A stretch of DNA of 64,000 nucleotides, from positions 1 to 64,000 of the forward strand of contig CAIUGM010000038.1 in assembly GCA_903898675.1 (NCBI GenBank), in the 5' to 3' direction. This document shows, in pieces, positions 1-64,000 of the stretch (positions are counted from its first letter, which is position 1; the number at the start of each line of letters is the position of its first letter). The DNA is from an uncultured Verrucomicrobiota bacterium (GTDB taxonomy: Bacteria; Verrucomicrobiota; Verrucomicrobiia; Opitutales; Opitutaceae). Below the pieces are notes generated by a model, which was given only the letters and a program-made list of their open reading frames with translations, was not told the origin of the DNA and made no database searches. Position numbers and translations under genes: made by a program.

Positions 1-551
1 AGCAGGGTGCCAGTGGTTGAAAGAGCCACTGATTGCGCGAGGTCGAGGGTGACGTCGCCCTGGGTATTGGGTGCGCGGGTGTCATGAACCGTGACGATTT
101 GGGCTCCGCTGCCAAAGTCCGGGCTGCTGATCAAGATGTAGTCACCGTTTTGCGGCTTCAATTCAGCGGGCGTGCTGACGACAATCGAGGTGTCAATCTG
201 GTGGGCCACTCCATTGGTCTTGGCGACCGGGCCCGCCATCACGCGATAGGTCAAACGGGATGACCGGGCGGGGGTAGTCCCGCTGTCCAGCGAGTAAATC
301 GGGGCCACCGAGGCCGGGCTCGTGACCGCCATGGAGACGTCGCGGTTGAAATATTCCTGAAAGAGCCGTGTATTGGCGACGGCTTCGTCGACCAGCATGT
401 TCTTCCGCACGATCTTCGAAGTCATGACGACGATGGCGGCGACCGCACCCAGCACGAGGACCGAGATTGCGAGGGAGGCCAGGATCTCGACGAGCGTGAA
501 GCCGGCCTGGTTGGCCGGCTTGCGGGCAGTGGCGGCGAAGGAAATTTTCAT
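1..551 (-). CDS. Type IV prepilin-like protein (3' part beyond window)
   Basis: This minus-strand reading frame is open to the left window edge, so it is absent from the ORF track and its C-terminus lies outside. The start ATG is at 551-549, overlapping the TGA of the upstream gene (ATGA), which implies translational coupling. The N-terminus has a short basic leader and then the prepilin peptidase/methylation signature GFTLVEILASLAISV, followed by a hydrophobic helix of about 20 residues. Such proteins are processed at the Gly before Phe and assembled in type IV pili or type II secretion pseudopili. The rest is a polar periplasmic part rich in Ser and Thr. It may be a PilW-like minor pilin or a pseudopilin; the sequence does not separate these. 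Confidence 0.8.
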   Translation of the reverse strand, partial: MKISFAATARKPANQAGFTLVEILASLAISVLVLGAVAAIVVMTSKIVRKNMLVDEAVANTRLFQEYFNRDVSMAVTSPASVAPIYSLDSGTTPARSSRLTYRVMAGPVAKTNGVAHQIDTSIVVSTPAELKPQNGDYILISSPDFGSGAQIVTVHDTRAPNTQGDVTLDLAQSVALSTTGTL

Positions 552-1174
552 GGTACGGCGCGGGTTACAGCCAGGCTCTGACTTTGGGTAATGCCCTTGA
601 TCGTGTACTTGATGGTGAAGGTGGCCTGGATGATCCGGCCGGCTGCAGCGTTGGTGCCGGGACCGTGCGCCTGGATGGCGCCGGTGTTGGGATCAAGATT
701 GTCGACCAACTCGGTCACCACCGCCTGGACCTGGGAACTGGCGGAACTGCCGAGGGTGACTGTGATGCCGGCGGTGGTGCCGGCCGTGACGGTGCCATTG
801 TTATCCGTCCAGCTCAGGCCCGTACCGTTCGGGGTCGTCGGCGTGGCGTCGAAAAAATTACGCAGGGCGGACGTCGCCGGGTCGGTGGTTTGCAGGCGCT
901 CAAATTTATCCGCGAAACTCAGGAGGACGGCGCGCGCGTTGTCGCGATGCCGGGCGAGCGTCTCCAGGTTGTAGGAATAGATGAGCATCCCGTAGACACC
1001 GAGAATGCCCATGGTGAAAACGGCGGTCGCAACCATAGCCTCCACTAACGTGACGCCGCGTTGCCCCTTCAGGTGGCGGCGGGACAGGAACCCGCGGAAA
1101 TATCCACCGGGCCGTTTGGTGTGATCGGGGGTCTCGAACATCGAATTATCGGTGGTCATCGGAGGGTGGACCAA
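548..1174 (-). CDS. Type IV pilus modification protein, PilV-like prepilin
   Basis: A 208-residue protein with a basic leader of about 40 residues, a prepilin cleavage motif (RGVTLVEAMVATAVFTMGI) and one hydrophobic helix. The helix style (EAMVA...MGILGVYGML) matches the PilV family of minor pilins that prime type IV pilus assembly. The start is uncertain: ATG at 1174 gives an unusually long leader, and the Met at residue 6 or 12 could be used instead. It lies directly upstream of another prepilin gene with an ATGA overlap, so the two form an operon continuing to the left of the window. Minor pilin is well supported by the motif; the PilV assignment is inference. Confidence 0.75.
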   Translation of the reverse strand: MVHPPMTTDNSMFETPDHTKRPGGYFRGFLSRRHLKGQRGVTLVEAMVATAVFTMGILGVYGMLIYSYNLETLARHRDNARAVLLSFADKFERLQTTDPATSALRNFFDATPTTPNGTGLSWTDNNGTVTAGTTAGITVTLGSSASSQVQAVVTELVDNLDPNTGAIQAHGPGTNAAAGRIIQATFTIKYTIKGITQSQSLAVTRAVP

Positions 1175-1398
1175 ACCTGTAATTCACTGGGCGGGAAGGC
1201 GAACCTAAAAATATGTGAAACCGGGGAGCGCCGGACCGGCCGGCCAAGGGCATACCGTGCCGTCCGGACTCGAGGCCGGATGACGGTGTGGTTGTGCTGT
1301 CAGGCTTTCCCATTGGTGCGGAGCATACACGAATTAATGAAATCCGCCTAGAGGCCTCCGCGGGGAAAACAGACCCTGCCGGCTACGGCCATTCGGCC

Positions 1399-2091
1399 CT
1401 AGCCGGGGTTGTTTGGCCCGGTCGAGGAAAAGGGCACCGGCCGCGATTCCCGCACGAACAGTGCGGCGGCCTGGGACCGGCGCGAGACATGTAGCTTCTC
1501 AAACACGTTGCTGAGGTAATTTTTGACGGTCTTCTCCGCGAGCCCGAGGTCGGCGGCGACCTCCTTGTTGGTGTGGCCCTCGGCGATCAGGGCGAGCACC
1601 CGGCGCTCCTGCGGCGAAAGAATCGCGAGGGCATCCTGCGTCGCCGAGGAACCGTCCTTCACCAGCTGGATCACCCGGGCGGTGACCGCGGGATCGAGGA
1701 TGGATTTGCCCGCACTCACATCCCGGATGGCCTTGATGAGTCCGCGCGCATCGATCTCCTTCAGCAGGTAGCCGTGCGTCCCGGCCCGGATGGCCTCGTC
1801 AATCAAGGTGGGATCGACCACCGAGGTTAAGATCAGGACGCGGGTCTCGGGGAGCCGCTTCAGGATCTGGCGGCAAACGTCGAAACCGGTGCCGTCCGGC
1901 AGGCGGATATCAAGCAGGACCACATCCGGCTGGGTTTTCTGGCAGGCCTGCACGGCGGCGGCGACCGTGCAGGCTTCACCGACAATACTCAGCCCGGGCT
2001 CGGCGCTGAGCAGGGTGCGCAAACCCGTCCGGACGAGCTCGCTGTCGTCGACCAGCAGGACACGCACCGAGGAATTGCCTGGTTTGCTCAT
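1399..2091 (-). CDS. NarL/FixJ-type response regulator
   Basis: A 230-residue two-component regulator. The receiver domain (about residues 8-125) has the acidic pair DD at 15-16, the phosphoacceptor Asp at about 61 in VVLLDIRLPDG, and the conserved Lys in LLKEID. A linker is followed by a LuxR-type helix-turn-helix (about 158-215) with LSPQERRVLALIAEGHTNKE and EKTVKNYLSNVFEKL. Phosphorylation would promote dimerisation and DNA binding. It lies 7 bp downstream of the sensor kinase gene on the same strand, so the two form a kinase-regulator pair. The partner kinase gene is frameshifted here. The target genes are not evident, although the type IV prepilin genes are the next genes downstream. Confidence 0.92.
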   Translation of the reverse strand: MSKPGNSSVRVLLVDDSELVRTGLRTLLSAEPGLSIVGEACTVAAAVQACQKTQPDVVLLDIRLPDGTGFDVCRQILKRLPETRVLILTSVVDPTLIDEAIRAGTHGYLLKEIDARGLIKAIRDVSAGKSILDPAVTARVIQLVKDGSSATQDALAILSPQERRVLALIAEGHTNKEVAADLGLAEKTVKNYLSNVFEKLHVSRRSQAAALFVRESRPVPFSSTGPNNPG

Positions 2092-2098
2092 GGGATGA

Positions 2099-3345
2099 TC
2101 AGATTGGCAGGGTCAGCACGACACGTGTGCCATCACCGGGGCGGCTGTCGATCCGCAAACTCCCGGCGAGGTGCGTGGCGCGGCTCTGCATGTTGCCGAG
2201 GCCGCAACCGGCGCCCGTCACTCCGCCGGTGGTGAAACCAGCGCCATTGTCCTGCACCAGCAACCCGACCTCGCGGTCTGTCCGGTGCAGGCGGACGGTC
2301 AGGCGCGAAGCCTGGCCGTGCCGGAGGCTGTTGCTGATCGCCTCGCGCGTGATTTGCAGGATCTCGGTGGTCTGACCGGGGTGAGAATGACGGCGGCATC
2401 CTCGTCGAGGGTGACGCTCAGGTTCACCTCCCGTTCGCCGCGCAACTCCTGTACCTGTTGCTCCAGCGCCGTCGCGAGGCTGAGCCGGCTCAGTTTTTCC
2501 GGGGCGAGCCCGGTGATGTAATTGCGGACATCGCGGATGATGCGGTTGAGGTTGCCGACGCATTGCCCGAGACGCCGGTCCGCCTCGGCGGGATTCGCGG
2601 CCAGCACCGTACGCGCGGACTCGACGGTCAGGCCGACGGCATAGAGGGTCTGGCAGATGTCGTCGTGCAACTCCCGGCCGAGCCGGACCCGTTCCGCCAC
2701 CGAGTGGTCGAGCAGGCTGCGGTTGACCTGCAGATTTTCCTCGGCGCGCAGGCGGGCGCCGTGCTCCCGGGCGAGGTCGACGGAGCGCTCATTCGAGATT
2801 TTGGCGAAGTGCTCGAGACCGGCGTTCTCCGCCCGGACCCGCGCCCAGGGCATGTTCGTGCCGCCATCGGCGACGGCGGCCCGCCGCGAACTCAGCAGCA
2901 CCAGCAACAGCGGCACGGTCGCGACCAGCAGGGAAAGCAGGACGGTCACGACCAGCGTGCGCTGATGCAACGCCTGCATGCGCAGCAGGGCCGGGCTGGC
3001 GAACTGCACCTGGGCCCGCCAGCCGGAAGCGCCGGGCAACTCCTGGACAAAGGTCAGTCCGGGGGAGTCCTTCGCCATTGGCACAGACTGGGCGTCCGGC
3101 TTCAACAATTGCACGCTGCCGCCGAGCAGGAGGCCGAGTTCGCGTTGAAAGGCGGCGTCCCACTGCTCCGGCCGCAGGCGGCTGAGAACCACCGCCTGGG
3201 TCAGGCGCACGCGCTGCTCCTCGATGGCCAGCGTCTGCAGCTGCCGGGTTTCGCGGGTCAGCCACCACTGCAGCGTCACCGTCGCGCCGAGGAAGAGCAG
3301 CAGCAGCAGCATGGCCAGGACGATCGAGCGGGTGATGGGGTTCAT
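2099..3345 (-). pseudogene. Sensor histidine kinase (HisKA_3/HATPase), frameshifted
   Basis: The gene is split over two frames. The first (from ATG at 3345) encodes two membrane segments (about residues 8-29 and 130-152) enclosing a small periplasmic region, then a HisKA_3 dimerisation domain with the phosphoacceptor His in LGRELHDDICQTLYAVG. It runs out of frame after AAVILTP. The ATPase part continues in the other frame with the N-box REAISNSLRHG, DNGAGF and GLGNMQSRA. The break is in the C/G run at about 2374-2384; adding one G there restores a 415-residue protein. It is either a real single-base deletion or a homopolymer sequencing error. It pairs with the response regulator 7 bp downstream. 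Confidence 0.85.
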
Positions 3346-3437
3346 GGCAGTACTGGTCTGCTGATACGGCAGCTGTCGGCGCCTGTCGCGTCAAAATCTT
3401 CGACATTTGGACGGGGAGCACTAGTTTTACCCTTTTT

Positions 3438-4979
3438 ATGGGATCGTTCTACATCACCACCGCCATCGACTACGTCAACGGGTCGCCCCACCTGGGCCAT
3501 GCCTACGAAAAGGTGCTGACGGACGTCATCGCCCGGTTCCGGCGGCAGCTGGGGGACCGGGTGCACTTCCTGACCGGCGTCGACGAGCACGGCCAGAAAG
3601 TCCAGGCCAGCGCCCGCCAGCGCGGCATCCCGCCCCAGCAGTTTGCCGACGAGGTGAGCGCCGAGTTTCGCGCCCTGCTGCCGAAGCTTTCCATCTCCAA
3701 CGACGACTTCATCCGCACCACCGAGGAGCGGCACAAGAAGGTCGTGCGCCAGGTGCTCCAGCAGCTCTTCGACAAGGGCGAGATCTACAAGGCGGAGTAC
3801 CAGGGGTTTTACTCGACCCGCCAGGAGCAGTTCCTGCAGGAGAAGGATCGCAACCCCGACGGCACCTGGCCGGAGATTTTCGGCGAGGTGACCGAAATCA
3901 CGGAATCGAACTATTTCTTCAAGCTGCGCCAGTACCAGGAGTGGCTGGTCGGGTTCCTGGCGGCGCACGAGGACTTCATCTTTCCGCGCTACCGCCAAAA
4001 GCAGGTACTGGAATTCCTGAAGGAACCGTTGAACGACCTCTGCATCTCGCGGCCGCGGGAGCGGCTGGAGTGGGGCATCCCGCTGCCGTTCGACGAGGCC
4101 TACGTCACCTACGTGTGGTTTGATGCGCTGCTGAACTACTATTCCGCCGTCGCGGACCAGCCCGGCGTCTGGCCGGCCGCCTGGCACGTCATCGGCAAGG
4201 ACATTTTGGTCCCGCCGCATGCCGTTTACTGGCCGATCATGCTGCACGCGGCCGGACTGCCGCTGCCCGGGGGCATCATCGCCCACGGCTGGTGGATGCA
4301 GAGTGGATCCAAGATGTCGAAGAGCACGGGCAACGCCCTCAACCCGCTGGACCTCGTCGCGGAGTTCGGTGCCGACGCCTTCCGCTATTTCCTGATCCGC
4401 GAGATGAACGTCGGCCAGGACAGCGACTTCACGCGCGAGCAGTTTCTCGTCCGCTACAACAGCGAACTTGCCAACAACCTTGGCAACCTGGTCAACCGGA
4501 CGCTCAACATGACGACACGCTTCGCCGCCGGCGTGGTGCCCGCGGCCGGCCCGGCGGAGGACCTGGAGCGGGCACTGCAGGACTTGTGGACGAAGACCCG
4601 CGACGAATTCATTCCGCTCTGCGAGGGCTTCCAGTTTCACACCGCGCTCGAGCGCGCGATGTTCTTCCTGACGGAGACCAACGCCTACATCGAGAAGCGG
4701 GCTCCGTGGAAGCTCGGCAAATCCGCCGCGCCGTCGGACCAGGCGCTGCTGCGCACCGCCCTGGCCACCATGGCCGAGGCGCTCCGGCTCGCGGTCGCGC
4801 TCATCCAACACGTCACGCCCGGGACCACGGAAAAAATCAATGCGGTCCTCGGCTACACCCCGGGCCCGGTCTGGCGCGAGGAACTCGTCTGGGGCACGAA
4901 GCTCACAGGTGCCACGGTCGCGCCGGCGCTGGTGCTTTTCCCGCGACCGGCCCCGCCGGCGGGGGAGAAGAAAGGGTAG
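3438..4979 (+). CDS. metG: Methionyl-tRNA synthetase
   Basis: A 513-residue class I aminoacyl-tRNA synthetase that charges tRNA-Met. The HIGH-type motif is seen near residue 20 (PHLGHAYEKVLTD) and the KMSKS motif near residue 290 (GSKMSKSTGN). The anticodon-binding helical domain follows. It is a short form that ends without the C-terminal tRNA-binding/dimerisation domain of E. coli MetG. The connective region has no CxxC knuckles, so it looks like a zinc-free form. The start ATG at 3438 agrees with the family N-terminus (MGSFYITTAIDYVNG). No Shine-Dalgarno is visible. Its TAG stop lies inside the palindromic repeat that separates it from menF. Confidence 0.97.
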   Translation: MGSFYITTAIDYVNGSPHLGHAYEKVLTDVIARFRRQLGDRVHFLTGVDEHGQKVQASARQRGIPPQQFADEVSAEFRALLPKLSISNDDFIRTTEERHKKVVRQVLQQLFDKGEIYKAEYQGFYSTRQEQFLQEKDRNPDGTWPEIFGEVTEITESNYFFKLRQYQEWLVGFLAAHEDFIFPRYRQKQVLEFLKEPLNDLCISRPRERLEWGIPLPFDEAYVTYVWFDALLNYYSAVADQPGVWPAAWHVIGKDILVPPHAVYWPIMLHAAGLPLPGGIIAHGWWMQSGSKMSKSTGNALNPLDLVAEFGADAFRYFLIREMNVGQDSDFTREQFLVRYNSELANNLGNLVNRTLNMTTRFAAGVVPAAGPAEDLERALQDLWTKTRDEFIPLCEGFQFHTALERAMFFLTETNAYIEKRAPWKLGKSAAPSDQALLRTALATMAEALRLAVALIQHVTPGTTEKINAVLGYTPGPVWREELVWGTKLTGATVAPALVLFPRPAPPAGEKKG

Positions 4980-5022
4980 GGGCGCTTGCCCCAAGCGCTC
5001 AGGCCGTTGCAGGCAACGGCCT
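4976..5022. repeat. Palindromic intergenic repeat at metG stop codon
   Basis: Two adjacent palindromes: GTAGGGGCGCTTGCCCCAAG, whose first bases contain the TAG stop of metG, and AGGCCGTTG-CAGG-CAACGGCCT (5001-5022), a perfect 9-bp stem. The GTAGGGGC start matches the GTAG end of other repeats in this window. Confidence 0.7.
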
Positions 5023-5042
5023 CGCCACCAAACATCGCGCGC

Positions 5043-6464
5043 ATGACCATCCTCCCCGTCAACCCCACCGAGAACGTCACCCCGGAGTCGTTGCAGGCCT
5101 TCCTGCGGCAGTGCGCCGGCCTGGCCCGGGCCGCGGGGCGGCCCCAGCTCGTGAGCATCAGCCTGGCGGTGGATCATCTCGATCCCCTGGCGGTGCTGGA
5201 ATCGATCTTCGAGCCGGACCAGCTGCATTTTTATGCGGAGCGGCCCGCGCAGGGTTTTGCGGTCGCCGGCGCCGAGGCGGTGTTGGAATTCACCACCGCG
5301 GGCGCGGACCGCTTTGCGGCGGCCCGGGATCGCATCGCGCAGGTGTTGACCGACACCATCGCAGTCGGGCCGCTGGCCGAGCCGTTCGCCGGCCCGCATT
5401 TCTTTTTGGCCAGCGGTTTCGCGCCCGAGTCTCCGGCGGACGCGGCGTTCCCGGCCCTGCGGCTGTTCGTCCCGCGCTGGCAGGTGGCGCGCAGTGGCGA
5501 CAGCACGGTGGCCGTGGCGAACCTGCTGGTGGCACCGGACGCACCGGTGGACCTGCTGGCGGCCAAGGTCTGGAAGGCCCACGCGAAATTCCGGGCGTTC
5601 GACTACCGGCAGGCCCGGCGCAAGGATCGTCCGACCACCCCCACGCGCGTCGAGGAAATCGGCGGCGAAGGTTGCTACCTCCGCGCCGTGGCCACGGCGA
5701 TGGAGGAGATCGGGCGCGGGGATTACCGGAAGGTCGTGCTGGCGCGGGCGCGGCGGCTGACCACGGCGGAGGCCTTTCATCCGCTCGGGGTCCTGAATCA
5801 CCTGCGGCAGCATTTTCCCTCCTGCTACGCGTTCTCGATCGCGAACGGTCGCGGGCAGAGCTTCATCGGCGCCAGCCCGGAACGGCTCGTGCGGGTGGCG
5901 GGCGGGCGCATGCACACCGAGGCCCTGGCCGGCTCCGCGCCGCGCGGCGAGTCGGCGAGCGAGGACGCCGCCCTGGCCCGGACGCTCCTGCACAGTGAAA
6001 AGGACCGGCGCGAGCACCAGCTCGTGCTTGATTCCATCGCGCGCCGCGTGGCCGACCTCGGCCTGAAGCTGGAACACGCGGACCAGCCGCGCGTCCTTGG
6101 CCTCGCCAACGTGCAGCACCTGCACCTGCCGATCAGCGCGACGCTGCCGGCGGGGGTGCACATTCTCGACCTGGTGGCCCGGCTGCACCCCACGCCGGCC
6201 GTGGGCGGCACGCCCCGCGAGCCGGCCGTGGCCTCACTCGCACGCCTCGAGCCGTTCACCCGCGGCCTCTACGCCGGACCGCAGGGCTGGGTGGATCACC
6301 GCGGCGGCGGGGAATTTTTTGTCGGCATCCGCTCGGCGCTGATCGACGGGCACACCGCGCTGGTCTATGCCGGGGCGGGGGTGGTGGCCGGTTCGACGCC
6401 CGAGAAGGAATTTGCGGAAACGGAATTGAAGTTCAAAGCTCTGCTCGAAGCCCTGACCGATTAA
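5043..6464 (+). CDS. menF: Isochorismate synthase
   Basis: A 473-residue chorismate-utilising enzyme that converts chorismate to isochorismate, the entry step of classical menaquinone synthesis. The C-terminal chorismate-binding domain has the signatures FIGASPERLV, EALAGSAPRG, SEKDRREHQLV and HPTPAVGGTPR. The ORF track starts at 4986, but that extension is repeat DNA; ATG at 5043 fits the protein better. The stop overlaps the menD start (TAATG), so menF and menD are translationally coupled. Salicylate- or siderophore-type isochorismate synthases share the fold, but the menD neighbour fixes the role as menaquinone. Confidence 0.95.
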   Translation: MTILPVNPTENVTPESLQAFLRQCAGLARAAGRPQLVSISLAVDHLDPLAVLESIFEPDQLHFYAERPAQGFAVAGAEAVLEFTTAGADRFAAARDRIAQVLTDTIAVGPLAEPFAGPHFFLASGFAPESPADAAFPALRLFVPRWQVARSGDSTVAVANLLVAPDAPVDLLAAKVWKAHAKFRAFDYRQARRKDRPTTPTRVEEIGGEGCYLRAVATAMEEIGRGDYRKVVLARARRLTTAEAFHPLGVLNHLRQHFPSCYAFSIANGRGQSFIGASPERLVRVAGGRMHTEALAGSAPRGESASEDAALARTLLHSEKDRREHQLVLDSIARRVADLGLKLEHADQPRVLGLANVQHLHLPISATLPAGVHILDLVARLHPTPAVGGTPREPAVASLARLEPFTRGLYAGPQGWVDHRGGGEFFVGIRSALIDGHTALVYAGAGVVAGSTPEKEFAETELKFKALLEALTD

Positions 6465-8215
6465 TGACCCGGATTCCCGCCACCGCCCTCGACTACCGCA
6501 ACACGAACAGCCTGTGGGGCAGCGTGCTGGTGGAGACGCTGCACCGGCTCGGCTTGCGCCAGGCCGTGATTTCGCCGGGTTCACGGTCAACCCCGCTGAC
6601 GATGGCCCTGGCGCGGCATGCCGGCATCGAGTCGATTCCCGTGCTCGACGAGCGCTCGGCGGCCTTCTTCGCCCTCGGCCTGGCCAAGCGCGGGCAGCGC
6701 CCCGTCGTGCTGCTGTGCACGAGCGGCACCGCCGGGGCCAATTATTTCCCGGCGATCATCGAGGCGCAGGAGAGCGGCGTGCCGCTCCTGGTCATCACGG
6801 CGGACCGCCCGCCGGAAATGCGCGATTGCGCCTCCGGGCAGACCATCGACCAGCAGAAGCTTTTCGGCAGCCACGTTAATTTCTACCACGAGTTCGCGGT
6901 GCCCGCCGCCAGCCTGCCGCTCCTCCGCTACCTGCGGCAGACCGTGCGGCACGCGTGGGAGATGGCACAGTGGCCGGCCGCCGGCCCCGTGCACCTCAAC
7001 GCGCCGTTCCGCGACCCGCTCGTCCCGCTGGAAGACGGCACGGCGCAGGGCCTGCGGCAGCTGCTCGTGGAGGAGTCCTTCTTCGCCGCCGTGAAACCGG
7101 AGCCGCGCCTGCTCAGCCAGATCGAGCGGACGGATTTTTCCGCGGTCAAACGCGGCGTGATCGTGGCGGGGCCCGCGGAGGGCGGGGTTTCCCCCGTCGA
7201 TGTCGGCCTGCTCGCCGGTCTCGCGCGGGACCTCGGGTGGCCGGTCTTGGCCGACGGGTTGTCCGGCTTGCGCGGGGAGTCCGCGCATTTTCCCAATCTC
7301 ATCGCCCACTACGACGCGGTGCTGCGCAGCCCGAAGGCTGCCGCCCGGCTGAAGCCGGAGGTCGTGCTGTGTCTCGGCGGCTGGCCCACGAGCAAGGCGC
7401 TGCGCCACTGGCTCGAGGCCGCGGCGCCGGAGGTTTTCCTGGTGACGGGCCGCGCGCGCAATCTCGACGCCCTGCATCTGTCCACGCGCCACCTCCGCGG
7501 CGGGTTGCGGGCTTTCGCCGGCGGCGTGGTTTCGCAGGGCCGGCAGTCCGCCACGTACACCGCCAGCTGGCGCCGGCTGGAAGCGGCGGCCGCGCGCAGC
7601 CTGGAGCAGGGGCTCGCGGCGGCGCGCCATTTCGAAGGCGCCGTAATCGGGAATCTGGCGGCACATTTGCCCGAGTTTACGCCGGTCATCGTGGCGAACA
7701 GCATGCCGGTGCGCGACGTGGAGTATTTCTGGCCGGCCAACAATCGTCCGCATCCGATCTATTTCAACCGCGGCGCGAACGGCATCGACGGGACGTTGTC
7801 CAGCGCCCTCGGCGTCGCCCACGGGCACCGGCCCGCCGTGCTGCTCACGGGCGACCTGGCGCTGCTGCACGACACCAACGGGTTCCTGCTCGGCCCGAAA
7901 TTCCAAGGCAGCCTGACGATCATCCTCATCAACAATTACGGCGGCGGGATCTTTGAGCATCTCCCGGTGGCAAAATTCAACCCGCCCTTCGAGGAATTCT
8001 TTGCCACGCCGCAACAGGTTGACTTCCGGAAACTGGCCGCGGCCTACGGGGCGGGCCATGTGCTGGTGCGAAATCCGGCGCACCTCGCCCAGCTCGCCGC
8101 GAAGCTGCCGAAGCAGGGCATCCGGGTGCTGGAAATCCGCACGGACCGGAAGCGCGACGCCGCGGTGCGGGCGAAACTTTTCTCGACCGCGGCCCGGGCC
8201 GTGACCAACGCCTGA
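6464..8215 (+). CDS. menD: 2-succinyl-5-enolpyruvyl-6-hydroxy-3-cyclohexene-1-carboxylate synthase
   Basis: A 583-residue thiamine-diphosphate enzyme joining 2-oxoglutarate to isochorismate to give SEPHCHC in menaquinone synthesis. The N-terminal PYR domain shows SPGSRSTPLTMALA and the catalytic-type Glu region DERSAAFFALG. The C-terminal ThDP/Mg-binding motif is GDLALLHDTNGFL followed by LINNYGGGIF. Length and architecture are normal for MenD. It overlaps menF by one base and probably shares its transcript. The downstream gene is convergent. menC, menE, menH and menA are not in the window. Confidence 0.96.
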   Translation: MTRIPATALDYRNTNSLWGSVLVETLHRLGLRQAVISPGSRSTPLTMALARHAGIESIPVLDERSAAFFALGLAKRGQRPVVLLCTSGTAGANYFPAIIEAQESGVPLLVITADRPPEMRDCASGQTIDQQKLFGSHVNFYHEFAVPAASLPLLRYLRQTVRHAWEMAQWPAAGPVHLNAPFRDPLVPLEDGTAQGLRQLLVEESFFAAVKPEPRLLSQIERTDFSAVKRGVIVAGPAEGGVSPVDVGLLAGLARDLGWPVLADGLSGLRGESAHFPNLIAHYDAVLRSPKAAARLKPEVVLCLGGWPTSKALRHWLEAAAPEVFLVTGRARNLDALHLSTRHLRGGLRAFAGGVVSQGRQSATYTASWRRLEAAAARSLEQGLAAARHFEGAVIGNLAAHLPEFTPVIVANSMPVRDVEYFWPANNRPHPIYFNRGANGIDGTLSSALGVAHGHRPAVLLTGDLALLHDTNGFLLGPKFQGSLTIILINNYGGGIFEHLPVAKFNPPFEEFFATPQQVDFRKLAAAYGAGHVLVRNPAHLAQLAAKLPKQGIRVLEIRTDRKRDAAVRAKLFSTAARAVTNA

Positions 8216-8236
8216 GCCGGGTTCTGCGGGCGGGCC

Positions 8237-9328
8237 TCAGGGCACGAGCGGCAGGTGGATCAGGAACGTGGTCCCCTTGGCGGAGGAGCGGAAATCGATG
8301 GCCCCGCGGTGGGCCTCGACGATGGAGCGTGCGACGGCCAGGCCGAGGCCGGTGCCGCCGGTCTTGCCGTGGCTGACAAAGGGTTCGAACAGGGTGGAAC
8401 GGATTTCGCGCGGAATGCCGGGACCGTTGTCGGAGATGGACAGGACGCACTGGCCGGCCACGCGGCGGGCGGACACGGTGATGCGGCCGCGCTTGCGCGC
8501 GACGAGCGCGTCGTGCGCATTGGTCACCAGGTTTTGCAGGACCCGGGAGAAACGGTCGGGATCAAGCATGAGCGTGAGCCGGCTGGGCCGGATGGCGAGC
8601 CGGACACCGGAGCGGGTCATGACGGCGGCATTGTCCTCCGCCAGCTGCCGGAACACTTCCTGCAAGGGGATGGGCCGGAGGCGCAGACGCGTCTCGCCGC
8701 GGGCGAACTCCAGCACTTCCTCGATCATGCCGCCCAGGCGGGTGACCTGCCGCAGGATGGTGGCGCAAAGCTCCTGAGTCTTCGGGTGCGGGTCGCGCTG
8801 GGCCAGCAGCTCGGTCACGAGCTGGATGGTGGTGAACGGGCCGCGGAAATCGTGGATCATCGTGTTGGCCATCTCGCCGATGAGCGTGATCTTCTCCTTG
8901 CGCACCACCTCCGTGACGTAGCGGGCGTTGGTGGCGCGGAGATTCTCGCTGAGGTGGCTGAAAAGCCGGAGCACGGTGTGCCACGGCGATTCCGAAAGCA
9001 GGCGGAGGAAGGCCTGCTGCGAGATGCGGCCGAGTTGCACCGGGCCATCGGCGATCGCGGCGGTGCTGCGCGTCGAGCCGTCGAGCACGCCCAGCTCGCC
9101 GAAATAATCGTCGGGGCCCTTGTAGGCGATCAGCTGCGGGGCGCCGCCGGGGGTTTTCTTGGTCAGCGCGACGCGGCCGGTCAGGACCAGGTAGATGCAG
9201 TCGGAGATGCTGTCCTCCGCAAAAATGACGGCCTTGTGGGGAAACCGGACGGGCCGCACCTGGCGGGCGAGCTTCGCGCCCTGCGCGGCGGGAAAGTGAC
9301 TGATGAAGCGGTGAGCGCTGGCGTCCAT
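8237..9328 (-). CDS. Histidine kinase with N-terminal cyclic-nucleotide-binding domain
   Basis: A 363-residue soluble protein with no membrane segment. Residues about 20-125 form a cNMP-binding beta-roll with the phosphate-cassette-like FGELGVLDGSTRSTA, including the conserved Glu and Arg. A histidine kinase follows: His-box NTMIHDFRGPFTTI, N-box NLVTNAHDALV, G1 DNGPGIP and G2 GGTGLGLAVARSIV. The ORF track starts at 9364, but Met at 9328 (MDASAHRF) avoids reading into the gap. It lies 40 bp downstream of kup on the same strand, suggesting joint expression. No response regulator is adjacent, so its partner is unknown. Ligand identity (cAMP, cGMP or none) cannot be told from sequence. Confidence 0.88.
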   Translation of the reverse strand: MDASAHRFISHFPAAQGAKLARQVRPVRFPHKAVIFAEDSISDCIYLVLTGRVALTKKTPGGAPQLIAYKGPDDYFGELGVLDGSTRSTAAIADGPVQLGRISQQAFLRLLSESPWHTVLRLFSHLSENLRATNARYVTEVVRKEKITLIGEMANTMIHDFRGPFTTIQLVTELLAQRDPHPKTQELCATILRQVTRLGGMIEEVLEFARGETRLRLRPIPLQEVFRQLAEDNAAVMTRSGVRLAIRPSRLTLMLDPDRFSRVLQNLVTNAHDALVARKRGRITVSARRVAGQCVLSISDNGPGIPREIRSTLFEPFVSHGKTGGTGLGLAVARSIVEAHRGAIDFRSSAKGTTFLIHLPLVP

Positions 9329-9368
9329 GGCCCGGAGGCAAGCAGCTCCGGTGCGGCCGCGCAAGGCG

Positions 9369-11273
9369 CTACAATTGGAGCGGCAGGCCGATCTCGATGA
9401 TCTGCGAGGGCGTGATCTGGTAATAGTCCTTCGCGGGGCGCGCGTTCCGGCTGAGGAAGCCGTAGAGGCTCTTCTGCCATTCCCACATGCGGGCGTTGCC
9501 GCCGGAGATGATCATCTCGCGGTTGAAGAAATACGTCGCGGCCTGGGGATTGATCGGCACGCCCGCCGCCTTGGCCTTCTGCAGGAGGTCGCCGACATTG
9601 GGCGACTGCATGTAGCCGTACCGGCCGGTGACCCGCCACATGCCCTCGCCGATTTCGCGGAGCGTGAGCTGTTCGCCGTCGGCCACGGTCGGGACATCGT
9701 CGGTGATGATGCTGAGCAGCACGACGATCCGGTGCAGGCAGCGGTTGGACTTCACGTGGTGCAGCAGCGCGATCGGCGTGCCCGTGGGCGAACCGACCAT
9801 GAAGACGGCGGCGCCGTTGACGCGGCTGATGTGCTTGCTGCGGGCGATGCTGGTCAGCTCCGCCTCGGTGACATTGTTGCCGTACACCCGCCGGAAGATT
9901 TCCTCGCGGCCGGTTTTCCACGTGTGCATGACGGCCAGCACGATGGCGCCGATGGCCAGCGGGAACCAGCCGCCGTCGGCCAGCTTGTGGGCGTTCGAGG
10001 AGAAAAACGCGAAGTCGACGAGGAAAAACAGGCCGCAAATGGGGAGGGCGGCCCAGACCGACCAGCCGCGGTTGTGGCGGGCGACAAGGTAGTAGGCGAT
10101 GGTGGTGATGCCCATGGTGCCCGTGACCGCGATGCCGTAGGCCGACGCCAGGTGCGCGCTGGAGCCGAAGGCGATGACCGTGAGGATGGCGCCGATGGCG
10201 AGCAGGGTGTTGACGAACGGCACGTAGATCTGCCCGGCGTGCTGCGCGTTGGTGTAGTTGATCTTCAGCCGCGGAAAATAACCGAGTTGAATGGCCTGGC
10301 GGGTGAGGGAGTACGCGCCGGAGATCAGCGCCTGGCTGGCGATCACGGCGGCGATGATCGAGAGCACCGTCAGGCCGAGCCGCATCAGGCCGGCCGGCGC
10401 CATGGCGAAGAACGGATTCTCCACCGAGAGCGGATGCAGCAGGATGTAGGAGCCCTGGCCAAAGTAGTTCAGGATCAGCGCGGGGAACGCCATGCCGTAC
10501 CACGCAAACGCGATGAAGCGGCGGCCGAAGTGCCCCATGTCGGCGTAGAGGGCCTCGGCACCCGTGATGGCCAGCACGATCGAGCCGAGCAGCGTCGCCA
10601 CCTGCGTGGGCGGATGATGCAGCAGGGCGAACGCATAGACCGGATTGAGCGCCTTCAGGACCGCGGGATATTGGTAGAGATGCCAGCTGCCCAGGGCGGC
10701 AAGCGTGGTGAACCAGATCAGCATCAATGGCCCGAAGACGCGGCCGATGCTCTTGGTGCCCTTGTGCTGAAACCAGAAGAGCAGCGCGAGAATCACGCAC
10801 GCCATCGGGACGATGTAGGGTGTGAAGGCCGGGCTGATGGCGTTGAAGCCTTCCGCGGCGCCGAGCACGGAAATCGCCGGGGTGATGATGCCGTCGCCGT
10901 ACAGCAGGGCGGCGCCGATCAGGATCATGATGACCGCGGGCCCGAGGCCCCGGCGGTTGCCGGTGTCGCGCGCCTTGCCGTCCTTCCCGGTGTGGATCAA
11001 CGCGAGCAGGGCAAAGATTCCGCCTTCGCCGTGGTTGTCGGCGCGCATGACAAACCAGATGTACTTCACGCTGACCACCAGCATGAGGGACCAGAAAATC
11101 AGGGAGAGCACCCCGAGCACCCCGTCGGCCTGGCTGACCGCCGGCAGGTGGTCCATGCACTCGCGCATCGTGTACAGCGGGCTGGTGCCGATGTCGCCAA
11201 ACACCACCCCGAGGGCCCCAAGGGTCAGGCCGGCACTGGCGAGCTTGCTGAACTTGGGCGGAGTATGGCTCAT
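9369..11273 (-). CDS. kup: Low-affinity K+ transporter, KUP family
   Basis: A 634-residue integral membrane protein, matching the usual KUP length of about 630. It has about 12 membrane segments in the first 440 residues and a cytoplasmic C-terminal tail. The family signature LGALGVVFGDIGTSPLYT lies at the N-terminus and GEGGIFALLALI follows. It is a proton-coupled potassium uptake system of the inner membrane. The ORF track extends to 11417, but ATG at 11273 (MSHTPPKFSK) places the first helix correctly. It is divergent from menB across 158 bp and is followed by a cNMP-binding histidine kinase, which might sense or tune potassium or osmotic state. Confidence 0.95.
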   Translation of the reverse strand: MSHTPPKFSKLASAGLTLGALGVVFGDIGTSPLYTMRECMDHLPAVSQADGVLGVLSLIFWSLMLVVSVKYIWFVMRADNHGEGGIFALLALIHTGKDGKARDTGNRRGLGPAVIMILIGAALLYGDGIITPAISVLGAAEGFNAISPAFTPYIVPMACVILALLFWFQHKGTKSIGRVFGPLMLIWFTTLAALGSWHLYQYPAVLKALNPVYAFALLHHPPTQVATLLGSIVLAITGAEALYADMGHFGRRFIAFAWYGMAFPALILNYFGQGSYILLHPLSVENPFFAMAPAGLMRLGLTVLSIIAAVIASQALISGAYSLTRQAIQLGYFPRLKINYTNAQHAGQIYVPFVNTLLAIGAILTVIAFGSSAHLASAYGIAVTGTMGITTIAYYLVARHNRGWSVWAALPICGLFFLVDFAFFSSNAHKLADGGWFPLAIGAIVLAVMHTWKTGREEIFRRVYGNNVTEAELTSIARSKHISRVNGAAVFMVGSPTGTPIALLHHVKSNRCLHRIVVLLSIITDDVPTVADGEQLTLREIGEGMWRVTGRYGYMQSPNVGDLLQKAKAAGVPINPQAATYFFNREMIISGGNARMWEWQKSLYGFLSRNARPAKDYYQITPSQIIEIGLPLQL

Positions 11274-11431
11274 GAAAGGCTGGGATAGTGGTAGCCAGCT
11301 GCCTGCCACTCCAAGCAGTATTACCGGCATAGCCAAATACAGCTTGACCCGTCGGTGGCCGCACCGCCAGGCCGTCTTGCGGCAGGGCAAAAACATTTGC
11401 GGCGCGGGGCTTATCACCCACTGTCGGTTTC

Positions 11432-12265
11432 ATGCGCCCCGCCTGGAAAACCGCCAAGAAATTTGAGGACATCCTCTACGTCAAAGCCGCCGGCATGGCG
11501 AAGATCACCATCAACCGGCCCGAGAAGCGCAACGCCTTCCGCCCGCAGACGGTGGACGAGATGCACGCCGCGCTCCTCGATGCCCGCGAGGACCAGTCCA
11601 TTGGCGTGGTCTTCCTGACCGGCGCGGGTCCCGCAAAGGACGGCAAGTACGCCTTCTGCGCCGGCGGCGACCAATCCGTGCGTGGCCACGGCGGCTACAT
11701 CGATGGCCAGGGCGTGCCCCGGCTGAACGTGCTCGAGGTCCAGAAACTCATCCGCTCGATGCCGAAGGTGGTGGTCGCCCTCGTGGCGGGCTACGCGATC
11801 GGCGGCGGCCACGTGCTCCACGTCATGTGCGATCTCACCATCGCGGCGGACAACGCCATCTTCGGCCAGGTGGGCCCGAAGATGGGCAGCTTTGACGGGG
11901 GCTTCGGCTCCAGCTACCTTGCCCGCATGGTCGGCCAGAAGAAGGCGCGGGAAATCTGGTTTCTCTGCCGCCAGTACAACGCCACGGAGGCCCTCGCCAT
12001 GGGGCTCGTCAACAAGGTCGTGCCGGTCAAGGACCTCGAGGCCGAGGGCGTCGCGTGGGCGCAGGAGATCCTGCAGCGCAGCCCGCTCGCCATCCGTTGC
12101 CTGAAGTCGGCGTTCAACGCCGAACTCGACGGCCAGAGCGGCATTCAGGAGCTGGCGGGGAACGCCACGATGCTTTATTACATGACCGAGGAAGCGAAGG
12201 AGTTCATGACCGCCCAGAAGGAAAAACGGAAGCCGAAGGCGGAGAAGTTTCCCTGGCTGCCCTGA
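11432..12265 (+). CDS. menB: 1,4-dihydroxy-2-naphthoyl-CoA synthase
   Basis: A 277-residue crotonase-fold enzyme that cyclises o-succinylbenzoyl-CoA to DHNA-CoA in menaquinone synthesis. MenB-specific features are the [11 protein letters not shown] oxyanion-hole loop, the [19 protein letters not shown] block, [18 protein letters not shown] and the C-terminal [13 protein letters not shown]. It is separated from menF-menD by the opposite-strand kup/kinase pair, so the pathway genes are nearby but not in one operon. No Shine-Dalgarno is visible before ATG at 11432. Confidence 0.97.
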
Positions 12266-12276
12266 GTTTCGCTGCC

Positions 12277-12996
12277 TTGCATCCGGCTTTTGCGCAAACC
12301 GACCACCGGCCCTGGCCGCTGCCGGGGAAACCCTGGGCGTGGCAGCAGGTGTGGCTCGATCTCCTCTTCGTTCACTTTGAGGCGGACCCGGCGGAGCTGC
12401 GTGCGCGGCTGCCCCGCGGGCTCGAGCTGGACCTGTTCGAGGGCAAGGCGTGGATCGGGGTGGTTCCGTTCCGGATGCAGGGCGTGACCAAGCGGGGCTG
12501 GCCGGCGCCGGCGTTCACGTCTGATTTCCCCGAAATCAATGTCCGGACCTATGTCACCGACGGACGGAAAAGGGGCGTGTGGTTTCTGAGCCTCGACGCG
12601 GGCAGTCACCTGGCGGTGCAGATGGCGCGGTGGTTTTTCCACCTCCCGTATTTCCACGCCCGGATGACGGCAATCGATGCTGCCGGCGTTTATCGCTACG
12701 CTTCGCGCCGACCCGGGCATGAATTTGTAGCGGAGTACCGGCCGGGTCAGACCGCGGTCAGCCGGCCGGGCAGTTTTGCGCACTGGGCGACAGAACGGTA
12801 CTGCCTTTACACCGTAACGCGCGCCGGGGTGCTCCTTCGCGCGGAAATCCAGCATCCGCCGTGGCCGTTACAGCAGGCGCAACTCGCCATCCAGGTCAAT
12901 ACACTGGCCGAGGTGCGGCTCGGCGCCATGCATCCCGAAATTTTGTTCGCCAAGCGAGTCGACGTGGTGGTCTGGCCGTTGGAGCAACTGAACTGA
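12277..12996 (+). CDS. DUF2071 family protein (YqjF-like)
   Basis: About 239 residues. The body matches the DUF2071/YqjF family: an N-terminal RPWPLPGKPWAWQQ segment, LLFVHFEADPAELRARLP, then FLSLDAGSHLAVQMARWFFHLPY and a YCLYT strand. The molecular function of this family is not established. No ATG is available before the conserved start; the frame runs back into menB. A TTG at 12277 just before HPAFAQTDHRPW is my best guess, and a CTG overlapping the menB stop is possible. It follows menB by 11 bp and so is probably cotranscribed with it, although a role in menaquinone synthesis is not implied by the family. Confidence 0.75.
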   Translation: MHPAFAQTDHRPWPLPGKPWAWQQVWLDLLFVHFEADPAELRARLPRGLELDLFEGKAWIGVVPFRMQGVTKRGWPAPAFTSDFPEINVRTYVTDGRKRGVWFLSLDAGSHLAVQMARWFFHLPYFHARMTAIDAAGVYRYASRRPGHEFVAEYRPGQTAVSRPGSFAHWATERYCLYTVTRAGVLLRAEIQHPPWPLQQAQLAIQVNTLAEVRLGAMHPEILFAKRVDVVVWPLEQLN

Positions 12997-13095
12997 GGCA
13001 TCGCCGATCCAGGCACTCCCACGGTCTATCGAGGCGGAACGCGCATCGAGGTTTCGATCCGATTGCGGTGGAGCGTGAACGTTCGACCCGGGCGC

Positions 13096-14301
13096 CTAGC
13101 CCAGGGTCACGCGGGCATCCAGCGGCAGGTCGACGTGAATCAGGCTGCGATTTGCGGCGCCGCGGTCGGGGCCCTTTAGGCAAAAACCATAGGACTCGCC
13201 CAAGGCGATGTGGTTGGCCGTGTTTTCATCCAGCAGTGCATGACGGAAGAGACGGCCGGAACGGCCGAGTGACGTCGGGTGCGGCACAAGGGCGACCTCG
13301 CCCAGCCGGACCGCTCCCTCGTCCGTCGCCAGCAGTTGCTCCAGCAGCGGGGCGTTACGCCGGGCCGCGGCCGCGGTCACCTGTCCCGCCTTAAACTCAA
13401 GCTCGATGCCGGCAATCTCGACGCCGCCGAAGTTGACCGGCCGCGCCACCCGCACCTTGCCGTGGGCGGAGTCCCGGCCGGGCAGGGTGAAGATTTCCTC
13501 GGTCGGTAGATTCGCAACAAACTCCACGCCGGTCCTGGTGGTCAGCTGCGCCGTGCACCAGACGTGACCGGCGGGCAACGTGACCGTGAGGTCGGTGCCG
13601 TCACCCTGAAAACGCACGGTCCGGTGGCGCTGGGCGTTCAACTGGTCCCGCGTCAGCCGCAATCCGGCCAGGTGAGTTCGCCAGGCGGCGAGGGCGTCGG
13701 CCGTCAGTGCGTTGGCGCCCGTGGGCGTCAGCCCAATCCGGCAGGCCGCAAATACCTCCGACCACAGCGCGTCCAGTCGCTGCGGCTCAGTCAGGTCGTC
13801 ATAAACCGCCTGAGCCCACTCAGGTGAGGGAGCCGGGGCCACGGTCCAGTTGGTGGCACCGTTCATCAGCATCTGGGCCACCGGGCCGAAGTATTCCCAG
13901 CCGATGCGGCGCAGCTCCGCGACCTGCTCGGCCGCGACGCCGTCCAGCAGGGTGGGCTGGCTGCCCTGCAGGAAGAGCAGCGCGTCCCCGTTGCTCACGT
14001 ACTGCCGCATCGTCACGGCATGCTTTTCCACGAGCCGGGCGAAGCCGCGCCAGTCCTGGCGCGCGGCAAAGTCCCGGAGCTGTTGGCTGTCGCCCCAGAT
14101 GATTTCGACGGCGGCCGGGACGCAGCCTGCGCCGCTGGCGGCGGCCCGGACCTCGTCCACGATGACTTCCGCACTGCGGGCGACGCCCTGCAATTCGTAC
14201 GGTTCCGCGATGAGCAGCCGCTGGCCGGGCTGGTGGTTCAGGCCGATGCGTACGATCACCTCGGCGAAGGCGCGGAGCCGGGGAGCGAAGTCAGGCAGCA
14301 T
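13096..14301 (-). CDS. M29 family metalloaminopeptidase
   Basis: A 401-residue cytoplasmic aminopeptidase of the AmpS/AmpT (M29) family, which removes N-terminal residues using two metal ions. The metal and catalytic motifs of the family are visible in order: NLPTEEIFT (Glu), GEVALV (Glu), DENTANHIALGESY (Glu and His) and HVDLPLDA (His and Asp). A second, more diverged M29 gene lies at 24309-25427. The C-terminal HVD lacks the usual Met after Asp. It is convergent with the menB/DUF2071 unit across a 99-bp gap. Its substrate preference cannot be read from the sequence. Confidence 0.9.
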   Translation of the reverse strand: MLPDFAPRLRAFAEVIVRIGLNHQPGQRLLIAEPYELQGVARSAEVIVDEVRAAASGAGCVPAAVEIIWGDSQQLRDFAARQDWRGFARLVEKHAVTMRQYVSNGDALLFLQGSQPTLLDGVAAEQVAELRRIGWEYFGPVAQMLMNGATNWTVAPAPSPEWAQAVYDDLTEPQRLDALWSEVFAACRIGLTPTGANALTADALAAWRTHLAGLRLTRDQLNAQRHRTVRFQGDGTDLTVTLPAGHVWCTAQLTTRTGVEFVANLPTEEIFTLPGRDSAHGKVRVARPVNFGGVEIAGIELEFKAGQVTAAAARRNAPLLEQLLATDEGAVRLGEVALVPHPTSLGRSGRLFRHALLDENTANHIALGESYGFCLKGPDRGAANRSLIHVDLPLDARVTLG

Positions 14302-14316
14302 CGGGCGAGTGGGTCA

Positions 14317-14489
14317 GAAATCGCGGAAGCACGGAAGAGCGGAAGTACGGAGATAGATATGGATTATCATTTGGTATAAGGAGGGGATTTCTCATTCATA
14401 TCGATCAGCGCAATGAGAGGATGTCTGATGAAATCCCCGGCTCGCTTCACTCATTCAGCGTTTCCGTTCTTCCGCGCTTCCGCGATTTC
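14317..14489. repeat. Long imperfect inverted repeat of GGAAGC-type words
   Basis: The left arm 14317-14344 (GAAATCGCGGAAGCACGGAA...) and right arm 14462-14489 are reverse complements at 26 of 28 positions and are separated by about 117 bp. Each arm is built from short near-repeats of CGGAAG. No gene lies inside. It fills the gap between the M29 gene and the P-loop protein gene. Confidence 0.75.
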
Positions 14490-14490
14490 C

Positions 14491-15021
14491 TCAGTGTTGC
14501 ACCAAGCGGGCGATCAACCGGGCCGACTCAACGGGGGACTGGACTTCGGTGTCGATTTGCAGGTCGGTCCGCGGGATCAAGGGTGAATTGAACGTGCCGG
14601 CCGCACGGAGCTGGCGGTAGAACGGCAGATCGGTCAGCTTCTTGAAGCCCTGCCGCTGGCTCGTCGCCAGCCGGGCCTCGATCGCCGTTTCGCTGGCGCA
14701 CAATTGAACGGAAACAACCCGGACATGCCGCTGCGGCAACTCCCCGAAGATCCAGTCGATGAATTCCTGCGGGACTGTGTTCTCCGGATTGAACGTGAAG
14801 ATCACATTGGCCCCGCCACTCGCGGCCGCGGCGGAAAGGTGCGCCCGCCAGCGTTCGTCGCGGAGTCGCACAAAGCCCGGGGTGCCGAAGGCGTGGAGCT
14901 TGAGGACTTCGTCCACGACCAGATGATTGTGATAGAACTCGAACCCGGTGAGCCCCGCGAGTTCCCGGCCGACCGTGAATTTGCCGGTGGCGGGATCGCC
15001 GTGGAGGAAGACGAGGATCAT
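14491..15021 (-). CDS. P-loop NTPase, small nucleotide/shikimate-kinase-like protein
   Basis: A 176-residue protein resembling AAA_33/nucleoside-kinase-like P-loop proteins. The Walker A loop at residues 8-16 reads GDPATGKFT, with Phe where the family normally has Ser or Thr right after GK. A conserved-looking HNHLVVDEV lid/substrate region and FTFNPENTV follow. Its start overlaps the stop of the upstream papain-like gene (ATGA), so translation is coupled even though that protein is exported. The substrate is unknown. It could be a small-molecule kinase or an inactive relative. Confidence 0.7.
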   Translation of the reverse strand: MILVFLHGDPATGKFTVGRELAGLTGFEFYHNHLVVDEVLKLHAFGTPGFVRLRDERWRAHLSAAAASGGANVIFTFNPENTVPQEFIDWIFGELPQRHVRVVSVQLCASETAIEARLATSQRQGFKKLTDLPFYRQLRAAGTFNSPLIPRTDLQIDTEVQSPVESARLIARLVQH

Positions 15022-16139
15022 GACGCCGCCCCCGCCTGCACCTCCAGCAGGATGGCGTCATGCAGGTTGTTGCTCAGGTAGGTGTAGGTCACCGTCCCAT
15101 AGCCACCCTGGCCCCAGTCCGGTCCGTAGGAATTTTTGAAGATGAAAACCGCGTCCTCGATCCGCCCGGTCGCCGACTTGTACCCGACGAGGGTGACGGC
15201 ATGCCCGATCCCATCCTGCGGTTTTTGCCGGTCGAGGTAGCCGCCCCGCATGGAGCGGTAATTTGGCCAGGCGAGGCCGACCGGCACGGGAATGCCCAGG
15301 TTGAGGGCCTGGATGATGTTGTTCAGCCGCGTGCCGGCGTCGCGGCCGGGGAGCAGCTCGATGAAAACGCGCTGGTGGCTGCGGGCCTCGGCGACCACGG
15401 CGGGCGGCGGTTCCGTGATGGCGGAAATCTTGCTCCCAAAGGTGTTGGGCATGCTGGCCTGGAGCGGAATGCCATAGGCGCGCAGCGCGGCCACCACCTC
15501 GGAGAGCGCAAAGCCCTCGTCGTTGTCCTCCCCGCCCTCCGTCGCCGCCGCGCCCGGGGCGGGCAGGCGCTGGACGGTCTTCCGCACGGCCCAGCTCAGG
15601 TATTCCTCGGAGAATTTTTCCGCGTGGCCCGCGAGCTCGGCGTTTTGGAATTCCAGCGCGCTGACGACGGCGAAGATCGCGCAGCTGGGCCGCCGGCCCT
15701 GGCTTTTGACGCCCAGTTCCAGTTCGAAGAACTTCGGCCGCAGATCGACCTCACCCTGCACGAGGGCGGGCTGCCCGAATTTTTGCAGCAAGGTCTCGTA
15801 CTTGGACTTCGCCGGGTGCGGGACGACCTTGGCCGGCCGGGCCTGGGCCGGCAGCGCGACGTCCACGGCCGCATCGGCCGCGGGATCGTAATGAAAGCGG
15901 GCCTGCCATTCCGGGCCGAGGTCGCGCAGGCGGATCGAGGCCAGGCCGCCCGCGTGCAGGATCACCAGGGTGTGGGCGTTGACCGAGCGCACTTCCACGT
16001 GGTGGTAGGTGACCGGACCGACGGGAAGGGAGTCGACCTTGCTCCCGGGGCCGAACGTCGCGTCCGCACCCGCGACCTGGATGCCCGTGGCGAGCCAGCC
16101 GAGGCAGACTAAAATTATAAGACTGAAGCGGTGGCTCAT
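15018..16139 (-). CDS. Secreted papain-like (C1 family) cysteine peptidase
   Basis: A 373-residue protein with a signal peptide (about 1-25, ending VAGADA), an N-terminal domain of about 110 residues with an SH3-like feel, then a papain-fold domain. The catalytic set is visible: Gln and Cys in KSQGRRPSCAIFA, His in DGIGHAVTLVGY, and Asn in FIFKNSYGPDWGQGGYG. It would act in the periplasm or outside. The family degrades or processes proteins, but the substrate here is unknown. It is translationally coupled (ATGA) to a P-loop protein gene, an unusual partner for an exported peptidase. Confidence 0.85.
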   Translation of the reverse strand: MSHRFSLIILVCLGWLATGIQVAGADATFGPGSKVDSLPVGPVTYHHVEVRSVNAHTLVILHAGGLASIRLRDLGPEWQARFHYDPAADAAVDVALPAQARPAKVVPHPAKSKYETLLQKFGQPALVQGEVDLRPKFFELELGVKSQGRRPSCAIFAVVSALEFQNAELAGHAEKFSEEYLSWAVRKTVQRLPAPGAAATEGGEDNDEGFALSEVVAALRAYGIPLQASMPNTFGSKISAITEPPPAVVAEARSHQRVFIELLPGRDAGTRLNNIIQALNLGIPVPVGLAWPNYRSMRGGYLDRQKPQDGIGHAVTLVGYKSATGRIEDAVFIFKNSYGPDWGQGGYGTVTYTYLSNNLHDAILLEVQAGAAS

Positions 16140-16223
16140 GGCGGGGTGACTTGTTGCAACTTACGCAACCGGTGGAGTCAGGCAAGCCCGGGGCATTTGA
16201 ACAAGACCACAGCCCTGGATCGG

Positions 16224-16295
16224 GCATTGCTTTGTCGCGGTCGTCGTCAGACGGCTGGCGCCAGCGACCTTGCGGCCACTGCTACATCCAAGCCG
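16224..16295 (-). repeat. GTAGCAG/GGCGCC palindromic repeat, copy 1
   Basis: Read on the minus strand this is CGGCTTGGATGTAGCAG... with the core GCTGGCGCCAGC and the end GACAAAGCAATGC. It matches the copy at 39494-39565 over its full ~72 bp with scattered changes. It lies in the 273-bp gap between the papain-like gene and fba; the rest of that gap holds only the fba terminator. Confidence 0.8.
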
Positions 16296-16362
16296 GGGCC
16301 GTTCGACGCAGCTCAGCTTACGGTCGGCAACAAGCTCCGGCGCATCGGAAACACCGATAATG

Positions 16363-16389
16363 AAAAACGCCACCCGGTTGGGTGGCGTT
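16363..16389 (-). terminator. Rho-independent terminator of fba
   Basis: On the minus strand a perfect 10-bp stem, AACGCCACCC-AACC-GGGTGGCGTT, is followed by a T run, starting 23 bp after the fba stop codon. Confidence 0.85.
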
Positions 16390-16412
16390 GCAGCTTGAAC
16401 CGGGGAGCCGGC

Positions 16413-17363
16413 TTACTTGCCCAGGCTCTTGCGGAGATCGTCGAGCTGGCCGGCGGAACCGAGGAGGACGTTGCGGCTGGCGATGAACTTCGCGTATTCC
16501 TCGATGAAGATCTTGCCCGGCGGGCGGAAGTCGAACTCCTTGGGATTGTCGCGGAAGAACTCGCGGTGCACGCGGGTCCAGACCAGGCGGCCGTCCGTAT
16601 CGATGTTGATCTTGGTGACGCCGAGCTTGGCGGCGGGCAGGTACTCGTTCACGTCGACGCCCATCGAGCCGGCGATCTGGCCGCCGGCGGCGTTGATGCG
16701 GGCCACCTCGTCCTGCGGGACGGAGGAGGAACCGTGCATGACCAGCGGGTAGCCGGGCAGACGGGCCTGGATCTTGGTGAGGACGTCAAAATGGAGGGAC
16801 TGCTTGCCCTTGAACTTGAAGGCGCCGTGGGAGGTGCCGATGGCGCAGGCGAGGGAGTCGCAGCCGGTCTTCTTAACGAAGTCCTCGGCCTCGGCCGGGT
16901 CCGTGAGGCACGCATTGCCTTCCTCGACCTTGATGTCCTCCTCGACGCCGCCCAGCATGCCGAGCTCGGCCTCGACGGAGATGCCCTTGGCGTGGGCCTT
17001 GTCGACCACGCGCTTGGTGATCGCGACGTTCTCCTCGAACTTGTCGTGCGAGGCATCGATCATGACGGAACTGAAAAAGCCCGAGTTGATGCAATCGTAG
17101 CAGGTCTCCTCGTCACCATGGTCGAGGTGGACGGCAAAGATGGCCTCCGGGAAAATTTCGCCCGCGGCGCGGATGACGGCCTCCAGCATGCGCTTGTCGG
17201 TGTACTTGCGCGCACCCTTGGAAATCTGGATGATGAACGGCGCCTTGGACGAGATGGCTCCCTTGAAGAGACCCATGGCCTGCTCGGCGTTGTTGATGTT
17301 GTAGGCACCGACGGCGTACTTGCCATAGGCGTGTTTGAAGAGCTGGGCGGTTGTGACGATCAT
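16413..17363 (-). CDS. fba: Class II fructose-1,6-bisphosphate aldolase
   Basis: A 316-residue zinc-dependent aldolase of glycolysis and gluconeogenesis, cleaving fructose-1,6-bisphosphate to DHAP and glyceraldehyde-3-phosphate. Zinc-site and class II motifs are seen: AVHLDHGDEETC (His and catalytic Asp), SVEAELGMLGGVE (Glu), CAIGTSHGAFKF (His), LVMHGSSSVP (His) and KINIDTDGR. The gene has its own terminator downstream and a plausible sigma70-like promoter 17 bp upstream of the start, so it is probably transcribed alone. Confidence 0.97.
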   Translation of the reverse strand: MIVTTAQLFKHAYGKYAVGAYNINNAEQAMGLFKGAISSKAPFIIQISKGARKYTDKRMLEAVIRAAGEIFPEAIFAVHLDHGDEETCYDCINSGFFSSVMIDASHDKFEENVAITKRVVDKAHAKGISVEAELGMLGGVEEDIKVEEGNACLTDPAEAEDFVKKTGCDSLACAIGTSHGAFKFKGKQSLHFDVLTKIQARLPGYPLVMHGSSSVPQDEVARINAAGGQIAGSMGVDVNEYLPAAKLGVTKINIDTDGRLVWTRVHREFFRDNPKEFDFRPPGKIFIEEYAKFIASRNVLLGSAGQLDDLRKSLGK

Positions 17364-17380
17364 GGTAGGAAAGTTGCATC

Positions 17381-17409
17381 ACTATCCGGCCAGATCGCGC
17401 GAGCGACAA
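17381..17409 (-). promoter_or_regulatory. Putative sigma70-like promoter of fba
   Basis: On the minus strand TTGTCG and GATAGT are separated by 17 bp, with the -10 box ending 17 bp before the fba ATG. This is pattern reading only. Confidence 0.4.
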
Positions 17410-17494
17410 GATTTATTCCGGCCAATCCGGCGATATGTGACACAGCCACTTATGCGAAGCCTTCCGCAATAAATGCGGCGACGCCCCGCGCCGG

Positions 17495-20314
17495 TCAGCG
17501 GGGCGGGAACTCGAACTCCGCCTTGTCCTGCTTTTGCGACAGGACGAGGTAGGCGCTGAACTTCGAGCCGCGCTTGGAGATGAAGCCCTCGATCAGGTTG
17601 CTGCGGCCGTCCTCGATCAGGCGGCGCACCTCGTCGGTCGGGATCTCCACGTCGCACAGCTTGCGCTGCAGCTTGAACACCGCGCGGTTGTCCTGGCCCG
17701 GTTTGCGGACGTAAAAGGCCTCGTCGGTCATCACGAGCTCGCCGCCGTGCACCTTGCTTTCGCCGATCACGGTGGCCTTCGACAAGTCGAGCGGGACCCG
17801 CGCCTTGCGGGCGATCGGCTTGCCGTCCTTGTCGAGCTTCGCCTTGCGCGGCGGGAACTCCCAGGACATCTTGCCATCCTCGCGCTTGAGGAACGCATCG
17901 AAGGGCCGGCCCTTCTTGGAAATGAAACCCTGGATCAGGTCGGTCTTCCCCTCCGCCACCAGCTTGATCGCCTGCTCGGGCGGGATCGGCTTCTGGCACA
18001 TGATCCGGCCCACGCGGAAGGTCTGCTTCCAGCCCTCGCCGTCGCGCTCGCGCAGGATGTAACTGCCGCCGTTTTCACACAGCTCGGCCTTGGTCACCGG
18101 GTCGGTCCAGAAGGGCGTCAGCGTCGCGATGTCAGCCTTGTCGCCGAAGTCGAACTCGGTCTTCCACTTCTTGGTGACGACCTCTTTCTTGGTGGTCTTG
18201 TCCTTCTTCGTCTCCTCGACCTCGGTGAGCTTGAGGACGGCGGAGAAGCGGTTGCGGGTCTTGTTGGAAATGAAGCCGTCGAGCGGGCCGACCGCGCGTT
18301 TTTCGACCAGCTGCTTGATCTCGGGCTCCTCCATGCGGCGGCCGCCGATGATCTTGTAGACCATCAGCCCGCCGTCCGCCGACTTGTAGCCGCGCAGGGT
18401 CTCGCGCAGCGGTTTGCTGTCGGTGGGCGAGATGATGTCGGTGACGCGTGCGACCGAGTCGTCCTCCTCGAAGCCCTTCACGCGCTCGACCATGCCCTTG
18501 GTCTCCCTGATGATCTCGGCCATGAACTTCTCGCGGGAATACTTGCCGTGTTCCATCTGGCGGAGATTGAACTCCCAGCCGCCGGTCATGGCCGGGCTGG
18601 TGATCTCGGTGGCCTTCACTGCGGTGAGAAACTGGATGAGCTGCTCGGCCTTCGTGGTCGGCACCAGCTCGCGCTGGTTGCGGTCCATGTATTTCTGGTT
18701 GATCAGGCCGTCGATGGTGTCGGCGCGGGTGGCCGGGGTGCCGAGCCCGCGTTCCTTCATGGCCTCGGCGAGTTCCTCGTCGTCGACGAGCTTGCCGGCG
18801 CCTTCCATCGCGGAGAGCAGGGTGGCTTCCGTGTAGCGTGGTGGCGGCCGGGTGCTTTCGGCGTGCAACACGGCTTCCAGCGTCTTGGCCTTGCTCTTGT
18901 CCTCGGGCGACAGCGCGGGCAGGGCCTTCGAATCCGGTGAATCCTCGTCGACGGTGTTCTTGCCGTAGACCTGCAGCCAGCCGGGCGCGGTGAGGACCTT
19001 GCCCTCGGTCTTGAAGGTGTGGCTCGCCACCACGCTCAGCCGGGTGGTGATGTCGAACTCCGCCACGGGATGGAAGGTCGCGACGAAGCGCCGGGCGATC
19101 ATGTCGAACAGCTTGGCCTCGGCCTCGTCGAGGTTCTTGGCCTCGTGCTGGGTCGGGATGATGGCAAAGTGATCCGAGACCTGGGCGTTGTTGAAAATGC
19201 GCTTGTTCGGCTGCACCCAGCCGGATTCCAGCACGCGCCGGGCGTGCTGCTGCAGGTCGCCGCCCAGGTTGCCGAGGGTTTCGCGCACCAGCGGGATATA
19301 ATCCTCCGGCAGGGCCCGCGAGTCGGTGCGGGGGTAGGTGATCATCTTGTGGCGCTCGTAGAGGGACTGCGCGATCTGGAGCGTGCGCTTGGCCGGGAAA
19401 CCGTAGCGGCCGTTCGCCTCGCGCTGGAGGGTGGTCAGGTCATAGAGCCGCGGGGCGATCTGGGTGCTGCCCTTCTTTTCCTCGGTGACCGTGGCGATGG
19501 GCTGGCCCTGGCAGGCGGCGACGACGGCCTCGGCGGTCTGCCTGACCCACAGGCGGTCGACGCGGTCATGCTCGTCATCATTCTTCCTGAAGTCCGGCCG
19601 CTGGTAGACGCCCTCGTAGTTGCCCTTGGCCACGCCGAAATTGGCCGTGATGCGCCAGTAGTCGCGGGGCTTGAAATTGCGGATCTCCAGCTCGCGGCTG
19701 TAGACGATGGCGAGGGTGGGGGTCTGGACGCGGCCGACGGAGGCGACATTGCCCGCGCGGGAGCCGAACATGCGCTTGGTCAGGGCCCGGGTGCCGTTGA
19801 TGCCGATCAGCCAGTCGCTCTCGCTCCGGCAGCGGGCGGCGTCGGCCAGGCCCTGCATCTGTTCCGCCGTGCGCAGGTGCCGGAAGGCCTCCTTGATGCC
19901 GGCATCGGTCATCGAGGACATCCAGAGGCGCAGGAAGGGCTTTTTGCACTTCGTCAGCTGGTAGATATAAGTGAAGATCAGCTCGCCCTCGCGGCCCGCG
20001 TCGCAGGCGTTGATGACGCTGGTCACATCCTTCCGGGCCAGGAGCTTCTTCAGCTGGTCAAACCGCTGCTTGGACTCCGGGATGGGCATGAGCTCGAACT
20101 GCTCGGGGATGATCGGCAGCGTCTCCAGCCGCCAGAAGCCGTATTTCTTCTTGTCGATGTCCTCCGGCATCTGGAGTCCCACCAGGTGGCCGACGGCCGA
20201 GGAGATCACGTACTCGTCGTTTTCAAAATGGTCGCCCAGCTTGGGGATTTTGCCGAGGGCGCGCGCCAGGTCGGCGGCCACGGACGGCTTCTCGGCAATG
20301 ATGAGACACTTCAT
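17495..20314 (-). CDS. topB: Type IA DNA topoisomerase, topoisomerase III-like
   Basis: A 939-residue enzyme that passes single strands and decatenates DNA. The Toprim domain begins at residue 1 (CLIIAEKPSVAADLARAL) and has the acidic motif NACDAGREGELIF near 100. RSESDWLIGINGTRALT and VGRVQTPTLAIV follow, then the active-site Tyr in MITYPRTDSRALPEDY near 330. After about residue 690 there are three copies of a C-terminal repeat, each containing a GFIS-K/N-K pattern (LDGFISNKTRNRF, IQGFISKKGRPF, IEGFISKRGSKF). These fit the Toprim-associated C-terminal repeats of TopB-like proteins. It is longer than E. coli TopB (about 650) because of these repeats. Confidence 0.93.
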   Translation of the reverse strand: MKCLIIAEKPSVAADLARALGKIPKLGDHFENDEYVISSAVGHLVGLQMPEDIDKKKYGFWRLETLPIIPEQFELMPIPESKQRFDQLKKLLARKDVTSVINACDAGREGELIFTYIYQLTKCKKPFLRLWMSSMTDAGIKEAFRHLRTAEQMQGLADAARCRSESDWLIGINGTRALTKRMFGSRAGNVASVGRVQTPTLAIVYSRELEIRNFKPRDYWRITANFGVAKGNYEGVYQRPDFRKNDDEHDRVDRLWVRQTAEAVVAACQGQPIATVTEEKKGSTQIAPRLYDLTTLQREANGRYGFPAKRTLQIAQSLYERHKMITYPRTDSRALPEDYIPLVRETLGNLGGDLQQHARRVLESGWVQPNKRIFNNAQVSDHFAIIPTQHEAKNLDEAEAKLFDMIARRFVATFHPVAEFDITTRLSVVASHTFKTEGKVLTAPGWLQVYGKNTVDEDSPDSKALPALSPEDKSKAKTLEAVLHAESTRPPPRYTEATLLSAMEGAGKLVDDEELAEAMKERGLGTPATRADTIDGLINQKYMDRNQRELVPTTKAEQLIQFLTAVKATEITSPAMTGGWEFNLRQMEHGKYSREKFMAEIIRETKGMVERVKGFEEDDSVARVTDIISPTDSKPLRETLRGYKSADGGLMVYKIIGGRRMEEPEIKQLVEKRAVGPLDGFISNKTRNRFSAVLKLTEVEETKKDKTTKKEVVTKKWKTEFDFGDKADIATLTPFWTDPVTKAELCENGGSYILRERDGEGWKQTFRVGRIMCQKPIPPEQAIKLVAEGKTDLIQGFISKKGRPFDAFLKREDGKMSWEFPPRKAKLDKDGKPIARKARVPLDLSKATVIGESKVHGGELVMTDEAFYVRKPGQDNRAVFKLQRKLCDVEIPTDEVRRLIEDGRSNLIEGFISKRGSKFSAYLVLSQKQDKAEFEFPPR

Positions 20315-20472
20315 GTGGGGGCGAGCGGTTACGCTTCGCCCGCGAGAATTTCAAGCAATACTTTTTCCGGCGAGAATTTCCCGCCGCAAAATTCCCTCCT
20401 GAATTCAGGCGGAAATCGCAGGCGATTCAGCAGCGTTTGTGACGGCGGCAGCGCGCGATCCCGCCCGGCAAT

Positions 20473-21555
20473 TCACTTCGTCCCGAGTTCCGCCAGCACC
20501 GCATCCAGCGCCGTGAGCAAGGCCGCGATCGTCCCGTCGGTCTCGTCGCCCATGTTGGAGATGCGAAACGCGAGGCCCTTCAGCTTGCCGTAGCCGCCGT
20601 CGATCACGAAACCGTGTTTCGATTTGAGCGACTTGTTCAGGGCCACGAGGTCGACCTTGAGGGTGTTGGCGAAGCAGTTGAGCGTGACCGAACCGTAGCC
20701 CTCCTTGGGGAACAGCTTGAAGCCCTTGGCCACGGCCCAGGCGCGGACCGTCTGGTTCAGGCGGGCGTGGCGGGCGTAGCGGACCTCGGCGCCCTCGGCC
20801 TTGATGTCCTCGAGCTTGGACTTGAGGGCGTAAATCAGCGGGATGACCGGCGTGCTTGGGGTCATGCCCGACTCATGGTTCTTCTGGAATTCCAGGAAGT
20901 CGAAATAGTAGCCGCGCCCCGTGACGGTTGCAGCGCGCTCGAGCGCCCGTTTCGAGACGGAAAAAATCGACAGGCCCGGGGGCAGGGCGAGGGCCTTCTG
21001 CGAACCGGTGATCATGACGTCAATGCCGAGCTCGTCCTTCTTGATCGGCAGGGCGCTGAACGAGCTGATGGTGTCGACGATACTGATGACCTCGGGGAAA
21101 TCGCGCAGGACCGCCATCAGGGCGGGCAGGTCGCTCATGCAGCCGCACGAGGTCTCGTTGTGGATGAGGGTGACGGCGTCGTACTGGCCGGTGGCGAGCT
21201 CGGCCCGCAGGGCGGCGGGATCGACCGGCTGGCCCCACTCAAACTTGAGCCCGCTGGCGGCGAGGCCGCAGCGCTGGGCGACGTCGAGCCACTTGTCCGA
21301 GAAGGCGCCGTTCATGCAGCAAAGGACCTTTTTCTTCACGACGTTGCGGAGGGAACCCTCCATCACGCCCCAGGCACTGCTCGTGCTCAGGTAGACCGGG
21401 TCCTTGGTGAAAAACAACGCCTGCAGGTCCGGCTGCATCGACTGGTACAGGGCCACGAAGTCGGTGCTGCGGTGGCCGATCATGGGCTGGGCCATCGCGC
21501 GCAGCGTCTTGTCCGAAACGGCGATCGGGCCGGGAATGAAAAGTTTGTAGCTCAT
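20473..21555 (-). CDS. Class V aminotransferase (alanine-glyoxylate/serine-pyruvate type)
   Basis: A 360-residue fold-type I PLP enzyme. The N-terminus KLFIPGPIAVSDKTL is typical of the serine-pyruvate/alanine-glyoxylate aminotransferase branch. The PLP Asp/thr region is SIVDTISSFSALP, and the Schiff-base Lys is in MITGSQKALALPPG. ATG at 21555 (MSYKLFIPGP) is preferred over the ORF-track start at 21588. It may serve glycine/serine/glyoxylate metabolism; phosphoserine-like substrates cannot be excluded. It lies 158 bp from topB and is divergent from lpxK. A perfect CCTGAATTCAGG palindrome (20398-20409) lies in the gap after it. Confidence 0.88.
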   Translation of the reverse strand: MSYKLFIPGPIAVSDKTLRAMAQPMIGHRSTDFVALYQSMQPDLQALFFTKDPVYLSTSSAWGVMEGSLRNVVKKKVLCCMNGAFSDKWLDVAQRCGLAASGLKFEWGQPVDPAALRAELATGQYDAVTLIHNETSCGCMSDLPALMAVLRDFPEVISIVDTISSFSALPIKKDELGIDVMITGSQKALALPPGLSIFSVSKRALERAATVTGRGYYFDFLEFQKNHESGMTPSTPVIPLIYALKSKLEDIKAEGAEVRYARHARLNQTVRAWAVAKGFKLFPKEGYGSVTLNCFANTLKVDLVALNKSLKSKHGFVIDGGYGKLKGLAFRISNMGDETDGTIAALLTALDAVLAELGTK

Positions 21556-21648
21556 GATGGGAGGTGAAGCGGGTGTTGCATGTCGCAAAACCTACAGGTA
21601 GCACAAACACACACCCACCCACTCCGTCGCGTCAAAGCCAATTTGCTC

Positions 21649-22854
21649 ATGCCCAACCGCTGGTTCCGTCATAAGGCCGATGAATTCGAGCAATTCGCCA
21701 TTGATGTCATCATGGGGCGGCGGGAAGGAACCTCGGCGGCGCTCTTTGGCGCGTTCCTGCAGGTGTGCTCCTACCTCTTCAGCGGCATTGTGCAGCTCCG
21801 CCTCTGGCTCTACCGCAACCGGATCCTCCGCGACCAGCCGCTCGGCTGCCTCGTCGTGGTCGTCGGCAACCTGACGGTCGGCGGCACGGGCAAGACGCCC
21901 GTGGTCGAGATGTTCGCCAAGGCGCTCCGCGACCGCGGCCGCAAGGTCGCGATCCTGTCGCGCGGCTACAAGAGCAAGGCCGCGCCGCTGTGGCAGAAGT
22001 GGTGGTTCTGGCTCAACCACACCGAGGAGGAGCCGCCGCGCGTGGTCAGCGACGGCGAAACCGTGCTGCTCGATTCCGAAGTGGCCGGCGACGAGCCGTT
22101 CATGCTGGCGCGCAACCTGCCCGGGGTCGTCGTGCTCGTGGACAAGAACCGCGTGAAGGCCGGCGCCTACGCCATCAAGCGCTTCGGCTGCGACACCCTC
22201 ATCCTCGACGACGGTTTCCAATACCTGCCGCTCAAGGGCCGGCTCAACCTGCTGCTGGTGGACAAGACCAATCCGTTCGGCAACGGCTTCCTCCTCCCGC
22301 GCGGCATCCTGCGCGAGCCGATCAAGCACCTCCAGCGCGCCTCCTACGTCTTTCTCACCAAGTCGCGCGGCCACCGCGACGAGGAGCTGGAGGCGATGAT
22401 CCGCAAGTTCAACCCCGCCGCGGAAATCATCGAGTGCGCCCACAAGCCGCAGTACCTGCAGCGCATCGACAACGGCGAACGGATCCAGCTGGCCACGCTG
22501 GCCGGCCGCCGGATCGGCGCCTTCAGCGGCATCGCCGCCCCGGAGAGTTTCGAGGCCTTCTTGCGCGAGACGGGTGCGCAGCTGATCCATACGCGCCGGT
22601 TTCTCGACCACTACCGCTTCACCCATGAGGATCTGGAGGGGGTGTTCGCCGAGGCCGTGGAGGCGGGCGTCGAGGTGATGATCACCACCGAGAAGGATGC
22701 GGTCCGCATCGAGGCCGGCGAAAAATTCCCGCTGCCATGCTACTACCTCCGGCTCGAAATCGAGATCTTGCGCGGGGCGTCCGATTTCCAGGAAGCCGTG
22801 GGCAAGATCTGTTTCCCCAACGGGCAGCCGGCGAACGATCTGCCGGCGGGGTGA
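21649..22854 (+). CDS. lpxK: Tetraacyldisaccharide 4'-kinase (lipid A synthesis)
   Basis: A 401-residue inner-membrane-associated kinase that phosphorylates the 4' position of the lipid A disaccharide. An N-terminal hydrophobic segment precedes the Walker A region [51 protein letters not shown] and [14 protein letters not shown] match the family, as does TTEKDAVRI near the C-terminus. ATG at 21649 is chosen because the longer ORF start lies in unrelated low-complexity DNA. Its presence implies a lipopolysaccharide-type outer membrane. A cluster of repeats follows its stop codon. Confidence 0.95.
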
Positions 22855-22860
22855 GGTCAT

Positions 22861-22917
22861 GGTGGACGGACGGTCTCCCGGCCGCCCGCGGCCCGTCGGG
22901 AGACGGGCCCTCCATTT
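22861..22917. repeat. CTCCCGGCCG/GGGCCCTCCAT palindromic repeat, copy 1
   Basis: A GC-rich palindrome containing TCTCCCGGCCGCCCGCGGCC and ending ACGGGCCCTCCAT. It matches 37210-37262, and spurious ORFs over the two copies share the peptide start MEGPSP. It lies 7 bp after the lpxK stop. Confidence 0.75.
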
Positions 22918-22919
22918 TA

Positions 22920-22987
22920 GTAGGGGCGCAGACTTGCCCGTTCGACAGGCTCAGGGCCCAGAGCTTGTCGAGGGGCTGCGCCCCTAC
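22920..22987. repeat. GTAGGGGCGCA palindromic repeat with CTTGTCGA core
   Basis: Outer arms GTAGGGGCGCA (22920-22930) and TGCGCCCCTAC (22977-22987) are exact reverse complements. Inside, TTCGACAGGCTC pairs with GAGCTTGTCGA. Confidence 0.8.
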
Positions 22988-23003
22988 GAGACTGACAGGC
23001 GCT

Positions 23004-24092
23004 TTACGCCGTGAACCCGCGCCCCAGCCCCAGCGCGCCGAGCTGCCGCCGGTACGTCACCGAGGTCAGGTCGGCCCGCACGTGCACTTCCTCGCCGAGG
23101 TCGATGGGCAGGTCCTCGGGATTCTGGCGTTCCACGATGGCCTGGTCCTCGCCGTAGATCCGGTGCTGGAAGGCGATCAGTTCGTCGACGGACTTGTCGC
23201 GGTCGAAATTCCGGGCGACGATCGAAAATACCCGGGTGCGTCGCGCCGAGACCGGCGAAGCCGCGTTCAGCAGGGCCTGTTGGCCCGCACCGGGAAAATC
23301 GATGACGAGGCGGGCGAGGAAGGGCAGGTGGAGGTCGTAGACCCGCCGCCAGGTCTGGGTGGCGGCGTCCGGATCGGTGACGTTGCCGACGTTGCTGGTG
23401 AAATCCGCATGGACGCCGTAAGGCGTGGCTTGGACCTCATAACGGGGCACCGCCGGATCGCGCACGGCAAAGGTGTTCTCGTGCACAAAGGCAAAGTGGG
23501 CCACATCGCAAAAACTCTCGACCTGCCGGCCGGCCGACGCCGCCCAGTCGAGCGGGGGCACGTGCACGATCTGGTACCCGGCATCACCGACCTCGGGAAA
23601 CGCGGGGACTTCACCCGCCGGCGAGTCCGCCAGGCAAACCCAGACCAGGCCGTAGAGTTCCTTCGCCTGAAAAACCTGCAGGTGCAGCTTGGCCGGAATG
23701 AGCCCGCCCGGGTGGGCGGGAATCTCGGTGCATTGCCCGGCCTGGTCGTAGCAATAGCCGTGGTAGGCGCACGCGATCCGGTCACCCTTGAGTTTGCCCA
23801 TGCTCAGGGGCGCGCCGCGGTGGACGCAAATATCCGCCGCGGCCGTGACCCCGGCCGAGGTCCGGTAGAGAACCAGCTCCTGATCAAGCAACCTGGCCGC
23901 CACCGGCTTGTCCTGCACCGCCGCACTCAGGGCCACCGGATACCAATAGGCCGCGAGGATGCTCCAATCGCCGGGGGTGAAGGTACAGTTGCGAGGTGGC
24001 TTGAGTGATGGCACAGCCGGGGAAAAGCACGGGATGTGCCAGTGGCTGCAATCGTGAATCACACCCAACACACCCCGCACTGCGGGCATCAT
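23004..24092 (-). CDS. Rieske-type aromatic ring-hydroxylating oxygenase, alpha subunit-like
   Basis: About 362 residues. The Rieske [2Fe-2S] site is CVHRGAPLSMG followed by CAYHGYCYD (C-x-H ... C-x2-H), near residues 88-110. The mononuclear iron site is in SFCDVAHFAFVHENTF (Asp, His, His). The overall form resembles vanillate demethylase oxygenase/PaO-type single-component oxygenases. A reductase gene is not adjacent. The start is uncertain: ATG at 24092 adds a poorly conserved leader, and the GTG near 24014 gives a more usual N-terminus. It may oxidise or demethylate an aromatic or tetrapyrrole substrate; the substrate is unknown. Confidence 0.85.
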   Translation of the reverse strand: MMPAVRGVLGVIHDCSHWHIPCFSPAVPSLKPPRNCTFTPGDWSILAAYWYPVALSAAVQDKPVAARLLDQELVLYRTSAGVTAAADICVHRGAPLSMGKLKGDRIACAYHGYCYDQAGQCTEIPAHPGGLIPAKLHLQVFQAKELYGLVWVCLADSPAGEVPAFPEVGDAGYQIVHVPPLDWAASAGRQVESFCDVAHFAFVHENTFAVRDPAVPRYEVQATPYGVHADFTSNVGNVTDPDAATQTWRRVYDLHLPFLARLVIDFPGAGQQALLNAASPVSARRTRVFSIVARNFDRDKSVDELIAFQHRIYGEDQAIVERQNPEDLPIDLGEEVHVRADLTSVTYRRQLGALGLGRGFTA

Positions 24093-24308
24093 CCGTCGCG
24101 CTGGCTATGGACGCCGGGCCCCTTTCGATAGGGCAATTTAAGACAAGGGCAGCCGGCCGAGTGAGTCCCCCCCCTGGAGAGGGGTGGCGCGAAGCGACGG
24201 GGTGTGTGCTGGATTTCCGCAAGCTCCATCATTTGGATTCCTCATTGGCACCCGCCCAAACGCTTTGGGGTTGAACGCCACGAACCGAAACCCGAAGGTA
24301 ACCGAACC

Positions 24309-25427
24309 ATGAGTGACCCACGTTATGCCCGGCTGGCCGAGGTGCTGACCGGTTTTTCCACTGAACTGAAGAAGGGTGAACGCGTGCTGATCGACGCGTT
24401 TGACGTGCCGGATGCCTTCACCATCGCGCTCGTGCGCGCGGCCCAGGATCGCGGGGCCATGCCCTACGTGAACATCCAGCGGGCCCGCATCACCCGCGAA
24501 CTGCTCAAGGGCGCGACGGCCGAGCAGTACGCCACCACCTCCGAAGTGGAACTCCAGCGCATGCAGAAGATGCAGGCCTATATCGCCGTGCGCGGATCGG
24601 ATAACATCTTCGAGACTTCCGATGTGCCGGCCGAACGCGTCCAGACCGTGGCCAAGGTCCTTAAGCCCGTCCTCGATTACCGCGTCAACAAGACCAAGTG
24701 GGTCGTCTTGCGCTGGCCGTCCTCCGCGATGGCGCAGCAGGCGGGCATGAGCACGTCGGCGTTCGAGGATTTCTACTTCCGGGTCTGCACCTTCGACTAC
24801 AGCCGCTACGGCCCGGGGATGAAGGCGCTGGCCGAGCTGATGGACCGGACCGACCGGGTGCACCTGAAGGGTCCGGGCACGGACCTGAAGTTCTCGATCA
24901 AGGGCATTGGTGCCGTGCCGTGCGGCGGCCTCCGCAACATTCCCGACGGCGAGGTGTTCTCCTGCCCGGTGAAGGACAGCGTGGAGGGTGTCATCCAGTA
25001 CAACGCCCCGACGGTTTACCTCGGCACCTCGTTCGACAACATCCGGCTGGTTTTCAAGAAGGGCCGGATCGTGGAGGCGACGGGCAACAACACGAAGCGC
25101 CTGAACGAGATTCTCGATACCGACGCGGGCTCGCGCTACATCGGGGAATTCGCCATCGGCTTCAACCCGAACATCCTCGAGCCGATGCGGGACATCCTGT
25201 TCGACGAGAAGATCGCGGGCTCCTTCCACTTTACGCCGGGCCAGGCCTATGAGACCGGCGGCAACGGCAACAAGTCGGCCGTCCACTGGGACATGGTCAA
25301 CATCCAGCGCCCGGAGTACGGCGGCGGCGAAATCTGGTTTGACGGCAAGCTCATCCGCAAGGACGGCCTGTTCACGGTGCCGGCGCTGAAGAAACTTAAT
25401 CCGGCGGAACTACTGAAGGTGAAATGA
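24309..25427 (+). CDS. M29 family metalloaminopeptidase (second copy)
   Basis: A 372-residue M29 aminopeptidase. Metal-site motifs are NIPDGEVFS (Glu), IGEFAIGFN (Glu), [19 protein letters not shown] (Glu and His) and HWDMVNIQ (His and Asp-Met). This is closer to the family consensus than the copy at 13096-14301, and the two differ enough to suggest different substrates. ATG at 24309 ([16 protein letters not shown]) is preferred over the ORF-track start at 24204. It is divergent from the Rieske gene and followed by an inverted repeat, then the adenosine deaminase gene. Confidence 0.92.
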
Positions 25428-25432
25428 TTTTA

Positions 25433-25491
25433 CCCACGGAACACCCGGAAGCAGAACTTCCGGGTCCAGTGTATTCCGTGTGTTCCGTGGG
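25433..25491. repeat. Nested perfect inverted repeat between aminopeptidase and add
   Basis: Outer arms CCCACGGAACAC (25433-25444) and GTGTTCCGTGGG (25480-25491) are exact. An inner hairpin ACCCGGAAG-CAGAA-CTTCCGGGT (25443-25465) is also exact. It ends 2 bp before the next start codon. It could shape mRNA termination or initiation, and belongs to the same word-type family as the repeats at 14317 and 43025. Confidence 0.85.
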
Positions 25492-25493
25492 CC

Positions 25494-26486
25494 ATGAATT
25501 CTGATTCCTCGCTCCCTGCCTTTATCCAGTCTCTGCCCAAGACGGAGACACACCTCCACATCGAGGGCGCGCTGCCGTACGAGCTGCTGCGGGCCTGGCA
25601 GCCGGGGCGCTACCCGGAGTTCCCGGACTTTCGGGAACGTGGCTATCGTTACGCGAGTTTCGAGGACTTCAACCGGATCCTGCTGGAGCATGCGCTGCCC
25701 TGGTTCACCTCGGCCGAGCGTTACCATGAGGCGGCGAAGGTGGTTTTCGCGCGGCATGTCGCGGAGAACGTCAAGTACGTCGAGACCAGCTTTCACCTGC
25801 CGGTCAGTGGATTCATCAATGTGCCGGGACCGGAGATAATCGCGGCGATCCGCTCGGCAGTGCCGCCGGGGCTGGAAGTCCGGGTGTTTGCCGGGATGCT
25901 GCGGAGCGACATCAGCGGCGCGCTGCGCCCCGTCATTGATCAGCTGCACACGTGGGATGAACTGTCCGGGGTGGACCTGCATGGCGTCGAGTCGCTGCCG
26001 ACCGAGTCCGACACGGCCGCGATCTGGGCCGGGTTGCGGGCCGGTGGCAAGGTGACCAAGTGCCACGCGGGGGAATTCGCCGGACCGGCGAAGGTCCGGG
26101 AAGCCATCGAGCAACTCGGCGTGACCCGCATCCAACATGGCATCCGGGCGGGCGAGGATCCGGCGGTGATGAAGCTGGCCGCCGACCGCGGCGTGACCTT
26201 TGACGTGTGTCCGATCAGCAACGTCGGCCTGCAGGCGGTGCCGGACATGGCGCATCATCCGCTACGGCGGCTGACCGAGGCCGGGATCCGTTGCACCTTG
26301 AGCACGGATGACCCGCTGTGTTTTGCCAATACCGTCGCCGAGGAATACCTCGCCGTGGCGCACGGCCTGGGCTTTACCCGCCAGGAACTGGCGCGGTTTG
26401 CCCGGAACGGATTCGAGGTGGCGTTGCTGCCTGCTGCCCAGAAACAGGCCTGGCTGGACCAATTGGATGCCATTCTAAAGGGGTAG
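25494..26486 (+). CDS. add: Adenosine deaminase family protein
   Basis: A 330-residue TIM-barrel metal-dependent deaminase that hydrolyses adenosine (or adenine) to inosine (or hypoxanthine) in purine salvage. Metal and catalytic motifs are in order: [12 protein letters not shown] (HxH), KCHAGEFAG (His and catalytic Glu), TRIQHGIRA (His) and STDDPLCF (Asp pair). ATG at 25494 directly follows an inverted repeat. The TAG stop is formed by the first bases of a GTAGGAGCC repeat. The closely related adenine deaminases share these motifs, so the exact substrate is not certain. Confidence 0.88.
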
Positions 26487-26505
26487 GAGCCTGCTTGCAG
26501 GCGAT
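26483..26505. repeat. GTAGGAGCC palindromic repeat at add stop / rluD start
   Basis: GTAGGAGCCTGCTTGCAGGC with the hairpin GCCTG-CTTG-CAGGC. Its GTAG supplies the add stop codon and its right end touches the ATG used for the next gene at 26504. Confidence 0.75.
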
Positions 26506-27466
26506 GGATTGTGCTGCACCATCAGCTCCCTTGGAAGTCACCGCCTACACCGTCCCCGACACGATCCGCCGCGAGCGCGCCGACAAGGTGCTGGCGCACG
26601 CCTTTCCCGCGCACAGCCGCTCGGCTTTCCAGCGGGCCCTGGAGGCCGGCCTCGTCAAGGCCGACGGCAGGATCATCGAGCAAAGCAGCGAGGTGAAGGC
26701 CGGGCAGGTCATGGAGTTTTCCTTTCCCGAAACGACGGTCATGGAGCTCAAGGCGGTCGACATCCCGCTCGACGTCATCTTCGAGGACAAGCACCTCATC
26801 GTGCTCAACAAGGCAGCGGGCATGGTCGTGCACCCCGGCGTGGGCACGGGCGAGGACACCATGGTGCATGCGCTGCTGGCCCACTGCGCGGGCGGGTTGA
26901 GCGGGATCGGCGGCGTGGAACGCCCGGGGATCGTGCACCGGCTCGACAAGGAAACGACGGGGTTGATCGTCGTCGCCAAGCATGACGCGGCGCACCGCGC
27001 GCTGGCGGACCAGTTTGCCTCGCGCACGATGCGCAAGGAATACGTCGCATTGGTTTCGGGTGTGCCGAAGACGGACAGCGGCAGCATCGACCGGAGCATA
27101 AGCCGTCATCCCGTACACCGACACCGCATGACCACCGGCGAAGGCGGACGTCCCTCCCGGACCGACTGGACGGTCGAAAAGAAATTTGGCGAAGCCGCCG
27201 CCTTGGTGCGTTGCCGGATTCACACCGGGCGCACGCACCAGATTCGCGTGCACCTGAAATCACTCGGCCATCCGGTGCTGGGCGATGCCACTTACGGCTG
27301 GAAGCCAAACCCGGCGATGCCAGTGCCGGCGCGCGTCATGTTGCACGCGGAACATCTCGTGTTCACCCATCCGGTCAGCGGCAAGGTCATGGATCTCGCG
27401 GCGCCGCTGCCGGCGGATTTCAAGAAGCTGGTGGCGGCATTGCGGAAGTTACCCAAGGGCAAGTAG
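26504..27466 (+). CDS. rluD: RluA/RluD-family 23S rRNA pseudouridine synthase
   Basis: A 320-residue protein with an N-terminal S4-like RNA-binding segment (about 15-75; RADKVLAHAF, VKADGRII) and a pseudouridine synthase domain. The catalytic Asp lies in the signature HRLDKETTGLIVVAKHD near residue 150. CRIHTGRTHQIRVHLKSLGHPVLGD follows further on. RluD modifies helix 69 of 23S rRNA in E. coli; the paralogues RluC and RluA share these motifs, so the target is inferred. ATG at 26504 is adopted; a TTG at 26531 is an alternative because the ATG abuts a repeat. The TAG stop lies in the next repeat. Confidence 0.88.
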   Translation: MDCAAPSAPLEVTAYTVPDTIRRERADKVLAHAFPAHSRSAFQRALEAGLVKADGRIIEQSSEVKAGQVMEFSFPETTVMELKAVDIPLDVIFEDKHLIVLNKAAGMVVHPGVGTGEDTMVHALLAHCAGGLSGIGGVERPGIVHRLDKETTGLIVVAKHDAAHRALADQFASRTMRKEYVALVSGVPKTDSGSIDRSISRHPVHRHRMTTGEGGRPSRTDWTVEKKFGEAAALVRCRIHTGRTHQIRVHLKSLGHPVLGDATYGWKPNPAMPVPARVMLHAEHLVFTHPVSGKVMDLAAPLPADFKKLVAALRKLPKGK

Positions 27467-27597
27467 CCGCGAGGGAGAGCCCTGTCAGCCGTTGGCTGGG
27501 CGAAGGTTGAGGCGACAACGTGGGCTCCCGGAATCCACGCTTTCGTTTGCGACTCAAGCGCGGCTACGCGAACCCGGTAGCCACCGGGGGCTAGGCC
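27463..27597. repeat. GTAGCCGCG...CGCGGCTAC palindrome plus adjacent GTAGCCACCGG repeat
   Basis: Outer arms GTAGCCGCG (27463-27471) and CGCGGCTAC (27559-27567) are exact; inside are GGGAGAGCCC/GGGCTCCC arms and CAGCC-GTT-GGCTG. A second short palindrome GTAGCCACCGGGGGCTA follows at 27577. The first GTAG provides the rluD stop codon. It fills the 131-bp convergent gap between rluD and the M28 gene. Confidence 0.75.
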
Positions 27598-29895
27598 TCA
27601 ATTCTTCGTGGCGGCCGGGGTAAATATCTCCGTGAGCCGGTCGAGCCGGTCGCTGTAGCGGTCAAGCGCGCGGGCGGTGAGGTCGGAGTATTTTTCCGCC
27701 TCGGGCCAGCGGCGGGCCTCGATGGCTTCGCGAACGCCGGGCAGGGTCTTGACGCCGTAGCCGGTGAGGAGGCCGGGCGCGTAGATCAGATGACGGAACC
27801 AGTCGCGGCCCGGCAGGCCGGTCGGATCCGTCAGTGACTGCTCCATGCCCTGCAGGAGGCTTTCGATCTCGGCGCGTTGCGGGCCGCTCAGTGGCAGTCC
27901 GGCAGTCAGGGCCTTCGCCCCGGCGGTGTCGCACGCCGCGGCGCTCTGTTTCAGACGCAGCACGGCGTTGTCGAGCGCGGCCAGGTTGAGGAAAGGGACG
28001 GCGCCGGTCGGAGCGGGCTGGACGTAGCGCTCGGTGGGATCAGAGGCGAGGATGTAGGCGTTGGCCTCGATCAGCTGGTTGGTGCGCGTCGTGCTTTCGC
28101 GCAGGTTGTCGGCGAGCGAATGGATCTCCTCGAGATAGCGGGCGACGGTGTCGCTGAAGTCGCCCTCGCGTACCGGCTGCAGGTCGGCCTCGGCCATGCG
28201 CAGCATCACGCGGCCGATCGTCTGCGCCAGCGCGACCCCATAGTGATAGCCCGGGTCACCGAAGCGGTCATAGTGGTCGAAGGAATCGTAGATGGAATGA
28301 TAGACGCCTTCCTGCTGGTCCTCGCCGCCGTATTCGATGCTCAGGGTGCCGAGCCCAAGGTGCTGCAGGAACGGGGTGAAATCCGAGCCGGACCCGAGCG
28401 CCCCGATCGGAACCTCCGGTCCGGCGGCCACCTGCCTGGCCAGGGCCCGCTCGGCGGCCGAGGCGTTTTTATTGTTCCCCGCCACGAGGACGGAGGCGCG
28501 CAGCCGCGCCTGCACGGAGACATGCATTTCCGGGTCGAGCACACTGGCGGCGACCTGGTTGACAAGTCCCTGAAGGGCGTGGCTGCCGGAGGCCTGCAGA
28601 AATCCCCGCGTGTTGGTGTCCGAGTTGACGTACAAGACGGCTTTGCGCTGCAGTTCCTCGGCGTGGGTTTCCGCCCATTCGGTCGAGCCGAGCAGTCCGG
28701 GCTCCTCTCCGTCCCAGCTGCAATACACCAGGGTGCGCCGCGGCTGCCAGCCCTGCTTGAGCAATGTCCCGATGGACTTGGCCTCGGCCATCATGGCAAT
28801 GTGGCCCGAGAGCGGATCCCACGCGCCGAACACCCAGCCATCCCGGTGATTGCCGCGGATCACCCACTCATCGGGCAACTCGCGACCCTTGATCATGGCA
28901 ATGACATCGTAGACGGGTTTCAGGCTCCACTCCGACTTGATCGCGAGGTGGACCTTCGCCGGGCCGGGACCGATATGATAGGTGATGGGCAGGGCTCCGC
29001 GCCAATCGGCCGGAGCGACGGCCCCCCCGAGGGCGGCGAGCAGAGGTTGCGCATCAGCGTAGGAAATCGGCATGACCGGAATCTTTAGCACGGTCTTGGC
29101 CTCGGAAAGCGGGAGGCGCTTGGCATCCTTCGTTGCGCCGATACCCGGCGTCAGCGGATCGCCGGGATACACCGGCATGTCGGCCACGGAACCGCGCTGC
29201 ACGCCATCCGCGGGCCGGTAGCCGCCCTTGGGGTAGGTGTCACCCGCGCCGTAGCCGTCATCGATCGGATCGGAATAGACCAGGCAGCCGATCGCCCCGT
29301 GCTCGTAGGCCAGCTTCGGTTTAAGGCCACGCCAGCCGCCGCCGTAGCGGACGATGACGATCCGGCCCTTCACGTTGACGCCGTGCTCCTCGAGCTCCTT
29401 GTAATCGTCCGGCATGCCACGATTGACGTACACCAGTTCGGCGGTCACGTCGCCATCCGCGCCGTAGGCATGGTAAGGTGGCAGGGCGAGCTGGGTCTTG
29501 TCCGAGGTGCGATCGCCCGCGATGGCGGGTTCGTGCAGTTTCGCAGTGAACCGGGTGGGTGCCACGAGCTCGAGTGACTGGGCGAGCGGGGTGGGAAAGA
29601 GGACGTCGAACGTCTCGATGTGGGCGTCCCAGCCCCAATCTTGGAACTTGGCGAGCGTGAACTCGGCGTTGAGCTTGTCATGCGGCGAGCCGACGTGGTT
29701 GGGCTCCGCGGCCATGGTCTCAAGCCACGCGCGCAGGTCGGCGGGATTGAGCTGCTGGTCGAACTTTTGTTCAAGAGCCTGCTGTGCCTTGACGTGCTCA
29801 GGCATAAACCCAAGGAGACCCGGGGACGGCTCGGCGCCGAGAAGGGAGCCAGTCGCGAGGACCAACCCAACAATTGAAAGGACGGATGGTTTCAT
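27598..29895 (-). CDS. Secreted M28 metallopeptidase, glutamate carboxypeptidase II-like
   Basis: A 765-residue exported protein: signal peptide about 1-21, then a peptidase domain interrupted by a PA (protease-associated) domain, and a C-terminal dimerisation-like helical domain. The two-zinc site is visible: IRGNHRDGWVFG (His), GAWDPLSG (Asp), CSWDGEEPGLLGS (catalytic Glu pair), VNSDTNTRG (Asp) and VYHSIYDSFDHYDRF (His). Domain order and length match the GCPII/transferrin-receptor-like subfamily M28B, which trims acidic or other C-terminal residues from peptides. It lies 12 bp downstream of the Ppx/GppA gene and probably shares its transcript. Confidence 0.93.
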   Translation of the reverse strand: MKPSVLSIVGLVLATGSLLGAEPSPGLLGFMPEHVKAQQALEQKFDQQLNPADLRAWLETMAAEPNHVGSPHDKLNAEFTLAKFQDWGWDAHIETFDVLFPTPLAQSLELVAPTRFTAKLHEPAIAGDRTSDKTQLALPPYHAYGADGDVTAELVYVNRGMPDDYKELEEHGVNVKGRIVIVRYGGGWRGLKPKLAYEHGAIGCLVYSDPIDDGYGAGDTYPKGGYRPADGVQRGSVADMPVYPGDPLTPGIGATKDAKRLPLSEAKTVLKIPVMPISYADAQPLLAALGGAVAPADWRGALPITYHIGPGPAKVHLAIKSEWSLKPVYDVIAMIKGRELPDEWVIRGNHRDGWVFGAWDPLSGHIAMMAEAKSIGTLLKQGWQPRRTLVYCSWDGEEPGLLGSTEWAETHAEELQRKAVLYVNSDTNTRGFLQASGSHALQGLVNQVAASVLDPEMHVSVQARLRASVLVAGNNKNASAAERALARQVAAGPEVPIGALGSGSDFTPFLQHLGLGTLSIEYGGEDQQEGVYHSIYDSFDHYDRFGDPGYHYGVALAQTIGRVMLRMAEADLQPVREGDFSDTVARYLEEIHSLADNLRESTTRTNQLIEANAYILASDPTERYVQPAPTGAVPFLNLAALDNAVLRLKQSAAACDTAGAKALTAGLPLSGPQRAEIESLLQGMEQSLTDPTGLPGRDWFRHLIYAPGLLTGYGVKTLPGVREAIEARRWPEAEKYSDLTARALDRYSDRLDRLTEIFTPAATKN

Positions 29896-29907
29896 GGGGG
29901 CGGGATT

Positions 29908-30861
29908 TCAGGGCAGTGCGGCCAGTGCCTCGGCGGCGAGGCCCCAGCGCAGGTTGTAGAGGGAGTGATGGAATTGATCGACGTGCGCGTAGTGGGCGAG
30001 GGTCACCATCGTCACCAGGGCCGCGGGGAAGACGTCAGCCCGCGCGGCCGGCATGCCGGGAACCGCCTTGCGCTGATCGAGCGTCAGTGGCGCGAGTTCG
30101 TCGAGCAGGAAGGCGAGTGCCTCCGTGGTGACCACCGCCGGGGTGTCCTCGAGCTTTACGCCGTGCAGGGCGCCCTTGAGGAGGCGTACGGTGGCCATGC
30201 TGCCGCCCGTGAAAACCGCGGCGGGGGCGACGAGGGGAAAGCGAAAGCCGCTGCGCTTGAGTTCGTCGCGTACGTGCAGGGCGAGCGCGGTGGATTCGGC
30301 TACTTGCAGCGCGGCGGCCGGATCCAGGATGAATTTCTCCGTCAGGCGCACGCAGCCCAGTTGCAGGCTCTGGGCCTGGGTGATTTTCCGGTCCTTGAAG
30401 AGCAGGCACTCCAGACTGCCGCCGCCCAGGTCGAAAACATAGAAGTCCTGCAGTGCGGCGAGGGCCGGGTCGCAGGTCAGGCCGCGGCCGATCAGGTTGG
30501 CTTCCTCGTCACCGGTCAGGATGCGGATCTCGTGCCCGGTCGCCGCCCGCACCTGCGCGCGAAAATCAGTTCCATTGGCGGCGTCGCGCACCGCACTCGT
30601 CGCCACGAGAATGATCCTGGCCGGGGCAAAGGCCGCGGCCTCGGCGAGGAGGTCGCGAATGGCCGCGAGCCCGCGGGTCATGCCTTCCGTGCCCAGCCGC
30701 GGCTCGCTTAAACTGATGCCGGTGCTGATGCGGGCGTCGATGGTTCGAGACTTCAGGGCCTTCAGGCTGCCGCCCGGCTCGCGGGCGGCGACCAGCACCT
30801 TGATGGAGTTGCTGCCGATATCGATGACAGCGACAGATGGATTTTTCGCCACGGACTTCAC
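29908..30861 (-). CDS. Ppx/GppA phosphatase family protein
   Basis: A 317-residue member of the ASKHA (actin-like) superfamily, covering the two N-terminal domains only. Phosphate-binding motifs are VAVIDIGSNSIKVLVA at the N-terminus and FDLGGGSLECLLF near residue 145; VATSAVRDAANG and ILTGDEEA lie between them. The family hydrolyses polyphosphate or pppGpp; the short form without the HD-like C-terminal domain resembles single-domain-pair exopolyphosphatases. Which substrate is used cannot be decided here. A palindromic repeat lies directly upstream of its start. Confidence 0.88.
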   Translation of the reverse strand: MKSVAKNPSVAVIDIGSNSIKVLVAAREPGGSLKALKSRTIDARISTGISLSEPRLGTEGMTRGLAAIRDLLAEAAAFAPARIILVATSAVRDAANGTDFRAQVRAATGHEIRILTGDEEANLIGRGLTCDPALAALQDFYVFDLGGGSLECLLFKDRKITQAQSLQLGCVRLTEKFILDPAAALQVAESTALALHVRDELKRSGFRFPLVAPAAVFTGGSMATVRLLKGALHGVKLEDTPAVVTTEALAFLLDELAPLTLDQRKAVPGMPAARADVFPAALVTMVTLAHYAHVDQFHHSLYNLRWGLAAEALAALP

Positions 30862-30888
30862 GGCTGCACAAATATATTTTCGGGCGAC

Positions 30889-30959
30889 GTCATTCTGGGC
30901 GCAGCGAAGAATCCAGCATTACGCGGGAACTCTGGATCCTTCGCCTCGCTCAGGATGAC
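30889..30959. repeat. GTCATTCTG...AGGATGAC palindromic repeat, copy A
   Basis: Left arm GTCATTCTGGGCGCAGCGAA and right arm ending TCGCTCAGGATGAC pair at about 22 of 27 positions. The same family occurs at 51518-51603 and 52573-52658. A short GTGTAATCCGTGGTTAA tail lies just after it, before rsmI. Confidence 0.85.
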
Positions 30960-31001
30960 AGTCATCGGGGATCCATCCGGGTTCATCGGTGTAATCCGTG
31001 G

Positions 31002-31724
31002 TTAAAGCAGGTAGTCGCCAGGCGCGATCAGCACGACGAACTCGCCCTTCAGGCTCGCCTTGGCCAGTTGCGCATTCACGGCGGCCGCGGGGCCGACAAA
31101 GAAGGTCTCGTGCAGTTTGGTGACCTCCTTGGCGATGCAGATGACGCGGTCGGGACCGAGGACGGCCACGATCTCGGCGGCGAACTTGTCGATGCGGTGG
31201 CAGCTTTCGTAGAGGGCGAGCGTGTAGTCGAACGCGCGGTATTTTTCCAGGAACGCGGTGCGCGCCGCCGTCTTGGGCGGGAGAAACCCGGCAAAGAGAA
31301 ACCCATTGGTCGGCAGTCCGGCGGCGGAAAGCACCGTCACCAGCGCGCTGGGACCGGGCACCGGCACCACGGGCAGGCCGAGCCGGCGGCAGGCGCGGAC
31401 AATCCGGAAACCGGGATCGCTCAGGCCCGGGGTGCCGGCGTCACTGACGACGGCGACCGACTTGCCCGTGGCAATCAGTCCGGCCAGCCGCTCGGCCGTC
31501 TCGGTCTCGTTGTGATCATGGTAGGCCACCAGTTCGCGGTGCACGCCGAAGCGGGTAAGCATGGCGCCGGTCGTGCGGGTGTCCTCGCAGGCGACCAGAT
31601 CGACGGCGCCGAGAATGGCCCGGGCCCGGTCGGTGAGGTCGGCCAGATTGCCGATTGGGGTGGCGACGACGTAGAGGTGCCCGGGCTGCGGCGTCAGCGA
31701 AGGGTTGGCGGCGGGCGAAGTCAT
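31002..31724 (-). CDS. rsmI: 16S rRNA (cytidine-1402-2'-O)-methyltransferase
   Basis: A 240-residue SAM-dependent methyltransferase of the tetrapyrrole-methylase fold that modifies C1402 in the ribosomal P site. Family motifs are LYVVATPIGNLADLTDRA, VDLVACEDTRTTG, YHDHNETE and VVSDAGTPGLSDPG; ALYESCHRIDKF follows. The start at 31724 leaves a short proline-containing leader before the conserved N-terminus. It is followed closely by a small lipoprotein gene that is upstream of it on the same strand. Confidence 0.96.
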   Translation of the reverse strand: MTSPAANPSLTPQPGHLYVVATPIGNLADLTDRARAILGAVDLVACEDTRTTGAMLTRFGVHRELVAYHDHNETETAERLAGLIATGKSVAVVSDAGTPGLSDPGFRIVRACRRLGLPVVPVPGPSALVTVLSAAGLPTNGFLFAGFLPPKTAARTAFLEKYRAFDYTLALYESCHRIDKFAAEIVAVLGPDRVICIAKEVTKLHETFFVGPAAAVNAQLAKASLKGEFVVLIAPGDYLL

Positions 31725-31754
31725 GACGTCGCCGGCAGCGAACGAGGAGGCAGC

Positions 31755-31931
31755 TTACCGGCCCAGATTGGAACCGCTGTTGCCACTCATGCCGGGAATC
31801 TGACCTTCCCAATCAGCCGGGCGGCTCCACGGAATGGAAGAGTCCTGCTGCGTGCTGCCGCAGCCGGCCAGCCCGAGGAGGGCGAGGGCGGACATGAGTA
31901 ACGCGAAAATAATTTTGCGAAAGTTAGGCAT
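31755..31931 (-). CDS. Small predicted lipoprotein
   Basis: A 58-residue peptide with a basic hydrophobic signal (NFRKIIFALLMSALALLG) and a lipobox LAGC with the Cys at about residue 23, followed by a short polar tail rich in Ser, Gly and Asn. ATG at 31931 is chosen because it places the signal at the N-terminus; the ORF track extends to 31970. It would be processed by Lsp and anchored to a membrane. No family is recognised. It lies 30 bp upstream of rsmI on the same strand. Confidence 0.65.
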   Translation of the reverse strand: MPNFRKIIFALLMSALALLGLAGCGSTQQDSSIPWSRPADWEGQIPGMSGNSGSNLGR

Positions 31932-32094
31932 GTTTGAAGTTACGAATACGATAAAAAGGCCGGTCTGCAACTATCCTTTCAAGCGACGGCGCGAATGAGG
32001 GCAGGGGCCGGCCGGGCCGCGTCCCGCCTAGGGAAGCCGGCCTGCGTAATAGACTTTCCCTCGCACCTTCGGCCCCCTATGCGAAGTGCTACAA

Positions 32095-32967
32095 ATGAGT
32101 TACTCAAACGCGGGTTTCTGGGCCAGCTTGCTGGTGGCGATGACGGTGGCGGCTGCGGCTGAACCAACGCCGGCACCGGGACTGGGTTCGGCGACCTCCG
32201 ATCATTTTCAACCCGGCCCGCCGGAAGCCGCGGCGCGTTACGCCAGTGCCGGCTGGTCCCTGGTCTGGCAGGAAGAGTTCACGGACGGCACCGCGCCATC
32301 GCCCGCCAAATGGAACTACGAGGAGGGGTTGCTGCGAAACAATGAACTCCAGTTCTACACCGTCAACCGGCCGGAAAATCTGCGGCTCAGCGCGGGCCAG
32401 CTGATCATCACGGGCCGGCACGAGCCCTGGAAAGGCGCCGCCTACACGTCGGCCAGCCTCACCACCAAGGGCAAGTTTGAGTTCACCTACGGCAAGATCG
32501 AGGTCCGGGCGAAGATTCCCACCGGCCGCGGCACCTGGCCGGCGATCTGGCTGCTGGGCGACGAGGCCAAGGGCGGCTGGCCGGAGTGCGGCGAGATCGA
32601 TATGATGGAAAACGTGGGCTTCGATCCGGAGAAAATCCATTTTACGACCCACACCGGCGCCTTCAATCACGTAAAGAAAACCCAGCGCGGCCGGGCGATC
32701 GTGGTGGAAACACCTTGGGCTGACTTTCATCGCTATGGCCTGATCTGGACGCCGCAGCGCCTGGAATACTTCTTCGATGGCGAAAAGGTGTCGGAGTTCG
32801 TCAACGACGGGCAGGGCCATGCCCACTGGCCCTTCGATGCCCCGCAATTCCTGATCCTGAACCTGGCGCTCGGCGGCGCGTGGGGTGGCCAGCACGGCGT
32901 CGACGACAGCATCTTCCCGGTCGAATTCCGGGTCGACTACGTGCGGGTCTGGCAGGCGGCGAAGTAA
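32095..32967 (+). CDS. Glycoside hydrolase family 16 (beta-glucanase/laminarinase-like)
   Basis: A 290-residue exported enzyme with a single GH16 domain. The catalytic motif is CGEIDMMENVG (ExDxxE, nucleophile and acid/base Glu) near residue 170, preceded by TYGKIEVRAKIPTGRGTWPA and followed by FHRYGLIWTPQRLEYFFDG. This type cleaves beta-1,3 or mixed-linkage glucans. ATG at 32095 gives a hydrophobic leader (FWASLLVAMTVAAAAEP) with few charges; the ORF-track GTG at 32086 is an alternative. It stands alone, divergent from the lipoprotein gene and convergent with pgi. Confidence 0.92.
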   Translation: MSYSNAGFWASLLVAMTVAAAAEPTPAPGLGSATSDHFQPGPPEAAARYASAGWSLVWQEEFTDGTAPSPAKWNYEEGLLRNNELQFYTVNRPENLRLSAGQLIITGRHEPWKGAAYTSASLTTKGKFEFTYGKIEVRAKIPTGRGTWPAIWLLGDEAKGGWPECGEIDMMENVGFDPEKIHFTTHTGAFNHVKKTQRGRAIVVETPWADFHRYGLIWTPQRLEYFFDGEKVSEFVNDGQGHAHWPFDAPQFLILNLALGGAWGGQHGVDDSIFPVEFRVDYVRVWQAAK

Positions 32968-33022
32968 GCCCGCCGCAAGGTGGAGCTCGACCTTCCGGAC
33001 GAGCCTCTGGGTGAAACGATAA

Positions 33023-33043
33023 AACCTGGCCAGAGGCCAGGTT
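33023..33043 (-). terminator. Perfect palindrome, possible pgi terminator
   Basis: AACCTGGCC-AGA-GGCCAGGTT is a perfect 9-bp stem; on the minus strand it is followed by TTTTATCG. It lies 23 bp downstream of the pgi stop. It may also be a member of the intergenic repeat set. Confidence 0.5.
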
Positions 33044-33065
33044 CCACGGGCTCAGGCGACCTCGA

Positions 33066-34655
33066 TCAGCCCTTGGCCGCGTAGGTCGATTCGAACCAGG
33101 GCTTGCGGGCCGTCTTGACGACGCCGCTGCCGGGGTTCGCCGCCAGATGTTCCAGGACCTTGAAGATGGTCTCGGTCTTGTCCGGCTGGCCCAGCTTGGC
33201 GGCCAGGGATTCGGCGGTGAAGGCGGCGCCCGCCTCCGCCCGCAAGGCCGAGGCGATCTTGAGCTTGAGCGTGATGACGCCGCCCGCGGCCTTCTTGCCG
33301 GCTTCGACGCCGGGCTGGTGGTAGGCGTTGATGCCGACCAGCGACGCATAAAAACCGACCGCGCGTTCATAGAGCGCGATGAGCAGGCCGATCGTCTTCG
33401 GGGAAATTTCATTCACCGTGATTGTCACGGAATGGCGGTTCTTCTCGGTGAGTGCGTCGCGGGTGCCGAGCAGGAAGCCCTGCAGGAAATCGCCGCTGGT
33501 GACGCCTGGCTCGACTTCCAGCGAGGTGTCGGCCGCGCGGTCCTTGAGCACCTCGATGAACGTGAGGAAGAAATTGTTCACACCCTCGCGGAGCTGCTGG
33601 ACGTAGGCGTGCTGGTCGGTGGAACCCTTGTTGCCGTAAACGGCAATGCCCTGGTTGACCACGTTGCCGGCCAGGTCGAGTTCCTTGCCGAGCGACTCCA
33701 TGACAAGCTGCTGCAGGTAGCGGGAGAAGAGCAGGAGGCGGTCCTTGTAGGGCAGCACCACCATGTCCTTGGCGCCGCGACCATCGGTCGCCCAGTACCA
33801 CATCAGGGCGAGCAGCGCGGCGGGATTGTCGCGCAGGGATTTCTTGCGCGTCACTTCATCCATGGCGGCGGCGCCGGCCAGCATCTGGTCGATCTTGATG
33901 CCCTGAAGGGCGGCGGGCAGGAGGCCAACGGCGCAGAGTTCGGAAGTGCGGCCGCCAACCCAGTCCCACATCGGGAAGCGCGCGAGCCAGCCTTCCTTTT
34001 GCGCGACGAGGTCGAGCTTCGAGCCGTCGCCGGTGACCGCGACGAAGTGCTTGGAAAAATCGAGCCCGGCGGCCTTGAAGGCGACCTGCGCCTCGAGCAT
34101 GCCGTTGCGGGTCTCGGCGGTGCCGCCGGACTTGGAAATGACGACGACCAGGGTTTGCTTGAGTTTGCTCCCGAGCTGTTTCAGCACGTAGTCCATGCCG
34201 TCCGGGTCGGTGTTGTCGAAGAACCAGACGCCCAGCTTGTCGCGGCCGCCCTTGAGCCGCCCGAGGGCGTGGCTGACGAACTGGGGCCCGAGGGCCGAGC
34301 CGCCGATGCCGATCACGAGCAGCTCCTTGAATTTGCCCGCGGCCGGGGCGACCTCGCCCTTGTGCACCTTGGCGGCGAAGGCCTTGATGGCTTCAAGCGT
34401 GGACGTGATGGCGGTGCGCAGCTCGGCGGTCGGGGCCAGCTCCGGGGCGCGCAGCCAGTAGTGGCCGACCATGCGGTTCTCGTCGGGATTGGCGATGGCC
34501 CCGCCTTCGAGGGCAGCCATGTCGGCAAAGGCCTTTTGCAGCCGGGCCTCCATCGCGGACGGGAAGTCGTCCGGAAAGGGCATGCGGCTCACGTCGAGTG
34601 ACAGGCCGAGCTTGGGGTTCGAGTAGTACAGCGATTTGAAGCGGTCCCAGGTCAT
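33066..34655 (-). CDS. pgi: Glucose-6-phosphate isomerase
   Basis: A 529-residue phosphoglucose isomerase that interconverts glucose-6-phosphate and fructose-6-phosphate. Sugar-phosphate-binding motifs are [29 protein letters not shown] and the active-site region [35 protein letters not shown] precedes a helical stretch. It belongs to the PGI branch found in Chlamydiae, Verrucomicrobia and cyanobacteria-like lineages rather than the E. coli form (my reading of the overall style). It is divergent from scpB across about 107 bp. Confidence 0.96.
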
Positions 34656-34762
34656 AGTCGGGAAAATCTAATGGGATCGCCGGGGCGGCGCTAGCTCCAA
34701 AACCGGTTAAATTTTCGGGATTGCTTGAACGCCGCCCGGCCGCATTCACTGGTCTGAATAGC

Positions 34763-35578
34763 ATGGCCTTTGATCTCAAGCGTGTCCTGAAAGTGATGTT
34801 GTTCGCCTCGAACGGCCCGCTTTCCCTGAAAGATATCCAGACGGCGGTCAGCCGTTTCCACGAGCAGGCCGCCGGGCTGCCGCTGGAAGAGGTGGGGAGC
34901 ACGGAGCCAATCGCCAGCGCGGCCGAGCCGGGCGCAGCCCCGGTCGATCCGGTGGATGCGGTCGAGGCCGTGCCCGCGCCGGTGGAGGACGATGAATTTT
35001 ACCACGACGTCCCGACGCTGGTCACCGCCGCGCAGATCCGGGAGGCGTTCGACGCCATCTCGCTCGAGCTGCAGGCGGTGGACAGCGAGATCGTCCTGGT
35101 CGAGGGCCACAGCGGCTGGCGCCTGGTCACTCATCCGCGGTTTGCCCGCTGGGTGCGGCTGCTGCGCAACGAGCCGCCGCCGGTTCGGTTGAGTCCTTCC
35201 TCGCTGGAAACGATGGCGGTCATTGCCTACCGCCAGCCGGTCACCCGGGCGGAGATCGAACAGATCCGCGGGGTTTCCGCCGAGGCGGGCCTGAACAAGT
35301 TGCTCGAACGCGACCTGGTCTACGTGGTGGGCCGCGCCGACCTGCCGGGTCGTCCCATCCAGTACGGGACCACGGATGCCTTCCTTGAGTTTGTCGGGAT
35401 CAAGTCGCTCGACGAACTTCCCTCCTCCGATGTGCTGTCGCCGCGTCAGATCGACGCGTGGCTGCAGACCGCAAACATGCCCAAGGCGGCCGGCGACGCC
35501 GACATGGGACTCGACGAGACCGAGGAGAAACAGATGTCCCTCGAGCAACCGGCCGCCTCGGAAACCCCGGCCAGCTAG
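34763..35578 (+). CDS. scpB: Segregation and condensation protein B
   Basis: A 271-residue winged-helix kleisin-associated protein acting with Smc and ScpA in chromosome compaction. The N-terminal winged helix starts FDLKRVLKVMLFASNGPLSL. The second carries the hallmark SSLETMAVIAYRQPVTRAEIEQIRGVSAEAGLN and the GRPIQYGTTDAFLEFVGI segment. An Ala/Pro/Glu-rich insert of about 60 residues splits the first domain, longer than in B. subtilis ScpB (about 200 residues total). ATG at 34763 fits the conserved start. scpA is not adjacent. The Gfo/Idh gene follows 16 bp later. Confidence 0.92.
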   Translation: MAFDLKRVLKVMLFASNGPLSLKDIQTAVSRFHEQAAGLPLEEVGSTEPIASAAEPGAAPVDPVDAVEAVPAPVEDDEFYHDVPTLVTAAQIREAFDAISLELQAVDSEIVLVEGHSGWRLVTHPRFARWVRLLRNEPPPVRLSPSSLETMAVIAYRQPVTRAEIEQIRGVSAEAGLNKLLERDLVYVVGRADLPGRPIQYGTTDAFLEFVGIKSLDELPSSDVLSPRQIDAWLQTANMPKAAGDADMGLDETEEKQMSLEQPAASETPAS

Positions 35579-35594
35579 GTCCGGTCGCTGTGCG

Positions 35595-36671
35595 ATGAGC
35601 CGGCCTGTTCGCATCGGTTTCATCGGCGCCGGCGGCAACACCCGGGCGCGCCACCTGCCGGGGTTCAAGGCGATTCCGGGCGTCGAGCTCGTCGCCGTGT
35701 GCAACCGGACGAAGGTGTCCGGCGAAAGCATTGCCCGGGAATTCGGCCTCCCGGTCGTGGCGGAGAACTGGCAGCAGCTCATGGCGGCGCCGGAGATCGA
35801 TGCGATCTGCATCGGCACCTGGCCAAACCTGCACGCGCCACTCGTGGTAGCCGCGCTGCAAGCGGGCAAGCATGTCCTGACCGAGGCGCGCATGGCCCGG
35901 GACCTGACCGAGGCGCAAGCGATGCTGGCTGAATCGCGCCGGCACCCGCAACTTGTGGCGCAGATTGTGCCGGCGCCCATGTCGCTGCCGTTTGACGCCA
36001 CGGTCATCAATCTGCTGCAGGACGGGACGCTCGGTGCCGTGCGGGAGGTTTTTCTCACGGGGACCACCGATGCGCTCGCCGACAGTACGCAGCCCTTGAG
36101 CTGGCGGCAGGATTCCGCCCTGAGCGGGAAGAACACGCTCTACCTGGGAATCTACTATGAGATGATGCTGCGTTGGCTGGGCCTCGGGGTTTCATCCGTC
36201 GTGGCCGCCGCCGCCATCCACACGCGGGAACGTCCCGCGGGCGGCACCGGGCTGCAGCCGACGACGGTGCCGGAAAGCGTGACCGTGCTTGGGACATTTG
36301 CTCCCGGCCTGCCGGGCACCGGCGGTAATCGCGTCGCACTGGACAATGGCGCCCGACTGGTGGCGCACTTTAGCGGGGTGGAGCTGGCTCAGCCGCGGTC
36401 GGAGATATGCGTGAATGGGACCAAGGCGGGCCTCCGGCTTGATCTGGCCAGGCAGGAGCTCTGGCTGGCAACGCGGGGTGAAGCGGAGCGGCGGGTGGAG
36501 ATCGCGGCGCACCGGCGGGGCGCCTGGAACGTGGAAACCGATTTCATTGCCAGCATCCGCGACGGCCGGCCGGTCACGCTGACGGATTTTGCCACCGGGG
36601 TGGAATACATGCGCTTCACCGACGCGGTGTGGGAATCGTGGAATTCCGCAGGGGCGCGGGTCGCCTTGTAG
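35595..36671 (+). CDS. Gfo/Idh/MocA family oxidoreductase
   Basis: A 358-residue NAD(P)-binding protein. The Rossmann motif is IGFIGAGGNTRARHLPGF at the N-terminus, and the strand ending DAICIGTWPNLHAPLVV follows. In this family the catalytic Lys lies in an EKP motif; here the equivalent is GKHVLTEARMARDL, so the Lys is replaced and the protein may be non-catalytic or altered. The C-terminal domain follows (about 125-358). ATG at 35595 is chosen over the ORF-track start inside scpB. It lies 16 bp after scpB, suggesting cotranscription. The TAG stop lies in a GTAGCC palindrome. Confidence 0.88.
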   Translation: MSRPVRIGFIGAGGNTRARHLPGFKAIPGVELVAVCNRTKVSGESIAREFGLPVVAENWQQLMAAPEIDAICIGTWPNLHAPLVVAALQAGKHVLTEARMARDLTEAQAMLAESRRHPQLVAQIVPAPMSLPFDATVINLLQDGTLGAVREVFLTGTTDALADSTQPLSWRQDSALSGKNTLYLGIYYEMMLRWLGLGVSSVVAAAAIHTRERPAGGTGLQPTTVPESVTVLGTFAPGLPGTGGNRVALDNGARLVAHFSGVELAQPRSEICVNGTKAGLRLDLARQELWLATRGEAERRVEIAAHRRGAWNVETDFIASIRDGRPVTLTDFATGVEYMRFTDAVWESWNSAGARVAL

Positions 36672-36691
36672 CCGGGGTCGCTGACCCCGGT
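36668..36691. repeat. GTAGCCGGGGTC palindrome at the stop codon
   Basis: GTAGCCGGGGTC-GCT-GACCCCGGT. The GTAG contains the stop codon of the Gfo/Idh gene. Confidence 0.75.
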
Positions 36692-36740
36692 CTGTTTCCG
36701 CTTGGGGAAACGGCCGTCACGCCGTGCCTGCGGTTCTCTT

Positions 36741-36772
36741 AAAAAACCACCGGTAGGGCCGCCGGTGGCTAC
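36741..36772 (-). terminator. GTAGCCACCGG palindrome acting as rho-independent terminator
   Basis: On the minus strand, GTAGCCACCGG is followed by a spacer, CCGGTGG and six T. The GTAG supplies the TAG stop of the small membrane-protein gene, and the hairpin plus T run looks like its terminator. Confidence 0.7.
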
Positions 36773-37149
36773 GACCGCCGCAAGGTGCGGAGATAAAAAA
36801 TCAGGACGACCAGCGCCACCATGCCCAGGGCGAGAAAGAAGTAGATGAAGCAGCCCAGCCGGGTCTTGCTCTGCACCGATTGCGTCTCGGTCTGATACCG
36901 GGCCATGATTTCCTCGGCGGCTTTCGCGCTAGCGAGCTGGGCGGCGGGAGAGGTGGCGCGGGACGGCGGCGGGGGAACAGCCAATGGGGCCCGCGCTGGC
37001 GGCGGCGTGAAGGACACCGGGGCGCCTTCGGATGGCGGCAGTGCGGAGGGTTTGGTTTCGCCCAGCGCCGCGATTTCCCGATCAAGCCAGGCGAGGTGTT
37101 CCTGCAGCATGGCCCGGTGACGCTGGAGTTCCTTCAGGCGGTCGGACAT
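36769..37149 (-). CDS. Small single-pass membrane protein of unknown function
   Basis: 126 residues. The N-terminus (about 1-32) is a charged amphipathic helix with coiled-coil character (RLKELQRHRAMLQEHLAWLDRE). A Pro/Ala-rich low-complexity stretch (about 36-70) follows, then a helix and one C-terminal membrane segment (CFIYFFLALGMVALVVLIFYL) ending in a basic tail. No signal peptide is seen, so the bulk would face the cytoplasm as a tail-anchored-like protein. I recognise no family. It lies downstream of the rplU-rpmA operon but past its terminator. Confidence 0.65.
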   Translation of the reverse strand: MSDRLKELQRHRAMLQEHLAWLDREIAALGETKPSALPPSEGAPVSFTPPPARAPLAVPPPPSRATSPAAQLASAKAAEEIMARYQTETQSVQSKTRLGCFIYFFLALGMVALVVLIFYLRTLRRS

Positions 37150-37209
37150 GAGGACAGTGAGCGGGAAAACCGCGATGGGGGCAAGCGCGGGACGAGGAAG
37201 AAGCTAGCT

Positions 37210-37262
37210 GGAGGGCTGACCTCCCGGCCGGCCGCGGCCCGGCAGGCGACGGGCCCTCCATA
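37210..37262. repeat. CTCCCGGCCG/GGGCCCTCCAT palindromic repeat, copy 2
   Basis: GGAGGGCTGACCTCCCGGCC at one end and CGACGGGCCCTCCAT at the other; nearly the same as 22861-22917. Confidence 0.75.
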
Positions 37263-37265
37263 AAA

Positions 37266-37294
37266 CAAAAAAGGCGCACCTTGCAGTGCGCCTT
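37266..37294 (-). terminator. Rho-independent terminator of rplU-rpmA
   Basis: On the minus strand AAGGCGCAC-TGCAAG-GTGCGCCTT runs into a T-rich tract (TTTTTTGTTTT), starting 25 bp after the rpmA stop. Confidence 0.88.
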
Positions 37295-37318
37295 GGAAAT
37301 AATGGGAGGATCGTCCGC

Positions 37319-37558
37319 TCAGACCACGTTCACCTTGCGGTGAGCCTTGTCGAACTCGACGGTGCCGTCGCGCAGTGCGAACAGCGTCCAATCCCGGCCG
37401 ACGCCCACGCCCTTGCCGGGATGGGTCTTCGAGCCGCGCTGGCGGACGATGATGCCGCCGGCGAGGACCTTCTGGCCGCCATAGAGCTTGATGCCGAGGC
37501 GCTTTGAAACGCTGTCGCGGCCGTTGCTGGATGATTTCTGACCTGTTTTATGTGCCAT
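37319..37558 (-). CDS. rpmA: 50S ribosomal protein L27
   Basis: A 79-residue basic ribosomal protein near the peptidyl-transferase centre. The N-terminus [20 protein letters not shown] and the core [22 protein letters not shown] are characteristic. There is no N-terminal extension needing cleavage as in Firmicutes. It lies 15 bp downstream of rplU in the usual L21-L27 pair. A partial Shine-Dalgarno (AGGA) is present about 9 bp before the ATG. Confidence 0.97.
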
Positions 37559-37573
37559 GGCAGTGGTTCCTGA

Positions 37574-37888
37574 TTAGAGGGTGATGGATTCGATCTTGAT
37601 GACCGAAAGCTCCTGGCGATGGCCGCGTTTGCGTTCCATGCCCTTGCGCTTCTTTTTCTTGAAGACGATGATCTTCTTGGCGCGTTTGTTTTCGAGGATC
37701 TTGGCCGTGACGGTTGCACCGGCGAGGAACGGGGTGCCGACCTGAAAATCTGCGCCTTCGCCCGCGGCGAGGACTTCGTTGATTTGGATCGTGGAACCGG
37801 TTTCCGTCTTGGGATAGCGGTCGACGATGAGGATATCGCCCTCGCTAACCGAGAACTGCTTCCCCTGCGTTTTGATAGTGGCTTTCAT
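37574..37888 (-). CDS. rplU: 50S ribosomal protein L21
   Basis: A 104-residue 23S rRNA-binding protein. The start ATG at 37888 ([18 protein letters not shown]) is chosen over the ORF-track start at 38023, which would add 45 residues of non-conserved leader. The family core [24 protein letters not shown] and [14 protein letters not shown] are present. It heads the rplU-rpmA operon, which ends at the terminator at 37266-37294, and is divergent from the alkyladenine glycosylase gene. Confidence 0.96.
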
Positions 37889-38032
37889 AAGTTCAAAGGG
37901 GCGAAATAAGGGGAGTAGGGCGGGGGTAATCAAGGATTTATTTACAGTTTGTGGGAAATCGTGCGCCCGGAGCGAAGTTTGCAACCGAAGTGACGGCTTG
38001 CGAGCCGCGTTTATGCGCTTCAATTGTGACTG

Positions 38033-38581
38033 ATGCCTCGCCTGATCATGCCTCGCGATTTGCGCAGCCGCGACACGGTTTCCTTGGCAAGGTGGCTGTT
38101 GGGCAAGACTTTAGTGCGGGACGACGGTTCCGGTCGGACCGCGCATCTGATCACCGAGGTCGAGGCCTACAACGGCGAAAACGATCTGGCGAGCCACGCG
38201 CGCAATGGGCGGACACCCCGCACCGAGGTAATGTATCAAGCGGGCGGTGTCTGGTACGTCTATCTCTGTTACGGCATCCACGAGATGCTCAACCTCGTCA
38301 CGGGACCCGCCGACTATCCGGCGGCGATCCTCATCCGGGGCGTGAAGCACATGATCGGTCCGGGCCGGCTAACCAAGCGCCTGAAAATCGGCCGCCAGCT
38401 GAATGGCTTGCCGGCACATCCGCGCTCCGGTCTGCACCTGGAAGACGGCGGGCTGGACGTGACGAGCCGGCAAATCATGTCGAGCCCACGGATCGGGGTC
38501 AGCTACGCCGGACCGGTTTGGGCCGGCAAACCGTGGCGGTTTCAGTTGGACGCAGCCGTGATCGCGGGCGTCGAGTTGTAG
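38033..38581 (+). CDS. DNA-3-methyladenine glycosylase (AAG/MPG type)
   Basis: A 182-residue base-excision-repair glycosylase removing alkylated purines. Family signatures are [29 protein letters not shown] (with the catalytic Glu and DxxSHA element), [19 protein letters not shown] (with the intercalating Tyr region) and [11 protein letters not shown]. Its last 40 bp overlap the convergent DUF3108 gene. It is divergent from rplU. No operator is evident. Confidence 0.94.
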
Positions 38582-39306
38582 GCGCTGAGCACGAGGGTCG
38601 CGGAGCCGAAACCCAGCTTGAGCTGCATCTGGACGGGCAGGCTGCTGGCATCCTGGGAAATCCAAACCTTGATCTGGCCGCCTTTCTTGAAAAGTCCCTG
38701 CGGATCTTTTTCCATCCGCGGCACGAGCACGAGGGTCTGGTAGGTGCCCAGCGGCGTCCAGACTTCCTCGTAACCCTCGGCCTTGATCGTGAGCGGATAA
38801 AAGTCGCTGCCGAACTGGACGAGCACGTCGCGCTTCTCACCCGGTTTAAGATTCCAGCTGCGCGTCTGGACCAACGCGCTGATCAGATCCATCGGGTCCC
38901 CGTCGGGGAGGGTGACATCCTTGGAGCGCTCGGGCCGCACGCGGTCGGTGTACTTGGCCTGGCGCTTGGCGTAGTCGAAGGTGATTTCCGTGTCGGTTGC
39001 CCGCTTCGGGTCGGCCCCGCTTTCCTTCACGCTGAGCATGCGGCCGGAGGCCTTCTCGATCACGACCTCGGCCTTGTTGTCGAAGGCATAGAGCCCGCGC
39101 ACGATCCCGCGGGAGCGGGTGTCGGTCGTCACGCTCATCACGTCGGTGCCGTTCAACTTCTGGTCATGGGCGGCAATGGTGACGTCACCGGCGTGCCCGA
39201 AAATGGCGAAGCCCACGTGGTACGTGAAAGTCTCCCCGTCGTGGAAAGCGGTGAACGGTGCGGCCCAGGCCAGCACGGGAAGACAGAGAAGCAGGAGTGA
39301 TTTCAC
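38542..39306 (-). CDS. DUF3108 domain protein, secreted
   Basis: A 254-residue exported protein. From the GTG at 39306 the signal peptide reads VKSLLLLCLPVLAWAAP, then a beta-rich DUF3108 domain: DGETFTYHVGFAIFGHAGD, TRSRGIVRGLYAFDNKAE, YDFxK-like ITFDYAKRQAKY and a C-terminal PVQMQLKLGFG strand. The function of the domain is unknown; it is thought to be a periplasmic beta-barrel-like fold. The ORF track extends to 39465 but that part has no signal features. Its 3' end overlaps the glycosylase gene tail-to-tail by 40 bp. Confidence 0.82.
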   Translation of the reverse strand: MKSLLLLCLPVLAWAAPFTAFHDGETFTYHVGFAIFGHAGDVTIAAHDQKLNGTDVMSVTTDTRSRGIVRGLYAFDNKAEVVIEKASGRMLSVKESGADPKRATDTEITFDYAKRQAKYTDRVRPERSKDVTLPDGDPMDLISALVQTRSWNLKPGEKRDVLVQFGSDFYPLTIKAEGYEEVWTPLGTYQTLVLVPRMEKDPQGLFKKGGQIKVWISQDASSLPVQMQLKLGFGSATLVLSAYNSTPAITAASN

Positions 39307-39660
39307 AGGTTGGTCGGACAGCACCAATGGCCAAAAGTGCAAGGCGCGTCGAGCGTTTGTCACCAGACTCGACGCGAATCGCCTGGCGGTGATCTCCTGC
39401 GGGCAACCTGGTCGAACTGCAGTCTGACTGCCCTGACCACGGATTGAGGCCGGCATTTTATTCATTGTGAATCCAATACTCCTAAGCTTGCTTCGGCTTG
39501 GACGTAGCAGCGGTCGTCAGACCGCTGGCGCCAGCCGTCTGACGACGGCTGCTACAAAGCGATCCACGACCCGGCCGGCGGTCTTGATCCAATGCCTCGG
39601 GGGGCTTGCCACGGGATTATTACTTCGCGTAAATTCGCGTCATTCGCGGGCAACACGGCT
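39307..39660. other. 354-bp gap holding only repeats and a hairpin
   Basis: No gene is seen. It contains a perfect 9-bp inverted repeat CGCGTCGAG (39345-39353) / CTCGACGCG (39368-39376) upstream of the DUF3108 start. It also holds the 72-bp GTAGCAG palindrome and, near 39627-39652, a run of TTCGCG words (TTCGCGTAAATTCGCGTCAT). Confidence 0.7.
39494..39565 (+). repeat. GTAGCAG/GGCGCC palindromic repeat, copy 2
   Basis: A near-perfect palindrome of about 52 bp beginning GTAGCAGCGGTCGTCAGACC, centred on GGCGCC and ending ACGGCTGCTAC, with flanking CGGCTTGGA and AAAGCGATCC. It matches the opposite-strand copy at 16224-16295. Confidence 0.85.
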
Positions 39661-40644
39661 TCACCCCAGCGACAGATCCATCTGGTTTTGCTGGCCGATG
39701 GCCCAGGCTTCGATCCCGCGGGCGCGCAGGGTGCTCGCGAACTCCCGGGCGAAACCGTGCAGGGTGTAGACGATCTTCGGCTGCACCCGGTCCACGAATG
39801 CCAGCAGATCGGGGAAGTCCGCGTGGTCCGAGAGCGGGAACGCCGCGTCGCAGCCGTTGCGGTAGATCGCCCCGCGGTCCATCGCCCAGCCGGTGGCGAC
39901 CGCGGTGCGCTTGGGGTGGATCCAGGTCAGCGGTTCGCTCTGGCCCGACATCGGCGGGCAGATGATCACGTGTCCGGCGTACGCGTGCTCGTTCAGCAGG
40001 GCGTACGGCGGCAGCTTCATCCCGAGTTCGGCGTAGCGCTGGGTCATCTTGAAGCCGTGCGCATGCAGCATCACCGGCAGGCCCGCGCGGCCGACGATCT
40101 GCAGCAACTCCTGGGTCTTGCCCAGGCTGTAGGCGTAGAGCACCGGCGCCACCTGATCCGCCAGGGCCTGGCGGCAGAAATCGACAATCCCGCCCTCGAT
40201 TTCGGCGGCCGGGGGAAACGCGTAGCGCGGCAACCCGAAGGTCGTCTCCATGATCAGTACGTCGGCCCGCGGCGTAGCGCAGGGCTCGGCGGCCAGGCTC
40301 GGGCGCAGCTTGAAATCGCCGGTGTAGAGCAAAGAACCTTGTTCGGTGGTCGCGTGCAGCATGGCCGAGCCGAAAATATGGCCCGCGGGAAAGAGGCGCA
40401 TTTCGCAGCCAAACCCGGCGGCCCAGGGTTGGTCGTAGTCGAGGATGGTCTCGTGCCGCTTGCCCGACATCCGCAGCCGCATCAGGCTCGCGGTGGCGCG
40501 GGTGGCGACGATCTCCTTGTGCGGCGCGATGTGGTCCGAGTGGGCGTGCGAGACGAAGGAGCGCGCCTGCGCCCGGCGGGCATCAAGCCACCAGCCGATC
40601 TGCGGCAGACAGACACCTTCCTTGAAGCGGACTTCCCAGGCCAT
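39661..40644 (-). CDS. MBL-fold exonuclease-like protein (beta-CASP/mRNA-processing-factor type)
   Basis: A 327-residue metallo-beta-lactamase-fold protein. The first metal motif is FVSHAHSDHIAPH (HxHxDH) near residue 33. PAGHIFGSAML, LLYTGDFKLRPS, an aligned METTFG segment and a C-terminal FPLSDHADFPDLL follow. This layout is that of the short 'exonuclease of the beta-lactamase fold involved in RNA or DNA processing', sometimes found with an ATP-dependent DNA ligase; no ligase is nearby. It is a probable nuclease with unknown substrate. Confidence 0.87.
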   Translation of the reverse strand: MAWEVRFKEGVCLPQIGWWLDARRAQARSFVSHAHSDHIAPHKEIVATRATASLMRLRMSGKRHETILDYDQPWAAGFGCEMRLFPAGHIFGSAMLHATTEQGSLLYTGDFKLRPSLAAEPCATPRADVLIMETTFGLPRYAFPPAAEIEGGIVDFCRQALADQVAPVLYAYSLGKTQELLQIVGRAGLPVMLHAHGFKMTQRYAELGMKLPPYALLNEHAYAGHVIICPPMSGQSEPLTWIHPKRTAVATGWAMDRGAIYRNGCDAAFPLSDHADFPDLLAFVDRVQPKIVYTLHGFAREFASTLRARGIEAWAIGQQNQMDLSLG

Positions 40645-40694
40645 GCCGAGATTCGTGCGGGGACTCGCCGCTGCTGCAATGGGTAAGTCGAAAA

Positions 40695-41111
40695 TTACCG
40701 GGCTTCCGGGGCCGGGGTGTCGGACGCGGCAATCTGCATCACCCTGAAATCTCCGGTGCCATAATTCCAGCGCTTGGCGCCAGCGGGCGGGGCTTGGTCC
40801 AGCCGTTTATGCAGAATACCCGAGTCCAGTGACTCCGGCGCTGGTATCACCCCGTTGCGCGGCGCGCGGGCTTTGGGCGGAGCGTCGGCTGCGACTTGAA
40901 AAGGCTCGTTGGGTTCGATTGTCGAATAGCGCGACAGGTTGACCGCGGGAGTCGGGCATTGTTCGCGCAGGGTCTGCGGCAGGATCAAACCGGTGCGCGC
41001 CTGGTCGATGGTCTGGCCCCACGCGAGGGCGGGATCGCTGGCGGTGTCATTCGCCGCCAGTCGAACCCAGGCGAGCGGGCTGAGAAAAAGGAGCAGGGTA
41101 AGTTTGCGCAT
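40695..41111 (-). CDS. Secreted protein of unknown function
   Basis: 138 residues with an N-terminal signal peptide (MRKLTLLLFLSPLAWVRLAA, cleaved about residue 20) and a polar, Pro/Ala-rich mature part without a recognised domain. There is one Cys. It lies between the MBL gene (50 bp) and the AI-2E family gene (48 bp), all on the minus strand, so it may be cotranscribed with them. Support for it being real is the signal peptide, the frame length and the spacing only. Confidence 0.6.
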   Translation of the reverse strand: MRKLTLLLFLSPLAWVRLAANDTASDPALAWGQTIDQARTGLILPQTLREQCPTPAVNLSRYSTIEPNEPFQVAADAPPKARAPRNGVIPAPESLDSGILHKRLDQAPPAGAKRWNYGTGDFRVMQIAASDTPAPEAR

Positions 41112-41159
41112 GGGAGAGGGGATGAGATTTCGACTGACGGCGCGGCAAAAAGTTCAAGT

Positions 41160-42302
41160 TCAGGCGGCGAAATATTTCCGCCGCACCAGTCGCCAGGCGG
41201 TGACCACAAAAGCGGTCAGCGGCACGGCCAGCAGCATGCCGAGGACACCGCCGAAGGCCTGGCCCCAGAAGAACACGGCGAAGATGATGGCGACCGGATG
41301 CAGGCCCGTCTGCTTGCCCATGATGCGCGGGGTCAGGAGCCAGCCCTCGATGGCCTGCACCGCGATAAAGACACCGATGCAGGCCGCCAGCAGGCCGAGG
41401 CCGCCCCCATCGCTCTGGAGCAGGGCGAGGGGGAGGACGACGCTGAGGCCCAGCACGGAACCAAGGTAGGGCACAATGTTGATCAGCCCGGTGATCAGGC
41501 CGAGGGCCAGGCCGAACTTGAGGCCCGCGATCGAGAACCCGATCGCGAGCAGCACGCCCATGATGCAGCCGATGAGCAGCTGGCCGCGGAAGAACGCGAC
41601 AACGATCCCGATGAATTCCCGCAGCAGGAAAATGACATCATCGCGGTACTCGGGCTTCAGGAACGTCAGGTGCTCGGGCAGGCGTTTCGTGGGGTCATCA
41701 TTGCCCGAGAGCAGGAAGAAAAACAGGTAGACGGGAATGATCGCCAGCGAGGCGATGAAGCCAAAGAACCCGAAAAGCCCGGCGCCGGCCTGCTTGAGCG
41801 ACGGGACGAGGTGGGCGACAAAGTCCTGCATCTCGAGGGTCAGCTTGTCCATCGCGCCCTTCACCGAGGAATTGTCGAGGTACCGCCGCGAGATCTCCAG
41901 CCACTCGGGGAAGTGCCGGTCGCCCCACGCCAGAATGTTGTGCCACAGCGTCGGCACGTAGGTGACGAAATCCAGAATCTGGCTGATCAGCGCCGGGCCG
42001 AAACCGAAGAGCAGCCCGGCCACCGCCAGGATGAAGAGCCCGTAGAGCAGCACCACGGCTGCGTTGCGGCCGAGCTTCAGCCGGCGCTCGAACACGGTGA
42101 CGACCGGGCGGAGGATCAGGGCCAGGATGCCCGCGGTGGCGATCGGCCAGATGACGCCCGAAAACTCGCCGAGAAAGCGTCCGACCATGATCAGGCTGAA
42201 GGTGGTCAGGGCGAAAATCCCGACAATCGCCGCGAAGCCCAGCCCGAAGCCGATGATCTTGCGTTGGGGCGGGGTGAGCAGCGGGATTTCCCTCGGAATC
42301 AT
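41160..42302 (-). CDS. AI-2E family (PF01594) transporter
   Basis: A 380-residue inner-membrane protein with about eight helices: a hydrophobic N-terminal pair, a periplasmic stretch (about 105-170) and a C-terminal bundle. Family features are PVYLFFFLLSG, the INIVPYLGSVLG motif near residue 280 and KQTGLHPVAIIFAVFFWGQAFGGVLGM near the C-terminus. The family includes the AI-2 exporter TqsA and sodium/proton antiporters, so the substrate cannot be inferred. A 367-bp gene-free gap separates it from PadR. Confidence 0.9.
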   Translation of the reverse strand: MIPREIPLLTPPQRKIIGFGLGFAAIVGIFALTTFSLIMVGRFLGEFSGVIWPIATAGILALILRPVVTVFERRLKLGRNAAVVLLYGLFILAVAGLLFGFGPALISQILDFVTYVPTLWHNILAWGDRHFPEWLEISRRYLDNSSVKGAMDKLTLEMQDFVAHLVPSLKQAGAGLFGFFGFIASLAIIPVYLFFFLLSGNDDPTKRLPEHLTFLKPEYRDDVIFLLREFIGIVVAFFRGQLLIGCIMGVLLAIGFSIAGLKFGLALGLITGLINIVPYLGSVLGLSVVLPLALLQSDGGGLGLLAACIGVFIAVQAIEGWLLTPRIMGKQTGLHPVAIIFAVFFWGQAFGGVLGMLLAVPLTAFVVTAWRLVRRKYFAA

Positions 42303-42669
42303 GGCGCTAAGGAAGGGACGTCCGGTCCCGCAGGCAAGCCCGCAGCGCGGAACGAGACGACTGAGGGTTACCCACCTAATTCACACTAACGAATCACTAA
42401 CCAGGCAGGCCGGAGTTTTGACCACGGATTTTACGGATTATCACGAATGACTGAACCAGAAAAACCGGTAGGGGCGCTGACTCTTGTCGGGCCATAGACT
42501 TGGCGACGGTTGATGCTGCTCTCTTGCCCACTCCGAGTTCTGATCCGTGTACATTCGTGTAATCCGTCGTTAAAAAACTCAGGTACGTTTCATTTATCCG
42601 TCGTGAATCGCATCATGCCTTGACATTCTAGGGGAGTCTGCCTCTCTCCTAGCCAATCTAGGTGTAACC
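42303..42669. other. 367-bp gap: word-type inverted repeat and PadR promoter/operator
   Basis: No gene is seen. Around 42419-42450 (ACCACGGATTTTACGGATTA) and 42541-42572 (the opposite orientation, ATTCGTGTAATCCGTCG) are inverted arms made of 8-9-nt words. A GTAGGGGC fragment lies between them. The last 50 bp is the PadR promoter/operator, annotated separately. Confidence 0.65.
42620..42662 (+). promoter_or_regulatory. PadR-ADOP promoter with three CTAGG operator half-sites
   Basis: TTGACA at 42620 is followed by CTAGGGGAG (42628-42636), CTCTCCTAG (42644-42652) and CTAGG (42658-42662). The first two form an inverted repeat matching at 7 of 9 positions. CCTAG-CCAAT-CTAGG is a perfect 5-bp inverted repeat ending 7 bp before the padR ATG. 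This fits autoregulation by PadR; it is inference from layout. Confidence 0.5.
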
Positions 42670-43002
42670 ATGGCCAACAACAAAGCTGATCTCCTGCAGG
42701 GCACCCTTGACCTGCTCATCCTGAAATCACTGCAGCTGGAGCCGATGCACGGCTTCGGCATTGCGGTCCGCATCGGGCAAATGTCGCAGGACATGCTGAC
42801 GGTGGAGCAGGGTTCGCTTTATCCCGCGCTGTACCGGCTCGAGGAACAGGGCTGGATCAAGGCGGAGTGGGGCGTCTCCGACAACAACCGGAAGGCGAAG
42901 TTTTACGCGCTTACGGCCTCCGGCCGCAAGCAACTGACCGCCGAGGAGCAAAGCTGGGCCAAGCTCTCGACGGCAATCAATTTCGTCCTCAACGGCACCT
43001 GA
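42670..43002 (+). CDS. PadR family transcriptional regulator
   Basis: A 110-residue winged-helix repressor of the short PadR-s1 type. DLLQGTLDLLILKSLQLEPMHGFGIAVRI and VEQGSLYPALYRLEEQGWI are the standard recognition-helix and wing region; a short C-terminal dimerisation helix follows (LTAEEQSWAKLSTAINFVL). Small PadR genes of this type are usual companions of ADOP permeases, as here. It probably represses its own promoter and the downstream permeases; the inducer is unknown. Confidence 0.93.
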   Translation: MANNKADLLQGTLDLLILKSLQLEPMHGFGIAVRIGQMSQDMLTVEQGSLYPALYRLEEQGWIKAEWGVSDNNRKAKFYALTASGRKQLTAEEQSWAKLSTAINFVLNGT

Positions 43003-43024
43003 TGAGGGATCGCCATGAATTTTA

Positions 43025-43111
43025 AAACGCGAAGTGCCCAGAGGCCACGGAGAGAAGCAGCCGGGGTATTTGCACCCGATTGCTCCGCGGCCTTTGCGGA
43101 CTCCGCGTTTA
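43025..43111. repeat. Word-type imperfect inverted repeat between padR and permease
   Basis: The left arm AAAACGCGAAGTGCCCAGAG... pairs imperfectly (about 22 of 30) with the right arm ending TTTGCGGACTCCGCGTTT. It fills most of the 116-bp gap just upstream of the first permease gene and may affect the operon's mRNA. Confidence 0.65.
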
Positions 43112-43118
43112 GGTGAAA

Positions 43119-45848
43119 ATGAAGCTTCTCCGTAAATTGCAGTCGTTCCTGCATAAGGCCAAACGCGACGCCGAGATGGCCGAGGAGATGCGGCTGCATG
43201 TCGAGTTGCAGGCCGAATCGAATATCAAGGCCGGCATGGAGCCGGCTGAGGCGCGCTACGCGGCGCTGCGGCAGTTCGGGAACGTGGCGGTGATCCAGGA
43301 GCGGGCGCGGGAACAGCGCGGATTCGTCTGGTTGGATCAGTTCGCGCAGGATTTGAAGTACGGGGCCCGGCTCCTGTTGAAGCACCCCGGGTTCACCGCT
43401 GCGGCGGTCACGGTGCTGGCCCTGGGCATCGGCGCCAACGCGGCGGTTTTCAACCTCGTCCATTCGCTGTTGTTTGCGCCGCCCACCTATGCCCGCCCGG
43501 CCGAAGTGCTGCGGGTGCTCAGCCAGGACCGGATGAATCCGCGGCAGGTCCGCGATTTTTCCTACCCGGCCTACCGCGAGATCCGCGCGGATCATGCCCT
43601 TTTCTCCGATACGCTGGCCTCGGCCCTGCTGGTCGTGGGAGTGGGCGGGAAGGACGAAACCCGCGGCACTCCCGCCGCCGTGGTCAGTGCCAATTTTTTC
43701 TCCGTCCTCGGGGTCGCGCCGGCGCAGGGCCGGGCCTTTTTGCCGGAGGAGGAGGTGCCCGGCAGCACCAGCCCGGTGGTCATTGTCAGCCATAATTTCT
43801 GGAGGAAGCGCCATTTTGATCCGGGCCTGCTGGGTTCGCCTGTTTTGATCAACGGCCGGTCGTTCACCGTGATCGGCATCATGCCGGAAGGGTTTACGGG
43901 CACGACGGCGCTGTTCTACACCCAGCTCTGGCTCCCGCTCGGGGTTTACGACCAGGTGACAGGCCATGAGGGCCGGAGCGCGCTGGCCGATCGCGCCGGG
44001 ACCGCCCTGATGCTGCTTGGCCGGCTCAAGCCCGGTCTCACGGCGGCGGCCACCTCATCCGGTCTCCGGGTACTCGAGGCCAGCCTGGAGCGGCAGTTTC
44101 CGGCTGAGCAAAAGGACCGGCAACTCGCCCTGGCTCCACTCTCCCGGTTTGCTTCCAACGAAAACGATGCAGCAGTGGCCTGGGTCGGTGTCCTGCTGCT
44201 GGGCATGGCGGCCATTGTGCTGCTGGTGGCGTGCCTCAACCTTGCCAACATGCTGCTCGCGCGCGGCACGGCGCGGCGGAAGGAGATCGCGCTGCGCCTC
44301 GCCCTTGGGGGAGGGCGCGGTCGCATCGTCCGCCAGTTGTTGACCGAGGGCTTGCTGCTCGCCCTGCTGGGCGGGACGGGAGGCCTGCTGCTCGCCCTCT
44401 GGTTGTCCGCGCTGCTCACGGCCTCGATGGGCCGGATGATTCCGCTCGACCTGGTCTGGACGGCGGAACCGCAACCGGCGTTGCTGGCGGCGACGTTTGG
44501 CTTCGCGGTGTTGGGCACCGTGGGGTTTGCCCTGGCTCCCGCGCTCCGGCTTTCCCGCGCCGACGCCCTCATGCACCTGAAGGATCAGGCCGGCGAGGAT
44601 GTCGCGCCGCGCCGTTGGAAGTATCTGCCGCGCCAGCCGCTCGTGTCGGCGCAGATTGCCCTCTCCCTCGCGCTGCTCACCGCCGCGGCGCTTTTCATGC
44701 GCAGTGCGGTTCAAGCCGGGGCCAGCACGATGGACACCGGGCTGGAGGCTGGCGGCGTGTACCTCGTTGAGGTGGACGCCGGACTCGGGGGCTATAATCA
44801 AAGTCAGGCCCAAGCAATTTATCGCCGGCTGAACGAGCGCTTCGCTGCGCTGCCCGGGGTTGAAAGCGCAAGCCCGGCCATTGATGTTCCGCTGGGCGGG
44901 ATGGATTTCGAGAGGAAGGTTTTCCGGATGGCTGGCCCTGATACCGGCAATTCGACGGCCAGTGCAAAATGGAACGGGGTCGGGGAGGATTACTTCAAGG
45001 CCGCAGGCCTGCCGCTTTTGCGGGGCCGATCGTTCACCGCGGCCGAGGTGGCGGACGCCGGCAGCCCCCCGGTGGTGATCATCAATGACCTGCTGGCAAA
45101 GCAACTCTGGCCCGCGGGCGATGCGATCGGCCAGCGGCTGCAACTGAGCGGAGCGGAGGCTGGCCCAACCCTTGCCAAGGGCGCAGGCGAGGCAATGGAA
45201 GTGGTCGGCATCGTGCCGGCGGTCCGGCACAATCTCTTCGAATCGCAGCCTTCGCCTTGTTTCTACCTGCCGTTCGTTCGCGGCTTTGCCAGCCACGTGT
45301 TCTTCCATGTCAGGTTTTCCTCCCGCACACCCGACAGCGAGGCGGCGAACATCGACCTGTTGCGGCGCGTGGTCCACGAGGTGGACCCAGCGCTGCCGGT
45401 GCTGGCCCTGAAAAGCTTCCGCCAGCACCTCGACGGCAACATCCAGATCTGGACCGTGCGCACAGGTGCCATGCTTTTTGCCGTGTTCGGCGGCCTCGCG
45501 CTCTGCCTGGCGGTGGTGGGCATCTACGGCGTGGTCGCCTACTCGGTGGCGCGGCGCACGCGCGAAATCGGCATCCGCATGGCGCTCGGGGCCCGGCCGG
45601 TGGCGGTGCAGCGGATGATCCTCGGCGAGGGCGCGGTCATGGTGGGCAGCGGCCTGATGGCCGGGCTCCTGCTCGCGCTCGTCATCGGCAAAGTCGTCAG
45701 CAGCTTGCTTTATCGGGTGGGCGCCCTGGATCCCGTCGCCTTCACGCTTGCGCCGCTGGTCCTCGCGCTGGCCGCATTTTTTGCCTGCTGGCTGCCGGCG
45801 CGGGCCGCGACCAAGGTGGATCCCATGGTGGCACTACGGACGGGCTGA
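43119..45848 (+). CDS. ADOP-type ABC transporter permease (MacB/FtsX family), copy 1
   Basis: About 909 residues. The N-terminal cytoplasmic ADOP helical segment (EMAEEMRLHVELQ, GMEPAEARYAALRQFGNVAV) precedes a membrane helix (GFTAAAVTVLALGIGANAAVF), a large periplasmic MacB_PCD domain and a three-helix FtsX block. A second periplasmic domain and FtsX block follow, giving eight membrane helices in a duplicated layout. ATG at 43119 is chosen over GTG at 43113. The ABC ATPase is not encoded nearby, as is usual for these 'orphan' permeases. They are presumed to export lipophilic compounds or relay envelope stress; the function is not proven. Confidence 0.9.
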   Translation: MKLLRKLQSFLHKAKRDAEMAEEMRLHVELQAESNIKAGMEPAEARYAALRQFGNVAVIQERAREQRGFVWLDQFAQDLKYGARLLLKHPGFTAAAVTVLALGIGANAAVFNLVHSLLFAPPTYARPAEVLRVLSQDRMNPRQVRDFSYPAYREIRADHALFSDTLASALLVVGVGGKDETRGTPAAVVSANFFSVLGVAPAQGRAFLPEEEVPGSTSPVVIVSHNFWRKRHFDPGLLGSPVLINGRSFTVIGIMPEGFTGTTALFYTQLWLPLGVYDQVTGHEGRSALADRAGTALMLLGRLKPGLTAAATSSGLRVLEASLERQFPAEQKDRQLALAPLSRFASNENDAAVAWVGVLLLGMAAIVLLVACLNLANMLLARGTARRKEIALRLALGGGRGRIVRQLLTEGLLLALLGGTGGLLLALWLSALLTASMGRMIPLDLVWTAEPQPALLAATFGFAVLGTVGFALAPALRLSRADALMHLKDQAGEDVAPRRWKYLPRQPLVSAQIALSLALLTAAALFMRSAVQAGASTMDTGLEAGGVYLVEVDAGLGGYNQSQAQAIYRRLNERFAALPGVESASPAIDVPLGGMDFERKVFRMAGPDTGNSTASAKWNGVGEDYFKAAGLPLLRGRSFTAAEVADAGSPPVVIINDLLAKQLWPAGDAIGQRLQLSGAEAGPTLAKGAGEAMEVVGIVPAVRHNLFESQPSPCFYLPFVRGFASHVFFHVRFSSRTPDSEAANIDLLRRVVHEVDPALPVLALKSFRQHLDGNIQIWTVRTGAMLFAVFGGLALCLAVVGIYGVVAYSVARRTREIGIRMALGARPVAVQRMILGEGAVMVGSGLMAGLLLALVIGKVVSSLLYRVGALDPVAFTLAPLVLALAAFFACWLPARAATKVDPMVALRTG

Positions 45849-45853
45849 ACCGC

Positions 45854-48469
45854 ATGGGCTTCCTGTTCAAATCACTCCGGCGGGGCAAACGTTTCGAAGC
45901 CGACATGGCCGAGGAAATGCGGCATCATGTCGAGCTGCAGACGGAATTGAACCTCAAGGCCGGCATGGAACCCGCCGAGGCGCGGTATGCCGCGCTGAGG
46001 CAGTTCGGCAATGTGGCGGTTATCCAGGAAAAGGTGAGGGCGCAAAGCCGCTGGGCCTGGGTGGAAAATCTCGGAAGGGACGCCCGCCATGCCGCACGAA
46101 GCCTCGGCAAGAGTCCGCTGCTGGCGGCGGTGATCGTCCTCTCGCTCGGCATCGGCATCGGGGCCAACGCGGTCATTTATTCCTGGATTAGCGGCATTGT
46201 CTTCCGGCCGCTGCCGGGGGTGGCGGATGCCACCCGCTTTGTGCTGGTTGAACCCAGGACGGAGGCGGGCTCCTATCCGGGCGCGTCCTGGGCCGAGTAT
46301 CGCGACTTGCGCGAGAGCCTGGGCTCATTCCGCGAGTTATTTGCCTTCCGGATGCTGCCGCTGAATTTTGGCGAACCTGGTCACGAAGAACGCGTGTATG
46401 CCCAGTTGGTCTCGGGCAATTATTTCTCCGCCCTGGGCATGCGTCCGGCCCTGGGTCGTTTTCTACGTCCGGAGGAGGCGGCCCAACCGGGCGGGGCCGC
46501 GGTCGCGGTCATCTCCCATGACTTCTGGCAGAATCACTTTGCCGGCGATCCGGCCGTGCTGGGCCGGTCGCTGCGGGTGAATGACCGGCTGCTTACCATC
46601 ATCGGCGTGGCGCCCGTTGGCTTCCAAGGCACCGTCGTGGGCCTGGGCTTTGATCTCTGGGTTCCGGCCACACTCGCCCCGGTGCTGCTGGAAGGTGACA
46701 ATGAACTCGAGAATCGCGACACCCACGGATACTCCCTGATGGGTGCCCTCGCTCCCGGCACCACGCAAGCGGGCGCGCAAGCCGAGCTGACCGGGGCAAT
46801 GCGGCAACTCGCCAAAAATTATCCCGCCAGCAATGCCTCGATCGAGGCCGAGGTGCTGCCATTCTGGCGCGCGCCGCGCGGCGCCCCGCGGTTTCTGCTC
46901 GGCGCCCTGGCGGTCATGCAGGGCTTCATGCTGCTGGTGCTGCTCGTGGTCTGCGCCAACGCCGCCAATCTTTTACTGGCTCGCGCCACGGTCCGGCGTC
47001 GCGAAATCGGTGTGCGCCTGGCCCTGGGCGCCCGGCCGCTCCAAATCCTGCGCCTGTTTCTGGTCGAGAGCCTGATCCTTGGCGGCCTCGCCTCGACCAT
47101 CGGCGTGGTGGCGGCGCTCTGGGGCACGACCGCCTTGCGGGCGGTGCCGCTGCCCAGCGGGTTTCCCTTCAAATTCCAGACCGGGCTCGACCTCGGCGGC
47201 TTGCTTTTCGCCATTATGCTGGGCGTGGGCAGCGCGCTGCTGTTCGGCTTGGCGCCGGCCATCCAGTCGGCCCGGACCGATACCCAGCTCGCCCTGCGGG
47301 CATCCCGGCAGGTCTCCCGCCGCAGCCGGATGCAGGGAGCACTGGTCGGCCTCGAGGTGGCGCTGGCCCTGCTCGTGCTTGTGGGTGCGGCCATGTTCCT
47401 GCGGAATTTCCTGGAAACACGCCTGGCCGATCCGGGCTTCAGGGAAGAAGGGGTTTTGCTCGCGGGCTATGATCTTAGCGCCGGTGGTTACAACCCGGCG
47501 TCCGGCCTCGTCCTCATGGATGACCTGCTCCGGCGTCTCCGCGCGGAGCCGGGGGTGGAGAGTGCGGCGATCGCCTCCTGGGTACCGCTCGATTTTCACG
47601 GCCTGCCGGTCGGCGGCTTCACGATCGATGGACGGAAACGAAGCGATGGCGGACAGAACCGGGCGCTGACCTACGATGTGACGCCGGGCTATTTCCAAAC
47701 GATGGGCATGCCGTTGATGGCCGGAAGGGATTTCGCCGCCCTGGGCGACACCACGCAGGGAGCGCAGGCGATCGTGAACGAGGAATTTGTCCGCCGCTAC
47801 CTCGACGGTGCGTCGCCGCTGGGCCACACCATCGGGGGTCGCAGCAAGTTTGAGATTATCGGCGTGGTGCGGAACTCGCTGACCGAGACCTTCGGCGAGG
47901 CCCCCAAGCCGGTGATGTATTTTTCCTACCGGAATCGTTTCAGCCCAACCGGCCAGATTCATGTCCGGGCCCGGGGCACGGAATTGGAGCTGGTGCCCAA
48001 TCTCCGCCGCGTCCTGCGCGAGATCAATCCCGCCCTCGTGCTTTATGATGTCCGCACCCTGCGGGAGCATGTGGAGAAAAACCTGTTTTTCCGGCGAATT
48101 CCGGCGCGGATCTTTGCGGTTCTGGGGCCTTTGATCCTGCTGTTGGCCGCGGTCGGCATCTACGCGGTGGTCGCCTACGCCGTGGCGCAACGCACCACGG
48201 AGATCGGCATCAGGCTGGCGCTGGGCGCATCCGGTCCCCGCGTGGTGGCGCAGATGGTCCGGGAGAGCATGCGGCTCGTCTTGGTCGGGATGGTGCCCGC
48301 GTGGCTCATCGCCGGGGTGGTGATGCTGCACCTCGGCGGGGGTGTCCTGAATCTCACCGTCCTCCTCGGCGTCCCGGCCCTCCTGCTCCTGATCGCCTGG
48401 CTCGCCGCCTGGCTGCCAGCCCGGCGCGCCGCGCGGGTTGACCCGGTGATCGCGCTCCGGGCGGAGTGA
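45854..48469 (+). CDS. ADOP-type ABC transporter permease (MacB/FtsX family), copy 2
   Basis: About 871 residues, starting 5 bp after copy 1. The N-terminal segment is nearly identical to that of copy 1 (DMAEEMRHHVELQ, GMEPAEARYAALRQFGNVAVIQE), so the pair probably arose by tandem duplication, while the periplasmic domains have diverged. It has the same layout: one N-terminal helix, MacB_PCD, FtsX helices, MacB_PCD, FtsX helices ending WLPARRAARVDPVIALR. The ORF track runs back to 45257 through copy 1 but ATG at 45854 is the real start. It probably assembles with copy 1. Confidence 0.9.
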   Translation: MGFLFKSLRRGKRFEADMAEEMRHHVELQTELNLKAGMEPAEARYAALRQFGNVAVIQEKVRAQSRWAWVENLGRDARHAARSLGKSPLLAAVIVLSLGIGIGANAVIYSWISGIVFRPLPGVADATRFVLVEPRTEAGSYPGASWAEYRDLRESLGSFRELFAFRMLPLNFGEPGHEERVYAQLVSGNYFSALGMRPALGRFLRPEEAAQPGGAAVAVISHDFWQNHFAGDPAVLGRSLRVNDRLLTIIGVAPVGFQGTVVGLGFDLWVPATLAPVLLEGDNELENRDTHGYSLMGALAPGTTQAGAQAELTGAMRQLAKNYPASNASIEAEVLPFWRAPRGAPRFLLGALAVMQGFMLLVLLVVCANAANLLLARATVRRREIGVRLALGARPLQILRLFLVESLILGGLASTIGVVAALWGTTALRAVPLPSGFPFKFQTGLDLGGLLFAIMLGVGSALLFGLAPAIQSARTDTQLALRASRQVSRRSRMQGALVGLEVALALLVLVGAAMFLRNFLETRLADPGFREEGVLLAGYDLSAGGYNPASGLVLMDDLLRRLRAEPGVESAAIASWVPLDFHGLPVGGFTIDGRKRSDGGQNRALTYDVTPGYFQTMGMPLMAGRDFAALGDTTQGAQAIVNEEFVRRYLDGASPLGHTIGGRSKFEIIGVVRNSLTETFGEAPKPVMYFSYRNRFSPTGQIHVRARGTELELVPNLRRVLREINPALVLYDVRTLREHVEKNLFFRRIPARIFAVLGPLILLLAAVGIYAVVAYAVAQRTTEIGIRLALGASGPRVVAQMVRESMRLVLVGMVPAWLIAGVVMLHLGGGVLNLTVLLGVPALLLLIAWLAAWLPARRAARVDPVIALRAE

Positions 48470-48519
48470 GTCGAAGAATAAATGAACATTTAGGCGCGGC
48501 GGGTTTCTTACCCAGCTGC

Positions 48520-49059
48520 ATGAGGGTCACCCCGTACGACAGTCTCCGCCTTGGTGTGCTGGCGGTGGCTATCAGTCTTACGGATGGTCGGGCCGCCGAG
48601 CCACCAGCACCCGTTGTCGCGGACCCGAGGCCGCCGAGGCTGATTTCAACCGACGTCATCTCGGCGGTAGCCGGCCGACTGCCCGGGTTTAATCCGTTTT
48701 TTGAGCAACCGGCAAGGCCCGATGCGGCCGATATTTTTTATCTGCCGACGGTCACGGTGACCAAGACCAAATTGCCACCGATTTCCGCGTTCGAATTCCT
48801 CACGCCCAAGGCACGCCTGGAAGTTGCCTTGAAAACGCATCCCGGGCTGGGCCTGGTGCCATTGCCCAAGCTGAACAACCAGGTCGCGGCGGAGATGCAG
48901 AAGCAGGAACGCGAGGCGGAGAAACGATCGGCTGTGACCGAACAAATCCTCAGCATCTCGGTGATTGATGACGCCAAGACCAGGGAAGAGATCAACCTGA
49001 TGCGCGCGGCGACGGCGCAGCCAAATAATGATTGGCGGGACAGATTTCCAGGGAGGTAG
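48520..49059 (+). CDS. Secreted protein of unknown function downstream of the permeases
   Basis: 179 residues from ATG 48520. The leader DSLRLGVLAVAISLTDGRAA looks like a signal peptide. The mature part has a Pro-rich stretch and a charged, possibly helical C-terminal half (EMQKQEREAEKRSAV). The ORF-track start at 48466 overlaps the permease stop and lacks a signal. No family is recognised. It follows the second permease by 50 bp and may belong to the same unit, perhaps as an accessory envelope protein; that is inference. Confidence 0.6.
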   Translation: MRVTPYDSLRLGVLAVAISLTDGRAAEPPAPVVADPRPPRLISTDVISAVAGRLPGFNPFFEQPARPDAADIFYLPTVTVTKTKLPPISAFEFLTPKARLEVALKTHPGLGLVPLPKLNNQVAAEMQKQEREAEKRSAVTEQILSISVIDDAKTREEINLMRAATAQPNNDWRDRFPGR

Positions 49060-49142
49060 CCGACATCGTGGCCGGAACCACGCTTGTTCCGGTTGCCTTC
49101 GGCCCCGGTCTTGTCGCGCCGATGGCGCGCGGAACGCTGCGC

Positions 49143-51491
49143 TCAAGCGCGGCTACCCGGTGTCTCTTCCGGCGGCGACAGGCGGTTGGCCATCTTTTTC
49201 CAGAAGAGCCAGCGCGCCAGCGCGGGCATCAGGAGCATCGCGCCAAGCATGTTGAAGAGAAACATGAAGGCGAGGAGCACCCCCATGTCGGCTTGGAACT
49301 TGATGGCCGAGAAGGCCCATGTACCTACGCCGATCGAGAGCGCGAAGCCGGTGAACACCACCGACGTGCCCATCGTGGCGAAGGACTCGCACAGCGCGTC
49401 CTCGAGGGATTTGCCGTCGCGGAGCCGCTCGAGCAGCGCCGAGCAGAGGTAGATGCCGTAGTCCACGCCGATGCCGACGCCGAGCGCGACGACGGGCAGC
49501 GTGGAAGTCTTCAGGCCGATCTGCAGGTAGACCATCAGCGCATAGGCCAGGTCGGACACGATCACGAGCGGCAGCACCACGCACACCGTGGCCCGCCACG
49601 AGCGGAAGGAGATCAGGCAGAGCACGACGATCGCGATGTACAGCCACATCACCATGGGAAATTGCGCGGACTCAACCACCTCGTTGGTGGCGGCCATCAC
49701 GCCGATGTTGCCGGTGGCGAGCTGGAACTTCACCCTGGGCGTCGATTCCCGGGCGCGGAATTCCTTCACGGCGGTGATGACGCGCCGGATCGTCCCGGCC
49801 TTGTGGTCCTTGAGGTAGATCATCACCGGGATGACGCTGCCGTCATTGTTCAACAGCCCCGTCGAGGTCTCGACCGGCGAGACCGACTGGGCGAGCGTCT
49901 GCGGATTGCGGGGCACGGTCCGCCACTTCAGGCTGCCCTCGTTCCAGCCGGCGGTGATCGTCTTGGCGAGATCGGTCAGGGCCATGGTGGACTGGACGCC
50001 CTCGATGTTGCGCATGTGCCAGCCGAACCGCTCCACGAGCGCCATGACGTCGTGGTCGATCACGCCGTTCGGCACCGTCTCGATCAACACCGTGATCACA
50101 TCGACGCCGATATTGAAACGCGAGGTGATGACGGCGGTGTCCTGGTTGTAGCGCGAAGACTGGCGGAGCTCGGGCACGCCGGCATGCGTGTCACCGATCT
50201 GCACCTGCCTGGCCTTGATCAGGCCGAACGCCCAGCACGCGCCGGCGATGGCGATGATAACGAGCGAGGTGCGGCCCGTCGTGAAACCCACTAGCCGGCG
50301 CCAGACGGGTTGCAACGCGAAGCGGCGGATATTAACCCGTTTGCGGAAGTCCGGCTCCATCGTCGTGTAAGCCAGCAGCACGGGCAGCAGGAAGCGGTCG
50401 GTCAGGATGATGAGCGTGACGCCCAGGCTGGCGGTGATGGCCAGCTCGCGGATGATGGGCACCTTGACGAGGTAGATGGTCAGGAACCCCACGGTGTCGG
50501 TCAGGATGGCGACGGTCCCGGGGATGAAGAGGTTGCTGAATGACGCCCGGGCGGCGAGCACCTCGTCCCGCCCGATGTAGTATTCATAGCGGAAGGAGCG
50601 CAGCATCTGGGTGGCATGGCTCAGCGCGATCGCAAACACCAGGAAAGGCACGAGGATCGAGAGCGGATCGATCCCGAAGCCGAAGAGGTTGAGCAGGCCG
50701 AGTTGCCAGACCACGGCGCAAGCCGAAGTGATCAGCGGCAGGATCGTGAGGATCAGTGACTGCGAAAAGTAGAAGAGCAGGAAGGCCGACACGATGATCG
50801 CCAGGCCGAAGAACAGCAGCACGCCGCGCGCGCCGTCGGTCACATCGCCAATGACCTTGGCAAAGCCGATGATATGCACGCTGACCAGGTCGGACTGGTA
50901 TTTCTGCCGGATCTTGCTCTCCAGAGCATCGGCGACCTCGGCATAGACGAGCTTCCGGCCGGTCTGCGGGTCGACCTCCAGCAGAGAAGCGACGATGATG
51001 GCGCCGGTGAAATCGTTCGCCACCAGCTGGCCGACGCGGCCGGACTTGATGATGTTCTGGCGGACGCGCTCAAGGCCCTCGGGCGTCGGCGAAAAGTCGG
51101 CCGGGATGACATTACCACCCTGGAGACCGTCCTCGACCACCTCCATGTAGCGGACATTCGGCGTATAAATCGAGGTCACCTGTGAGCGATCGACCCCCGG
51201 CAGATAAAATGTCTCGTCGGTGACGGCCTTCAGCGTGCGGAAGAACTCGGGCGTGAACATGTCCCCCTTGCGCGCCATGAGGGCGATGACGACGCGATTG
51301 GCGCCGCCGAACTGCTCCTGGTATTTCTTGAAGTTCTGGATGTACTCATGGTCGCCCGGCAGCTGCTTGTTGAAGCTGGCGTCAACGTGGGTCCGGGCCG
51401 CGAAGAACCCCAGCACCGCCGTGGTAAGTGCAAACAGCAGCACGGTCAGGTGACGGTGCCCGAAGATGAGTGCTTCGATGCGGGTTAGCAT
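49143..51491 (-). CDS. MMPL/RND-family exporter
   Basis: A 782-residue inner-membrane protein with about 12 helices in two halves, each with a large periplasmic loop after the first helix. MMPL-type hallmarks are LVFAIALSHATQMLRSFRYEY in the first half and VVALGVGIGVDYGIYLCSALLERLRDG in the second. The family exports lipids and hydrophobic compounds using the proton gradient. It closes the DUF1302-DUF1329-YCF48 set. The last residues (GSRA, stop TGA) are encoded by a repeat-like GTAGCCGCGCTTGAG sequence that also occurs (as its reverse complement) at 27552-27567. Confidence 0.9.
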   Translation of the reverse strand: MLTRIEALIFGHRHLTVLLFALTTAVLGFFAARTHVDASFNKQLPGDHEYIQNFKKYQEQFGGANRVVIALMARKGDMFTPEFFRTLKAVTDETFYLPGVDRSQVTSIYTPNVRYMEVVEDGLQGGNVIPADFSPTPEGLERVRQNIIKSGRVGQLVANDFTGAIIVASLLEVDPQTGRKLVYAEVADALESKIRQKYQSDLVSVHIIGFAKVIGDVTDGARGVLLFFGLAIIVSAFLLFYFSQSLILTILPLITSACAVVWQLGLLNLFGFGIDPLSILVPFLVFAIALSHATQMLRSFRYEYYIGRDEVLAARASFSNLFIPGTVAILTDTVGFLTIYLVKVPIIRELAITASLGVTLIILTDRFLLPVLLAYTTMEPDFRKRVNIRRFALQPVWRRLVGFTTGRTSLVIIAIAGACWAFGLIKARQVQIGDTHAGVPELRQSSRYNQDTAVITSRFNIGVDVITVLIETVPNGVIDHDVMALVERFGWHMRNIEGVQSTMALTDLAKTITAGWNEGSLKWRTVPRNPQTLAQSVSPVETSTGLLNNDGSVIPVMIYLKDHKAGTIRRVITAVKEFRARESTPRVKFQLATGNIGVMAATNEVVESAQFPMVMWLYIAIVVLCLISFRSWRATVCVVLPLVIVSDLAYALMVYLQIGLKTSTLPVVALGVGIGVDYGIYLCSALLERLRDGKSLEDALCESFATMGTSVVFTGFALSIGVGTWAFSAIKFQADMGVLLAFMFLFNMLGAMLLMPALARWLFWKKMANRLSPPEETPGSRA

Positions 51492-51517
51492 GGAGGGTAA
51501 CGCAAAATCTCGCGGCT

Positions 51518-51603
51518 GTCATTCTGAGCAGAGCGAAGAATCCACGGCAGCGAGCGTGGCACCAAGTTCGAGCACGTGGATCCTTCGCGTTGCTCAGGAT
51601 GAC
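51518..51603. repeat. GTCATTCTGAG...CAGGATGAC palindromic repeat, copy B
   Basis: Arms GTCATTCTGAGCAGAGCGAA and the reverse-complementary end TTGCTCAGGATGAC. It lies between the MMPL gene and the YCF48 gene, and the YCF48 stop follows 10 bp after it. Confidence 0.85.
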
Positions 51604-51612
51604 AAGGGTAGC

Positions 51613-52557
51613 TCATGGCAGCTTGATCCTCACCGCGCCGGCTTCGCCGACGGTGACCAGCCAGCCGTCCCCGGCCTCGACGACCTCGGCCACGCTGGTG
51701 CCGAAATCGGCCGGCTTCCAAGGGGTGAAGGTTCGCCCCGCATCGTGGCTGAGGAAAAAATTCCCGCCCTGGCCTGCGAGTACGATCGTGCCGTTACGCT
51801 GGCGGATGCCGGTCATGATCAGCACCCGCACCGGACTGTTCACCGGTTCCCAGGTGGCGCCGGCATCCTCCGAGCGCAGGATATGCCCGCGCAGGCCGTA
51901 GGTGAGGAGATGGCCCTTGGCCAGGGGCAGCGTGCCGAACAGCGAGCCGTCGTAAGGCACGATCAGTTTGCCCCAGGTTTTCCCCTCGTCATCGGAGTGC
52001 AGGAGTGTCCCGCTTTCGCCCGCCAGATAGAGCGTGCCGTCCGCTCCCGCGGAGATCCGGTTGTAATGGACTTCGTCCTCACTGGGCCGGGTGGTCAGCC
52101 AGTGCTGGCCGCCGTCCTCGGTTTTCAGGAATTTTCCGTAGGCGCCCGCGATGAAGCCGTGGCTGGCATCGCGAAAGAACACATCGAGATAGACCGACTC
52201 CAGCTCCTTGCCGTCATCTTGCCGGGACCACGTCAGGCCGCCGTCAAGGGTGGCCAGGATCACGCCATCATGGCCGACCGCCCAGCCATGCAACTTGTCG
52301 GGGAAGGCAACACCCGTGAGGAGGGCTCGCGCGGGTACGGACGCTTGCGTCCAGGTCAGGCCGTCGTCGCGCGAGATGACCACGTCGCCGTGATCACCCA
52401 CCGCCACCAGCTTGTCCCCGGCCTGAACCACGCTGAGCAGCAGGCTGCGGGCGGCCAGCGGGGCGGGCTCGGATGATTCCTGGGCGGGGAGAGGGACAGC
52501 GAAGGCGAGGGTGAGGAGCAGCCAATGAACCGGATATTGACGAAAGCCAGCCACCAC
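51613..52557 (-). CDS. YCF48-like beta-propeller protein, secreted
   Basis: About 314 residues from a GTG at 52557. A signal peptide (HWLLLTLAFAVPLPAQ) is followed by a beta-propeller of six BNR/Asp-box-like repeats of about 45 residues, for example VGDHGDVVISRDDGLTW, VGHDGVILATLDGGLTW and AGESGTLLHSDDEGKTW. This is the YCF48/photosystem II stability factor-like family, which in non-photosynthetic bacteria is often encoded beside RND exporters and DUF1302/DUF1329 genes. It would act in the periplasm. The ORF track runs upstream through repeat C, producing the known spurious peptide CHSERSEES. The start is uncertain because no ATG is present. Confidence 0.85.
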   Translation of the reverse strand: MVAGFRQYPVHWLLLTLAFAVPLPAQESSEPAPLAARSLLLSVVQAGDKLVAVGDHGDVVISRDDGLTWTQASVPARALLTGVAFPDKLHGWAVGHDGVILATLDGGLTWSRQDDGKELESVYLDVFFRDASHGFIAGAYGKFLKTEDGGQHWLTTRPSEDEVHYNRISAGADGTLYLAGESGTLLHSDDEGKTWGKLIVPYDGSLFGTLPLAKGHLLTYGLRGHILRSEDAGATWEPVNSPVRVLIMTGIRQRNGTIVLAGQGGNFFLSHDAGRTFTPWKPADFGTSVAEVVEAGDGWLVTVGEAGAVRIKLP

Positions 52558-52572
52558 ATGACCTGCCTGTCT

Positions 52573-52658
52573 GTGATTCTGAGCGCAGCGATGAATCCAC
52601 GCGCTCGCAGCTGACATCATCATCGATGCCGTGGATTCTTCACTTCGTTCAGAATGAC
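52573..52658. repeat. GTGATTCTGAG...CAGAATGAC palindromic repeat, copy C
   Basis: Arms GTGATTCTGAGCGCAGCGAT and TCACTTCGTTCAGAATGAC. With copy B it brackets the YCF48 gene. Confidence 0.85.
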
Positions 52659-52718
52659 AAGTCAGTGTGTACACATTCTTGATCATGAATTCTGCGCCTT
52701 GCACTGAAGCACAGGCAA

Positions 52719-52748
52719 GAAAAAGGGCGGCCGGTGACGGCCGCCCTT
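52719..52748 (-). terminator. Rho-independent terminator after DUF1329
   Basis: On the minus strand AAGGGCGGCCG-TCAC-CGGCCGCCCTT plus T run: a perfect 11-bp stem 18 bp after the DUF1329 stop. It separates DUF1302-DUF1329 from YCF48-MMPL. Confidence 0.9.
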
Positions 52749-52766
52749 CGCCTGATAGGATTGGGC

Positions 52767-54125
52767 TCAGCGGACGCCTTCCTGCCGCAGCGTGGAGGGC
52801 GTGTAGTCCTGGGGACTGCGCTTGATGCTGAAGTCGTACATCTTCGCCTCGTTGTCCAGGCCGATGGCCAGGTAGCGGCCGGCGATCAGGTCGGTGTGGA
52901 CCTCGAGCGTGCTCCAGAAAGTCTGGGCGTCGTAGTAGTTGATGCAATGCGCCTCGGATACGCGCCAGAGCTGGCCGCGGCCGTCGTACTGGTCGACCGC
53001 GAGAATCTGCCAGCTGTCCTCGTCGATATAGAAGGTCCGGCGGGAGTATACGTGGCTTGTGCCCGGCTTGAGCGTGGCATCCACGACCCAGACGCGGTGC
53101 AGCTCGTAGCGGGTGAGGTCCTGGTTGATGTGCAGCGGCTTGAGGATGTCGCTGTATTTCAATTTATCGCTGTGCAGCTTGTAGGAATTGTAGGGCACAT
53201 ACATTTCCTTTTTGCCGACGAGCTTCCAGTCGTAGCGGTCGGGCGCGCCGTTGAACATGTCGAACTGGTCGGATGTGCGCATGCCGTCGGCGGCGGTGCC
53301 GGGATTGTCGTAGGCGACATTCGGGGCGCGGCGGACCCGGCGCTGGCCGGTGTTGTAGATCCAGGCGCGACGGGCCTCCTTCACCTGGTCGAGGGTCTCA
53401 TGGACCACCAGAATGGAACCGGCGAGACGGGCCGGCGCGGTGACCGCCTGCTTGAAATACACCAGCACATTATCGAGATCCTTCTCCTGGATGCCCTCGC
53501 GGACGTAGTTGAAAAGAAACTCATCCTCGAAATCGACGAGGGTGTAGGTGCCGTTGCGCTGCGGCGCGGCCTGGCTGATGTAGCGGGCGGCGGCGATCCC
53601 CCGGTAACGCGTCAGGTGGTTCCAGATGACCTCAAGCCCGCTCTGCGGGATCGGGAAGGGAACACCGATGACCGTGCCCGTGATACCGTTGCCGCCGGGC
53701 GTCAGGGCCGCGGTGGCGGCATACTGTTTGGTCGCGTCGTAGATCCGCTGCGGATTCGAGGCACTGCGGTGCGTGGCATACACCGGCATCGTGTAGTCGG
53801 GGTAGGCCTTCATCAGGGCCACGTGACCGGCGCTGAGCTTGTCGGCGTACTTGTCGGCATTGGCCGCACTGATGGTGAAGAGCGGCTGGTCGTCCTTGAA
53901 CGGATCGGGATGGTGCATGCCGACCGTGTAGCCGGCCGGGGGCGTGGTGATGCCGCCGGTCCAGGCCGGAATGGAACCATCCGCATTGCCGGCCTTTTCG
54001 CCGCCGAGCGGGGTGAGGTCGTTGCCCAGGCGGCTGAGGTCGGCGGCCGAGAGGGCCGCTTGCGCGGTCAGGCCGAGGGTGAGGAGAGCGGAGCCCGCGA
54101 GAAAAAATCGAATACCTGATTTCAT
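52767..54125 (-). CDS. DUF1329 family envelope protein
   Basis: A 452-residue exported protein with a clear signal peptide (MKSGIRFFLAGSALLTLGL, cleaved near AQA). Typical DUF1329 features are LTPLGGEKAGNADGSIPAW near the N-terminus, PDYTMPVYATHRSA, VIGVPFPIPQSGLEVIWNHL and the C-terminal RRTFYIDEDSWQILAVDQYDGRGQLW. The fold is related to LolA/LolB-type lipid-binding proteins; it may carry a hydrophobic cargo across the periplasm (inference). It follows the DUF1302 gene by 20 bp in an operon ended by the terminator at 52719-52748. Confidence 0.93.
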   Translation of the reverse strand: MKSGIRFFLAGSALLTLGLTAQAALSAADLSRLGNDLTPLGGEKAGNADGSIPAWTGGITTPPAGYTVGMHHPDPFKDDQPLFTISAANADKYADKLSAGHVALMKAYPDYTMPVYATHRSASNPQRIYDATKQYAATAALTPGGNGITGTVIGVPFPIPQSGLEVIWNHLTRYRGIAAARYISQAAPQRNGTYTLVDFEDEFLFNYVREGIQEKDLDNVLVYFKQAVTAPARLAGSILVVHETLDQVKEARRAWIYNTGQRRVRRAPNVAYDNPGTAADGMRTSDQFDMFNGAPDRYDWKLVGKKEMYVPYNSYKLHSDKLKYSDILKPLHINQDLTRYELHRVWVVDATLKPGTSHVYSRRTFYIDEDSWQILAVDQYDGRGQLWRVSEAHCINYYDAQTFWSTLEVHTDLIAGRYLAIGLDNEAKMYDFSIKRSPQDYTPSTLRQEGVR

Positions 54126-54145
54126 GTTGGTTTCGGGGGTAGGGG

Positions 54146-56101
54146 TTAGAACGAGTACTTCAGGTTGCAGGAAACGTAATCGCGGTCGCCGAGCAGGTTG
54201 AAGCGACCGGCGCCGAAGAAGTTCACATAGCGGATGTCCAACGCCCAGGCGTTCTGGAAGGTGAACTCCGTGCCGATGGTGATCGTCTTGCGGCCGTGGA
54301 CAAAGTTGCCCATCGGGAGCGGCGTGTTGCCGGTGACGTCGTGCGAGAACGCGAGCAGCGGCGAGACGTTGATGCCGGCGAAGACATTGTTGTAGTCGAG
54401 GCGGCCGACCAGCTGGTAGCCCCAGGAGAAGCGATCGGCGAAGGCCGAGGCCGGGTCGGCGCCGGAGGCGGCATTGCCGGTGTTGATCATCTCGTTGATG
54501 TCGCCCGCGACAAAGGTGCCGGGGCCGTCGTAGCGCAGGGTGCCCTTGCCGGGCAGGCTGCTGACGTTGACGAAGCCGGTTTCGCCGAGGAGCGTGGTCT
54601 GCTGCGAGCCGAGGATGCCGCGGCCGGTCTAGGTGGCCGTCATCTGCCCGGTCGTCACCTTGTTCCGGCGGTAGCCCGGGATGTAGGTGTTAAGCCGGCC
54701 GAGGTAATTGCCGAGCTGGTTGTTCGGCCCGTAGGCGGGATTGAGGGACGAGAGCGCGGCGAAGAGCAGTTCCACGTCGTCGACCTGCAGCGGCTGGTTG
54801 TCGCGGTAGCTCAGCTCGCCCTGCAGCGCGATGCCGTGGATGCTCGTGTTGAAACTGGCGCCCACGAGGCCGATGTCCTTGGGGAACTCGATCTGGTAGC
54901 TGCCGGTGGCGGCGGCGGTCAGGAAGCCCGTGGTCTTGGCGCCGGTGGCGATGCTGGCGGCGGCCGGGTAGAAAGGCTGCAGGCTGGCCGGGAGAGCCGA
55001 GGCCGGCACGCCGGTCAGCGCGGCGCCCAGCAGGGTGCTGAGGGCCGTGCCGGAACCCGCGCCGAACACCGGGATGAGCGCGGGCAGCAGATTCGCACTG
55101 CCGAGGGAGATGGCGGTGCTCTGCACCAGGGCCGGGCTGACGGCGCTGGTCGGGGTGATCGCCGAGATCACCGGCAGCCGGCTGTGGTAATTCATGTAGT
55201 ACACGGCGAACTCGGTGTCGTTCAGGCCGTGGGCCAGATAGCGGAGGGTCACGCCATACTGGCCGGCGTTGCCCGGCTGGTGGTCGGTGCCGCGCTTGAT
55301 GGCGCCCAGGCCGCTGCTGTCCGGGATCGCCCCGAACCCGAGGTAAACCTTGGTACCGCCCTTTGCCACGAAATCATTCGTGCTGAAATAAGTGCCGGGC
55401 GGGTCCACGCGCGTGCGCTCCCAGGAGAGGAGATAGAAGCCCTCGAGCGTGAGGTCTTGCGAAACATTGAGCGAGCCGGAGATCATGTTGATCGGCAGGA
55501 GCGCCTCCTTTAACTCGGAACCGGGCGTCCGCAGCTTGGCCACGTCGATCGGGTTGATGGAATTGATGCCGTTCGGAATGAACGTGCTTTCGCCCCAGCT
55601 CAGCACCTGGCGGCCGACGCGGAGGGTAGCCGGCATGTCGCCGACGTTGTGCTTCAGGTAGACATAGGCGTCGAGCAGCTCGGCGTTGGTGCTCACGATG
55701 CTGTCGGCCTGGTCGCTCAGTGCGGTGCGCGCCCGCGTGCCGTTGGAGTTGACGAAATCGTTGAAGTAGAACCCGCGGACAAACAGGCCGGCGGTGTCAC
55801 GGTAGTTCACCTCCAGGTCATGGGACGCCTTCACGAGGAAGGACGCCATGCCGCGGCGGTAGTTCAGGTCGCCGTCGTCGGCATTGACGGAATGCTAGAG
55901 GCCGCCGCTGGCCAGGCCATAGAGCGCCGGGTCGGGATTGTTCAGGCGGTACAGGCCGCCGACGGAGATCGTCGTGTCGAAGCTGCCCTTGAAATCACCG
56001 GCCTCGAAGACAAACGCCCGGGAGGCGGTGGTCAGGGCAAGGGCGAGGACGGCAAGGACGGGACGACGCAGACACGGAGCGATAGCTTTGCTTAGGTTCA
56101 T
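54146..56101 (-). pseudogene. DUF1302 outer-membrane porin-like gene with two in-frame TAG codons
   Basis: One continuous frame of 651 codons, broken by TAG at 55897-55895 (after LYGLASGGL, before HSVNADDGDLNYRRG) and TAG at 54631-54629 (after QMTAT, before TGRGILGSQQTTLLGE). The sense parts are intact: a signal peptide, a DUF1302 beta-barrel body and a C-terminal NLKYSF with the terminal Phe typical of outer-membrane barrels. No frameshift is needed to join the three pieces. The later Met at 55849 lacks a signal, so restart there is unlikely to give a working porin. It may be a recent pseudogene, or a gene read by amber suppression. TAG is used as a normal stop elsewhere in this window. Confidence 0.85.
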
Positions 56102-56256
56102 AGCGTGTGCAACGAATGAGGCCTCACGGTAGAGGCGCAGGGTGGGGATGGGGTGGGGAACAAGCCTGAAGCTTGGGGTTAGCTGCGGGGATGAAGCGAA
56201 TTCCCGGGGGAGAGTTCAAGACCTAAACCACGCCGGCCGCCACGGGGCGGTATTTC

Positions 56257-59142
56257 GTGATAAGCCTTTTGACGCGCGCCCAAAAAGGACAACCTTGGGG
56301 AGGCTTGGACGCGGCCTCACACATCCATATCAAGGGCGCCCGCGAGCACAACCTGCGGGACCTGGAGCTGCGTATTCCCCGGGGCAAGCTCGTGGTGCTC
56401 ACCGGCCCCAGCGGTTCCGGCAAGTCATCGCTCGCCTTCGATACCATCTACGCCGAGGGCTACCGCAAATACATGGAGAGCCTTTCCGCGCAGGCGCGCC
56501 AGGTGCTCGAACAGCTCAAGCGGCCGGATGTCGATTTTATCCACGGTCTTTCGCCGGTGCTCGCCATCGAGCAGCGCACGGGGGGCGGCTCGCCGCGCAG
56601 CACCGTGGCCACGGTCACCGAGGTGGCGGACTACGCCCGGCTGCTCTGGGCGCTGTGCGGCGAGCAGCGCTGCCCGAAGGACGGCGGCCGCGTGGAAAAA
56701 CGCTCGCTCGACGACTGCGTGTCCCAGCTCCTGCGCGGCGCGCCCGGCGAGCGGGCGATCCTGCTGGCCCCGTGGATGACCGCCAAGCCCGCGGTGCTGC
56801 GCGATGAACTGCCGCGGCTCCGCCAGCGGGGTTTTCAACGCGTGCGGATTGCGGGCGAGATCAAGTCCCTGGATGAACCCAAGCTGTTGCCGAACGGCAG
56901 CAGCGAGCTGGTGGTGGAGCTGGTGGTCGACCGGGTGGTGCTCGCCCCCGAGCAGCGCAGCCGGCTGGCCGACTCGCTGGAGCTGGCCTTTCGCGAGGGA
57001 CAGAACCGGGCGATCGCGCTCGTGCAAAAAAATCCCGAGGCGCCCTGGCGGGAAATCCCGCTCAGCCAGAGCCTCAGTTGCGTGATCTGCGGCGACGTCT
57101 TTGAGCCACTCACGCCGCGGAATTTTTCCTTCAACCACAGCGAAGGCGCCTGCGCCGAGTGCGGCGGACTCGGCCGCAAGCTGACCTTCAGCGAGGAACT
57201 GATCGTGCCGAAACCGGAGAAGGCGGTGCGGGAGGGGGCGATCAAGCCGTGGCGCATCGGCGGCCGGAACCTCATCATCCGCCACAACTCGATCCTGAAG
57301 CAGCTGGCCGAGCAGCTGCCGTTCGACGCCGGGACACCGTGGCAGGACCTGCCGGAGGAAACGCGCCACGAATTGATGCACGGGGCGGGGGAACGCTTGT
57401 TCAGTTTTCGCCTGCGCCGCACCCAGAAATCCGAGTTGAAGACGTTTCCCGGGATCCTGGCCCTCCTCGACGCCAGCCGCCGGGAATCCCGGAGTGACGG
57501 CTTTCGCGCCCGGCTCTCCACGTACATGGCGAGCGGGGATTGTCCGTCGTGCCATGGCCTGCGCCTGAACGCCCGCAGCGCGGCGGTGTTGGTCGGCGGC
57601 CGGAGCTTTGCGGATTTCACCGCCCTCGACATCCGCCGGGCCCTTGACTTCACGCGGACCCTGCCCGGCGTGCTGCCGGCCACGGATGCCGTCGGCGAAG
57701 TGCTGGGCGGCGTCACGCAGCGGCTGCATTTCCTCACGGAAACCGGCCTGGGCTACCTGACGCTGGACCGTGAATATTCGTCCCTGTCCGGCGGCGAGGC
57801 GCAGCGCGTGCGCCTGGCCACCCAGCTGGGCATGGGGCTGGTCGGCGTCATCTACGTCCTGGATGAGCCCAGCATCGGCCTGCATCCCCACGACAATCAG
57901 CGGCTGCTCACCACGCTCCGGGAACTGCGCGACCGGGGCAACACGGTGCTCGTGGTGGAGCACGACGCGGACACGATCCGGATCGCCGATGAACTGATCG
58001 AGCTGGGACCCGGCGCCGGCACCGAGGGGGGGCAGATTTTGTTTCAAGGCACGCCCGCGGAATGCGCGAAGCTGCCGGTGTCAGTTTCCCGGATGGGCGC
58101 CTACCTCGCCGGCACGATGGGCGTGGTCAAGGACGCGAAGACCAAGCGGCCGGATGACCGCTGGCTGACCATCAAGGGCGCGACCGAACATAATTTGCGG
58201 AATGTCGAGGCGAGCTTCCCAGTGGGCCTGCTGAGCTGCGTCACGGGCGTGTCCGGCTCCGGCAAGAGTTCCCTGGTTAATGACATCCTCGCCACGGCCG
58301 CCGCGCGAAAGCTCAACGGCGCCAAGGCCCTGCCCGGACGGCATCGCGGCCTCACCGGGCTGGAGCACTTTGAAAAGGCCGTGCTGGTCGACCAGGAACC
58401 CATCGGCCGGAGTCCGCGCTCCAACCCGGCCACCTACGTCGGCCTGCTCGACCTGCTGCGCGATCTGTTTGCGCAGCTGCCCCTGGCCAAGGTGCGCGGC
58501 TACAAGGCGAGCCGGTTCAGTTTCAATGTGCGCGGCGGCCGGTGCGAGCGCTGCCAGGGCGACGGGCAGATCAAGCTCGACATGCAATTCATGGCCGACG
58601 CCTACGCGCCTTGCCCGAGCTGTGACGGCCGGCGGTTCAACCGCGAGACCCTCGAGGTGCGTTTCCACGGCCAGAACATCGCCGACGTGCTGGGGCTCAC
58701 CGTGCGCGAGGCAATGGAGCTTTTCCGGGCTATCCCCCGGATCATGGAGAAGCTGGCGACGCTCGAGGCCGTGGGGCTGGGTTACCTGCAGCTCGGCCAG
58801 TCCGCGACCACGCTCTCCGGTGGCGAAGCCCAGCGCATCAAGCTCTCCCTGGAGCTGAGCAAGCGCGAACAGGGTACCACCCTGTACATCCTCGACGAGC
58901 CTACGACCGGTTTGTACTGGACGGATATCCAACGGCTCATGGAGCTGTTGTTCAAGCTGCGCGACGCCGGCAACACCCTCGTGGTGATCGAGCATAACCT
59001 GGATGTGATCAAGTTGGCCGACTGGATCATCGACCTCGGACCGGGTGGCGGTCCCGATGGCGGCGAGATCGTGTATGCGGGGCCGGTGGCCGGACTGGCA
59101 AAGGAGCCGCGGTCGCTGACGGGCCGGGCGCTGGTGGGCTAG
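56257..59142 (+). CDS. uvrA: Excinuclease ABC subunit A
   Basis: A 961-residue double ABC ATPase for nucleotide excision repair. Two Walker A motifs ([19 protein letters not shown] near 50 and [14 protein letters not shown] near 665) and two signature loops ([13 protein letters not shown] and [13 protein letters not shown]) are present. Zinc modules are CVICG...CAEC and [15 protein letters not shown]...CPSC; the insertion domain is present, so it is the UvrB-binding class. The start is a GTG at 56257, chosen as the longest; a TTG at 56269 is possible. It is transcribed away from the DUF1302 gene. No LexA-like operator was recognised upstream. Confidence 0.95.
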
Positions 59143-59233
59143 GGGCAAGATTTCCTGCAACTTTCGGCAAGCCTGCCGTGTGATGTTGGTATCCGGCCGC
59201 AGGGCCCAACCCGTAATCCAACTCCCTCCTGTC

Positions 59234-59791
59234 ATGAAATCCCTCCGCTCCCTCCTGATTGTCTCCGGTCTGTCCCTCGCGACCTTGACCGCGGTCCATG
59301 CTGTCGAGTCCGAAGCCGGCTATATTGATATCGGCAAACTCGTCCCGTCCGCCGACGGCGAGTTCGTCGAGGTGAATCTTTCCCCGGGTCTCCTCAAGTT
59401 TGCCGCCAAGGTCGCGGCCAAGGAAGACCCCGAGGCCGCCGAGCTGATCGGCAACATCAAGCGCATCCGCGTCAATGTCGTCGGGCTCGACGCCACGAAC
59501 CGCGAAGGCAACATCGCGAAAATCGCCGAGATCCGCCACGAACTCGAGGTCCAGGGCTGGATGCAGATGGTCACGGTCCGCGACAAGAAGGGCGGCGACA
59601 ATGTCGACATTCACGTGAAGCACCGGGGCGATGAAGCCATCGAGGGCCTGGTCATCACCGTCATCGACGGCAAGGGTGAGGCGGTCTTCGTCAACATCGT
59701 CGGTGACATCCGCCCCGAACAGCTCTCCAAGCTGGCCGCCCGGCTGCACATCAACGGTCTCGACCACATCGCGGCCCTTGCCGCGAAGTAG
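59234..59791 (+). CDS. DUF4252 family secreted protein
   Basis: 185 residues with a signal peptide (SLRSLLIVSGLSLATLTAVHA) and a DUF4252 domain (about 35-180): KLVPSADGEFVEVNLSPGL, IKRIRVNVVGLD, WMQMVTVRDKKGG and a C-terminal VNIVGDIRPEQLSKLA. The family is best known from Bacteroidota envelopes and its function is unknown. ATG at 59234 is preferred over 59180. It is followed 32 bp later by a membrane-anchored protein with which it probably forms an operon. Confidence 0.82.
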   Translation: MKSLRSLLIVSGLSLATLTAVHAVESEAGYIDIGKLVPSADGEFVEVNLSPGLLKFAAKVAAKEDPEAAELIGNIKRIRVNVVGLDATNREGNIAKIAEIRHELEVQGWMQMVTVRDKKGGDNVDIHVKHRGDEAIEGLVITVIDGKGEAVFVNIVGDIRPEQLSKLAARLHINGLDHIAALAAK

Positions 59792-59823
59792 TCGCCGCGC
59801 TTCCACCGTCCCGCCCCTGGCCC

Positions 59824-60429
59824 ATGAATCCGAATCCGTCGCCCGCCCCGCAACGCCGCCTCTGGCTCTGGCTGCTCGCCCTGGCCCTGACGCCTTGCCT
59901 GCTGCTGGGAATTGCGGCGGCGAGTTTCCTGACCCTGGACCGCGATGCCGCCGCGCTGCGCCGGCGCGTGATGGCCACCAGCAACTCCGAATGGAATACC
60001 ACCGTGCAACTGAGTCTCGGGCGATTCAGTCTCGCGGCCATTCGCACCGGCCTCGCCTACATCCCCAAGGTGGATGACCAGGCGAAGCAGGCGCTGCGGG
60101 CGATCCATGGCGCCAGTGTCGGGGTCTACACGCTCAAGGGCGCGGCGGGCACGGTGTCGCGCAGGCAGTTGTTCGCTGAAGCCGACGAGGCGATGAACCG
60201 CCGGGGTTACGCACGGATGGTTGGCGTGTGTGACCGGGGCGACACGGTGATGATCTACACGCCGACCGACCCAAGCGGAGCCACCACCGTGGACCTCTGC
60301 CTCGCCGTACTCAACGGCCGGGAACTAGTGATCGTGTCGACCAGCGTCGATGCGACGGTAATCGCCGAACTGGGCCGGCAGCATTCCGTCAAGGAACTGA
60401 AGGACAATTTGCACCTCGCCGGCCTTTGA
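59824..60429 (+). CDS. Membrane-anchored protein next to DUF4252 gene
   Basis: 201 residues. One N-terminal hydrophobic helix (LWLWLLALALTPCLLLGI) is followed by a periplasmic domain with alternating beta-rich segments (TVQLSLGRFSLAAIR, RMVGVCDRGDTVMIYTP). The last strands (TVDLCLAVLNGRELVIVS) read like the end of DUF4252-type domains, so it may be a diverged partner of the upstream protein. No confident family assignment. Confidence 0.65.
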   Translation: MNPNPSPAPQRRLWLWLLALALTPCLLLGIAAASFLTLDRDAAALRRRVMATSNSEWNTTVQLSLGRFSLAAIRTGLAYIPKVDDQAKQALRAIHGASVGVYTLKGAAGTVSRRQLFAEADEAMNRRGYARMVGVCDRGDTVMIYTPTDPSGATTVDLCLAVLNGRELVIVSTSVDATVIAELGRQHSVKELKDNLHLAGL

Positions 60430-60486
60430 ACGGCGCCACCGCCGGACCCGCGGGCGGTGCGTCGGAAATTTCAGGACAAGGCGTTG

Positions 60487-60504
60487 ATCTCCCGGCCGGG
60501 AGAT
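60487..60504. promoter_or_regulatory. Perfect 18-bp palindrome at the dinB start
   Basis: ATCTCCCGGCCGGGAGAT is self-complementary. It overlaps the upstream candidate ATG at 60503 and ends 16 bp before the ATG at 60521. It may be an operator for a DNA-damage regulator; the consensus of the local LexA is not known to me. Confidence 0.35.
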
Positions 60505-60520
60505 GTCATCGGTGTCGGCC

Positions 60521-61696
60521 ATGAGCCGCATCCTGCCCACCGTCGTCCATCTCGATGCGGACGCATTTTTCGTTTCGGTCGAGCAGGCCCTGGACCCGAC
60601 CTTGCGCGGGAAGAAGGTGGCGGTCGGCGGACGCGAACGGGGCATCATCGCCTCCGCCAGTTACGAGGCCCGGGCCTGCGGGGTCTACACGCCGATGCCG
60701 AGCAAGCTCGCGCTCAAGGTGTGTCCCGACCTCATCCTCGTCAGTCACGGCCACGGCCAGTACGGGCCCTATTCGCGGCGGATGTTTGATCTCTGCGAGT
60801 CACTGACCCCGCTCGTCCAGCGCAACTCCATCGACGAAGGCTACCTCGATCTGGCGCCGTGTGGCTTCAAAACCCTGCCCGAGATCGAGACGCGGGTGCG
60901 GGCGCTGCAGCAACGCATCTGGGATGACCTGCAAATCACCGCCTCCTTTGGCGTCGCCGCCAACAAGCTGGTGTCCGCGATCGCCAGCAAGGCCCACAAG
61001 CCGCGCGGATTCACCGTCGTGCCGCCGGGCGCTGAAGCGGAATTCCTGGCTACGTTGAAGATCAACGTCATCCCGGGTGTGGGAAAAAAGAGCGAGATCC
61101 GGCTCGAGGCGGCGGGGATCAGGCTGGTGCGGGATCTCTTCGCGCGCACCGAGACCGAGCTGCAGGACTTGTTCGGTTCAACCTGGCCGGAAGTGCTCGC
61201 GATGGCCCGGGGCGAGGACGACCGCCCGGTGGCTGTGGATGAGGAGGACGCCAAATCGTACTCCACGCAGGAAACCTTCAGCCGCGACATCGCGGATTTC
61301 ACCGAGATCGAGCGCATCGCCAAACGCATGATCGACGAGCTCATGCCCAAGATCAGGGAAGATGGCAAACGGGTGAAGACTATGACGGTCAAGGTCCGTT
61401 ACCCCGGGATGGAGGACAGTTCCACCGGCCGGAGTCTCACCGAAGCCACCGACCTGGAGGCGCCGTTTTATCCGCTGGTCAAGCCACTGCTTCAAGCGGC
61501 GTGGACGAAACGGCGGCCCCTGCGGCTGGTCAGTGTCCGCTTCTCCAGCGTGGAAACCAAGGGCGGCCAGTTGGAGATGTTCGGCCAGAATGAGGACAAG
61601 CAACGCCGCCTGGCCGCGGTCCTGGACAAGCTGAACGAGCGCGGAAGGAAATCAGTCGTCCAGCACGGCCACCAACTGGGCCGGCAGCCCGAATAA
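60521..61696 (+). CDS. dinB: DNA polymerase IV (Y-family translesion polymerase)
   Basis: About 391 residues. The catalytic motifs are VVHLDADAFFVSVEQ, the palm SIDE motif in RNSIDEGYLDL and ASFGVAANKLVSAIASKAHKP, with thumb HhH elements (VIPGVGKKSEIRL). A little-finger domain follows. The QLEMF near the C-terminus fits a beta-clamp-binding motif. It lets replication pass damaged bases with low fidelity. Start 60521 (MSRILPTVV) is preferred; 60503 is possible but its ATG lies in an 18-bp palindrome. The IMPase-family gene follows. Confidence 0.93.
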   Translation: MSRILPTVVHLDADAFFVSVEQALDPTLRGKKVAVGGRERGIIASASYEARACGVYTPMPSKLALKVCPDLILVSHGHGQYGPYSRRMFDLCESLTPLVQRNSIDEGYLDLAPCGFKTLPEIETRVRALQQRIWDDLQITASFGVAANKLVSAIASKAHKPRGFTVVPPGAEAEFLATLKINVIPGVGKKSEIRLEAAGIRLVRDLFARTETELQDLFGSTWPEVLAMARGEDDRPVAVDEEDAKSYSTQETFSRDIADFTEIERIAKRMIDELMPKIREDGKRVKTMTVKVRYPGMEDSSTGRSLTEATDLEAPFYPLVKPLLQAAWTKRRPLRLVSVRFSSVETKGGQLEMFGQNEDKQRRLAAVLDKLNERGRKSVVQHGHQLGRQPE

Positions 61697-61736
61697 TAGG
61701 GCTTTCGTTTTTTCATCCGGGCGCAAGGGTGGGAGG

Positions 61737-62537
61737 GTGCCCACCAATCCTGCCGTCACCCAACGCATCGCCGCCGCCGAGCAGGCCGTCATGGCCGAGA
61801 CGGCGCTGATGCACCGGGAGTTCGGCCGGGCCAAGCCCGTGATCAAGTACGACGGCACCAAGGTGACCCCGATCGACATTGCGATTTCGGAGCACATCCA
61901 GGCGGCGATCCTGGCCCGGTTTCCCGACGACCAGTTCTTCAGCGAGGAACTGACGCCAACGGACGTGCCGGTCCCGGTGACGGCCCGCTTCTGCTGGGTC
62001 CTGGACCCGATTGACGGCACTAACAACTACGCGGGCGGAATCATCTACTGTGCAATTTCACTCGCCCTGCTGGAGAACGGCGAACCGGTTTACGGCGTGA
62101 TCTATGATATGGCGCGCCGGGTGCTCATTCATGGCGGGCCGGGGCGCGGCGTGTGGGACGGGGACCGGCGCGTGCAGCCCCGCACCGAGGCCCCCAACCA
62201 CCAGAGCCTGATCGGTTTTCATTCACCGGTGGACAAGGGGCATGCGTCCGAGGGCAAGCGCCTGATCGAGAACTTCAAGATTCGCGGCCTCGGCAGCAGC
62301 ACCCTCCATCTGGCCTATGCGGCCATCGGGCTGCTCGAGGGCGTGGTGGATCATAATAACAAGGTCTGGGACATCGCCGCGGCCTGCGCCCTGTTACGGG
62401 AATCAGGCGTTGAGATCCATTACCTTGAAAATCCGCCGTTTCCGCTGCGGGAGTTCAGCCTGCGGTCACCGCGCGTGCAGTACGTGGCCGGCAATGCCCT
62501 CATGGTCCGGCGGCTGCGGGAAATAATCGGCCGCTAG
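61737..62537 (+). CDS. Inositol monophosphatase family protein
   Basis: A 266-residue Li-sensitive phosphatase-fold protein. Metal-site motifs are the Glu in FFSEEL, LDPIDGTNNYAGG near residue 85 and KVWDIAAACALLRESG near 215. Members act on inositol-1-phosphate, fructose bisphosphate, PAP or histidinol phosphate; the substrate cannot be told here. The GTG start at 61737 is the only fitting start near the conserved N-terminus. It is 40 bp after dinB. Confidence 0.9.
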   Translation: MPTNPAVTQRIAAAEQAVMAETALMHREFGRAKPVIKYDGTKVTPIDIAISEHIQAAILARFPDDQFFSEELTPTDVPVPVTARFCWVLDPIDGTNNYAGGIIYCAISLALLENGEPVYGVIYDMARRVLIHGGPGRGVWDGDRRVQPRTEAPNHQSLIGFHSPVDKGHASEGKRLIENFKIRGLGSSTLHLAYAAIGLLEGVVDHNNKVWDIAAACALLRESGVEIHYLENPPFPLREFSLRSPRVQYVAGNALMVRRLREIIGR

Positions 62538-62606
62538 GCCGGGTGCCGCGCGATCCGTCTGCCGCCTCCGCCGGGAAGTAAGCTCGACTGGATCACTCTG
62601 CCCGCT

Positions 62607-63035
62607 ATGGTCGGCCGCAGGATGGCGATGAACCCACAGGAGATGTCGGTCGTTTCGTCCGGGGAGGGCAGGTTGCACGTGCGCGTGACCGAGGAATTCA
62701 AAGTCAGCGAGGCTTCACGTTTGCTGGAGGAAGTCCGGCGATGCGCGGAGGCGGCCGGAGCGAAGGAGGTCCTGATCGACCTCCGCGACTACACCAGGAA
62801 ATTCACCGTGATCCAGCGGCTCCAAATGGCCGTGGCGGTGGTGGCCAAGCTGCGGGGCTTCCGTATGGCCGCGGTTTTTTCCGAGAACAGCTTTGATCCG
62901 CAGCGCCTCGGCCAGACAATGGCCAACAACCGGGGCGGAAATGTCGCGACCTTCACCGATCTGGCCGAAGCCGAGGCCTGGCTGATGGCGGCCCGGCGCG
63001 CCAGCGAAGAGGCGAACTGGGCCAAGCCGGTCTAG
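62607..63035 (+). CDS. Small STAS-like (SpoIIAA-type) protein
   Basis: 142 residues or fewer: several Met codons (62607, 62622, 62628, 62643) make the start unclear. The body alternates strands and helices: RLHVRVTEEFKVSEASRLLEEV, AKEVLIDLRDYTRKFTVIQRLQ and RMAAVFSENSFD, then ATFTDLAEAEAWL near the end. This is the pattern of the SpoIIAA-like/STAS fold family of unknown-function proteins, whose members may bind lipids or act as phospho-switches. It ends at CTAG shared with the convergent MBL gene. Confidence 0.7.
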   Translation: MVGRRMAMNPQEMSVVSSGEGRLHVRVTEEFKVSEASRLLEEVRRCAEAAGAKEVLIDLRDYTRKFTVIQRLQMAVAVVAKLRGFRMAAVFSENSFDPQRLGQTMANNRGGNVATFTDLAEAEAWLMAARRASEEANWAKPV

Positions 63036-64000
63036 ACCTGGTAAGTCTGCAGCGGAACCGGATCGAGGACCTTGGCCGCGGGCAGTACCTGCGCGAGCTG
63101 CTCCGCAAACCACGCCCGGGCGGGCGGGTCACCGTGGGTAAGGACGATGGAGCGCGGGTTGCACTGCACGGCGTAGGCGAGCAGTTCCTCGCGGGCCGCA
63201 TGCCCGCTGAACTCGAACCGCTCGATCGCCGCGCGGATGCGGGTCTTCACGTTGACCGCCGCAAAAAGAAATTCCTCGCCGTTGCGCGCCAGCTGCAGCT
63301 GCCCGCCGGGGGTGTCCGGGTCGCAGTAGCCCACGAAGCAGATGCTGTGCTTGGCGTTGCCGACGAGGCAGGAGGCGAGGGTGTAGGAGGCGGTGTTCTC
63401 GGCCACCATGCCGCTGCTCACCACATAGATGCCCTGCGTCGGCGGTTCCTTGCCGGGGACGAGGTCGCGCGGGGATTTCTTCACCTTCAGTTCCTTGAGG
63501 ATCGTGCGGGTGAAGTGAAGATTCCCGGTCTTGCGCGAGATCTCGTCGAAGTAATCGCACAGGTCCATGCCCAGGCCGGACGCGAAAATCGGCGCCGGGG
63601 AAAGCCGGTTGAATTTCCGGGCGTCATGGAGGATCGCGAGGATCTCCTGCATGCGGCCCAGTGCGAAGACCGGGATCAACACCGAGCCGCCGCGCAGCAG
63701 CGTGGCGTTGATCGTCTCGATCAGCCGGATCATTTCGCTGGAACGGATGTTGCCCGGCGGCTTCTCCGTGGCGCCGTGGGTGGTCTCCGTGATCAGCGTG
63801 TCAAAATGCGCCTTGGGCAGCTTGGCGCCGTCCAGGATGCGCTGCGTGGTGAAGAGGACGTCACCGGTCACGAAGATGCGGCGGTGCTTGTGCACGATCT
63901 CGACGCCCGCGGCGCCCGCCACATGGCCGGCGGCGTGGAAGGTGAACTCGATCTCGTCGCGGGCCCCGGCAAAACGCCGCGGGCTGCCGAAGGGCAGGGG
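63032..64000 (-). CDS. MBL-fold/beta-CASP ribonuclease-like protein (N-terminus beyond window)
   Basis: The frame is open to the right edge, so the first part including the HxHxDH motif is missing. Visible are the third MBL motif region TFHAAGHVAGAAGVEIV and FVTGDV, then a beta-CASP domain (VLIPVFALGRMQEIL, IFASGLGMDLCDYF) with GIYVVSSGMVAENTASY. The C-terminus has FEFSGHAAREELLAY (His) and VLTHGDP. This resembles CPSF73/YSH1-type bacterial MBL ribonucleases. The ORF-track start at 63922 is an internal GTG; the coding frame clearly continues upstream. Confidence 0.87.
   Translation of the reverse strand, partial: PLPFGSPRRFAGARDEIEFTFHAAGHVAGAAGVEIVHKHRRIFVTGDVLFTTQRILDGAKLPKAHFDTLITETTHGATEKPPGNIRSSEMIRLIETINATLLRGGSVLIPVFALGRMQEILAILHDARKFNRLSPAPIFASGLGMDLCDYFDEISRKTGNLHFTRTILKELKVKKSPRDLVPGKEPPTQGIYVVSSGMVAENTASYTLASCLVGNAKHSICFVGYCDPDTPGGQLQLARNGEEFLFAAVNVKTRIRAAIERFEFSGHAAREELLAYAVQCNPRSIVLTHGDPPARAWFAEQLAQVLPAAKVLDPVPLQTYQV

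Follow-up and report, generated by a model that had tools for sequence, protein, structure and literature searches.

The window analysed here, a 64,000-nt stretch of DNA from an uncultured environmental Verrucomicrobiota bacterium of the Opitutaceae (hereafter designated G000), carries on its (-) strand a cassette of four genes, the first of which encodes a DUF1302 protein, that is, an AmeA-like outer-membrane barrel protein (54146..56101; 651 codons followed by TAA), and is interrupted by two in-frame TAG codons. It is followed by the genes for a LolA-like DUF1329 protein resembling AmeB (52767..54125), an AmeC-like YCF48/BNR-repeat protein (51613..52476, the 5' limit being approximate), and an AmeD-like RND transporter of the MMPL/HAE3 type (49143..51491), all three of which are intact and constrained. 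A divergent uvrA-like gene (56257..59142, (+) strand) lies upstream, and the order of the cassette genes, including this neighbour, is kept in relatives. Both the full DUF1302 gene, in a profile search, and the DUF1329 gene proved to be single-copy in this genome. An Rfam search of the window gave no match, and a viral scan found no relatives.

The four components and their order are the same as those of AmeABCD, a tetrapartite RND system whose deletion lowers monoterpene tolerance in Castellaniella defragrans (PMC6394551), with the reservation that the MMPL protein, for which the HAE3 transporter family is the best NCBIfam model, scores below the cut-off of that model. In contrast to the system of C. 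defragrans, a member of the Betaproteobacteria, the cassette of this Verrucomicrobiota host is flanked by the uvrA-like gene rather than by monoterpene genes, and its outer-membrane gene is interrupted twice. In Pseudomonas putida, DUF1302 and DUF1329 proteins are required for growth on Tween20 and have been proposed to transport the substrate (PMC10866462); there too (PP_0765/PP_0766 with PP_2018/PP_2019) they are tied to a protein of the periplasm and a transporter of the efflux type, but the two gene pairs lie apart from each other and are intact. By analogy with these systems, of which hydrophobe export by AmeABCD is known from another species, C. defragrans (PMC6394551), the cassette may encode a four-protein hydrophobe transport or efflux system, with DUF1302 as its predicted outer-membrane part.

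The two premature TAG codons in the DUF1302 gene are codon 69 (55895..55897, (-) strand) and codon 491 (54629..54631, (-) strand). The Pfam DUF1302 profile spans both of them in a single frame (positions 6–541 of 541; E = 1.2e-163), a strong coding signal flanks each on either side, and the frame is otherwise intact in comparison with homologues, so that the gene has an interrupted frame as in a pseudogene. These results bear out a previous interpretation made from the letters alone (the sequence-only reading), which had described two in-frame TAGs without a frameshift at these very coordinates next to an intact DUF1329 partner. The same reading had noted that each TAG is one base away from CAG. 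This is true of the codons themselves, but a former CAG at both sites is unsupported: homologues have mostly Gln (CAG/CAA) at codon 69, with some Ala or Leu, whereas at codon 491 they have Lys, Trp, Arg, Ala, and once Asn, but never Gln. The change from Gln to TAG at codon 69 is a C-to-T step, and TAG at codon 491 is reachable from Trp (G-to-A) or from Lys (A-to-T).

Comparison with relatives, the nearest of which shares about 72% protein identity and thus permits only a coarse timing of any loss, revealed that, G000 aside, every DUF1302 gene compared within the genus is open. At neither codon 69 nor codon 491 was a stop present in any relative compared, so that neither stop is conserved in the way that characterizes programmed readthrough, and there was no pattern of many further disruptions that would have indicated plain pseudogene decay. 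Among the full-length matches listed in an order-wide DUF1302 search, stops were present only in G000 and in one other genome, G286; the record L123, whose DNA is the same as that of L201/G286 throughout the 4.9 kb surrounding the gene, has a single TAG at a Lys site (about 5024–5026). A single TAA (about 4451–4453) occurs in the DUF1302 gene of the 'Candidatus Synoicihabitans palmerolidicus' record (L162), and one further DUF1302 gene is split in two pieces (G099). Stops elsewhere in the family are thus sporadic, and in the order-wide DUF1329 control none of the matches listed contained one. Moreover, one congener (G019; L030, about 1450–1810) has an in-frame fusion of the N-terminal part of DUF1302 with the final part of the RND gene, from which the DUF1329 and YCF48 genes in between have been lost, and the position of the DUF1302 start codon reads ATA instead of ATG. 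The family also has several genera in which certain species possess neither DUF1302 nor DUF1329. Together with the deletion in the congener, this distribution shows that the cassette is lost now and then and is dispensable.

Both interruptions being TAG is the sole point in favor of this genome having reassigned TAG as a sense codon, a reading to which we give practically no credence. Release factor RF1 (373 aa) is intact, with its GGQ and PVT motifs kept and with prmC adjoining, and of the 106 sampled coding-like frames that reach 150 codons or more, 24, about a fifth, end in TAG, the two internal TAGs being counted in. None of the 40 tRNAs detected in the genome has a CUA anticodon, and the best match to PylS scored 26.5 bits against a cut-off of 178, far below it, as expected of related synthetases. 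We also looked for other interrupted genes in 264 kb, namely the window and ten stretches of 20 kb, these 200 kb outside the window having been picked without selection, and found no other case in which a stop within one gene is flanked on either side by strong coding signal. Since the ancestral residues differ between codons 69 and 491, no single amino acid assigned to TAG would suit both sites; likewise, TAG was not found at one residue type across genes in the 264-kb sample and the homologue alignment. General recoding is thereby ruled out as far as the tools can see, in agreement with the argument of the sequence-only reading against a wholesale code change, and its alternative that both ambers are read through by suppression, for which it had suggested a search for a suppressor tRNA, gains no support from the same tRNA, PylS, homologue, and ancestral-residue evidence. 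The finding does not alter how the genetic code of Opitutales is viewed.

Six other candidates for interrupted genes were read individually. Four of these are gene junctions, where a start lies a few codons past the stop or the next frame is a normal neighbour, and the remaining two are weak antisense-like frames. Outside these six, the window has two further low-scoring candidate frames, at 49816 (+) and 46975 (-).

The identity of the two stops is in itself unremarkable. Under three mutation spectra, TAG accounts for 67–74% of the possible nonsense steps in the DUF1302 gene, and hence both stops are expected to be TAG about half the time (~0.5). A lack of frameshifts is what one expects of young decay and would be slightly unusual for decay of long standing. 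That two stops lie in this gene and every other gene sampled is free of them fits a second stop that was free to arise after the first, and it argues against random sequence errors, which are unlikely to have struck twice in one gene that makes up about 1% of the sampled coding sequence when no gene is interrupted in the 200 kb outside the window. An error of assembly or base calling, or a consensus built from a mixture of strains, in which case one or both TAGs would be absent from the typical cell, is therefore an unlikely explanation, although it ranks second after recent loss. That many of the relatives are metagenome assemblies and that the dN/dS of the lineage is near background would be in keeping with it, whereas the completeness of the assembly (99.95%) and its contamination (0.66%) speak against it. 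A real polymorphism of the TAGs is possible.

Selection was analyzed with a codon model allowing a separate value for the G000 branch; as the branches are long and synonymous sites heavily changed, dN/dS provides only coarse timing. For DUF1302, the G000 branch had a dN/dS of 0.099 versus a background of 0.070 (2dlnL, 3.2), and with a second set of relatives the values were 0.091 versus 0.081 (2dlnL, 0.35). The likelihood profile of the branch falls by 2.3 lnL units when the ratio is fixed at 0.15 and by 42 units at 1.0, giving a 95% upper limit of about 0.14; the intact DUF1302 gene of another genome (G012) has 0.133, above the value for G000. With the branch value so near the background, neutral evolution can have covered no more than a short terminal stretch of the lineage, with a point estimate of about 3% of the branch and at most about 8%, if the neutral omega is 1. 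None of the partner genes displayed relaxation on the G000 branch, with 0.023 versus 0.053 for DUF1329, 0.022 versus 0.039 for the RND gene, and 0.046 versus 0.029, a difference that is not significant, for the YCF48 gene. At DUF1302 columns otherwise invariant in the genus, G000 has 12 private changes, codon 69 among them, versus 0 to 7 elsewhere, an excess that may be due to slightly relaxed selection or to the isolated placement of G000 in the tree.

This signal of purifying selection across the gene, the absent frameshift, and the constrained partner genes are also what would be seen if leaky amber readthrough kept full-length DUF1302 at a low level, possibly as expression control, as has been proposed in general for in-frame stops of bacterial genes (PMC7918605). 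However, dN/dS cannot by itself separate readthrough from recent loss, because most of it accumulated before the stops arose; with two leaky stops in series, the losses in yield would multiply; and the lack of a CUA anticodon among the tRNAs detected, the intact RF1, and the lack of a stop at either site in every relative compared point the same way. We therefore regard leaky readthrough as improbable, possible in principle though without positive evidence. Its more specific form, regulatory readthrough needing no suppressor tRNA, in which two leaky ambers in series throttle barrel production from a gene under selection, appears more improbable still. The cases treated in the same study resemble the present one in having a TAG within a gene whose dN/dS is still well below 1, but its focus was on stops shared by orthologues, whereas both TAGs here are private to G000; in-frame stops in bacterial genes were found there to be mostly transient, lasting about as long as polymorphisms do within populations (PMC7918605).

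Collectively, the most likely explanation, ranked first, is a very recent, ordinary inactivation of DUF1302 by point mutation in a dispensable cassette, with alleles that are possibly still polymorphic. Recent inactivation had been one of the two options of the sequence-only reading, and it gains support from the lineage dN/dS barely above background and from the dispensability of the cassette in a congener. Against it stand the two stops without any frameshift and the unrelaxed DUF1329 and RND genes. Presumably, one nonsense mutation hit the first gene of the AmeABCD-like cassette and ended its translation, and a second, in either order, would have followed without selective cost. The stop at codon 69 would leave the signal peptide and about 40 residues, from which no outer-membrane barrel could form, and products of internal restarts would be without the signal peptide; no DUF1302 protein would then be made, and the alleles may have become fixed. 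With the other three genes intact, G000 would have either a cassette minus its outer-membrane part or the start of cassette loss. The finding is ordinary, of modest value as a clear view of gene loss at an early stage, with two stops, almost no other decay, and a cassette deleted outright in a congener; it illustrates that a frameshift-free gene with two identical stops can mimic recoding and yet be ordinary.

Several minor observations were made on the genes of the cassette and their surroundings. DUF1302 evolves faster than DUF1329 in all pairs. In the DUF1302 tree, G000 forms a lone deep branch of the genus, and in the weakly resolved DUF1329 tree it falls inside a subset of the genus, a discordance attributable to either recombination or weak resolution. 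The YCF48 gene is flanked, in the spaces separating it from its cassette neighbours, by two copies (71% identical) of a palindromic repeat of about 90 bases (51516–51606 and 52571–52661). With its inverted-repeat arms, this is a probable REP-like element, and a core resembling it occurs at 30903–30916.
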